Of a DNA stretch of 38,707 nucleotides, positions 1 to 38,707 are shown one piece after another (within the stretch, counting starts at the first letter, position 1; each line of letters starts with the position of its first letter). The stretch comes from Lachnospiraceae bacterium (GTDB lineage: Bacteria; Bacillota; Clostridia; Lachnospirales; Lachnospiraceae): the NCBI GenBank assembly GCA_022510605.1, contig JAFLTB010000001.1:1-38707 (forward strand), read 5' to 3'. Under the pieces are notes generated by a model. It was not told where the DNA came from and did not search any database. It saw nothing but the letters and a program-made list of their open reading frames with translations. A program made the translations under genes and the position numbers.

Positions 1-1
1 T

Positions 2-133
2 GATGAAATTGGCGTAGACTATACGCCGGATTACTATCTGGTGACATTGGATGGAGAGCTTGTAAAAAAACTAGAGGGAACCGATGTAAAATATACAGGC
101 CACCATCCCGGGGAGGAGAAATGGTTTGAATAG
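2..133 (+). CDS. C-terminal fragment of unknown protein (5' end outside window)
   Basis: An open frame enters from the left edge and ends at a TAG at 131-133, giving 43 residues that finish in KWFE. The fragment is acidic and reads like the end of a folded domain (DEIGVDYTPDYYLVTLDG...). There is no start codon in the window, so it is the tail of a longer gene. I do not recognise the family. A distant resemblance to the end of S41-type proteases crossed my mind but is not supported. The next gene begins about 130 bases downstream behind its own possible promoter. Confidence 0.55.
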   Translation, partial: DEIGVDYTPDYYLVTLDGELVKKLEGTDVKYTGHHPGEEKWFE

Positions 134-177
134 AATACATAAATGTGCAATAATTCACTCTGGATGGTAAAAAATCA

Positions 178-206
178 TTGCCAGTTCATAAATAAAGTGC
201 TACGAT
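178..206 (+). promoter_or_regulatory. Possible sigma-A promoter for membrane protein/lipoprotein pair
   Basis: A TTGCCA box at 178-183 and a TACGAT box at 201-206 are separated by exactly 17 bases, upstream of the start at 266. The match to TTGACA/TATAAT is partial, so this is a candidate only. Confidence 0.4.
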
Positions 207-265
207 TTAGACAGGTTAGAGTTATTGATGAAGGGACTATGTTTTATCGAAGGGAGAGAGTAGAA

Positions 266-1009
266 ATGCAATTTTTATTTCAAATACTTAGCAGCAGTGA
301 GGGGATGTTTTTATATGAAATCATTTCCCTTTGTATAGGGTTAATTCTTATAATTGATGTGAAGACAAAGCAGATATGGTATACGGTTTCCGTTTATGGT
401 ATTTGTTTTGCTAATGGATTTCTCTGGGGCTCCATGATATTATTTCAAATATTTTATAACAAAGTTTCCTTCCTGGGAGGGGGGTTACTTGGTATTCTTT
501 TGACGTTGTCTCTATGTATATTCAGAAAAAATATTGAAAAATACCTGATTTGTTTTTGGTGCCTTGTAAAAGCATTTTTGATTTTAGGAAATTATTCCCT
601 GGAACATTACAGCGAAGGGCAGGAGGAGAGGATATTTGCATTAGCTTTTACCGCTTCAATAATAATTGCTGTGGTTTTGTTAGCAGCTGCATGTATACAT
701 AAACTACGCAGGAAAGAATGGGTGGATGTAAATAAATTTTATAAGTTTTTCGGTTTGTTTTATGGCTCCTTCTTAGTCACCGGCTGTATGTATGAATTTA
801 TATACGATGTGGCAACCCGGGAAACCAAATTTTTATATTACAAAACCGACTACATAAATTTTTATAAAGCATTATTAAAAATTGATTGGACAGAAGATGG
901 TACAGGGATATTTTTTGGAGGTATTTGTTTTGTTCTTATAATGGTGGGATTGATACGGCAATGGAAGATAAAAAGCAAGGAATATGATGGAACTGTAACA
1001 GGCAGTTGA
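266..1009 (+). CDS. Multi-pass membrane protein of unknown function
   Basis: The protein is 247 residues if translation begins at the ATG at 266, which follows a GGGAGAGAG ribosome site. The open frame extends upstream to 143 and also holds an ATG at 239 behind GAAGGGAC, so the start is not certain. The sequence is strongly hydrophobic with about six membrane segments (for example LYEIISLCIGLILII, the GGGLLGILLTLSLCIF stretch, ASIIIAVVLLAAACI and GGICFVLIMVGLI), separated by short charged loops. It ends in a basic tail. No family was recognised. It lies 54 bases upstream of a lipoprotein gene on the same strand, so the two may form an envelope-associated operon. Low GC content and AT-rich codons distinguish this pair from the GC-richer housekeeping genes further right, which may indicate acquired DNA. 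Confidence 0.75.
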   Translation: MQFLFQILSSSEGMFLYEIISLCIGLILIIDVKTKQIWYTVSVYGICFANGFLWGSMILFQIFYNKVSFLGGGLLGILLTLSLCIFRKNIEKYLICFWCLVKAFLILGNYSLEHYSEGQEERIFALAFTASIIIAVVLLAAACIHKLRRKEWVDVNKFYKFFGLFYGSFLVTGCMYEFIYDVATRETKFLYYKTDYINFYKALLKIDWTEDGTGIFFGGICFVLIMVGLIRQWKIKSKEYDGTVTGS

Positions 1010-1063
1010 AATGGTGAACTTTGAATAAGTGGTAAAATAACGGGAGAGAGGAGCTTGTAAACG

Positions 1064-2218
1064 ATGAAAAAAGTAATCTTTATAATTATGCTTATAAATG
1101 TTTTTTGTTTGTGTGTGGGATGCGGTATACAAAATGAAGCGGGAGAACAAGAGGATGAAAATATCATAACAAGTGATAGTGAGAACAGTAATGAATCCAC
1201 TGAGCCGGTTAGTTTTCGCATGAAGGATTCAAAGCAGAACATGATTATAGCAACAAAAAAAGAGTTGACAGAGTTTACGGTAGAAAAAGACGATGAATTT
1301 ACCCGGATTAACAACAATAGCATAAATGGTTCTTTTTTCCACCCATATAAAGATGGTTATTTCTATGCTGTAGATTTTCTGGAAAAAGGGACGGACGGCC
1401 CCAATGCTGTGATGTGCTATGATAATGGCAAAGGAAAACTTACGAAACAGAAGGAAATGTTAGGTATAGTACAGGTTTTGGATGATACAATATATTATCT
1501 GGACGAGAACGGTCATCTAAAACGTAAGAGAAATGAAGAGGACATCGTTTTAGATTCTCTGGATTTGGATACCGGAAATTGGTCTACCTTGTTTTTTACA
1601 GAGGACTATATATATTTTGTGGAAGAGGATGAGGAAAGTGAAAAGTCTTATATCTACAAAGTAGATTATGAGGGAAAAGAAAGGCAGAAAATATATGAAT
1701 TTGATATAAATATTGATCAGATATACATTTATAAAAATAAGCTTTGGTTTGCATTTTACGAGTTTGATGATGTGGATAAAAATAGACTGGGGGTATTAGA
1801 TTTAGTTGAAAACACAATCAATGTTTATAAGAATATTCATATAGACAACGATACTACAGGGAATAGTATTTTGGCCGTGAACAATGGATATATTTATTTG
1901 AATTCGTCTGGATTAAAAAGGCTGGATGTTCAGAACAATTTACTGGAAAAAGTATATAAAAAGAATGTGGGAGGAGTAAATTTTACCGAGGACTGCATGT
2001 TGTTTTTTACAGAAAAAAATTTATTCAGGATAAATTCGGATGGTGTAAAGAACATCAGGACACTTACAGGAAAGACAGAAGGATTTGGTGGTATTCGGGT
2101 GGAGAAAGATAAGCTATATATCTATTCCTATGCAGGGGCCTTTTACGATAATATTAGTCAAATTGACATTGAAGGAAATATCATAAAGGAGATAAAGGGA
2201 TGGCAGTCCGCCAATTGA
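1064..2218 (+). CDS. Secreted lipoprotein with beta-propeller-like (DUF5050-type) repeats
   Basis: This 384-residue protein begins with a lipoprotein signal peptide: Lys-rich start, hydrophobic core IFIIMLINVFCLC and lipobox CVGC, with lipidation predicted at the Cys of VGCG. An acidic, Ser/Asn-rich linker follows (about residues 27-48). The rest consists of recurring strands such as DTIYYLDENG, DYIYFVEEDEE, GYIYLNSSGL and DKLYIYSYAG. This pattern is typical of DUF5050/TolB-like propeller domains in Lachnospiraceae surface proteins. The start is preceded by GGGAGAGAGGAG. It probably sits on the outer face of the membrane, and its ligand is unknown. It follows a membrane protein gene by 54 bases. 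Confidence 0.8.
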   Translation: MKKVIFIIMLINVFCLCVGCGIQNEAGEQEDENIITSDSENSNESTEPVSFRMKDSKQNMIIATKKELTEFTVEKDDEFTRINNNSINGSFFHPYKDGYFYAVDFLEKGTDGPNAVMCYDNGKGKLTKQKEMLGIVQVLDDTIYYLDENGHLKRKRNEEDIVLDSLDLDTGNWSTLFFTEDYIYFVEEDEESEKSYIYKVDYEGKERQKIYEFDINIDQIYIYKNKLWFAFYEFDDVDKNRLGVLDLVENTINVYKNIHIDNDTTGNSILAVNNGYIYLNSSGLKRLDVQNNLLEKVYKKNVGGVNFTEDCMLFFTEKNLFRINSDGVKNIRTLTGKTEGFGGIRVEKDKLYIYSYAGAFYDNISQIDIEGNIIKEIKGWQSAN

Positions 2219-2272
2219 AAATACGTTTGAAGAATAATCTGCATAACGAATAAGAAATTGGGGCATACTTTC

Positions 2273-2301
2273 TTGACAAGTATCCCAGTTCTGACTATAA
2301 T
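2273..2301 (+). promoter_or_regulatory. Consensus sigma-A promoter for the DUF1858 gene
   Basis: A perfect TTGACA (2273-2278) and a perfect TATAAT (2296-2301) are spaced by 17 bases. They lie 24 bases upstream of the AGGAGG-preceded start, which suggests strong constitutive expression. Confidence 0.85.
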
Positions 2302-2324
2302 ACCTTAAAAAGGAGGATATAGAC

Positions 2325-2537
2325 ATGATGAAAGAAGTGACGAAGGATATGTTGATTGGAAATATTTTGCAGGAGGATGCCACAATTGCTCCGATTTTGA
2401 TGGCTTCCGGCATGCACTGCATCGGCTGTCCGGCTTCTCAGGGAGAGAGCCTGGAGGAGGCGGCCATGGTTCATGGTATGGACTGTGATGATCTGGTTTC
2501 CAAAATCAATGAGTATCTGGCTGCTAAAAATGCTTAA
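2325..2537 (+). CDS. DUF1858 small CxxC protein (hybrid-cluster-protein-associated disulfide domain family)
   Basis: This complete 70-residue protein matches the DUF1858/TIGR03980 pattern: an N-terminal [12 protein letters not shown] segment, a central [10 protein letters not shown] motif with the CxxC pair at Cys32 and Cys35, then [22 protein letters not shown]. Family members are stand-alone or fused to ScdA/hybrid-cluster-related proteins. They are thought to act in redox or metal handling in the cytoplasm, but the precise role is not known. The start at 2325 (or 2328) follows a strong AGGAGG at 2311-2316. The gene is monocistronic, with a consensus promoter upstream and a terminator-like stem before the convergent mecA gene. 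Confidence 0.88.
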
Positions 2538-2587
2538 TAACATCTAGAACAAGGAGCGCCATGCCTTATCAGGTGCTTTATGTAAAG

Positions 2588-2650
2588 AAGCCCCTCTGCG
2601 GCGACGATGAAGTCTACCGACAGAGGGGCTTGTTTCTCAGTCGCCTCTTT
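2588..2650. terminator. Shared terminator between DUF1858 gene and mecA
   Basis: An 11-base perfect inverted repeat AAGCCCCTCTG (2588-2598) / CAGAGGGGCTT (2621-2631) encloses a 22-base loop. On the plus strand a CTCTTTTTT run follows at 2645-2653. It lies between two convergent genes and could serve either strand, although the T-run is not immediately adjacent to the stem. Confidence 0.55.
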
Positions 2651-2651
2651 T

Positions 2652-3476
2652 TTATAATTGTGCCAGCTGGGCAAGAGCTTTATCCCGGATAATAATCTGG
2701 AAATGCTCATTGAAATAATCCTGCGTGGCGTAGGTAACCATTTCTTCCTTACCAAACTCGGAAATTACAGAGCAGGTGGAGCGAAATGTGTTTTTGGTGC
2801 CGCCGCGGTTTAATAAAAGATAGTACCGATTGCCAGTTTCATCCTTCCAAACGGAATTTTTTCCGGTATAGGACGGCGGAATAAGATGGGCAACTTTGAT
2901 AATCGGATTCAGGGAAACAAAGGAAAATACCTTAATCCGTTCATTAATATCTTCCGTCTTTTTCTTCTTGGAAGCTTTCTTTTTCCGTTTATTCTGAAGA
3001 GCCTCACTGAGAGGAATAAATTCACGGGAATCCGCCTGATCCTCTCTTGCCTCGGCCTCTTCTATCAACTCATGGAGCTGCTCAAAGCAGTTTACAATCT
3101 CAGGGGAATCCAGTACAGAGGTTTCTGCATCCTCCTCATCTTCCTCTTCATCGTAATCGAAATCCTCATCCTCCTCCAGGTCCTCATCCTGAAGTCCAAA
3201 ATGCGAGAATTTCTCGTCAAACTCTTCCTGGTTTTCAACCTTGGTAATTACCAGTACAATGGATTCCCTTGAGGTGGGAATCGCTTCTATCATTAAAGGA
3301 ATATCATCCGCGTCAAAGCCAAAGTCGATGTTCGCTTGCTCCATCATATCACGAAATAGTTCCTTAGCTTTTTCAGAGCCATAGGCCAACTCGCTGATTT
3401 TCAGATGGCGTTCCATCAAATCATGTTTATTCAGGGTACACCGAATCTGGTTTTCACTAATTCGTTCTATCTTCAC
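2652..3476 (-). CDS. mecA: Adaptor protein MecA
   Basis: The 274-residue product matches MecA, the adaptor that delivers substrates to the ClpC unfoldase of the ClpCP protease. The N-terminal domain has KIERISENQIRCTL, the ELAYGSEKAKELFRDMMEQA helix and PLMIEAIPTSRESIVLVITKVE. The C-terminal domain runs from IKVFSFVSLNPII through NSVWKDETGNRYYLLL to YFNEHFQIIIRDKALAQL. The linker is unusually charged: an acidic stretch (EDEDFDYDEEEDEED) and a Lys-rich stretch (NKRKKKASKKKK) make it longer than typical MecA. I chose the GTG at 3476, which gives the classic start MKIE and has GGGAG seven bases upstream. An in-frame GTG at 3482 is the alternative. Confidence 0.9.
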   Translation of the reverse strand: MKIERISENQIRCTLNKHDLMERHLKISELAYGSEKAKELFRDMMEQANIDFGFDADDIPLMIEAIPTSRESIVLVITKVENQEEFDEKFSHFGLQDEDLEEDEDFDYDEEEDEEDAETSVLDSPEIVNCFEQLHELIEEAEAREDQADSREFIPLSEALQNKRKKKASKKKKTEDINERIKVFSFVSLNPIIKVAHLIPPSYTGKNSVWKDETGNRYYLLLNRGGTKNTFRSTCSVISEFGKEEMVTYATQDYFNEHFQIIIRDKALAQLAQL

Positions 3477-3512
3477 AAGCACACTCCCTTTCTTTTAAGT
3501 ATTTGTATCAAA

Positions 3513-3541
3513 AGTATAAGTTATATTGCCGTTAAAGTCAA
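3513..3541 (-). promoter_or_regulatory. Sigma-A promoter for mecA
   Basis: Read on the minus strand, TTGACT (3541-3536) and TATACT (3518-3513) are separated by 17 bases and end about 37 bases upstream of the chosen GTG start. Confidence 0.75.
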
Positions 3542-3586
3542 CCTGTTAAGCAAAAAAAATCACTGGAAATATTTTTAATGGAAAAT

Positions 3587-3621
3587 TTTTCGTCTAAATG
3601 GTATGGATTTTCGTCTGAATG
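3587..3621 (+). repeat. 14-bp direct repeat at 21-bp periodicity upstream of a promoter
   Basis: TTTTCGTCTAAATG (3587-3600) recurs as TTTTCGTCTGAATG (3608-3621), with 13 of 14 bases identical and an offset of exactly 21 bases, about two helical turns. The second copy ends five bases before a -35 box at 3626. This geometry is typical of sites for a dimeric activator that binds one DNA face, such as LytTR-type response regulators. The identity of the regulator is inference. Confidence 0.6.
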
Positions 3622-3625
3622 ACAC

Positions 3626-3655
3626 TTGCCTATACGAGGTACACCGCAGTATAAT
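3626..3655 (+). promoter_or_regulatory. Promoter with upstream direct repeats
   Basis: TTGCCT (3626-3631) and a perfect TATAAT (3650-3655) are 18 bases apart. The weak -35 box combined with the adjacent direct repeats suggests an activator-dependent promoter. Confidence 0.55.
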
Positions 3656-3946
3656 ACAGGTGAAGGTAAAAGCGCCAGGTAGGGAGGAGGTGTATAACCG
3701 GGAAAAAGGCGAAGCGTATAATACAAGTATATACAGAACAAAAATAAAGGTTAATAATTTCCGTTGTTCTATTTCTATATTCAGTATAGTTACATATCGT
3801 AAAAAAATTCAAAGATTTTATAAAAAATGGCTCTTTTACCGGAATTGGCCGCAGGAGGTATTACATCACGGGGTACACCTTCTTGCCTTCTTGTAGACAA
3901 AGGGCTGCTGTAAAGTGGGATGCCTGTTGTCTGGGCCGTAAATGAA
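3656..3946 (+). other. Long leader without a convincing gene
   Basis: About 290 bases separate the promoter at 3626-3655 from the next plausible start. The open frame through it (to 3896) would need a GTG at 3690 that abuts the GGGAGGAG sequence without a spacer. Its product is rich in Arg, Lys, Phe and Tyr and resembles nothing, so I do not call it. A GGAGG-like site occurs near 3854 with no start codon at a suitable distance. The stretch may be a 5' untranslated leader for the gene at 3947. Confidence 0.35.
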
Positions 3947-4204
3947 ATGGAGTATCGTATGCAGAAAAACCAATGGATATTGGAAGAATTTGCGCATGCA
4001 AAAAAATGTGGGATAGCCATCGACGTGGAAGGAGTTTCCTATGTCAATAAAAAGCCGGAAGAATTGCTGAAGGTTATGCAGAGGGGCTCCTACATGCTGG
4101 ACTACGAGGGCGACGCACTGGGTCAGATTGTGGCACTTCACATTGACAAAGTGGGGCCATCGGAGGAACCGTCTTACAAATCATTGCGATGCACAAAAAA
4201 ATAG
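3947..4204 (+). CDS. Small hypothetical protein
   Basis: An 85-residue frame starts at MEYRMQKNQWILEEFAHAKK and runs through IDVEGVSYVNKKPEELLKVMQRGSYMLDYEGDALGQIVALHIDKV. An in-frame ATG at 3920 gives a nine-residue longer form with a weak AAAGTGGG site. The composition is protein-like: amphipathic helix first, then an alternating strand region. I have an impression of similar short proteins in Lachnospiraceae but cannot name a family. It is followed by a clear terminator, which supports its reality as a transcribed gene. Its promoter may be the repeat-flanked one at 3626-3655. Function unknown. Confidence 0.6.
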   Translation: MEYRMQKNQWILEEFAHAKKCGIAIDVEGVSYVNKKPEELLKVMQRGSYMLDYEGDALGQIVALHIDKVGPSEEPSYKSLRCTKK

Positions 4205-4218
4205 GTCGGAAAAAGGCG

Positions 4219-4249
4219 CACGGGAGTCTGGGGATTCCCGTGTGTTTTT
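4219..4249 (+). terminator. Rho-independent terminator
   Basis: CACGGGA (4219-4225) pairs with TCCCGTG (4236-4242) across a 10-base loop, followed by TGTTTTT. It ends the transcript of the small hypothetical gene. Confidence 0.8.
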
Positions 4250-4477
4250 GTAACTGTATCTGGTATTGGAGCCGTCTGGAAATTTTTCTTGCATTCCTGA
4301 GAAAAATGTGTTACACTGGATTTCCTTTGTATAAGCCGCATTCTTCTGGCAAAATCCAGGGGAATACTACCGACTTGGCAAGATATGAAAATATAACTAC
4401 CAGGAGGAAGGTGCCATAGGACGACATGCAGTGGGGAATCCCAAAGGATAGTTCTAAAGCGTGCACCGACAAAGAAA

Positions 4478-5269
4478 ATGATTGAAGTAAAGAACATCTG
4501 CAAAAGCTACAAAGTAGCGAGACGGGATGCAGGCTTTCGTGCGGCCTGCAAAAGTTTATTCCACAGAGAGTACGAGATGATTCAGGCGTTAGACAACATC
4601 AGCTTTTCCATTCAGGAGGGCGAGATGGTGGGCTATATCGGCCCCAATGGCGCCGGAAAAAGTTCTACCATTAAGATTCTAAGCGGAATTCTTACGCCAG
4701 ACAGTGGAGAGTGCGTCATCAATGGGCGCATTCCCTGGAAAAACCGGGTTTCCCATGTGAAAGAAATCGGCGTTGTATTCGGACAGCGCTCACAGCTTTG
4801 GTGGGATGTGCCGGTGGCGGACTCCTTTGAACTCCTAAAGGACATCTATGCCATTCCCGAACCGGTGTACCATAAAAACAGAGAGGAACTGATAACTCTG
4901 CTGGGACTTTCAGAGATGATAAAAACACCGGCCAGACAGCTGTCGCTGGGGCAGCGGATGCGGTGTGAAATTGCCGCTTCTCTGTTACATAATCCCCGGA
5001 TTCTGTTCCTGGACGAGCCAACCATTGGTCTGGATGCCGTGTCCAAGCTGGCGATACGGGAGTTCATTCTGGAGAGAAACAAAACCCACAAAACAACAGT
5101 AATTCTCACAACCCATGATATGCAGGACATCGAGGCGCTGACAAAACGGGTGATTCTCATTGGCAAAGGCCGCATTCTTATGGATGGCGGTCTGGAGCTG
5201 CTGCATAAAAAGGATGCGAGCATTGACGAGACAGTGGCGGAGCTCTACCGCTCCTATGACATCGAATAG
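4478..5269 (+). CDS. ABC-2 type transporter, ATP-binding subunit
   Basis: This 263-residue ATPase powers the membrane pair encoded just downstream. Visible motifs are Walker A GPNGAGKSS at about 55-63, the Q-loop Gln near 103 (VVFGQRSQLWWD), the ABC signature LSLGQ at 155-159, Walker B ILFLDEP at 175-181 and the switch His of LTTHD near 213. An insertion before Walker A (ARRDAGFRAACKSLFHREYEMIQA) is characteristic of the NatA/DrrA-like exporters that pair with ABC2_membrane_6 permeases. The start follows only a poor ribosome site (ACAAAGAAA), although the N-terminus MIEVKNICKSY is canonical. Eleven bases separate it from the first permease. The substrate cannot be told from sequence; peptides, lipids or drugs are possible. 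Confidence 0.92.
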   Translation: MIEVKNICKSYKVARRDAGFRAACKSLFHREYEMIQALDNISFSIQEGEMVGYIGPNGAGKSSTIKILSGILTPDSGECVINGRIPWKNRVSHVKEIGVVFGQRSQLWWDVPVADSFELLKDIYAIPEPVYHKNREELITLLGLSEMIKTPARQLSLGQRMRCEIAASLLHNPRILFLDEPTIGLDAVSKLAIREFILERNKTHKTTVILTTHDMQDIEALTKRVILIGKGRILMDGGLELLHKKDASIDETVAELYRSYDIE

Positions 5270-5280
5270 GAGGTGGGGAC

Positions 5281-6084
5281 ATGAAAAAATACTGGTCTTT
5301 CTTCCGGCTTCGTTTTGCCATGGGACTGCAGTACCGGGCTGCCGCTTTGGCAGGAATAATAACACAGTTTATGTGGGGCTTTATGGAGCTTATGATTTAC
5401 ACCGCCTTTTACCGGACGGATGCTTCTGCTTTCCCTATGACGATGCAGAGCACGGCCTCCTATATCTGGCTCCAGCAATCCTTTTTATTCCTGTTTATGA
5501 CATGGCGGATGGAAAATGAAATTTTCGATGCCATAATAAACGGCAATGTGGCGTATGAACTCTGCCGACCCACGGATATTTATGACATGTGGTTTGCCAG
5601 GTCGGTTGCCAACCGCCTTTCCGGCGTATGCCTGCGGTGTCTGCCGATTCTTCTGCTGGCAGTATTTTTGCCAGCGCCTTATGGACTTTCTGTCCCGGCG
5701 GGAGCAGGTGCCGCCATTGGTTTTATCCTGTCCATGATACTGGCCATTCTGGTGACAATCTCCATCTGTATGCTGGTATATATAGCCACCTTTTTTACCA
5801 TGTCTCCAAAGGGCTTGCAGGTATTTTGCGTAACACTGATTGATTTTGCATCGGGAAGTGTAATTCCTCTGCCTTTCTTCCCGGATGGGCTGCGCCAGGT
5901 GATGGAAGTTCTTCCCTTTGGCTCCATGCAGAATGTCCCCTTCCGGGTTTACAGCGGGGACATCGCCGGCGGCGAGCTGGTGCGGGCCATTGGCGTGCAG
6001 TTCATCTGGGTGGTGGTGCTGATACTGCTTGGGAAATTTTTATGCCGGGTGGCTCTGCGCCGGGTACAGCTTCAAGGAGGTTGA
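5281..6084 (+). CDS. ABC-2 type transporter permease (ABC2_membrane_6-like), subunit 1
   Basis: The 267-residue membrane protein follows a strong AGGAGGTGGGG site. It has about six hydrophobic segments (for example AALAGIITQFMWGFMELMIY, LPILLLAVFLPAPYGL, the GFILSMILAILVTISICMLVYI region and FIWVVVLILLGKFL). The cytoplasmic loop motif AIINGNVAYELCRPTDIY resembles the conserved 'G-x-hydrophobic-x-x-LxRP' segment of PF06182 permeases, where these exporters contact the ATPase. It sits between the ATPase and a second related permease, with spacings of 11 and 4 bases, so the three proteins likely form one exporter in the cytoplasmic membrane. Confidence 0.88.
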   Translation: MKKYWSFFRLRFAMGLQYRAAALAGIITQFMWGFMELMIYTAFYRTDASAFPMTMQSTASYIWLQQSFLFLFMTWRMENEIFDAIINGNVAYELCRPTDIYDMWFARSVANRLSGVCLRCLPILLLAVFLPAPYGLSVPAGAGAAIGFILSMILAILVTISICMLVYIATFFTMSPKGLQVFCVTLIDFASGSVIPLPFFPDGLRQVMEVLPFGSMQNVPFRVYSGDIAGGELVRAIGVQFIWVVVLILLGKFLCRVALRRVQLQGG

Positions 6085-6088
6085 TGGG

Positions 6089-6874
6089 ATGAAAGGATTA
6101 CGTCTGTACGGACATTATGTGTCCATTCATGTGAAAAGTGCCATGCAGTATAAAATGTCATTTTTTCTTACCGCATTGGGGCAGTTTTTAGTGTCCTTCA
6201 GTGTGTTTTTGGGAATCTATTTTATGTTTCAGCGCTTCCCGTCGGTGGAGGGCTTTACCTATGAGGAGTCACTGCTTTGTTTTGGGATTGTACTGCTGCA
6301 GTTTTCTCTGGCAGAGATGGCAGTACGGGGCTTTGACCAGTTTTCCTCCATGGTGCGCACCGGGGAGTTTGACCGGGTACTGGTTCGGCCAAGAGGTCTT
6401 GTCCTGCAAGTGCTGGGTAGCAAATTTGAAATGACAAGGATTGGGCGTATCGTGCAGGGGATTGTGATGTTTGGCTACAGTCTGGCGGTTGCGGACATCC
6501 CGCTGACTCCCGCCAGAATTGTCACCCTGATTTTTATGATAATTGGCGGTGTGGCATTGTTTAGCGGTCTCTTTTTGATATATGCGGCCCTGTGCTTTTT
6601 TACCCTGGAGGGGCTGGAATTTATGAATGTGTTTACCGATGGTGGAAGGGAATTTGGCCGTTATCCCATTGGCATATACGGCAAACGGATGCTGCAGTTT
6701 TGTACCTTCATTATTCCCTACGCACTGGTACAGTATTATCCCTTTTTGTATCTCATAGGCCGGACGGAAAATACCGGTTATGTATTTTTGCCCCTGGCCG
6801 CTGTATTGTTCCTGATACCAGGGTATCTGTTATGGCGGCTCGGGGTACGCCACTATAAATCCACCGGCTCCTGA
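6089..6874 (+). CDS. ABC-2 type transporter permease (ABC2_membrane_6-like), subunit 2
   Basis: This 261-residue membrane protein begins at the ATG at 6089, eight bases after AAGGAGG. The longer frame from 6029 overlaps the previous gene and lacks a ribosome site. It shows the family motif RTGEFDRVLVRPRGLVLQVLG near residues 88-108 and about six membrane spans (TALGQFLVSFSVFLGIYFMF, the SLLCFGIVLLQFSLAEM region, LIFMIIGGVALFSGLFLIYA and a C-terminal FLPLAAVLFLIPGYLLW). It partners subunit 1 as a heterodimer. The gene ends the operon, and a complex hairpin region follows. Confidence 0.88.
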   Translation: MKGLRLYGHYVSIHVKSAMQYKMSFFLTALGQFLVSFSVFLGIYFMFQRFPSVEGFTYEESLLCFGIVLLQFSLAEMAVRGFDQFSSMVRTGEFDRVLVRPRGLVLQVLGSKFEMTRIGRIVQGIVMFGYSLAVADIPLTPARIVTLIFMIIGGVALFSGLFLIYAALCFFTLEGLEFMNVFTDGGREFGRYPIGIYGKRMLQFCTFIIPYALVQYYPFLYLIGRTENTGYVFLPLAAVLFLIPGYLLWRLGVRHYKSTGS

Positions 6875-6931
6875 GATTTTAATTTGAGTGAGGGTCTTGG
6901 GGTTCTGGATTTTGTTAATAAATTATATATT

Positions 6932-7064
6932 TGTGTAAAAAGGACTTGCCGCTAAAAGCGGCAATGTCAATATGCGCCAGAATCGCTTTGGGAAAACTCG
7001 TTTTCCCAGGGCGATTCTTGTGCATATTCACTCATCACTTTCCGTGATGAGTGCTTTTTACACA
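6932..7064. other. Three-armed inverted-repeat element closed by an outer stem (candidate structured RNA or MITE)
   Basis: An outer 11-bp perfect inverted repeat, TGTGTAAAAAG (6932-6942) / CTTTTTACACA (7054-7064), encloses three successive hairpins. Arm 1 is TTGCCGC/GCGGCAA (6946-6952/6958-6964). Arm 2 is a stem of about 28 bp (6969-6996/7001-7028) with one mismatch, a few G-T pairs and a CTCG tetraloop. Arm 3 is a 10-bp stem (7029-7038/7044-7053). Together they would form a four-way junction. It lies between convergent gene ends, contains no long open frame and has no clear target-site duplication. It could be an elaborate bidirectional terminator, a non-autonomous mobile element or a small structured RNA. 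I do not recognise a known class. Confidence 0.7.
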
Positions 7065-7106
7065 TAGAGTTAAAAATCCGAAAACTCAAAGAGCGCGGTG
7101 CATTCT

Positions 7107-7187
7107 AAAAACAGTGCATCTCCTCCCATTCGAGCGAACATTAAACGCGAAGCGTTTCGGTTCGACTCGATGGGAGGGGATGGCACT
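7107..7187 (-). terminator. Long-stem terminator of the cotJ operon
   Basis: Segment 7113-7148 pairs with 7152-7187 in an interrupted stem of roughly 30 bp: AGTGC..ATC, CCTCCCAT, CGAG, GAAC and AAACGC with their complements, around a GAA loop. On the minus strand it is followed by GTTTTT (7112-7107). It starts two bases after the cotJC stop, so it is most simply an unusually long terminator for that gene. Confidence 0.65.
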
Positions 7188-7188
7188 G

Positions 7189-7806
7189 CTACAAATCCTG
7201 CTTATACATTTTTTTATCAAATTCCGGGTTAAAGTAATAAAAGTTTTGGGAATCCATTTTGGATTTTGTCATTTCCAGTGCTTCGCCAAACCGCTGGAAG
7301 TGAACAATTTCCCTTGCCCGCAAAAATTTCAGGGGCGCCCGTACATCCGGGTCGTCAATGACCCGCAGAAGATTTTCGTATACGGTACGGGCTTTTTGCT
7401 CTGCCGCTAAATCTTCAAACAAATCGGCCATGGCGTCACCCTTGGACTGGAACTCAAGGGAAGTAAAGGGAACGCCGGCTGCCGCCTGGGGCCAGAGACC
7501 GGTGGTGTGGTCAATATAGTAGGCGTCAAAACCAGCGGTTTTTGCCTGCTCCGGTGTCAGGTCCTTGGTCAGCTGATAGACCATAGCGCAGATAATCTCC
7601 ATATGGTTAATTTCCTCGGTGCCAATGTCGGTTAAAAGACCACCGACTTTTTTTACCGGCATGGAATACCGCTGGGCCAGATACCGCATGGAGGCGGAAA
7701 GCTCACCGTCGGGACCGCCGTACTGGCTGATAATCAGCGAGGCGGTTTTCGGACAGGTTTTTTTGATTTTTACAGGGAACTGCAATCGTTTTTCATAACT
7801 CCACAT
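7189..7806 (-). CDS. cotJC: Spore coat protein CotJC (manganese-catalase-like)
   Basis: The 205-residue protein begins MWSYEKRLQFPVKI and matches CotJC, a ferritin-like, manganese-catalase-family component of the spore coat assembled in the mother cell. The helix motif IGTEEINHMEIICAMVYQL carries the expected Glu and Glu-x-x-His metal ligands. A second ligand set is in LRAREIVHFQRFGEAL, with an additional Glu in DLAAEQKARTVYENLL. The start at 7806 is preceded by GGAGG and overlaps the stop codon of the upstream gene by one base (TAATG), indicating translational coupling. An in-frame upstream ATG (7827) is disfavoured because it lacks that arrangement. The transcript is closed by the long hairpin at 7107-7187. 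Confidence 0.92.
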   Translation of the reverse strand: MWSYEKRLQFPVKIKKTCPKTASLIISQYGGPDGELSASMRYLAQRYSMPVKKVGGLLTDIGTEEINHMEIICAMVYQLTKDLTPEQAKTAGFDAYYIDHTTGLWPQAAAGVPFTSLEFQSKGDAMADLFEDLAAEQKARTVYENLLRVIDDPDVRAPLKFLRAREIVHFQRFGEALEMTKSKMDSQNFYYFNPEFDKKMYKQDL

Positions 7807-8273
7807 TAGATTTTTCCTCCTTCCCATGGCATCGGACCTTCGCCCCAGCCATATTCATTTGTTTCAGGAGTGCCGGTAATCATGGAAATCTGTGTCAGCG
7901 GATTGTACTTTTTGGCGTACTCCGCCAGTAAATCCAGCCGTTTTTCCAGTAGTTCCTTAAAGAGAGGCAGACCCTTTGGACAGGTAGGATGGGTATCCAG
8001 ATAGAGGGTCAGGTCGTTGATGGCAAAGCTGATGGTGGAAATTTCTGACATCAGGGCCTCCCGGTCTGCCTGCTCTTTATCAAGGGCGGAAAATTCTGTT
8101 TTCAGGGAACTTTTAATGTCCTCTGCACCATGAAATTCCAGATTTAGACAGGGGAATATGGTTCCCTCTGTCAAGGCTGTCTCAAAGTCATAGGGCTCGC
8201 ACCATTCCTGCATGGGAACAGAAGCCATGGCCAGAGTTTCAGAACAGCCGCATGAGTTGTCGGAAGGGCTCAT
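7806..8273 (-). CDS. Fused spore coat protein CotJA-CotJB
   Basis: This 155-residue protein joins two normally separate coat proteins. Residues 14-48 (LAMASVPMQEW, YDFETALTEGTIFPCLNLEF) match CotJA. Residues 70-128 (LMSEISTISFAINDLTLYLDTHP, then KRLDLLAEYAKKYNPLT) match CotJB, including the YLDTHP signature. A Glu/Lys-rich segment of about 20 residues links them. The start ATG at 8273 follows AAGGAGATGATAGT. In Bacillus and many Clostridia, cotJA, cotJB and cotJC are three genes, and here the first two are one reading frame directly coupled to cotJC. A sigma-E-type mother-cell promoter is expected upstream, but I could not identify one with confidence. Confidence 0.88.
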   Translation of the reverse strand: MSPSDNSCGCSETLAMASVPMQEWCEPYDFETALTEGTIFPCLNLEFHGAEDIKSSLKTEFSALDKEQADREALMSEISTISFAINDLTLYLDTHPTCPKGLPLFKELLEKRLDLLAEYAKKYNPLTQISMITGTPETNEYGWGEGPMPWEGGKI

Positions 8274-8450
8274 ACTATCATCTCCTTATCTTTTTGTTTT
8301 TGTAATTTGCTGCAATATTATTTTTTGTCGATTTGGGAATAATATTCTGACAAGATATTTCCATGATGCAAGCGCTTTTGACATCCACATCATTTCCATT
8401 ACAAATTATTAGAGCTTCCCAAATTTTACATAATATATTAAAATAGATTT

Positions 8451-8481
8451 TGCAACATTTTTTGTGTTATAATCGTTTTAT
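8451..8481 (+). promoter_or_regulatory. Candidate ECF-sigma promoter (TGCAAC-N17-CGTTTTAT)
   Basis: TGCAAC (8451-8456) is followed after 17 bases by CGTTTTAT (8474-8481), the architecture of ECF promoters (TGAAAC/TGCAAC, 16-17 bases, CGT). The same boxes and spacing recur upstream of the second LRR gene at 34639-34669. A TATAAT at 8468-8473 lacks a -35 box at a proper distance. Confidence 0.65.
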
Positions 8482-8545
8482 CTATAGAAAAAACAAAAGG
8501 AGTGTAGTGTGCAAATCACGCAGACGCTCCGGGATGGAGGTTCGT

Positions 8546-9766
8546 ATGAAAAAATTATTGACATTATTAACACTGGGAGCTTGTATGTTTCTCTTTGGTA
8601 CAGTCCATGCGGTGGCGGCAGAGAGCGATGGTGTGAAAATTAATACCAATACGTTTCCGGATGAATTTCTGCAAACCTATGTATTGGAAAATTTTGACAC
8701 GAACAAGGATGGAATTTTGCAGCAGGAAGAAGCAGAAACAGTAACGGCTCTTACGCTCTGGAAATTCAAGAACAAAGATGAGCAGGGCGATGGAGAAGGG
8801 CCGGTAGAGTATCACTATTATACAGAAGACGAATTTACATTTGACTTCAAAGGATTGGAAAACTTTAGCAATTTATCAAATCTTACGATTCGGCTGCATG
8901 GCGGTTCGACGGAAGGGGATGTGGAATATCCGGTTAAGGTCAGCCATTTGAGCAACTTATACCAGCTTAAAAATCTGAAGACGCTGGAAATCAACAAGGC
9001 GGACTTAAAGAGTTTTGACTGCTCGAAATTTCCAAAACTGGAGAAATTAACCCTTACTGACTTTAGTGAGCTTAAAAAACTGGTTTTCAAGGGAAACAAA
9101 AAGTTGAAGAAGCTGGAACTTTGGGACCTGCCAAAGATGGACACATTAGATGTATCTTCTTTAGGAGGCCTGACTTCTCTGACATTGCGGTCAGTAGACG
9201 TCAAGACAATTCAGTTTGGAAAGAAGAACAGCAGTATAAAATCATTGTATGCAGGCAGCAGTTCTACCGCCAGGTATTGCACGAAGCTGAACTCTCTGGA
9301 TTTGAGCAAACTGACGGGATTAAAAAAACTCTATGTCACCAATATGAAAAATTTAAAGAAACTGGATGTATCCCGCAACAGGAATCTTCAATCCATTTAT
9401 TTGGAAAGGTGTAACAAGATTGCAGAAGTAGCACCAACAAAGAACAAAAAACTGACAGAAGTGGATATATGGAATTGCAAGAACCTCAAAACCCTCAACC
9501 TGAGTGCCAACAATAAATTGAACTGGCTGAGACTGGATGGCATGGAAGTGAAGAGCATTCAGCTGAGCAGGAAAAACAAGTTGTCTTTTTTCCGTTATGC
9601 CAACGCTAAGTTAAAGAAATTTGATGTAAAGAATATTAATGCCGGGACGCTGACGGATTTGCAGTTATATGGCAACAAACTGAAAAAAGTAGATGTACGG
9701 AAATATAAAAAACTTGAGAATCTGGAAGTGGATAAGGGCGTCAAGGTAATCGGCCGGAAAAACTGA
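8546..9766 (+). CDS. Secreted leucine-rich-repeat protein with EF-hand-like motif
   Basis: The 406-residue protein starts MKKLLTLLTLGACMFLFGTVHAVAA, a Sec signal peptide cleaved near residue 24-26. The start at 8546 follows GGATGGAGG. The mature N-terminus holds VKINTNTFPDEFLQTYVLENFDTNKDGILQQEE, where Asp51-Glu62 form an EF-hand/dockerin-like calcium loop. From about residue 90 to the end there are repeated L-x-x-L-x-L units (LKNLKTLEINKADLKSF, LTGLKKLYVTNMKNLKKLDVSRN and so on), giving a solenoid. There is no LPxTG or membrane anchor, so the protein is probably released or bound through its basic repeats. It shares its N-terminal layout and promoter with the protein at 34725, which is adjacent to an ECF sigma factor. 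Confidence 0.82.
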   Translation: MKKLLTLLTLGACMFLFGTVHAVAAESDGVKINTNTFPDEFLQTYVLENFDTNKDGILQQEEAETVTALTLWKFKNKDEQGDGEGPVEYHYYTEDEFTFDFKGLENFSNLSNLTIRLHGGSTEGDVEYPVKVSHLSNLYQLKNLKTLEINKADLKSFDCSKFPKLEKLTLTDFSELKKLVFKGNKKLKKLELWDLPKMDTLDVSSLGGLTSLTLRSVDVKTIQFGKKNSSIKSLYAGSSSTARYCTKLNSLDLSKLTGLKKLYVTNMKNLKKLDVSRNRNLQSIYLERCNKIAEVAPTKNKKLTEVDIWNCKNLKTLNLSANNKLNWLRLDGMEVKSIQLSRKNKLSFFRYANAKLKKFDVKNINAGTLTDLQLYGNKLKKVDVRKYKKLENLEVDKGVKVIGRKN

Positions 9767-9815
9767 GTCTCCAACACCAGAGGGAAAAAGCGGAAGTCCC
9801 AAAATGTATTAAAAT

Positions 9816-9844
9816 TTGACATTGGTTTTTATATTATGTATAAT
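9816..9844 (+). promoter_or_regulatory. Consensus sigma-A promoter for the Big2 protein
   Basis: TTGACA (9816-9821) and TATAAT (9839-9844) are perfect matches with a 17-base spacer. Confidence 0.85.
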
Positions 9845-9854
9845 AGAACAGTCG

Positions 9855-9876
9855 ATACATAACGAATGTTATGTAT
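9855..9876 (+). promoter_or_regulatory. 9-bp perfect inverted repeat at the predicted transcript 5' end
   Basis: ATACATAAC (9855-9863), GAAT and GTTATGTAT (9868-9876) form a perfect dyad starting a few bases after the predicted +1. It could be a repressor operator or a 5' stem-loop that stabilises the mRNA. Confidence 0.5.
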
Positions 9877-9899
9877 AAATATTTATAAGGAGGACAAAT

Positions 9900-11954
9900 A
9901 TGAAAACCAAAACAATGCAAAGAGGAATGAAACTTGTTTTTTCCCTGATTATGGTATTTGCCCTTACTGTCACGATGACAGCAGCGGCTCCATCGGTTTC
10001 TCAGGCGAAAAAAAGCAGCAAAACGGCGAAAAAGGCCAAAAAGCTGAAAATGAAAAAGAAAAAGGTTACGATTACCGTGGGACAAAAAAAGACGCTGAAG
10101 CTGACAGTCTCGCCTAAAAAGGCAGCAGTCAAATGGTCTTCCGACAAAAAGAAGATTGCTTCTGTCTCCAAAAAAGGTGTAGTAACAGGAAAGAAAGCAG
10201 GAAAGGCTACGATTACTGCAAAGTCCGGAAAGAAAAAGGCTACCTGCAAGGTAACGGTAAAGGATAAAACGGCGGCACCGACACCATCGGCGCCACAATC
10301 TGTGAAATACAATCTTTCTTCTGTTCAGGTGCTGGGCAGCAGAAGTCTGCGTGTCACCCTGGATCGTGCCTATGCCCTGACGGTATCCGATTTTGTGGTC
10401 AAGGTAAAGCAGGATGGAAAAGGCGCTTACAATAAAACCTTGAAGGTTGCCAGTGCAACAAACTCCGGAAACCGGATTTATGAACTGGCACTTGATACAG
10501 AGGAGTCCTCAAATGAAATCAACAGCAATACCTGGGTCTCCGTTACGATAAGCAAACTCAATGGAGTAGCCTCCGGAGAAGTTTTTTATTATGGCGTGAA
10601 CGCATCTCCGGGAAATATTTATATAGCCGGTACGGTAGATGAAGAAAGCAGCACGAACGTATGGTTTGATGAGTGGGCAAGAGGATATTGCACCTATCAG
10701 GTGTCGGGACTGCCAGCCGGCTATAAAACCGTTGAGTATTCATGGGGACTTAAAATTATAGGAGCTTCCAAAACACCATTAAATGGTGCCTGTACCACCA
10801 TTACTGCTAAGGATGAACTGGGCAAAAGTTTTACCAGACAGGTATATTTTTACATCGGAAGCAGCAGCCAGCTTGTAACATATGCCACAAAGGAAAACAA
10901 AACCGTACTTTCCGGGGATGGAGAGGATGAGAGTATTAATACATTTACACATGGAGGGACCGGAGAATATACTTATAGTCTGACATCCCCGAATAACGAG
11001 TCTCTGTATATCTATACGGAAGATGGGACAATTAGGGTAAAAGATGACATTGCTCCGGGCAACTACCAGATACAATATCGTGTTACGGATTCTGAAAATC
11101 ACAGTGTAGATGGTACCTTTACGCTGAAGGTTCTGCGTGCAGTAAAAATTTCCGGTTCAGTGCGCGCAGCGGATGGTACTGCCATGACTATTAGCCCGCG
11201 TTTTCAATTAGAGAATGACGCTGCAAATGAGTATTATAATGAAGTTTTTTATGGCTATTTTAGTCAGGCGGGGGTATATGAAGCCTATGTAGCACCTTCC
11301 AGTCAGTATATGGCGTATTTCCCTCTTGGAGATGAGAGGCAGTATTTCTATGGTATTTCGGTAGAAACGACGGATAAGACTTTGGATTTTTCACTCCCTC
11401 TCTATAAGATTACCCTGTCTGCCGAAGGAGCAAATTTGTCCGAGGAATACTGGTTTGACAAATTCGGCAATGAAGTCGGCGAGGGCTCTGTTTTATATCT
11501 GAAGAAGGGGAACTATAGTATTTCAAACAGTACCGGCTGGCGGACTCCATTCTATGAGAGAAGTGCTTCCTTTACGGTTAGCAAAAGCGGCGAAGTGACC
11601 CTGACATCCACGCCTAAGGTGCCGATTGCCGGTTCCCTGAATGTTGGCACCACAACTGTTACTCTGGAGGCAGATACCGAGACATGGTATACCTTTACCC
11701 CGCCATCGGATGACAATTACACCTTTACATCATCGGATATAGATGCTTATGTGAGTGCGGGGATATATGAGAGTGGGGATATGAATTGGGAGATGCAGAG
11801 CGCAGAGAATGATTATTCTGACAGTGCGGTCCCACTTACTTTTACCAGATGGGGTATGAGCGATTGGACTTATTTTATAAAATTCAATTGTTCCGAGAAC
11901 AAAACCTTTACTATTACCGTGAAGAAAGAAGAGTCGGATGATTTTATGGGATAA
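9900..11954 (+). CDS. Secreted Big2 (bacterial Ig-like) domain protein
   Basis: This 684-residue protein begins with a signal peptide (MKLVFSLIMVFALTVTMTAAAPSVSQA, after a basic leader). A very Lys-rich segment (KKSSKTAKKAKKLKMKKKK) follows, then a Big2 domain at about residues 50-121, recognisable from VTITVGQKKTLKLTV, VKWSSDKKKIASVSKKGVVTGKKAGKATITAKS and CKVTVKD. The long remainder contains several beta-sandwich-like segments and ends in a region like bacterial pre-peptidase C-terminal domains (AGSLNVGTTTVTLEADTETWYTFTPPSDDNYTF), closing EESDDFMG. No cell-wall sorting signal is present. The ribosome site is AAGGAGGAC. It is monocistronic, with a strong promoter and a terminator. A role in adhesion or envelope architecture is inference. 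Confidence 0.82.
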   Translation: MKTKTMQRGMKLVFSLIMVFALTVTMTAAAPSVSQAKKSSKTAKKAKKLKMKKKKVTITVGQKKTLKLTVSPKKAAVKWSSDKKKIASVSKKGVVTGKKAGKATITAKSGKKKATCKVTVKDKTAAPTPSAPQSVKYNLSSVQVLGSRSLRVTLDRAYALTVSDFVVKVKQDGKGAYNKTLKVASATNSGNRIYELALDTEESSNEINSNTWVSVTISKLNGVASGEVFYYGVNASPGNIYIAGTVDEESSTNVWFDEWARGYCTYQVSGLPAGYKTVEYSWGLKIIGASKTPLNGACTTITAKDELGKSFTRQVYFYIGSSSQLVTYATKENKTVLSGDGEDESINTFTHGGTGEYTYSLTSPNNESLYIYTEDGTIRVKDDIAPGNYQIQYRVTDSENHSVDGTFTLKVLRAVKISGSVRAADGTAMTISPRFQLENDAANEYYNEVFYGYFSQAGVYEAYVAPSSQYMAYFPLGDERQYFYGISVETTDKTLDFSLPLYKITLSAEGANLSEEYWFDKFGNEVGEGSVLYLKKGNYSISNSTGWRTPFYERSASFTVSKSGEVTLTSTPKVPIAGSLNVGTTTVTLEADTETWYTFTPPSDDNYTFTSSDIDAYVSAGIYESGDMNWEMQSAENDYSDSAVPLTFTRWGMSDWTYFIKFNCSENKTFTITVKKEESDDFMG

Positions 11955-11973
11955 GAAAAGTCCTGACAAAAGG

Positions 11974-12008
11974 AGGGAACCTCGACCGGTTGGCGGGGTT
12001 CCCTTTTT
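11974..12008 (+). terminator. Rho-independent terminator after the Big2 gene
   Basis: AGGGAACC (11974-11981) pairs with GGTTCCCT (11997-12004), followed by TTTTT. Confidence 0.85.
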
Positions 12009-12062
12009 ATCTTGTGGGAGACGCATCGTCTCCTCGGAAAAATAAAGAAATAGAAAAGTAAT

Positions 12063-12091
12063 TTGACGGCATAGAGGAAACTATATATAAT
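12063..12091 (+). promoter_or_regulatory. Sigma-A promoter for the TetR regulator
   Basis: TTGACG (12063-12068) and TATAAT (12086-12091) are spaced by 17 bases. Confidence 0.75.
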
Positions 12092-12160
12092 AACAGTAAG
12101 ATTTCGATAACAAAGTAGAAAAAACAGCATTATAAATGATATTCAGAGAAGGGAAACAAT

Positions 12161-12724
12161 ATGCCGCCTAAAGTTCGTGTGTCCAAAGATAAAATAATCG
12201 AAAAAGCGGTGGGGATTGTACAAAATAAGGGGCTGGAAGGATTAAATGCCCGAAGTCTTGCGAAGGAGCTGAATTGTTCTGTTCAACCGGTCTTCCGTGC
12301 CTTTTCTTCCATGGAGGAGCTAAAAGAAGCAGTTTTTAGAAAAATAGCGGAATATTATCAAAACTATTTACGGGAGTCTATTTCTTTAGAGGATGGACTG
12401 GTAGGACTGGAAATGGCGTATATTCGCTTTGCCAGAGAGGAAAAACATTTTTTTCGGCTTTTGTATATGTCGGAGCGACAGGGTATAAAGGAAATGGGAG
12501 AATTTACTTCCGTGGGAATTAATAAAGAAATTATAGATGCCATGGCGGCCATGACAGGACTAACGCAGGAAAAGGCAACAAAGCTTTATCTGGGCGTCCT
12601 TTATACTGCTCATGGAATTGCCTCCATGCTGGCTACCAATTCCTATGATTTTCAGGATGAGGAAATCCGGGAAATTATGGAAAATGTATTTGACGGTTTG
12701 TGTATGAAGTTAAAAAAGGACTGA
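12161..12724 (+). CDS. TetR/AcrR family transcriptional regulator
   Basis: The 187-residue protein has an N-terminal helix-turn-helix (KDKIIEKAVGIVQNKGLEGLNARSLAKELNCSVQPVFRAFSSMEELKEAVFRKI, residues about 9-62) typical of TetR repressors. The all-helical C-terminal ligand and dimerisation domain (residues 70-187) resembles the WHG/TetR_C_33-like group. It would bind an operator as a dimer and release it on binding a small molecule. No transporter or enzyme gene lies divergently next to it, so its targets are not obvious from context. A 24-bp perfect palindrome begins 17 bases after its stop codon and is a possible operator. The start follows AGAAGGGAAAC. Confidence 0.87.
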   Translation: MPPKVRVSKDKIIEKAVGIVQNKGLEGLNARSLAKELNCSVQPVFRAFSSMEELKEAVFRKIAEYYQNYLRESISLEDGLVGLEMAYIRFAREEKHFFRLLYMSERQGIKEMGEFTSVGINKEIIDAMAAMTGLTQEKATKLYLGVLYTAHGIASMLATNSYDFQDEEIREIMENVFDGLCMKLKKD

Positions 12725-12740
12725 ATTGGTATCGTTATGC

Positions 12741-12764
12741 TAGCACGATGGCGCCATCGTGCTA
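12741..12764. repeat. 24-bp perfect palindrome
   Basis: The half-site TAGCACGATGGC (12741-12752) is followed directly by its exact complement (12753-12764). Flanking GTATCGTT (12729-12736) and AATGATAC (12765-12772) extend the pairing after a 4-base bulge. There is no T-run on either side, so it does not look like a standard terminator. An operator or cruciform-forming site is possible. Confidence 0.6.
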
Positions 12765-12832
12765 AATGATACAGTAAAAGGAAAGAGATTTCATCATTCA
12801 GAAGGTTGGAGTAAAGATTCAGGAAAAAATCA

Positions 12833-12862
12833 TTGACAGAAAGAAATACCCTGTGCTACAAT
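12833..12862 (+). promoter_or_regulatory. Promoter of the T-box/aspS2-gatCAB operon
   Basis: TTGACA (12833-12838) and an extended TGCTACAAT (-10 at 12857-12862) are separated by 18 bases. Confidence 0.75.
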
Positions 12863-12869
12863 GTTAGGC

Positions 12870-13145
12870 AAAGCGATGAAGGAAACGAATGCTTATGCAG
12901 TGACCTCACGACAGGGAGAGACGCCGCCGACTGAAAGCGTCTTGCGGAAGCGGTAAGCAGGAGAACATTCCGGAGCTGACAGACTGAATCTTTTGTAGGC
13001 CTGTCCGGTGAACACCGTTATATGTGAAATGAGAGGAGATACAAAGGGGTATCTCAACGCGGGTGGTACCGCGGGTTTATTATTATATTTTATATGGAAT
13101 TTTCCCGTCCCAGGATAAGCAGGAATGCTTTTTCTGGGACGTTCT
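12870..13145 (+). promoter_or_regulatory. T-box riboswitch leader (predicted Asn, possibly Asn/Glu)
   Basis: The leader carries Stem I elements (GCGATGAAGGAAACGA near 12873, AGGGAGAGACGCCG near 12914) and the T-box core AACGCGGGTGGTACCGCGGG (13056-13075), which pairs with the uncharged tRNA acceptor end. In the position where T-boxes hold the specifier, GGAGAACATTCCGGAG contains AAC at 12964-12966, an Asn codon. The overlapping GAA at 12963-12965 is a Glu codon. A CGTCCCAG/CTGGGACG stem (13106-13113/13134-13141) is the likely terminator arm, although its T-run lies within the loop. The leader would raise expression of the tRNA-Asn/Gln amidation operon when charged tRNA is low. The specifier assignment is from motif position, not from folding. 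Confidence 0.88.
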
Positions 13146-13251
13146 GCGTTCAGCGGCACCCGCCGTGGTGATTTGCGCCGAAGGCACAAAGAATTGACTT
13201 GTCGTGACGACGGAGGCTTACCGCCATGACAAAGGAAATGGAGGAATCGAT

Positions 13252-14583
13252 ATGGATTTTTTGACAGGAAAGACAGAGAAGAAAACACTTGGCATTACAG
13301 ACCTTCTGGCAGGGGATTATGAGGGGAAAGAGGTTTCCCTGCGTGGAGCCATCCACAGGATTCGGGATATGGGAGAGGTGGCCTTTATTATTCTGCGGAA
13401 AAGAGAAGGACTGGTGCAGACGGTATATGAAGAGGGGGCTGTGGCGCTGGCGTTAAAGGAACTGTGCGAAGAGGCAGCCGTAGAGGTGTGCGGTACCGTA
13501 GTAAAGGAGGAGCGGGCGCCTCATGGGTTTGAAATACGGTTACAGGAAGTCAAAATTCTTTCCCGCCCTTCCGAGCCCATGCCCATTGCCATAAACAAAT
13601 GGAAGATGAATACCTCCCTGGAGACCAAACTGGATTTGCGTCCGCTGTCTCTGCGCAACGTAAGGGAGCGTGCGAAATTCCGCATTCAGGAGGGCATTGT
13701 CCGGAGCTTCCGTGATTTTCTTCATGAAAATGGTTTTACGGAAATCCATACCCCAAAAATTGGAGCCAGAGGCGCCGAAGGCGGCGCCAACCTGTTTCGG
13801 CTGGAGTATTTTCACAAGCACGCCGTGCTGGCACAGAGCCCGCAGTTTTACAAGCAGATGATGGTGGGAGTATTTGACCGGGTGTTTGAGGCGGCTCCGG
13901 TATTCCGGGCCGAGAAGCACAATACGAAACGCCACCTGAACGAATATACCTCGCTGGATTTTGAGATGGGTTATATTGACAGTTTTCAGGACGTTATGGA
14001 AATGGAGACAGGATTTTTGCAGTACATGATAAAGCTTTTGGAACAGGAATATGCGGGAGAACGGGAGATGTTAGGCGTGACCCTGCCGAAGGCGGAGCAA
14101 ATCCCCCAGGTTCGTTTTGATGAGGCTAAGGAACTGGTGGCGGAAAAGTACAACCGGAAAATCCGTAACCCCCACGATTTGGAACCGGAGGAGGAAGCGC
14201 TGATTGGGCAGTACTTTAAGGAGGAGATGGATGCGGATTTCGTATTTGTCACCCACTACCCATCGAAGAAACGACCCTTTTATGCTATGGATGACCCGGC
14301 GGATGAATCCGTCACCTTAAGCTTTGACTTACTGTTTCATGGACTGGAAATTACCACAGGCGGCCAGCGTATCCACGATTACCAGACCCTGGTGAATAAA
14401 CTGGAGGCCCGGGGAATGAATGATGAGGGAATGGAGCAGTATATGATGATTTTCAAACACGGCATGCCGCCTCATGGCGGACTGGGAATCGGCTTGGAGC
14501 GTCTGACGATGAAACTGTTAGGCGAGGAAAACGTTCGGGAGACCACATTGTTCCCAAGAGATTTAAGCCGTCTGGAACCGTAA
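13252..14583 (+). CDS. aspS: Aspartyl-tRNA synthetase, archaeal-type, probably non-discriminating (aspS2)
   Basis: The 443-residue enzyme is the short archaeal/eukaryotic AspRS type: it has an OB-fold anticodon domain (about 1-110) and a class II catalytic core but lacks the bacterial GAD insertion. Class II motifs are visible: motif 1 around [10 protein letters not shown], motif 2 [23 protein letters not shown], and motif 3 [15 protein letters not shown]. It charges tRNA-Asp and, if non-discriminating, mischarges tRNA-Asn with Asp for amidation by GatCAB, whose genes follow directly. A His (GAIHRIRD) appears where discriminating archaeal enzymes usually have Trp, consistent with relaxed specificity. 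The start at 13252 has GGAGG seven bases upstream. An in-frame GTG at 13204 is less likely. Confidence 0.92.
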
Positions 14584-14611
14584 GAGCAAAAAAGAAAGGG
14601 AGGCAGAAAAC

Positions 14612-14905
14612 ATGGCAAACATAATATCGGATGAAACCATCGAGTACGTAGGTATTTTAGCAAAACTGGAGTTGTCTGACGAAGAAAAGGAGCAGGCCAA
14701 AAAAGATATGGGCAGCATGCTGGACTATATTGATAAGTTAAACGAACTGGATACGGAGGGTGTGGAACCGATGTCCCATGTGTTCCCGGTAAATAATGTG
14801 TTCCGGGAAGATGAGGTGACAAACGGGGACGACAGGGAGAATATGCTGGCAAACGCCCCGCAGAAAAAAGAGGGAACTTATATGGTGCCAAAAACATTTG
14901 CGTAA
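14612..14905 (+). CDS. gatC: Asp/Glu-tRNA amidotransferase subunit C
   Basis: This 97-residue subunit wraps around GatA and GatB and stabilises the amidotransferase that converts Asp-tRNA-Asn and/or Glu-tRNA-Gln into the amidated forms. The family pattern is clear: [54 protein letters not shown], then NVFREDEV and a C-terminal [10 protein letters not shown]. It follows aspS2 by 28 bases with a GGGAGG site, and gatA follows after 32 bases. Placement after a non-discriminating AspRS indicates that asparaginyl-tRNA formation is one use. Confidence 0.95.
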
Positions 14906-14937
14906 TGTAAAGGTATGCGCTGGAATGGAGGATGACA

Positions 14938-16389
14938 ATGAGTTGGATGAGTTTGACTGCCGTAGAGCTGGGAAAGAAGATTCAGGCCGGTGAAGTGACG
15001 GCTATGGATGCGGCAAAAGAAGCACTGGAAAAAATAAAGGAAGTGGATGGCAGCCTTCACAGCTATGTGACGGTATTAGAGGAGGAGGCTGTTATGGCAA
15101 GGGCTAAAGAGGTGCAAAAGCAGATTGAAGAGGGCGCTCTCACCGGTCCCTTGGCGGGTGTGCCGGTGGCAATCAAGGATAACCTTTGCACCGAGGGGAT
15201 TCTTACGACCTGCAGTTCCAAAATTCTGGAAAATTTTAAGCCTACCTTTTCCGCAGAGGCGGTAAAAAATCTGGAGCAGGCGGGAGCGGTTATGATAGGT
15301 AAGACCAACATGGATGAATTTGCCATGGGAAGCACCACAGAGACCTCGGCCTATGGAATAACCAGAAACCCCCATAACACAGAGCATGTACCGGGCGGCT
15401 CCTCGGGCGGCTCCTGTGCCGCTGTGGCGGCAGAGGAATGTGCCTTTGCCCTGGGCTCCGACACCGGAGGCTCTATCCGCCAGCCAAGTTCTTTCTGTGG
15501 CGTGACGGGGATGAAGCCTACCTACGGCACCGTGTCCCGGTATGGACTGATTGCCTATGGCTCCTCCTTAGACCAGATTGGCCCCATAGCGAAAGATGTC
15601 ACAGACTGCGCTACGATTCTCGAGATTATTTCCTCCTACGATAAAAAGGACAGCACCTCTGTAAAGCGGGAGGACACGGATTTTACCTCGGCGTTAGTGA
15701 AGGATGTGAAGGGAATGAGAATTGGTATTCCGAAGGACTATTTTGGCGAAGGACTGGACAGCCAGGTAAAGGATGCTATCCTAAAGGCGGCGAAAGTATT
15801 GGAAAGCCAGGGGGCGATTCTGGAGGAGTTTGATTTAAGCCTGGTGGAATATGCGATTCCGGCTTATTATGTCATTGCTTCAGCAGAGGCAAGCTCCAAT
15901 CTGTCCCGGTTTGACGGAGTGAAATACGGATACCGGACAGAGGACTACGAAGAACTGCACAGCATGTATAAGAAAACCCGTTCCGATGGCTTTGGCCCGG
16001 AGGTAAAACGCCGGATTATGCTGGGCTCCTTCGTACTGAGCAGCGGCTACTATGATGCCTATTATCTAAAAGCCCTGCGGACAAAGGCACTGATTAAGAA
16101 AGCCTTTGACAAGGCCTTCGAGAAATACGATGTGATTCTGTCTCCGGCGGCGCCTACCACAGCTCCTAAAATAGGGGACAGTTTAAGCGACCCGATTAAG
16201 ATGTATCTGGGTGATATTTATACCATATCCGTCAATCTGGCGGGTCTGCCCGGCATCAGCGTTCCCTGCGGGGTGGATGACAGAGGACTGCCGATTGGCA
16301 TGCAGCTGATTGGCGACTGCTTCAGGGAAAAAGAAATTATCCGTGCTGCCTATACCTATGAGCAGAACCGGGGAAAGGAGGGCAAATAA
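14938..16389 (+). CDS. gatA: Asp/Glu-tRNA amidotransferase subunit A (glutaminase)
   Basis: GatA releases ammonia from glutamine and channels it to GatB. The 483-residue protein has the amidase signature with the Ser-cis-Ser-Lys triad: Lys80 in PVAIKDNLCT, the cis-Ser around 155-156 in PGGSSGGSCAAV, and the nucleophile Ser179 in GSDTGGSIRQPSSFCG. These positions match the known S. aureus triad closely. I chose the ATG at 14938 because GGAGG (14927-14931) is six bases away, whereas it directly abuts the ATG at 14932. Its end overlaps the ribosome site for gatB, and only one base separates the two genes, so they are tightly coupled. Confidence 0.96.
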   Translation: MSWMSLTAVELGKKIQAGEVTAMDAAKEALEKIKEVDGSLHSYVTVLEEEAVMARAKEVQKQIEEGALTGPLAGVPVAIKDNLCTEGILTTCSSKILENFKPTFSAEAVKNLEQAGAVMIGKTNMDEFAMGSTTETSAYGITRNPHNTEHVPGGSSGGSCAAVAAEECAFALGSDTGGSIRQPSSFCGVTGMKPTYGTVSRYGLIAYGSSLDQIGPIAKDVTDCATILEIISSYDKKDSTSVKREDTDFTSALVKDVKGMRIGIPKDYFGEGLDSQVKDAILKAAKVLESQGAILEEFDLSLVEYAIPAYYVIASAEASSNLSRFDGVKYGYRTEDYEELHSMYKKTRSDGFGPEVKRRIMLGSFVLSSGYYDAYYLKALRTKALIKKAFDKAFEKYDVILSPAAPTTAPKIGDSLSDPIKMYLGDIYTISVNLAGLPGISVPCGVDDRGLPIGMQLIGDCFREKEIIRAAYTYEQNRGKEGK

Positions 16390-16390
16390 G

Positions 16391-17824
16391 ATGAGCAAAC
16401 AATACGAAACCGTCATTGGACTTGAAGTCCATGTGGAACTGGCAACAAAGACCAAGATTTTCTGTGGTTGTTCTACCGCCTTTGGCGGTGCCCCGAATAC
16501 CCATACCTGTCCGGTCTGCACGGGAATGCCGGGCTCTCTTCCGGTGCTGAATAAGCAGGTGGTGGAATACGCCATGGCAGTGGGACTGGCGTTAAACTGT
16601 GACATCAACCAGTATTGCAAATTTGACCGGAAAAATTATTTTTATCCCGATAATCCCCAGAACTATCAGATTTCCCAGCTGTATCTGCCTATCTGCATCA
16701 ACGGCCATGTGGAGATTGACACCGCCGGAGGCAAAAAGCAGGTGGGAATCCATGAAATTCATATGGAGGAGGATGCGGGCAAGCTGGTGCATGACGAGTG
16801 GGCGGACTGCTCCCTGGTGGATTATAACCGTTCCGGTGTGCCATTGATTGAAATTGTGTCGGAGCCGGATATGCGGAGTGCCGACGAGGTCATTGCCTAT
16901 CTGGAAAAACTGCGGACTACGATACAGTATCTGGAGGCTTCGGACTGCAAACTCAACGAGGGTTCCATGCGTGCCGACGTAAACCTTTCGGTAAGAGAGG
17001 TAGGAGCAGAAAAATACGGAACCCGTACCGAGATGAAGAACTTAAACTCCTTTAAAGCCATTGCCAGAGCCATTGAAAACGAGAGAGCCCGCCAGATAGA
17101 GCTTCTTGAAGATGGCGGAGAGGTGATTCAGGAGACCCGCCGCTGGGATGATAATAAGGAGTATTCCTATGCCATGCGTTCCAAAGAGGACGCCCAGGAT
17201 TACCGTTACTTCCCGGACCCGGATTTGACACCGGTGGTAATAAGCGATGAGTGGATTTCCCAGATTCGGGAAAGACAGCCGGAGTTCCAGGCGGAAAAGG
17301 CAGAGCGTTATAAAAAGGAATTTGGCATACCGGATTACGATATTTCCATTATTACAGCCAGCAAAAAAATGGCAGATATTTTTGAAAAAACCGTAGCCAT
17401 CTGCCACAACCCGAAAAAGGTATCCAACTGGCTCATGGTGGAAACCCTGCGTCTGTTAAAGGAAAAGGAAATGGAGCCGGAGGACATTACCTTTTCCCCG
17501 GAAAATCTTGCCAAACTAATTGAACTGACAGACAAGGGAACCATCAATTCCACAGTGGCAAAAGAAGTTTTTGAAAAAATATTTAAAGAAAATATTGACG
17601 TGGAGAAGTTTGTAGAGGATAATGGACTTGGGACTGTAAGTGATGAAGGTGCCCTGCGGGAGACCATTGAGAAGATAGTAGCAGACAACCCACAGTCAGT
17701 AGCGGACTATCAGGCGGGCAAGAAAAAGGCCATCGGCTTTTTGGTGGGACAGACCATGAAAGCAATGCAGGGAAAAGCAGACCCGGGTATGGTAAACAAA
17801 ATTTTACAGGAGTTATTACAATAA
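16391..17824 (+). CDS. gatB: Asp/Glu-tRNA amidotransferase subunit B
   Basis: GatB is the tRNA-binding kinase/transamidase that phosphorylates the misacylated Asp or Glu and transfers ammonia to it. The 477-residue protein has the conserved start ETVIGLEVHVELATKTKIFCGC, the zinc-site region with CGC and CPVC, YFYPDNPQNYQISQ, and a catalytic-cradle stretch including GIHEIHMEEDAGKL. The C-terminal YqeY-like tail ends GFLVGQTMKAMQGKADPGMVNKILQELL. The ribosome site AGGAGGG lies inside the end of gatA. A PilZ-domain gene follows after 12 bases and is probably cotranscribed. Confidence 0.96.
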   Translation: MSKQYETVIGLEVHVELATKTKIFCGCSTAFGGAPNTHTCPVCTGMPGSLPVLNKQVVEYAMAVGLALNCDINQYCKFDRKNYFYPDNPQNYQISQLYLPICINGHVEIDTAGGKKQVGIHEIHMEEDAGKLVHDEWADCSLVDYNRSGVPLIEIVSEPDMRSADEVIAYLEKLRTTIQYLEASDCKLNEGSMRADVNLSVREVGAEKYGTRTEMKNLNSFKAIARAIENERARQIELLEDGGEVIQETRRWDDNKEYSYAMRSKEDAQDYRYFPDPDLTPVVISDEWISQIRERQPEFQAEKAERYKKEFGIPDYDISIITASKKMADIFEKTVAICHNPKKVSNWLMVETLRLLKEKEMEPEDITFSPENLAKLIELTDKGTINSTVAKEVFEKIFKENIDVEKFVEDNGLGTVSDEGALRETIEKIVADNPQSVADYQAGKKKAIGFLVGQTMKAMQGKADPGMVNKILQELLQ

Positions 17825-17836
17825 TGGAGGACACTT

Positions 17837-18184
17837 ATGATTGAAATGAGACGAGAAAAACGGTGGCCGGCCAAGTTGGAGCTTGAGATTTCCTCACTGT
17901 TTAAACAGGATAACGTCAGGGTAGAGAACCTTCACGAACCGATTGAGGTTACGGATGTTTCCAAAGCGGGAATCGGCTTCCGTGCAAAGAGTGTATTGCC
18001 TATTGGATATTATTTTAATGCGAGACTGGTATTGGGAGAAAAGGATGCGCTTAACTGTGTAGTACGCATTATCCGCCAGCAGGAGCTGGAGGACGGCTAT
18101 ATATATGGCTGTGAAATCGTTGGTACGGCTTCTATTATGGATTATGTGATTAACGATTATGCCGCCTCGCTGGGAGAGGAATAA
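17837..18184 (+). CDS. PilZ-domain protein (c-di-GMP receptor)
   Basis: This 115-residue single-domain protein has both c-di-GMP-binding motifs of PilZ domains: RxxxR at Arg5-Arg9 (RREKR) and D-x-S-x-x-G at Asp40-Gly45 (DVSKAG), followed by beta-strands GIGFRAK, YYFNARLVL and YIYGCEIVG. It would bind cyclic di-GMP in the cytoplasm and change the activity of an unknown partner. It starts 12 bases after gatB with a GGAGG site and is followed by a strong terminator, so it appears to be the last gene of the T-box-controlled amidation operon. That is an unusual partner for translation genes. Confidence 0.88.
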   Translation: MIEMRREKRWPAKLELEISSLFKQDNVRVENLHEPIEVTDVSKAGIGFRAKSVLPIGYYFNARLVLGEKDALNCVVRIIRQQELEDGYIYGCEIVGTASIMDYVINDYAASLGEE

Positions 18185-18203
18185 GAACAAACCAGACATT
18201 ATT

Positions 18204-18233
18204 TGCCGGACTTTCCAGTCCGGCATTTTTTTT
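18204..18233 (+). terminator. Strong rho-independent terminator of the aspS2-gatCAB-pilZ operon
   Basis: TGCCGGACT (18204-18212) pairs with AGTCCGGCA (18217-18225) across a TTCC loop and is followed by eight T residues. Confidence 0.92.
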
Positions 18234-18242
18234 CAAAAAAAG

Positions 18243-18271
18243 TATTCAAAACAGGGAAAGGGTGATATAAT
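18243..18271 (+). promoter_or_regulatory. Extended -10 promoter of the toxin-antitoxin pair
   Basis: TGATATAAT gives an extended -10 with a perfect TATAAT at 18266-18271. A weak TATTCA lies 17 bases upstream. Confidence 0.7.
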
Positions 18272-18311
18272 ATATGCAAAAGCGGATTATGTGGGGAGAA
18301 AGGAGGAAAAA

Positions 18312-18533
18312 ATGGAAAGAGCAGAGTATATTCCGGATGAGCAGGTGGTAAAAAGGGCAAATGCGGCAGTAAAAATTGAACTGGAAAAAATGAGAGCCTT
18401 AGGTGTTCCAATTGTTGGCTTTGACAGGAAAACCAAGACAGTGTACCAAAAAAGCACTGACGGTACAGAGACAACACTGGCCATAAAGGGCAGAGAGGGG
18501 CGTTATAGTGAAAGGGTTGGGAAAAAAGCCTGA
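18312..18533 (+). CDS. Putative antitoxin partner of zeta-type toxin
   Basis: The 73-residue protein starts at the ATG at 18312 after AGGAGGAAAAA. It is basic with a long predicted helix (DEQVVKRANAAVKIELEKMRALG) followed by a strand-rich segment (IVGFDRKTKTVYQKSTDG). It does not resemble classical epsilon antitoxin. Its end overlaps the downstream toxin gene by 26 bases, an arrangement typical of toxin-antitoxin pairs, so I infer an antitoxin role from position. The TATAAT-type promoter upstream serves both genes. Confidence 0.68.
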   Translation: MERAEYIPDEQVVKRANAAVKIELEKMRALGVPIVGFDRKTKTVYQKSTDGTETTLAIKGREGRYSERVGKKA

Positions 18534-19110
18534 GATTGTTGTGTTTGCAGGGCCGAACGGATCGGGGAAAAGTACATTCACGGAGTTATTGAAACCTCCC
18601 ATAGATTATATCAATGCGGATGAGATTAAGAAGCATCTAAAATGTTCGGATATGGAGGCCGCCAAATTGGCGGAACGGCAGAGAGAGGAACATTTGGAAA
18701 ACATGGAGGAATTTTGTTTTGAAACAGTTATGTCAACAGAACGAAATCTTCATTTACTTCAAAGGGCAAAAGAAAAGGGATATTTTATACGCTGTTATTA
18801 TATTCTGACAGCCAATCCAATAATAAATGTTTATCGTGTAAAATCCCGGGTCAAAGCAGGCGGACATGACGTTCCGGAGGATAAAGTTATAAGCCGGTAT
18901 GACCGGGCGCTGGACCTTGTTAAATATGTTGTTGAGGTCAGTGATATTTGCCATATATATGATAATTCAGAGGAAATTCCATTTCGTATTTTCAAAAAAA
19001 GGAAAGATAAATATTATTATGATGAATGCGATGACTGGTTGGAAGAAGATATAGAGGCGCTGACTAATATAGGTGATTTAGAGCAAAGAAATCTGAATTT
19101 ATATGAATAA
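18508..19110 (+). CDS. Zeta-toxin-like kinase
   Basis: The 200-residue P-loop protein has Walker A GPNGSGKST at residues 15-23 and the strand IDYINADEIKKHL with the catalytic Asp expected in zeta toxins. It also has FCFETVMST and the lid-like motif VKSRVKAGGHDVPEDKVISRYDRAL. Zeta toxins phosphorylate UDP-N-acetylglucosamine and so block cell-wall synthesis; related stand-alone proteins may phosphorylate other substrates. The start is a GTG at 18508 preceded by GAGAGGGG. It forms a two-gene unit with the upstream small protein and ends at a bidirectional terminator shared with the convergent gene. Confidence 0.85.
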   Translation: MKGLGKKPEIVVFAGPNGSGKSTFTELLKPPIDYINADEIKKHLKCSDMEAAKLAERQREEHLENMEEFCFETVMSTERNLHLLQRAKEKGYFIRCYYILTANPIINVYRVKSRVKAGGHDVPEDKVISRYDRALDLVKYVVEVSDICHIYDNSEEIPFRIFKKRKDKYYYDECDDWLEEDIEALTNIGDLEQRNLNLYE

Positions 19111-19140
19111 AAAAGGTTCAGTAAGTCAGCTGAACCTTTT
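19111..19140. terminator. Bidirectional terminator
   Basis: AAAAGGTTCAG (19111-19121) pairs with CTGAACCTTTT (19130-19140). The A-run on one side and T-run on the other suit both the toxin gene and the convergent FliK-like gene. Confidence 0.88.
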
Positions 19141-19156
19141 TCTATAGCAGTTTTTT

Positions 19157-20995
19157 CTACGCTCTCAAATCAAAATTATACCGTTTGAGGTCTCCCACTG
19201 GTGGGGCCTCTGCGGCAATAAAGTCATTGACAATATCTACGTCCTTTTCCTTCAGGGACAATTCTGAGGAAAAGGCATATCCCTGATGGTTGATGGCATC
19301 GGACAAAAGTTCCATATTCCGCTCCAGCAGTTCCTTGGTCTCTTTGCTGGCGACAAAAAACCGGGCAGAGACGGCAGAATTTTCTCTGGCAATCTGAATA
19401 TCCAAAGTCCCAAGGTGCTCCATGTCCAGATGGAGCAGTACTTTTAGATGTTTGGGGTCTTTTTTTAATGCCTCCTTACGGGTCATGACATATAAATCCC
19501 CGTGGGCGTTCTGGTTCTGCAATTTCAAAGGAAGCTGGATATACTGAAACGTCTGGTTCAGGGCTTTCATAAAATCCAGGTTTTCGCTCATATCCGATGC
19601 GGTGTTAGATACCTGGGTGAACAAATTCTGCCCCAGAGTCTGCTCGCTGAAGTTAGACAGTGCTTCAAACTGGCGGGACATTTTGTCGTAAACCTTATCC
19701 AGAGCATTTTCCTGTTTGAGACTCTCTGGAGAGAGAGTCCAGCCGGATAAAAACTGGGCTTTTACAAAGGACTGGAAGGACTTGGAGCCCAAAAGGGAAC
19801 CAGCCTGTGAGTCTGTCATATTGTCAAAGGCCTGCTGTACTTCCGTCAAAAATTCTCTGGCGGTAATGGTGCCGTCTGCCAATCCCTCCTGAAGGGATTC
19901 CGGGAGAGGAAAGTCAGATAAAAATTTGGCAAAGGCCTCCCTTTCTTCCGGAGGTAGAATGAATCCGGCTTGTTCAGGGATAAAAGGAGTGCGGTAATCC
20001 TCCGCCAGACCGGAGTCTGCCACCGCATTTTTCATAGCCGCATTGCCATCTGTAAGATTGGAAAAAAGCTGCTTCATGCGGGACAGGGGGCCGCCGGCGG
20101 TTTCTGCCTCTTTCGCCGTCTCTGCCATAGCGTCGGCCAGGGCTTCTCCCTCTGCGCCTGTCGTCTCTTTTCCGGCAATAATGTCATCTTCCGCTGCACC
20201 TTCGGTACTTCCTGACAGGGGATTACCCTCTGCATCATAGGCAATGGCGCCGGCTTCTCCGGAAGCCTCCCCGGCGTTCTGCAGCAGGGTGGCTTCTTCC
20301 GGAGAAAGTCCGCCCTCCAAGGCCATGGCCAGAAGCTGGGAGCCCACTCCCTTTGCCAGGCGGGGCACCTGATTGCCAATAGAGGCGAGCATATCGTTAA
20401 TGGAGTCCGTAAGAGAATCCATTTTATACAACAATTGATGAGACTGGTTTTGATAATTCTCAAACTGCCGTACCGATTCCGGCGTCATAGGCAGATTCAG
20501 CCGCCGCATGGTAATGACCGCATTGACGTCTGCTTCCGGGAACTGGGCGCAGAGCCGGATGGAGGAGAGAATGCTTTCTCTGCTGATGGACTGCTGGTTT
20601 TGCAAAAGACTGCGCACCACATCCAGATTTCGCGGTGTCTTTGGCAGACCGGCCTCCTCCAGAGCCTGTTCAATCGTATCCTCCATATCCAGGAGATAGG
20701 CATCCGTCAGTGTTTTCATAAAAATGGTATTGTTGTCCAGGCTGGTAATCTGGAAGGCCGCTTTCTGGCCAATGGAATACTGGCTGGCATCGGGCAGTTT
20801 GCCGGTAAAGGAGGAGCCGTCTTCCATGGACAGTGTAATTTCCGAACCGTGTATATCGCTGATAACACCCTTTAAGGTCTGGCCCTCCCGCAGCTGGAGC
20901 ATAGAATTGCCAGAGCGGTAAGCCCGGGAACGCGGCGTAACAGCCGAGGAAGAACCTCTGGTATTGTTTTGAACGGTATTGCTGATAATTGCCAT
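19157..20995 (-). CDS. FliK C-terminal-domain-like protein (flagellar hook-length control family?)
   Basis: This 612-residue protein has a small beta-rich N-terminal module (LREGQTLKGVISDIHGSEITLSMEDGSSFTGKLP), a long helical centre with a Glu/Ala-rich stretch (around residues 240-300), and a C-terminal region. In the C-terminal region the run from LPLKLQNQNAHGDLYVMTRKE through LKVLLHLDMEHLGTLDIQIARENSAVSARFFVASKETKELLERNMELLSDAINHQGY resembles the Flg_hook domain of FliK. No signal peptide is present. The start ATG at 20995 follows GGAGGAGGC. No other flagellar structural gene adjoins it, so a true hook-length role is uncertain. It may be an orphan relative in an organism with degenerate or dispersed motility genes. 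Confidence 0.7.
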   Translation of the reverse strand: MAIISNTVQNNTRGSSSAVTPRSRAYRSGNSMLQLREGQTLKGVISDIHGSEITLSMEDGSSFTGKLPDASQYSIGQKAAFQITSLDNNTIFMKTLTDAYLLDMEDTIEQALEEAGLPKTPRNLDVVRSLLQNQQSISRESILSSIRLCAQFPEADVNAVITMRRLNLPMTPESVRQFENYQNQSHQLLYKMDSLTDSINDMLASIGNQVPRLAKGVGSQLLAMALEGGLSPEEATLLQNAGEASGEAGAIAYDAEGNPLSGSTEGAAEDDIIAGKETTGAEGEALADAMAETAKEAETAGGPLSRMKQLFSNLTDGNAAMKNAVADSGLAEDYRTPFIPEQAGFILPPEEREAFAKFLSDFPLPESLQEGLADGTITAREFLTEVQQAFDNMTDSQAGSLLGSKSFQSFVKAQFLSGWTLSPESLKQENALDKVYDKMSRQFEALSNFSEQTLGQNLFTQVSNTASDMSENLDFMKALNQTFQYIQLPLKLQNQNAHGDLYVMTRKEALKKDPKHLKVLLHLDMEHLGTLDIQIARENSAVSARFFVASKETKELLERNMELLSDAINHQGYAFSSELSLKEKDVDIVNDFIAAEAPPVGDLKRYNFDLRA

Positions 20996-21022
20996 GACGG
21001 CCTCCTCCTTTCAAAATATTCG

Positions 21023-21051
21023 TTGTGAATAATACAATTATATGATAAAAT
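21023..21051 (+). promoter_or_regulatory. Promoter for uxaC-GH115
   Basis: TTGTGA (21023-21028) and TAAAAT (21046-21051) are spaced by 17 bases, with a TGA extension directly before the -10. It lies in the 89-base divergent gap. Confidence 0.55.
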
Positions 21052-21084
21052 CAAATGTAACGCAATAGAGGAGGTTGGATTTTT

Positions 21085-22491
21085 ATGAAACCGTTTATGG
21101 ATGAAGATTTTTTATTACAGTCGGAAGTGGCAAAGAAGCTGTATCATGAGTATGCAGAACAGGTTCCCGTGCTGGATTACCACTGCCATCTGGTGCCCCA
21201 GGAGATTGCCGGGGACATTCATTTTAAGAATATGACAGAGCTGTGGCTGGGGGCCGACCACTATAAATGGCGTGTCATGCGCTCTCACGGAGTAGAGGAA
21301 AAATACATAACGGGTGATGCCTCCGACGAAGAAAAATTTCATGCCTTTGCCAGAGCCCTGCCAAAGTGCATTGGCAATCCCATGTATCACTGGTGCCATC
21401 TGGAATTACAGCGGTATTTCGGAATTTATGAGACCCTGAGCGAGAAAAACTGGAAGGAAATTTATGACACCTGCAATGCCATACTGCAGAAGCCGGAAAT
21501 GTCGGCTAAAAATCTTATTAAGATGTCAAATGTGACGCTGGTGTGCACCACCGACGACCCGGTGGACGATTTGCACTATCATGAGCAGATAGCAGCAGAT
21601 AAGGACTTTGGGGTTCAGGTGCTTCCGGCATGGCGGCCGGATTTGGCCATGTGCCCGGAAAAGGAAGAATTTGTAGAATATATGAAAAAACTGTCCGCTG
21701 TCAGCGGTGTGGAAATTGTGGATTTTTCCACCTTGAAAAAAGCGCTGGCAAACCGTCTGGATTATTTTGCGGAGCGAGGCTGCTGCATTTCTGACCACGG
21801 GCTGGACTATGCGGAGTTTCGTCCGGTCGGTGAAGAAAAAATGGAAGAGCTGACAAAGAGAAGCCTGGCGGGAGAGAGCCTTTCCCTTGAGGAACTGCTT
21901 CAGTTTAAGACCATGGTAATGCTGTTTTTGGGAGCGGAGTACAAAAAGAGAAACTGGGCTATGCAGCTGCACTACGGCGCCAAACGGGAAAATAATGAAC
22001 TGGTGTATCAGAGTGCCGGGGCCAATGCCGGAATCGACTGCATTAACCCGAAAGGCTTTGTAGCAGATGTGGCAGATTTCATGAACGCCCTGAATAAGGA
22101 CGGAAATCTTCCCCGCACCATTATTTATTCCTTAAATCCTACGGATAATGCCCTGATTGGCACAATGATTGGATGCTTCCAGGGAGATGGCATCCGGGGC
22201 AAAATCCAGCAGGGAGCTGCCTGGTGGTTCAACGACCACAAGTACGGTATGGAGGAGCACATGAAGTCCTTGGGCTCTCTAAGCCTTCTTGGTAACTTCA
22301 TCGGGATGCTGACAGATTCCCGCAGCTTTATTTCCTATCCACGCCATGAGTATTTCCGCCGGATTTTGTGTAACTTTATCGGCGGTCTTGTGGAAAACGG
22401 AGAGTACCCGGAGGACTATGAACTGTTAGGGGAGCTGGTAAAGGATATTTCATATTACAACGCAGTAAATTATTTTGGATTTCAGTTATAG
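21085..22491 (+). CDS. uxaC: Glucuronate isomerase
   Basis: The 468-residue cytoplasmic enzyme interconverts D-glucuronate and D-fructuronate (and galacturonate/tagaturonate), the first step of hexuronate catabolism. The length is standard for UxaC. Diagnostic segments are PFMDEDFLLQSEVAKKLYHEYA, VLDYHCHLVPQEI with the metal-binding His pair, HYKWRVMRSHGV, LVCTTDDPVDDL, LPAWRPD and QLHYGAKRENN. The C-terminal block is GNFIGMLTDSRSFISYPRHEYFRRILCNFIG. The ribosome site is AGGAGGTTGG. The GH115 alpha-glucuronidase gene follows after 20 bases. The pair therefore couples release of (4-O-methyl)glucuronic acid from xylan fragments to its catabolism. Confidence 0.96.
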   Translation: MKPFMDEDFLLQSEVAKKLYHEYAEQVPVLDYHCHLVPQEIAGDIHFKNMTELWLGADHYKWRVMRSHGVEEKYITGDASDEEKFHAFARALPKCIGNPMYHWCHLELQRYFGIYETLSEKNWKEIYDTCNAILQKPEMSAKNLIKMSNVTLVCTTDDPVDDLHYHEQIAADKDFGVQVLPAWRPDLAMCPEKEEFVEYMKKLSAVSGVEIVDFSTLKKALANRLDYFAERGCCISDHGLDYAEFRPVGEEKMEELTKRSLAGESLSLEELLQFKTMVMLFLGAEYKKRNWAMQLHYGAKRENNELVYQSAGANAGIDCINPKGFVADVADFMNALNKDGNLPRTIIYSLNPTDNALIGTMIGCFQGDGIRGKIQQGAAWWFNDHKYGMEEHMKSLGSLSLLGNFIGMLTDSRSFISYPRHEYFRRILCNFIGGLVENGEYPEDYELLGELVKDISYYNAVNYFGFQL

Positions 22492-22511
22492 AAAAATACC
22501 AGGAGGGAAGT

Positions 22512-25349
22512 ATGTTTGAACTTGTAAAAGACGGGAGAGCGGCAGGTATTTATGTGGATGCGGCATCTGCAGATTACGCCGGGCTGTCCCGTGTGGCTGA
22601 AAAAATTAAAGAAGACATTGAACTGGTGACGGGGAGTGCTCCGGTGTTAGAGGAGCGGCTGACCGACGGCTTCCAGATTGTAGCAGGCACCCTGGGCAGT
22701 TCTCCGGTTGTGGCTCAAATGGTGGCAGAGGGGCAGCTGGACGTGTCCGCCCTTGAGGGAAAGCGGGAAAGTTATGCCCTGCGTCTGGCCGGGAACAAGC
22801 TGGTAGTAGTGGGTACAGAGACTGTGGCAACCCTTCACGGATTGTATCATATCTCCGAGAAAATCGGGGTGTCACCCTGGGTATACTGGGCAGACGCCAG
22901 ACCGGGCAGGCAGGAGGAAATTGTTTTCGACGAGAGCATTGTATTTACCTCCAAGGAGCCATCGGTAAAATTCCGCGGATTTTTCATGAACGATGAGTGG
23001 CCGTCTCTGGGGCATTTTGCCATGAATACCTTTGGGGACTTTAACGCTAAATTTTATGATAAAGTATTTGATTTGCTTTTGCGCCTGAAGGGAAATTATT
23101 TCTGGCCGGCCATGTGGTCTGCCTCCTTCAGCCTGGATGGCGGCGATGGCGATGCGTTAGCCAATGTCAAGCTGGCTACGGAGTTGGGAATTACCATTGG
23201 ATATTCCCATCATGAACCAATGATGCGCTCCAGTGAGGAGTGGGACAAGGTAAAAACCGACACCAACAATGTGGGGTATGGAAAGGACTGGAACTATTAC
23301 ACCAATGGCCAGGGGCTTTACCGTTACTGGGAGGATGGTGTAGAGCGGAATAAAAAATATAAACACATGATTACCATTGGCATGAGGGGCGAGAGGGATA
23401 CCACCATGCTGCCGGAGGGTTCCTCTATTCAGGAAAATGTGGAACTGCTCCGCCAGATTATTACAGACCAGAAACGGATTATCCGGGAAAAGGGCTGTGA
23501 GGACATGCCAAAGATGCTGGCGCTGTATAAGGAAGTAGAGGCATATTACTATGGCGGCGATGGCGTGGAGGGATTAAAGGATTGGGAAGGATTAGAGGAT
23601 ACCACCCTGCTTCTTGCCGATGACAACTTTGGAAATGTCCGCACCCTGCCCACGAAGAAGAACCGGAACCGCAAAGCAGGCTGGGGTCTGTACTATCATT
23701 TTGACTATCACGGAGCGCCGGTTTCCTATGAGTGGGTAAATTCCACACCGCTTCCCAAGGTGTGGGAGCAGTTGACCATGGCTTATGAATACGGAATCCG
23801 GGATTTGTGGATTGTCAATGTAGGAGACATTCGTCCACAGGAACTTCCGCTGTCCTTTTACATGGCGTTAGCCTATGATTATGAAAGTATGGGCATCGGC
23901 CACCGCAACCAGACCGATGCGTTTTTGGAAAAATGGGTGACACAGCAGTTTGGCGGTTATCTTGAGGACGAGGAGGTCTGCCAGGAGATAGCGGCGGTAT
24001 TAAAGGCCTACACCCGGATGCACGGTAACCGTCGGCCGGAGGCAACCCATCCGGACACCTATCATGTAACCCATTACAGGGAAGTGGATAACATGATTCA
24101 TCTGTGCCGGAAGATTAAGAGAATGGCAGATGATATCGACGATAAAATTCCAGAGGAATGCCGGGACGCCTTTTTTGGCCTGGTATATTATCCGGCGGTG
24201 GCGGGAGCCAATGTCCAGCTGATGAATCTCTATGCAGCCAAAAATAAATTCTATGCGGAGAATGGCGTTTCTGCAGCGGCGGATTATGCTAAAAAAGTAG
24301 AGCAGTGTATTGCTTACGATAAAGAACTGACCGATTATTATAATGAGACAATGGCCGGTGGGAAATGGAAGGGCATGATGATGTCTGCCCATGTCTGCTT
24401 TGAGCACTGGAATGACGAGGACTGGCACTACCCGGAGGTGGCGGAGGTTACGCCGGAAGCAGGGGACAAACTGCTGGTGCTGGCGGAAAACGCAGACTCC
24501 TTTGTGGGTGAAGGGACCGTTTCTCTGCCGGAATTTACCAACGTAGGAAAAGAGACCTGGCGCATACAGGTGGCAAATGCGGGAACAGGGGCCCTGGAGG
24601 CAGAAGTTTCCTGTGACAGCCCTGCCGTAAAAATCGAGGAACTGCCGGGAGCCGTGAATTCCATCCGGGTATATTATGTCAGCATGGACTGGAGCCGGAT
24701 AACCTCGGACAGCGAGTTTGTTATCCGGGTGGCCGGGGCAGGCAGCGAGGTGGCTGTGAAAGCGAAAGCCGTCCGGGTAGATATTGATGCCTTATCGCCG
24801 ATGACCTTTGTGGAACGGGATGGAGTGACAGCCATGGAGGCAGGTCACTATGCCGCAGACTGGGAGCAGGACGGCTATCAGTGGTGCCACCTGGAGGAAT
24901 ACGGCAAAACCGTATCGTCTCTGAAAATTTACCCGTTAGACCATAATTTTGATGATATCGGAATTGCCCCGGCAGTGGAATACCGGGTATTCATCCGGGA
25001 GGGGGGAGACTATACGCTCCGGGTAATTACGGCCCCTACCAATAATCTGGAGGATGGGCGCAACATGCGCTATGCCGTTTCCTTTGACGGAAGTAAGCCG
25101 GAGCCGGTTAAGACTATTCCGGATGAACATTATAATATCGGCGCCGGGCACTGGCATGCAAGAGACTGGGCGGAGGGCGTCCTGAACAACTGCCACTATG
25201 GCGAGAGCCGTGTATCACTGGCGCCGGGTACACATAGCATAACTATTTACGGTGTAGAGGCCGGCCTGGTATTGCAGAAGCTGGTACTGTATAAAGGAGA
25301 ACTGCCGGACTCCTATTTTGGGCCGACGGAAAATGGCTTTGTGAAATAG
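22512..25349 (+). CDS. GH115 family alpha-glucuronidase, intracellular form
   Basis: This 945-residue protein matches glycoside hydrolase family 115, which removes (4-O-methyl)-glucuronic acid side chains from glucuronoxylan or its oligomers. An N-terminal alpha/beta domain (about 1-140) is followed by the catalytic barrel, with VKFRGFFMNDEWPSLGHF at about 152-169 and YFWPAMWSASF near 196-206. Further segments are ITIGMRGERDTTMLPEG, YHFDYHGAPVSYEWVNSTPLPKVWEQL and LWIVNVGDIRPQELPLSFYM. A C-terminal beta-sandwich region runs from about 650 to the end. There is no signal peptide, so it probably acts on imported aldouronic oligosaccharides in the cytoplasm. It is cotranscribed with uxaC and followed by a terminator. 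Confidence 0.93.
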   Translation: MFELVKDGRAAGIYVDAASADYAGLSRVAEKIKEDIELVTGSAPVLEERLTDGFQIVAGTLGSSPVVAQMVAEGQLDVSALEGKRESYALRLAGNKLVVVGTETVATLHGLYHISEKIGVSPWVYWADARPGRQEEIVFDESIVFTSKEPSVKFRGFFMNDEWPSLGHFAMNTFGDFNAKFYDKVFDLLLRLKGNYFWPAMWSASFSLDGGDGDALANVKLATELGITIGYSHHEPMMRSSEEWDKVKTDTNNVGYGKDWNYYTNGQGLYRYWEDGVERNKKYKHMITIGMRGERDTTMLPEGSSIQENVELLRQIITDQKRIIREKGCEDMPKMLALYKEVEAYYYGGDGVEGLKDWEGLEDTTLLLADDNFGNVRTLPTKKNRNRKAGWGLYYHFDYHGAPVSYEWVNSTPLPKVWEQLTMAYEYGIRDLWIVNVGDIRPQELPLSFYMALAYDYESMGIGHRNQTDAFLEKWVTQQFGGYLEDEEVCQEIAAVLKAYTRMHGNRRPEATHPDTYHVTHYREVDNMIHLCRKIKRMADDIDDKIPEECRDAFFGLVYYPAVAGANVQLMNLYAAKNKFYAENGVSAAADYAKKVEQCIAYDKELTDYYNETMAGGKWKGMMMSAHVCFEHWNDEDWHYPEVAEVTPEAGDKLLVLAENADSFVGEGTVSLPEFTNVGKETWRIQVANAGTGALEAEVSCDSPAVKIEELPGAVNSIRVYYVSMDWSRITSDSEFVIRVAGAGSEVAVKAKAVRVDIDALSPMTFVERDGVTAMEAGHYAADWEQDGYQWCHLEEYGKTVSSLKIYPLDHNFDDIGIAPAVEYRVFIREGGDYTLRVITAPTNNLEDGRNMRYAVSFDGSKPEPVKTIPDEHYNIGAGHWHARDWAEGVLNNCHYGESRVSLAPGTHSITIYGVEAGLVLQKLVLYKGELPDSYFGPTENGFVK

Positions 25350-25377
25350 GAACAATAAAAATTGAAAATGGCTACAG

Positions 25378-25414
25378 GGCATGATATAGGCGGAAGTTTA
25401 TATCATGCCTTTTT
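25378..25414 (+). terminator. Rho-independent terminator of uxaC-GH115
   Basis: GGCATGATATA (25378-25388) pairs with TATATCATGCC (25399-25409), followed by TTTTT. Confidence 0.9.
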
Positions 25415-25462
25415 GTGTAATAATAAAAAAGTTATTTCCTGGAAAATATTTTTCAAAAACTA

Positions 25463-25491
25463 TTGACAATACCGCTTCAAGGTGGTATCTT
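25463..25491 (+). promoter_or_regulatory. Sigma-A promoter of the hrcA operon
   Basis: TTGACA (25463-25468) and TATCTT (25486-25491) are 17 bases apart, directly upstream of the CIRCE element. Confidence 0.85.
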
Positions 25492-25506
25492 TATTTTAGC
25501 CAGTAA

Positions 25507-25533
25507 TTAGCACTCGATTTTGATGAGTGCTAA
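25507..25533 (+). promoter_or_regulatory. CIRCE operator (HrcA binding site)
   Basis: TTAGCACTC, nine bases and GAGTGCTAA form the exact consensus CIRCE inverted repeat. It covers the region just after the predicted transcription start, where HrcA binding blocks transcription and heat shock relieves it. Confidence 0.98.
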
Positions 25534-25552
25534 CAACAAAGGAAGTGATGGT

Positions 25553-26587
25553 TTGGAGTTAAATGAGCGCAAGCAGAAAATTTTGGAGGCGATTATCCGA
25601 AATTATATGGAGACAGGCGAGCCGGTTGGTTCCAGAACAGTTTCCAAATATACCGATTTGAATTTGAGTTCGGCGACGATTCGCAATGAGATGTCCGATT
25701 TGGAGGAGATGGGTTATATTTTACAACCCCATACGTCGGCGGGACGGATTCCGTCCGATAAGGCGTACCGCCTGTATGTGGACACGATGTTAGAGAGCAA
25801 GGACCAGGAAGTAGAGGAGATGAAGGAACTTCTGGTTGAGAAGGCCGACAAGATTGATTTGCTCTTAAAGCAGGTGGCGAAGCTTCTGGCGCAGAATACC
25901 AATTACACTTCCATGGTTACGAAGCCAAAGTATGAACATAAGAAAATAAAATTCATACAGTTAAATCAGATTGCAGAGCACCAGCTTCTGGTGCTGATTG
26001 TCCTGGATAACAACCATGTGAATAACAAATTTATTGATTTAATGGATGATATAGAAGAAGGGGCGCTGGCCCAGTTAAACTTTATGATTAACGCCGCCTT
26101 AAACGGCCTTGATTTCACGGAAATCAACATGGCGATTATGCAGCAGATTAAGGAAAAGGCGGGAGAATATGGAGATTTGGCCGCCAGTATTTTAGATTGT
26201 GTTTCTGAGGTAATGACGGAAGAGGATGATTCAGAGATTTTCACTTCCGGCGCCACCAACATTTTGAAATATCCGGAGCTGACGGACAAGGAGAGAATGA
26301 CAGAACTTCTCTCCACCTTTGAGGAAAAGCAAATGTTAGCGGCCTGGGCCAATGACAAAACGGCGGATGAAAATCAGGAACACGCCATACAGGTTTATAT
26401 TGGAGAGGAATCTCCGGTGGAGACCATGAAGGACTGCTCCGTTGTGACAGCAACGTATCAGATAAAGGAAGGTGTCTATGGAAAGATAGGCATCGTGGGG
26501 CCAAAACGAATGGATTATGAAAAGGTAGTTGGCACATTGGAAAACTGTATGCAGCAGTTGGATGATATATTTAAGAAAAAAACCTGA
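25553..26587 (+). CDS. hrcA: Heat-inducible transcription repressor HrcA
   Basis: HrcA represses class I heat-shock genes by binding CIRCE, and its folding depends on GroEL. The N-terminal winged helix contains LNERKQKILEAIIRNYMETGEPVGSRTVSKYTDLNLSSATIRNEMSDLEEMGYI, followed by the LQPHTSAGRIPSDKAYRLYVD hallmark. The C-terminal part ends in GIVGPKRMDYEKVVGTLENCMQQL. I chose a TTG start at 25553, giving MELNERK in line with the family and placed behind GGAAGTG (25541-25547). The in-frame ATG at 25523 lies inside the CIRCE arm and lacks a ribosome site. From the chosen start the protein is 344 residues. It is first in the operon with grpE, dnaK and dnaJ and so autoregulates it. Confidence 0.95.
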   Translation: MELNERKQKILEAIIRNYMETGEPVGSRTVSKYTDLNLSSATIRNEMSDLEEMGYILQPHTSAGRIPSDKAYRLYVDTMLESKDQEVEEMKELLVEKADKIDLLLKQVAKLLAQNTNYTSMVTKPKYEHKKIKFIQLNQIAEHQLLVLIVLDNNHVNNKFIDLMDDIEEGALAQLNFMINAALNGLDFTEINMAIMQQIKEKAGEYGDLAASILDCVSEVMTEEDDSEIFTSGATNILKYPELTDKERMTELLSTFEEKQMLAAWANDKTADENQEHAIQVYIGEESPVETMKDCSVVTATYQIKEGVYGKIGIVGPKRMDYEKVVGTLENCMQQLDDIFKKKT

Positions 26588-26601
26588 TAGACAGTATCAG
26601 G
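26583..26601 (+). other. Short intercistronic hairpin between hrcA and grpE
   Basis: CCTGATA (26583-26589) pairs with TATCAGG (26595-26601) and overlaps the hrcA stop codon. In Bacillus subtilis the dnaK operon mRNA is, as I recall, processed between hrcA and grpE. A similar function here is inference. Confidence 0.4.
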
Positions 26602-26621
26602 GCAGAAAGGTGGAATGAAAG

Positions 26622-27263
26622 GTGGAAGAAGTAAAAAACGAGCCGATTCCAGAGGAGAAGACAACCGGTGAGCAGGAGCCGGAGAAGCAGAAAGCAGAAA
26701 AGCAAAAGCCGGAGACTGCAGAGGCTGACGACAAAAAGGCCGGCACGGAGACGCCGGAGGAGAAGGCTTCAGCGGAAGACTCCAAAGAGAAGAAGAAAAA
26801 GCCGGCGGGAACAAAGAAAAAGAAAGATAAGAGAGACGAAAAAATTGAAGAACTGAATGACCGGCTGATGAGGAATCTGGCAGAGTTTGAAAATTTCCGC
26901 ACCCGTTCTGAAAAAGAAAAAAATGCCATGTTTGAAATTGGGGCGAAATCGGTGTTAGAGAAAATTCTTCCGGTAGTGGATAATCTGGAAAGAGGCTTTG
27001 ACGCACTTTCCGAGGAGGAAAAAGAGACGCCCTTTGCCAAGGGAATCGAGGCGGTTTACAAGCAGTTACTGACAGCCTTAGAGGAAATCGGTGTAACGCC
27101 TATTGAAGCGGTGGGTCAGGAATTTGACCCGAATCTGCACAATGCGGTAATGCACGATGAGGATGACTCCGAAGAGAGCAACAAGGTCATTGAAGAATTT
27201 CAAAAGGGTTATCTGTATAAAGACAGCGTAGTGCGGCACAGTATGGTTAAGGTATTAAATTAG
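26622..27263 (+). CDS. grpE: Nucleotide exchange factor GrpE
   Basis: The 213-residue protein has a long, low-complexity, highly charged N-terminal tail (about residues 1-65, rich in Glu, Lys and Pro). It is followed by the GrpE coiled coil and four-helix/beta head: ELNDRLMRNLAEFENFRTRSEKEK, LEKILPVVDNLERGFDAL, GIEAVYKQLLTALEEIGVTPIEAVGQEFDPNLHNAVMHDEDDS and GYLYKDSVVRHSMVKV. GrpE releases ADP from DnaK in the chaperone cycle. The start is a GTG at 26622 with AAAGGTGG upstream. It lies between hrcA and dnaK in the CIRCE-controlled operon. Confidence 0.95.
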   Translation: MEEVKNEPIPEEKTTGEQEPEKQKAEKQKPETAEADDKKAGTETPEEKASAEDSKEKKKKPAGTKKKKDKRDEKIEELNDRLMRNLAEFENFRTRSEKEKNAMFEIGAKSVLEKILPVVDNLERGFDALSEEEKETPFAKGIEAVYKQLLTALEEIGVTPIEAVGQEFDPNLHNAVMHDEDDSEESNKVIEEFQKGYLYKDSVVRHSMVKVLN

Positions 27264-27267
27264 ATAG

Positions 27268-29190
<1,923 letters not shown>

Positions 29191-29203
29191 TTGTAAATGG
29201 AAT

Positions 29204-29240
29204 GATGCTGGTGTCAAAAGCCCCATTTGGCTCCAGCATC
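29204..29240 (+). other. First inverted repeat in the dnaK-dnaJ gap
   Basis: GATGCTGG (29204-29211) pairs with CCAGCATC (29233-29240), with an inner AGCC/GGCT pair (29219-29222/29229-29232). No T-run follows. It may stabilise the dnaK 3' end or attenuate read-through. Confidence 0.5.
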
Positions 29241-29264
29241 AGGAAATAAAATTATGAGTGGATA

Positions 29265-29317
29265 AAGTACAGATGTAACCGCTGGGAGTTTGCCCATAGG
29301 CGGTTACATCTGTACTT
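29265..29317 (+). other. 17-bp perfect inverted repeat in the dnaK-dnaJ gap
   Basis: AAGTACAGATGTAACCG (29265-29281) pairs perfectly with its complement at 29301-29317. The loop contains an inner TGGG/CCCA pair (29283-29286/29293-29296). No T-run follows. It would strongly structure the mRNA upstream of dnaJ. Confidence 0.65.
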
Positions 29318-29391
29318 GTCCGCATACGGGAATGCAAACGGAGCGCCGGGAATCTGAGAAACAGGCGGCGCCCCGAAAAGGAGGAGAGGTT

Positions 29392-30504
29392 ATGGCAGAT
29401 AAGAGAGACTACTATGAGGTATTAGGCGTTGACCGAAACGCCGATGATGCCGCATTAAAAAAGGCCTACCGCGTATTGGCCAAAAAGTATCATCCCGATA
29501 CGAATCCGGGAGACGCCGAAGCCGAGAAAAAATTCAAGGAGGCCTCGGAGGCCTATGCGGTACTCAGCGACCCGGATAAAAGGCGCCAGTATGACCAGTT
29601 CGGACATGCGGCCTTTGAAGGGGGTGCCGGCGGCGGTGGCTTTTCCAATATGGATATGGATGATATTTTCGGCAGTTTTGGGGATATATTTGGAGATTTA
29701 TTTGGAGGCGGCTTTGGAAGCCGTCGCCGAAGCGACCCCAACGCACCGCAGAGGGGAGCAAACCTTCGCACCCAGGTGAGAGTTACCTTTGAGGAGGCCT
29801 GCTTTGGTACGGAGAAGGAAATCGAGATTCCCTCCAAAGTGGAGTGTAAGACCTGTGGTGGAAGCGGAGCCAAGCCGGGAACCAATCCTGTGACCTGCGG
29901 TCAGTGTGGCGGTAAAGGTCAGGTAGTGCGTACCCAGCAGTCTCTGTTTGGCATGGTTCAGAATGTCACCACTTGTCCAGCCTGTGGCGGTAAGGGTACC
30001 ATTATCAAGGAAAAGTGCCCGGACTGTCACGGCGACGGTTATACCAGCAAGAGGGAGAAACTGCAGGTAACCATACCGGCGGGTATCGACCACGGTCAGA
30101 GTGTGCGTCTGCGGGGTAAGGGCGAACCGGGAAAAAATGGAGGCTCCCGTGGTGATTTGCTGGTGGAGGTTTATGTGGAACAGCATAAGGAATTCCAGCG
30201 GCATGATTACGATATTTATTCCACTGTACACATTTCCTACCCGAGAGCGGCTTTGGGCGGCGACGTAATCATCCCTACCATTGACGGCGACGTGGCCTAC
30301 AATGTCAAAGCCGGAACCCAGACCGGTACCCGTGTGCGTCTGCGGGGCAAGGGAGTACCTTCTCTGCGCAATAAGAAAATGCGCGGTAACCACTATGTGG
30401 ATTTGGTTGTGGAGGTGCCAACCAGCCTGTCCAGAGAGCAGAAGAAGCTGTTGGAGCAGTTGGAGGAGACACTGGAAAAGAAGGAAAAGAAGAAAAAGCA
30501 CTGA
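29392..30504 (+). CDS. dnaJ: Co-chaperone DnaJ (Hsp40, type I)
   Basis: The 370-residue protein has the J domain ([36 protein letters not shown] with the HPD triad), a Gly/Phe-rich linker, and four CxxCxGxG zinc-binding repeats ([32 protein letters not shown]). The C-terminal substrate-binding beta-sheets follow, with two LRGKG-type motifs. It stimulates DnaK ATPase and delivers substrates. The start ATG at 29392 follows AAAAGGAGGAGAGG. The open frame extends upstream to 29290 through the hairpin region, but that extension is not DnaJ-like. A highly charged C-terminal tail (EKKEKKKKH) ends the protein. Confidence 0.97.
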
Positions 30505-30510
30505 GGCAGG

Positions 30511-30539
30511 TTGACAAATTAAACTTTTTTCTGTACAAT
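30511..30539 (+). promoter_or_regulatory. Sigma-A promoter for the secreted protein at 30606
   Basis: TTGACA (30511-30516) and TACAAT (30534-30539) have a 17-base spacer, immediately after the dnaJ stop. Confidence 0.8.
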
Positions 30540-30542
30540 AAA

Positions 30543-30557
30543 GTTTACAATGTAAAC
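30543..30557. promoter_or_regulatory. Palindromic operator candidate at the transcription start
   Basis: GTTTACAATGTAAAC is a perfect 15-base dyad around a central A, placed at or just after the expected +1 of the promoter at 30511-30539. This is a typical position for a repressor site. The regulator is unknown. Confidence 0.55.
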
Positions 30558-30605
30558 ACAAAAGGGCTGTTTTACAAAAGGTCATAGTAAAGGAGCAGGA
30601 ATGTA

Positions 30606-32668
<2,063 letters not shown>

Positions 32669-32681
32669 CGTAATATACGCA

Positions 32682-32710
32682 TTGTGGGGAGTATAAAAAT
32701 GTGATAGGAT
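32682..32710 (+). promoter_or_regulatory. Weak promoter candidate for the ECF sigma operon
   Basis: TTGTGG (32682-32687) and TAGGAT (32705-32710) are 17 bases apart. No TGCAAC-N17-CGT motif was found here, so there is no sequence sign of autoregulation. Confidence 0.35.
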
Positions 32711-32747
32711 AATATAGGTAAATTTGTATTATTTTGGGGGAACTAAA

Positions 32748-33320
32748 ATGTTACTTTTTTTAGCGATGCTGGAGAATGAGGGAGATTCCGAAAAATTTAC
32801 GAAACTCTACCAGCAATACAAAGGTTTAGCCTTCTGGGTGGCAAATCAGGTTTTAATGGATGACTATTTGTCTGAAGATGCAGTTCAGGAGGCTTTTACC
32901 CGAATTGCCAGAAATTTTTCTAAACTTTTTCTAAAAGATGACATTTTCTGCAACAAAACGAAAAGTTTCATCGTTATAGTAGTTGAAAGGATAGCAATTG
33001 ACATTTATCGGAAGCATAAGCGGCAGCAGGAAAACGAAATTTATTCTGAAAAGTGGGAAGAGACTCTGTTTGCATTGGGAGATATGGTCCCCAAGAAGGA
33101 AAACTACGTACATAATGCAATCCAGAGTCTGCCCAGGATGTATAGTGAAGTCTTGGTTCTTCACTATGTCAACGACATGAAAGGCCGTGAGATTGCTAAA
33201 ATTCTCGGTATGAATGAAAATACAGTACGAACCCGCATAGCCAGAGGGAAGCAGCAGCTGGAAATACTGTTGTCTGACTGGCTGGTACGGGAGCATGAGA
33301 AGAAGGAGGATGAGGACTGA
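32748..33320 (+). CDS. ECF-type RNA polymerase sigma factor
   Basis: The 190-residue protein contains sigma region 2 (KLYQQYKGLAFWVANQVLMDDYLSEDAVQEAFTRIARNFSKL) and region 4 (AIQSLPRMYSEVLVLHYVNDMKGREIAKILGMNENTVRTRIARGKQQLE), with no region 3, as in ECF sigma factors. I chose the ATG at 32748 with GGGGG upstream; a TTG at 32724 gives a longer form. Its stop overlaps the start of an anti-sigma factor by one base. ECF factors recognise promoters of the type AAC/CGT, and matching motifs lie upstream of 34084, 34725 and 8546. Those secreted-protein genes are therefore plausible targets. Confidence 0.9.
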   Translation: MLLFLAMLENEGDSEKFTKLYQQYKGLAFWVANQVLMDDYLSEDAVQEAFTRIARNFSKLFLKDDIFCNKTKSFIVIVVERIAIDIYRKHKRQQENEIYSEKWEETLFALGDMVPKKENYVHNAIQSLPRMYSEVLVLHYVNDMKGREIAKILGMNENTVRTRIARGKQQLEILLSDWLVREHEKKEDED

Positions 33321-34012
33321 TGGAACGGGAATACATCAGGAAGGTACTGGAAGACTACGCAGATTATCGTATGGACACAGCATATTCGCCCGATAAGGAA
33401 GAGACAGAGGCACATGAATTTTCCAAAAAGCATGAGAAGAAAATGAAAAAACTCATCTGGAGTGAGAAATATTTTGGCACCCATATTACCCTGGGCAATG
33501 TGGTAAGGCGTGTGGCGGTTTTCGCTGCCGTCATTCTGTCGCTGGCGGCGGCAAATACGGTCAGCGCCAAGGTGTTTGGGTTCAATCCGTGGAAGACATT
33601 TGTTACCAAGATAGGTGCTGAATGGGAGACAGTAACTTATCGGGGGGCAGAAAACCAGAGGGCCAATTATAAAAAGAGACTCCATGAAGTCCCGGCCTAT
33701 GTGCCGGAGGGCTATCAGGTAACCTATTCTGAGGAAACAGAGGTGAGTTCCAATGTGGCTTGGGAACAGGGTGAGAGCAAGGTGGCGTACAGTTCCATAC
33801 AGATTGAGGATGGAATGGTGAGACAGCTCAGCCAGGAGCTTGTCAAGAAGGAGGATTTGGTTATTGGAGGCTATGCAGCCGTCTTATACGAAATAGAGGG
33901 CGAATGGGTTCTGATATGGGATGATGCCGAACGAGGGAATGATTTGTCGGGAACTGGCATATCCATAGAGGAATTGACAAAAATGGCCGAAAGTATATAT
34001 GAAGAAAATTAA
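33320..34012 (+). CDS. Membrane anti-sigma factor with DUF4367-like extracytoplasmic domain
   Basis: The 230-residue protein starts at an ATG overlapping the sigma-factor stop (TGATG), indicating coupled translation. Residues 1-60 are charged and cytoplasmic. A single membrane span lies at about 64-84 (RVAVFAAVILSLAAANTVSA), and the outer domain ends EGEWVLIWDDAERGNDLSGTGISIEELTKMAESIY, which matches the DUF4367 pattern (Val-Leu-Ile-Trp followed by the 'sGTGIS-x-EEL-x-x-MAESI' helix). The likely role is to bind the ECF sigma factor at the membrane and release it on an envelope signal. No ZAS zinc motif (HxxxCxxC) is visible. Confidence 0.83.
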   Translation: MEREYIRKVLEDYADYRMDTAYSPDKEETEAHEFSKKHEKKMKKLIWSEKYFGTHITLGNVVRRVAVFAAVILSLAAANTVSAKVFGFNPWKTFVTKIGAEWETVTYRGAENQRANYKKRLHEVPAYVPEGYQVTYSEETEVSSNVAWEQGESKVAYSSIQIEDGMVRQLSQELVKKEDLVIGGYAAVLYEIEGEWVLIWDDAERGNDLSGTGISIEELTKMAESIYEEN

Positions 34013-34027
34013 AAACAGGTAAATTCC

Positions 34028-34056
34028 GGCAACATATCCCTTCTTTTATACGTTTA
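34028..34056 (+). promoter_or_regulatory. Candidate ECF promoter (GGCAAC-N17-CGTTTA)
   Basis: GGCAAC (34028-34033) is followed after 17 bases by CGTTTA (34051-34056), the same spacing as the boxes upstream of both LRR genes. The predicted transcript would start a few bases before the AAAGGAGGTGA ribosome site. Confidence 0.55.
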
Positions 34057-34083
34057 GGAGTATGAAAGGAGGTGAGAGACAGA

Positions 34084-34464
34084 ATGAAGAGGGTCATTAC
34101 ATATCTGCTGGTGTTGTCCCTGCTGCTGGTGCCAGGGGCAAAGACGGCACAGGCGGCTCTGGGGAAAGACCAATCGGTATCGCTTACCATTAACGGCAGT
34201 AAAACCGCAAGTATTTCTGTATCTGCCAAGGGGACAGCCTCGGTGACGCAGATACATATTACCAGTTACCTGCAGAGGTACAAAGACGGTAAGTGGACAA
34301 CCATTACCTCATGGAGCAAAACGGTATATAGCAATACGTCAAGCTTTTCAAAAACCCATTCCCTTTCTGTTTCGGGAAAGTACCGCGTGCAGGCCATTAT
34401 AAAATACACCGGAAACTCTACCACTGAGTCGCATACCATTAATTCGACTACCAAAACCTGTTAA
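34084..34464 (+). CDS. Small secreted protein
   Basis: The 126-residue protein begins MKRVITYLLVLSLLLVPGAKTAQA, a Sec signal peptide, and leaves a mature domain of about 100 residues with alternating strands (VSLTINGSKTASISVSAKG, TQIHITSYLQRYKDGKWTTITSWSKTV, HSLSVSGKYRVQAIIKYTG). This is a beta-sandwich-like pattern. It ends in a Thr/Lys/Cys tail. The ATG at 34084 lies nine bases after AAAGGAGGTGA and is preferred over the GTG at 34072. It is placed immediately after the anti-sigma gene with its own ECF-type promoter. I do not recognise the family; a similar layout is common for small Lachnospiraceae exported proteins. Confidence 0.72.
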   Translation: MKRVITYLLVLSLLLVPGAKTAQAALGKDQSVSLTINGSKTASISVSAKGTASVTQIHITSYLQRYKDGKWTTITSWSKTVYSNTSSFSKTHSLSVSGKYRVQAIIKYTGNSTTESHTINSTTKTC

Positions 34465-34528
34465 GAAAAGGCGAGGGCACAGACGACGAAGCCATTGATA
34501 TACATAACAATAGAACAAGTAAGAAATT

Positions 34529-34602
34529 CCTCCCATTTATTGGGGGCACAATGCAACAGAATTACCCGGTTGTGTGTCCTATAATAGATGGGAGGTTTTT
34601 TT
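34529..34602 (+). terminator. Long-loop terminator after the small secreted protein gene
   Basis: CCTCCCAT (34529-34536) pairs with ATGGGAGG (34588-34595), followed by seven T residues. An inner GGCACAA/TTGTGTGTCC pairing shortens the effective loop. Confidence 0.7.
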
Positions 34603-34638
34603 GGTGGAAAAAATTTTTTATAAAAAAATAAATTTTTT

Positions 34639-34669
34639 TGCAACATTTTCTTCCCCTCAATCGTTTTAT
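34639..34669 (+). promoter_or_regulatory. Candidate ECF promoter (TGCAAC-N17-CGTTTTAT)
   Basis: TGCAAC (34639-34644) and CGTTTTAT (34662-34669) are 17 bases apart. The blocks TTGCAACATTTT and AATCGTTTTAT are identical to those before the LRR gene at 8546, while the nine bases between them differ. This marks the blocks as the conserved elements. Confidence 0.65.
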
Positions 34670-34724
34670 TGATGTAAGGGCCCAAAATAAAACAGAAAAT
34701 GAAAAAAAGAATGGGGGTTTTTCC

Positions 34725-36254
34725 ATGAAAAAACAGTGTATCATTATGGCGGCGGCGTTGATGCTGACCGTTGGAGCGGTATGTGGGGCCGGGGAGAAGG
34801 AAGCAAAGGCGGCTACGGTTGCCATTAACAAAAAGAACTTTCCAGATCAGGTGTTCCGTGAGCTGGTGAGAGTCAATTACGACAAGAACAAGGATAAGAA
34901 ATTATCCGACGGGGAAATTAAAAATGCCAGAAAGTTTGGCTCCAGTTCCTGCAAAAACACGGTAAAGATTAAGCCGTCCAAGTATGCGAAGTACCAGAAG
35001 AAATACGTGAAGGATATCAAGTCCTTCAAGGGAATCGGCAAGCTTACCAATCTTCAGAAGTTTGTGGCCAATGAAACAACAGTAAAAACCATAGATTTGA
35101 AAAAGAATAAAAATCTGGTTTATCTGGAGATGACCGATGGCAAGCTGCAGAAGCTGAACCTGAACAAAAACCTGAAACTGAAATATGTATATTTAGAGTA
35201 CAACCAGTTGACATCCCTGACGATGAACAAGTGCAAGAAACTGATTGACGTAGATTTGACAGGGCATATGGTAAAGAAGTTGAAAATTTTCCATAACAAA
35301 AAGACAAACGTTATAGGAGAGGACTACTACCAGCCATATAGCGCAACGAAAATCAAGGAGTCTTTCAATTTCCTGAATGATGGGGGCGCACTGGATGTCA
35401 ATGGCAATTACTGCATCTATGAATGGAATGAAGATTATTCCGGTTGTGTGAAGAAGACGCTGACCGGCACTTCCATGACCAGCAATGCAATTAACTTAAA
35501 TTCTGACACCATATATAAGGCAAAGGCTATGCAGAACATTACGGCACAGTGGCAGGATGCCCAGGGCAACTTCTACTTTGTGGCAGATAAGGATGGCGAC
35601 ATGGTGGCAAAAACCGTAAACTATCTTTACAAGGTAAACCCTCAGGGAGCCATTGAGCAGGAGATTGTACTCAATGACCAGATAAGCTTTTCTGAGAGCT
35701 ACAACAACCGCTACAACCTGTATTTCATGAATCAGAAAAATGGTGTGGCAGCATTGAAAATGACCACAGGAAGCAATGTTTACGGTGTAATGTATTTCGA
35801 TATGAATACCATGAAGGTAAGCAGACAGGTGGAATGCGATTTTGAGCCATATGCCACCGAAGGGGATACGGTAGTGGGAAGCAAATCCTATGATGTAGTA
35901 GTCAGCAAAATTCCGGCCGGCCGGGAGGCGGAACTGGAAAATGGCGAAAAGATTGAGGTTTGCCAGCTTTCGGCAACCCATCGGATTAGCATTCCAATCC
36001 GTGAGGATTTCAGTGCATACTCCATCGGAGTAAAAAATAACTATGTATATCTCATCAGCAGCAAGGGATTTTTCAGGGCAAAACTAACAGCCAAGTCCTT
36101 TACACAGTTGTATGGCATCGGAAAGATTTCCGGCATGCAGGATTCGGAAACTACCTACCAGATGACCATGAACAGCGAGAAGGAAATTGTTCTGTTATTT
36201 GCAGATAAAAAAGAGGGAAAAGTGTCACACCGTCTGGTTCAGTGTAAAATCTGA
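34725..36254 (+). CDS. Secreted LRR protein with C-terminal propeller-like region
   Basis: The 509-residue protein begins MKKQCIIMAAALMLTVGAVCGAGEKEAKA, a signal peptide. It continues with VAINKKNFPDQVFRELVRVNYDKNKDKKLSDGEI, the same layout as the N-terminus of the protein at 8546, with an EF-hand-like loop at Asp53-Glu64. Short leucine-rich repeats follow (LTNLQKFVANETTVKTIDLKKNKNLVYLEM and onward, to about residue 195). The second half contains repeated strands such as NFYFVADKDGDMVAKTVNYLYKVNPQG, reminiscent of DUF5050/propeller modules. There is no sorting signal. The start at 34725 follows GGGGG; the upstream frame to 34638 runs through the promoter and is rejected. It lies downstream of the ECF sigma operon and shares its putative promoter. 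Confidence 0.8.
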   Translation: MKKQCIIMAAALMLTVGAVCGAGEKEAKAATVAINKKNFPDQVFRELVRVNYDKNKDKKLSDGEIKNARKFGSSSCKNTVKIKPSKYAKYQKKYVKDIKSFKGIGKLTNLQKFVANETTVKTIDLKKNKNLVYLEMTDGKLQKLNLNKNLKLKYVYLEYNQLTSLTMNKCKKLIDVDLTGHMVKKLKIFHNKKTNVIGEDYYQPYSATKIKESFNFLNDGGALDVNGNYCIYEWNEDYSGCVKKTLTGTSMTSNAINLNSDTIYKAKAMQNITAQWQDAQGNFYFVADKDGDMVAKTVNYLYKVNPQGAIEQEIVLNDQISFSESYNNRYNLYFMNQKNGVAALKMTTGSNVYGVMYFDMNTMKVSRQVECDFEPYATEGDTVVGSKSYDVVVSKIPAGREAELENGEKIEVCQLSATHRISIPIREDFSAYSIGVKNNYVYLISSKGFFRAKLTAKSFTQLYGIGKISGMQDSETTYQMTMNSEKEIVLLFADKKEGKVSHRLVQCKI

Positions 36255-36285
36255 CAGACCGGGAATGGGAGAAGAAAGTGTTAAA

Positions 36286-36314
36286 AGAAGCGGCTCACGG
36301 GGAGAGCCGCTTCT
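36286..36314 (+). terminator. Hairpin terminator after the LRR/propeller gene
   Basis: AGAAGCGGCTC (36286-36296) pairs perfectly with GAGCCGCTTCT (36304-36314). The following sequence is G-rich with few T residues, so termination efficiency is uncertain. Confidence 0.6.
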
Positions 36315-36356
36315 TGGGGGTTTGGGGAAAAAGCTGACGAGAGCGGCAATTATAAT

Positions 36357-36390
36357 TAACTGACTCAAGCTTCTAACTAACTCAAACTTG
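36357..36390. repeat. Two-copy 17-bp tandem repeat
   Basis: TAACTGACTCAAGCTTC (36357-36373) is followed directly by TAACTAACTCAAACTTG (36374-36390), with 14 of 17 bases identical. Significance is unknown. Confidence 0.5.
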
Positions 36391-36411
36391 GCACATTGAT
36401 TTTATACAAGT

Positions 36412-36436
36412 AGACCACCGGCTAGGCCGGTGGTCT
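36412..36436. repeat. 11-bp perfect palindrome (REP-like hairpin)
   Basis: AGACCACCGGC (36412-36422) and GCCGGTGGTCT (36426-36436) surround a TAG loop. It lies downstream of the minus-strand flagellin-like gene and may terminate it, but no T-run is present. It resembles palindromes left by IS200/IS605-type elements; this is only an impression. Confidence 0.5.
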
Positions 36437-36470
36437 TGATTATATACATCACAAAAATTTTCTCTGTTGA

Positions 36471-37250
36471 TTAAATAAACCAAAATTTCTGTTTTTCCTG
36501 CTCCTGCTCTTGTTGCTTTTTTTGCAGCATGAACTGATAGGACTGTAAAAGTCTCTGCTTGTTCAGTTCAGACGTAACTTCTGCAATATCTGCGTCCTCA
36601 AGATTGCTCACTGCAAAAGTGTGATTGATAGAAGCCTGTGAGTTATAGGAAATCGCATAGTCCAAAGCGTTGCTCTGAGCACCGATTGCACTGCGGTTGC
36701 CAGATACTTTTGCCAGTGCATCGTCAATCGTCTGAAGAGAAAAGTCTCCCGTCACATCAAAATCCTGGATGCCAAGTGCCTCCAATGTGGCAGCTCCGAT
36801 ATCCAATGTTAATCCCTGACCTTCATTCGCTCCGGATTGGATATGAACATCCCCACAGGAACCGTCCAGGAGTTTTTTTGTGTTAAATTCAGTATTGTTG
36901 GCAATATCTGAAATCCCCTGTTTGAGTTGGTCGATTTCATCCTGAATCATCCGAAGGTCTTTATCCGAAAGAATAGCAGAATTTGATGCTTGAACGGCAA
37001 GTTCGCGTATTCTCTGCAGGTTATCTGCAATACCGCTCATGGCCCCATCTGCCACATTCAAAAGGGATTTTCCGTCCTCGGCATTCCGACGGCCTTGGTC
37101 AAGACCATTTATCTGAGCATTCTCTTTCTCGGCGATTGCTTTCTCGGCAGCACCATCTGCTGCACTTTGCAACTTACTGCCACTGGCAATTTGGCTTTCC
37201 AGACTGCTACCATAAGGATTACCGCCGGATACTCCTGTAATACCACTCAT
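36471..37250 (-). CDS. Divergent flagellin-like protein
   Basis: The 259-residue protein contains the flagellin N-terminal D1 pattern (SGSKLQSAADGAAEKAIAEKENAQINGLDQGRRNAEDGKSLLNVADGAMSGIADNLQRIRELAVQASNSAILSDKDLRMIQDEIDQLKQGISDIANNTEFNTKKLLDG). It also has a C-terminal D1 pattern (SAIGAQSNALDYAISYNSQASINHTFAVSNLEDADIAEVTSELNKQRLLQSYQFMLQ). The ends are abnormal: the usual MxINxNxxAxxAxxxL start is replaced by MSGITGVSGGNPYG, and the C-terminus ends in KKQQEQEQEKQKFWFI rather than the usual LLR-type D0 helix. The start ATG at 37250 follows AAAGGAGGAATACGG. No export or hook genes are adjacent. It may be a minor or diverged filament protein, or unrelated to motility. Confidence 0.82.
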   Translation of the reverse strand: MSGITGVSGGNPYGSSLESQIASGSKLQSAADGAAEKAIAEKENAQINGLDQGRRNAEDGKSLLNVADGAMSGIADNLQRIRELAVQASNSAILSDKDLRMIQDEIDQLKQGISDIANNTEFNTKKLLDGSCGDVHIQSGANEGQGLTLDIGAATLEALGIQDFDVTGDFSLQTIDDALAKVSGNRSAIGAQSNALDYAISYNSQASINHTFAVSNLEDADIAEVTSELNKQRLLQSYQFMLQKKQQEQEQEKQKFWFI

Positions 37251-37436
37251 TCCGTATTCCTCCTTTCTATGAGAACAAAATTCTTTTTATATAGTTATAA
37301 TCATAATACCACAATTTTCCTAAAATAGGAAGAGGAAAATTTCTTGAGCACGGGTTTCTTACCGTGCTTTGTTTTACGGTGTTCGGGGACGATTTATATG
37401 CGCCAGTCTATCGTCTGATATTCTTGAACTCCGAAG

Positions 37437-37687
37437 TTACGGTCTCGGATAGCGTTTCTTAAGCTTGTAAGTGCCATTATAATCACCGCCCTTGGTGATA
37501 ACAATTTTCTTCTTATAAACCCGGATTTTCATCTTTCCTTCCGGCGACGAATATTGGGAGGCAGACAATACATAATATTCCCCGGATCCTATCTTCTTTC
37601 GATATTCCCCGGCAAAGTAAATATTTTTGCTCTTTGCCTCTGCGGGCCTTACAGAAAGTCCCCCTATAAATTCCGGCCTTGATACTG
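37437..37687 (-). pseudogene. 5'-truncated remnant of a small secreted protein
   Basis: A minus-strand frame ending at TAA (37439-37437) translates as the end of a signal peptide (FIGGLSVRPAEAKSKN) followed by IYFAGEYRKKIGSGEYYVLSASQYSSPEGKMKIRVYKKKIVITKGGDYNGTYKLKKRYPRP. Upstream, the frame runs into a stop before any ATG, GTG or TTG start is met. The signal-peptide start has therefore been lost at the junction with the relE-like gene. The composition matches the Lys/Tyr-rich secreted proteins elsewhere in the window. I infer a deletion or insertion that removed the 5' end. Confidence 0.6.
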
Positions 37688-37965
37688 GATTGTCACTACA
37701 TTAACTATTTTGGCTTTCTCATTTATGCGGAAAATAGCAATATAGTTATCGATCAACAATTGTCGATAACCTTGCCCGGCAAATTTCCCTTCGTTGCGTT
37801 TTTGGTGCGACTGTGGAAATGTGTCTAGTTTTAAAATCGCTTTTTTGATTCTGTTAACCTGTCCTTTTGCATTTTCAGGAGCCAATTTTTCCTTTGCAAT
37901 ATATTCGTAAATGCGGTCAATTCCCGCATTGCCCTGGGATTGAATTTAACCTTGTATTTAACCAA
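37664..37965 (-). pseudogene. RelE/ParE-family toxin, inactivated by a -1 frameshift
   Basis: Two overlapping minus-strand frames together make a RelE/ParE toxin. Frame 1 (from the TTG at 37965) reads VKYKVKFNPRAMREL. Frame 2 reads DRIYEYIAKEKLAPENAKGQVNRIKKAILKLDTFPQ through GYRQLLIDNYIAIFRINEKAKIVNVVTIQYQGRNL to the stop at 37664. The shift lies near 37915-37922, where TTGACC would need one extra G. The 302-base span is one base short of 101 codons, consistent with loss of one base from a 100-residue toxin. The toxin start overlaps the antitoxin stop by eight bases. Unless ribosomes shift frame here, the toxin is dead. Confidence 0.75.
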
Positions 37966-38221
37966 AATATTTTTTCTCCAATTCTGCAAAAACAATCTCT
38001 GCGTCAATGGCTTCTGCTCCATTTGCAACTTCCTGCTCGGATTCGTAGATGGCCTGATCAATGCGGTTTATTTTTGCAAATTTATCGTATAATTCACTAC
38101 TCATTACAACCAGATCGCTATAACCATTTTTGGTAATAAAAATAGGCTCCTGTTCCTTGTGAGCGATATCAGAAATTTTGGTTGTATTGCGTAGCTCTTT
38201 TATAGGCATTATAATCGGCAT
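37958..38221 (-). CDS. Phd/YefM-type antitoxin
   Basis: The 87-residue protein begins MPIIMPIKELRNTTKISDIAHKEQEPIFITKNGYSDLVVMSSELYDKFAK, the canonical Phd/YefM N-terminal DNA-binding fold. It ends in a helical toxin-binding tail (EQEVANGAEAIDAEIVFAELEKKYFG). It would neutralise the RelE/ParE partner and repress its own operon. The ATG at 38221 follows AAGGAGTTGAGC; a longer frame from 38248 overlaps the promoter. Its stop overlaps the toxin start. The frame is intact although the toxin is frameshifted, so it may persist as a decoy antitoxin or simply be decaying. Confidence 0.88.
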   Translation of the reverse strand: MPIIMPIKELRNTTKISDIAHKEQEPIFITKNGYSDLVVMSSELYDKFAKINRIDQAIYESEQEVANGAEAIDAEIVFAELEKKYFG

Positions 38222-38247
38222 GTTGCTCAACTCCTTTCTGCGACACA

Positions 38248-38276
38248 ATTATAGCATAATTATGTATGACTTACAA
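38248..38276 (-). promoter_or_regulatory. Antitoxin promoter with palindromic operator
   Basis: On the minus strand TTGTAA (38276-38271) and TATAAT (38253-38248) are 17 bases apart. A perfect CATAATTATG palindrome (38255-38264) lies within the spacer and suits autorepression by the Phd/YefM protein. Confidence 0.75.
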
Positions 38277-38446
38277 AAGCCATTTTGACTACGATGAAGT
38301 ATTTTAAAATGAATGGAGCAAATCCACCACGTGTGATATCATAATATATAAAGGGCAGACAGTCGTATAGATAGTGTGGCTCTATTCAAAAAATCAGGCA
38401 GAGGAAAGAGAGGGAAAAGGCATGGAACACGATATAATCGAGGTGG

Positions 38447-38590
38447 ATGAATGAAAACGACCAGCGGCTTTTTATGTATAAAAAACCACTCCAAAATAAA
38501 CATAACAAAATTCCAATATTAGCAAATCGCCATTTTTTATTAGCAGACAAATCAGAAAATAACATTTCCTTATTAGCAGAAACTAAATAA
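38447..38590 (+). CDS. Candidate small protein (47 residues)
   Basis: A frame starting at ATG 38447, five bases after GAGG, encodes MNENDQRLFMYKKPLQNKHN followed by KIPILANRHFLLADKSENNISLLAETK. The repeated (I/L)LA pattern comes from three TTAGCA repeats in the DNA. A terminator follows 18 bases downstream. The opposite strand also has an open frame of 98 residues over the same DNA, which looks less likely. No family is recognised; it may be a small peptide or an untranslated RNA. Confidence 0.3.
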   Translation: MNENDQRLFMYKKPLQNKHNKIPILANRHFLLADKSENNISLLAETK

Positions 38591-38607
38591 AATGTCAGAC
38601 AAAAAAC

Positions 38608-38650
38608 AAATCGTTGTTCTGGCAAAAACACGCTAAAACAACGATTTTTT
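38608..38650 (+). terminator. Rho-independent terminator
   Basis: AAATCGTTGTT (38608-38618) pairs with AACAACGATTT (38637-38647), followed by more T residues to 38650. It shows that a plus-strand transcript ends here. Confidence 0.85.
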
Positions 38651-38670
38651 AATAATGAAGCAATGCCAGT

Positions 38671-38697
38671 CTTGCGGGGCAACCCCGTCCCCGCAAG
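38671..38697. repeat. GC-rich inverted repeat at the window edge
   Basis: CTTGCGGGG (38671-38679) pairs with CCCCGCAAG (38689-38697) across CAACCCCGT. Its context lies beyond the window. It may belong to a repeat element or an RNA structure. Confidence 0.45.
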
Positions 38698-38707
38698 CCC
38701 GCGTGCT

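Follow-up and report, generated by a model that had tools for sequence, protein, structure and literature searches.

Two classes of ECF-type promoter and a candidate regulon of secreted proteins in a genus of Lachnospiraceae

Genes and promoter boxes in the window

The window, i.e. the whole stretch of 38,707 nucleotides that was analysed, contains three genes for secreted-type proteins, two of them with leucine-rich repeats (LRR), as well as an ECF sigma factor gene (the window sigma) and the gene of a putative membrane anti-sigma factor (Table 1). The sigma factor and the DUF4367-like protein named in an earlier note on this DNA are both real by Pfam, and the DUF4367 domain (PF14285) of the latter reaches 47.7 bits against a gathering cut-off of 22.1. 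The protein encoded at 8546..9766 has a DxNxDG stretch that we take to be EF-hand-like from a motif judged by eye; no EF-hand family was matched in it by Pfam. The other two secreted-type proteins, encoded at 34084..34464 and 34725..36254, have no Pfam family at E<=0.001. The names enolase-like, trmL-like, response-regulator-like, kinase-like and EF-hand-like are likewise provisional.

Table 1. Coordinates of the genes and promoter sites in the window
Feature	Position	Strand	Remarks
Class-1 ECF promoter, TTGCAACATTTT-N12-CGTTTTA	8450..8480	+	65 bp upstream of LRR gene
Secreted-type LRR protein, 406 aa	8546..9766	+	LRR_4, 47.1 bits
ECF sigma factor (window sigma), 190 aa	32748..33320	+	Sigma70_r2, r4_2
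Putative membrane anti-sigma	33320..34012	+	N-terminal part, one hydrophobic segment, outer DUF4367 domain
Class-2 promoter, GCAAC-N17-CGTTT with A before CGTT	34029..34055	+	5/5 window-sigma loci
Small secreted-type protein, 126 aa	34084..34464	+	class-2 promoter upstream
Class-1 ECF promoter	34638..34668	+	56 bp upstream of gene 34725..36254
Secreted-type LRR/EF-hand-like protein, 509 aa	34725..36254	+	weak internalin-J match

The exact motif GCAAC-N17-CGTTT is found on the + strand at 8452-8478, 34029-34055 and 34640-34666, i.e. the three ECF-type promoters with 17-base spacing described earlier are present, 1-3 bases away from the positions first given. The three downstream genes all have a signal-like start, where a signal-like start means a hydrophobic N-terminus judged by eye and with a crude rule rather than with a signal-peptide program. 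The sites at 8450 and 34638 also have identical TTGCAACATTTT and AATCGTTTTAT while the bases between them differ, as had been noticed before.

The class-1 motif across the genus

A scan of the window for GCAAC-N17-CGTTT with up to two mismatches gave 31 matches where 34.0 were expected, and GCAACN{15,19}CGTTT had 15 matches in the whole genome as compared to 14 in the reversed control, 6 of the 15 with the N17 spacing (binomial p 0.06). With the genome count close to that of the control and the window count close to the expected number, the short motif is by itself no more frequent than chance would give, an outcome that the earlier note had itself named as speaking against its proposal. It also favours the view that the repeated boxes arose by chance or belong to a dispersed repeat and are not promoters. 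However, the evidence from the extended motif makes this view extremely improbable. In the own genome, TTGCAACATTTT-N12-CGTTTTA with up to two mismatches has 5 matches, the control 1; the highest count in a genus relative is 14, again with 1 in the control, and the reversed control does not exceed 2 in any genus genome. The extended motif TTGCAACATTTT-N7-TnAWTCGTTTTA is thus real, and columns that the search pattern had left open are conserved in 91 genus rows (T20 in 80, A22 in 79 and T24 in 88). Of 76 sites, 69 are followed by an open reading frame at a distance of 17-287 bp (median 53), the spacer sequence is not conserved, which argues against a repeat or chance, and the genes behind the sites are enriched in secreted-looking products: 54 of the 62 non-sigma genes look secreted, as compared to 103 of 294 other ORFs.

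A profile of this class-1 motif, trained on 47 sites, finds 93 sites (all those at E<=1e-3) in 16 of the 39 genus genomes and none at this threshold in the remaining 23. The window sites at 8450 and 34638 have E values of 6.5e-7 and 1.3e-8 in the own genome, though both belong to the training set, and a weaker site (E 6.5e-4) lies upstream of a gene that we provisionally call rex-like from two Pfam domains and the product of which, against the pattern, is not secreted. The LRR protein encoded at 8546 is 68% identical to its counterpart in G033 and 60% identical to that in G034, with a class-1 site upstream in both, and homologs of the 34725 protein (52-77% identical) stand behind a class-1 site in all of G014, G018, G034 and G036. 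BspA-type LRR proteins make up 26 of the 52 targets that were scanned. These data support an ECF-type regulon in which secreted proteins are prominent, as first proposed, and the two LRR promoters do belong to one class. A wider regulon comprising all BspA-type (LRR_5) genes was considered and dropped because LRR_5 domain matches number between 19 and 58 per genome in seven genomes, and the own genome's class-1 targets have none in Pfam.

Sigma factors and their candidate promoters

The site at 34029 scores 9.1 on a 68-site class-1 matrix, where the two other sites reach 38.1 and 44.0. Close relatives of the window sigma (48-66% identity, same neighbours) occur in four genus genomes besides the own one, and in all five loci ACGTT stands in place of TCGTT, at the same position and with the same spacing, upstream of the small gene; i.e. 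the base before CGTT is A in 5/5 class-2 loci and T in 88/91 class-1 genus rows. Homologs of the small protein are found in the same place in G014 (56% identity), G036 (40%), G033 (38%) and G034 (32%), at E 2e-12 or better. As the 34029 site belongs to a different promoter class, the grouping of all three promoters into one regulon is probably wrong. The 34029 promoter with its small secreted gene is probably the window sigma's own target, a link resting on five loci in total. In the five genomes the class-2 pattern is at control level once the local sites already known in G033, G034 and G036 are set aside, giving no sign of a wider regulon.

The same genome has a second ECF sigma factor gene, on its contig C94. 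Both its product and the window sigma have Pfam Sigma70_r2 and r4_2 over cut-off and lack any region 3 family at E<=0.001, which is the domain make-up of ECF (group 4) sigma factors. The class-1 motif is found 21-69 bp before the start of the C94-type sigma gene in 14/14 genus orthologs. Eight of these sites had been used to build the matrix, the remaining six have scores of 20.9-29.8, and each of the 14 scores higher than the best of 300 shuffled versions of its upstream stretch. The own promoter of this sigma thus carries the regulon motif throughout, as would be expected of autoregulation. For the window sigma no such sign is seen, as neither a class-1 nor a class-2 site is present in the 300 bp upstream of it in the five loci, and a loose pattern scan of the same stretches gave a single poor match, which lies 210 bp upstream of the G033 gene. 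Of the 16 genomes with the motif, 14 have the C94-type sigma (65-79% identity), whereas in the other 23 genus genomes both are absent (best match 46%). This co-distribution is highly significant (Fisher 8e-9), even though the two distributions may match simply through common clade membership.

The earlier note had tentatively assigned all three promoters to the adjacent sigma (32748-33320). This sigma does adjoin the promoters in its own genome and in G014, the N17 spacing is common to all three, and the class-1 motif also occurs in all four relatives that encode a close counterpart of the window sigma among the same neighbours. Nevertheless, we find this assignment quite improbable. Apart from the poor G033 match, the motif is missing upstream of the window sigma, and the 34029 site is of another class. 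The motif occurs in 15 genus genomes besides the own one as compared to four with close window-sigma relatives, so that 11 of the 16 motif genomes have no such relative. Class-1 sites are absent from the 12-kb window-sigma loci of G033, G034 and G036. The motif is retained upstream of homologs of the 34725 gene in G018 (52% identical) and G035 (48%, with a weaker site scoring 23.5), where no window-sigma relative is found at E<=1e-15, and in G034 and G036, in which a different contig carries the window sigma. The secreted regulon and the common class of the two LRR promoters remain from the first interpretation; its choice of reader for these two promoters is probably wrong, given that the motif distribution follows the C94-type sigma. 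A sigma adjoining a promoter need not be its reader; here the comparison with relatives pointed to another one.

We consider it about 80% probable that two ECF systems meet in the window, class 1 with the C94-type sigma and class 2 with the window sigma. The motif, its distribution, its presence upstream of the sigma gene, the kinds of target and the class-2 conservation are read directly from the sequences, and they indicate that the class-1 reader is most likely the self-regulating C94-type sigma elsewhere in the genome. The predicted course of events is as follows. The C94 sigma, as the sigma of the regulon that includes 8450 and 34638, would be held by the adjoining putative membrane anti-sigma with its large outer part. 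Once a presumed signal made the anti-sigma let go, the sigma would bind and transcribe its own operon (positive feedback) and also genes whose products are secreted LRR proteins, lipoproteins and, in a few cases, subtilases. The window sigma/DUF4367 pair would probably have a local role, driving the class-2 promoter at 34029 and hence the adjoining small secreted protein.

It is possible, but rather unlikely, that class-1 promoters are common to several ECF sigmas and form a convergence point of several signals. Sigma region 4 is matched 22 times in the genome. Another sigma/anti-sigma pair is immediately followed by a class-1 site in G021 and G032, and the sigma gene of that pair has a variant site upstream. 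G028 (16 sites) and G032 (4 sites) have class-1 motifs and no C94-type ortholog in their assemblies, a point against the C94-type reading as well. G032 also lacks the trmL-like gene that adjoins the C94-type sigma in its near relative G021, which speaks for the C94-type reading; the missing trmL-like gene in G028 says little because this gene is not beside the sigma in 6 of 14 genomes. However, the one-base difference before CGTT between the two classes suggests separate specificities, and the motif distribution follows one sigma, in a comparison that covered the window and C94-type sigmas.

Comparison with known systems

It is useful to compare these features with autoregulated ECF sigma/anti-sigma systems, the general scheme of which is given in a review (PMC8103513). 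The similarities are a sigma with regions 2 and 4 only next to a putative membrane anti-sigma, AAC/CGT boxes, and the motif on the sigma's own promoter. The differences are the long conserved -35 extension (ATTTT), the TnAWT before CGT, and a target set that mostly looks secreted, with BspA-type LRR proteins making up half of the targets scanned. The closest solved sequence to the C94-type family is Bacillus subtilis SigW (5wuq, E 1.4e-23), but the C94-type sigma scores well under the NCBIfam equivalog cut-offs for SigW (84.5 vs 209) and SigV (84.4 vs 190). Searches of the open-licence literature returned no paper joining ECF sigma factor with DUF4367; TGCAAC, ECF sigma factor and Firmicutes; leucine-rich repeat, ECF sigma factor and Clostridia; or sigma factor, Lachnospiraceae, BspA and secreted.

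A putative anti-sigma gene lies directly downstream of the C94-type sigma in 14/14 genus orthologs; its product has a hydrophobic segment by eye and is predicted to bind the sigma. DUF4367 scores in three of these orthologs are 27.8 (G021), 16.2 (G000) and 15.2 (G025), against the cut-off of 22.1. A profile comparison of the window and C94-type anti-sigma families found nothing, and the C94 anti-sigma has no NCBIfam family match. Envelope-stress sensors of the RseB/MucB type are the top Foldseek matches of both anti-sigma models, at E 1e-3 or worse and low TM, the models having pTM values of 0.59 and 0.35. For the window anti-sigma (pLDDT 71.6, pTM 0.59) the best matches have probability 0.99, E 3e-3 and low TM, and a search of solved structures gave no useful match. 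Unlike the separate RseB/MucB proteins, the domain would, on this weak evidence, be part of the membrane anti-sigma itself.

The mechanism is ordinary, the regulon is new and the sigma assignment is corrected. What is gained is a concrete regulon, with its likely switch named, for functionally uncharacterised secreted proteins of gut bacteria that have not been cultured. More speculatively, and with considerable doubt, one autoregulated ECF sigma could be the switch, in much of the genus, for the display of a large and changing set of secreted LRR and EF-hand-like proteins, sensing the envelope via RseB-like anti-sigma domains, with specificity and promoters drifting together between species.

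A search of named genomes with the window sigma found no relative, and one with the C94-type alignment gave matches in named records, mostly MAGs. G049, a C94-type relative outside the genus, has a weak site only (2.7 vs a shuffle maximum of 2.6). Within the genus, the -10 variants are genome-specific and common within a genome (identity 0.904 vs 0.705 when shuffled, 0/2000), and their within-species shift is a natural data set on sigma/promoter co-evolution. For the C94-type sigma, the match between the promoter of its gene and the targets in the same genome is better than with permuted targets (3/5000). Against this, in G000, G014, G021, G033 and G036 the sigma's own -10 variant differs from that of most targets.

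Promoter motifs and their division into two classes

All three GCAAC/CGTTT sites lie where the earlier note put them, the spacer is 17 bases in each, TTGCAACATTTT and AATCGTTTTAT are exact in both LRR promoters, and the adjoining genes do encode an ECF sigma factor and a DUF4367 protein (here the window sigma and the putative window anti-sigma). The short motif does not rise above chance genome-wide (the 2.72 Mb genome has 15 matches, and reversing the pattern gives 14), and 6 of the 15 have the N17 spacing (p 0.06). A match on C85, close to the beginning of a gene for a long secreted-type protein, has a spacer one base off and was left uncounted.

The extended motif, TTGCAACATTTT-N12-CGTTTTA with at most 2 mismatches, is real. 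Searched in 99 genomes, it gave up to 14 matches per genus genome, the reversed control at most 2 in every one. Columns left open by the pattern are conserved as well, i.e. among the 91 genus rows position 20 is T in 80, position 22 is A in 79, position 23 is A or T in 89 and position 24 is T in 88. A sequence profile built from 47 sites finds, at E<=1e-3, 93 sites spread over 16 of the 39 genus genomes and none in the other 23; the training sites were drawn from these genomes, so their profile scores are not independent. Five such sites, termed class-1, are present in the own genome (G000), followed by a gap up to E 0.046. The rex-like gene on C81 is a non-secreted candidate target.

The three sites probably do not belong to the single regulon that had been proposed, since the class-1 matrix gives 9.1 for the 34029 site (38.1 and 44.0 for the other two) and the base before CGTT is A in 5/5 sites of its type (class-2) vs T in 88/91 genus rows of the class-1 search. 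Between the anti-sigma and the small gene, all five loci of the window sigma carry GCAAC, GAAAC or GAATC, followed after 17 bases by CGTT(T/A). The small proteins of the other four loci are homologs of the one in the window, at 32-56% identity and E 2e-12 or better. The surroundings of this block are not constant: it follows an enolase-like gene in G000 and G014 and sits in other places in G033, G034 and G036. The class-2 promoter is kept despite the change. Elsewhere in those five genomes the pattern occurs only at control level. With moderate confidence, the 34029 promoter may be regarded as a local target of the window sigma.

Positions of promoter sites and associated features (C, contig; L, extracted locus with its own coordinates; own genome unless G014 is given)
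Feature	Contig or locus	Position	Context
Class-1 site	C1	8450	LRR gene 8546-9766; profile E<=1e-3
Class-1 site	C1	34638	LRR gene 34725-36254; profile E<=1e-3
Class-2 site	C1	34029	small gene 34084-34464
Class-1 site	C94		before sigma gene; profile E<=1e-3
Class-1 site	C111		before lipoprotein-like gene; profile E<=1e-3
Class-1 site, weaker	C81, L105	1906-1936	70 bp before rex-like redox regulator gene; profile E<=1e-3
GCAAC-N18-CGTTT match	C85 (L014, L107)	contig 9590	
Closest window-sigma paralog (57%)	C79, L102	2524-3153	
Its G014 counterpart	L109	5194-5760	
Three more class-1 sites	G014:C14, L108	12618-19647	within ~6 kb
Stretch of N	C1, L374	1-339 (contig 38500-38838)	window's right end

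Sigma factors and the two promoter classes

Relatives of the window sigma with the same neighbours occur in G014, G033, G034 and G036 (identity 48-66%), the remaining matches being paralogs in G000 (57%) and G014 (51%) or at most 43% identical. None of its five loci has a class-1-type promoter upstream of the sigma. Another ECF sigma, on contig C94 (173 aa), has the class-1 motif 22 bp upstream, and orthologs in 13 further genus genomes (65-79% identity). For each of these 14 C94-type sigmas, a class-1 motif is the top-scoring site in the 200 bp upstream; it lies 21-69 bp from the start and beats 300 shuffles of the same stretch; 6/14 of these sites are outside the matrix, two of those six being identical to each other. 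This argues against the earlier proposal that the adjoining window sigma reads the LRR promoters. We put at roughly 0.8 the probability that the C94-type sigma reads class-1 promoters and the window sigma acts locally on class-2; binding, transcription and signal are predicted from sequence comparison.

The C94-type sigma is present in 14/16 motif genomes, a co-occurrence that could partly be a product of shared clade; the motif on the sigma's own promoter in 14/14 is stronger evidence. In the exceptions, G028 and G032 (completeness 82% and 81%), it was not found even with a loose search, and neither carries the trmL-like gene of G021, a gene that sits directly upstream of the sigma in 8/14 genomes, G021 included. 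Since G032 shares near-identical contigs with G021 and lacks this gene, an assembly gap is plausible there; for G028 the argument is weak.

Homologs of the 34725 gene have class-1 sites in G034 and G036, where the window sigma sits on a separate contig, and in G018 (52%) and G035 (48%; weaker site, 23.5), where no window-sigma relative was found at E<=1e-15. As these sites are kept away from the window sigma, the adjacency seen here appears incidental.

The bases after CGT vary by genome: CGTTTTA in 6/6 target sites of G014, CGTATTA in 8/8 of G025, CGTTATA in 3/3 of G013 and 10/11 of G028, and CGTGTTA in 2/3 of G031. Within-genome agreement over the four variable columns is 0.904 vs 0.705 with genome labels shuffled (0/2000), to which the kinship of some genomes adds. 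The sigma's own promoter matches its own genome's targets better than permuted ones (3/5000); in several genomes, including G000, G014, G021, G033 and G036, it lacks the targets' commonest variant.

The mechanism is standard for ECF systems, since a review already reports AAC and CGT boxes for the first ECFs studied and autoregulation in about 55% of ECFs with predicted regulons (PMC8103513). For C. difficile, a 2020 start-site study calls ECF consensus sequences yet to be identified (PMC7438776). Our searches of the open-licence literature gave no description of the class-1 regulon, its sigma or the second promoter class.

A variant site, TTGTTAC...TTCGTTATA, lies upstream of another sigma/anti-sigma pair (L113 in G021, L114 in G032), whose anti-sigma is directly followed by a full class-1 site. 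The C79 paralog and its G014 counterpart are followed by response-regulator-like and kinase-like genes (by eye) and no anti-sigma.

Target genes and putative anti-sigma factors

The target survey covered the window and loci L101-L180, with 76 distinct class-1 sites. An ORF begins 10-300 bp downstream at 69 (observed 17-287 bp, median 53) and at 7 there is none; at 7/69 it is a sigma gene. By a crude rule, and with a few ORF calls visibly poor (two of them <50 aa), a hydrophobic signal-like start is found in 54/62 non-sigma targets vs 103/294 other ORFs of the same loci (p 2e-14), and the suggested ECF-type regulon rich in secreted proteins is borne out. LRR_5 (BspA-type) was found by Pfam in 26 of 52 scanned targets, a set biased toward secreted families by the omission of ten short, cut or non-secreted calls; LRR_8, LRR_4, subtilase (2) and Ig-like domains also occur. 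LRR_5 is abundant genome-wide, with 19-58 matches in each of seven genomes. Each of the three sites on G014:C14 precedes a secreted-type gene by 53-56 bp, and two of these neighbours are alike.

In both putative anti-sigmas, a single hydrophobic segment separates the N-terminal part from the outer part. The first Foldseek matches of their structure models (window / C94-type: mean pLDDT 71.6 / 76.4, pTM 0.59 / 0.35) are MucB or RseB, at E ~1e-3 and low TM-score, which is at most a hint of an RseB-like sensor domain. Of three C94-type anti-sigma orthologs scanned, that of G021 is above the DUF4367 cut-off and those of G000 and G025 are below. Finally, the stretch of N lies between two copies of one short sequence; a gap in the assembly or the masking of a repeat may account for it.
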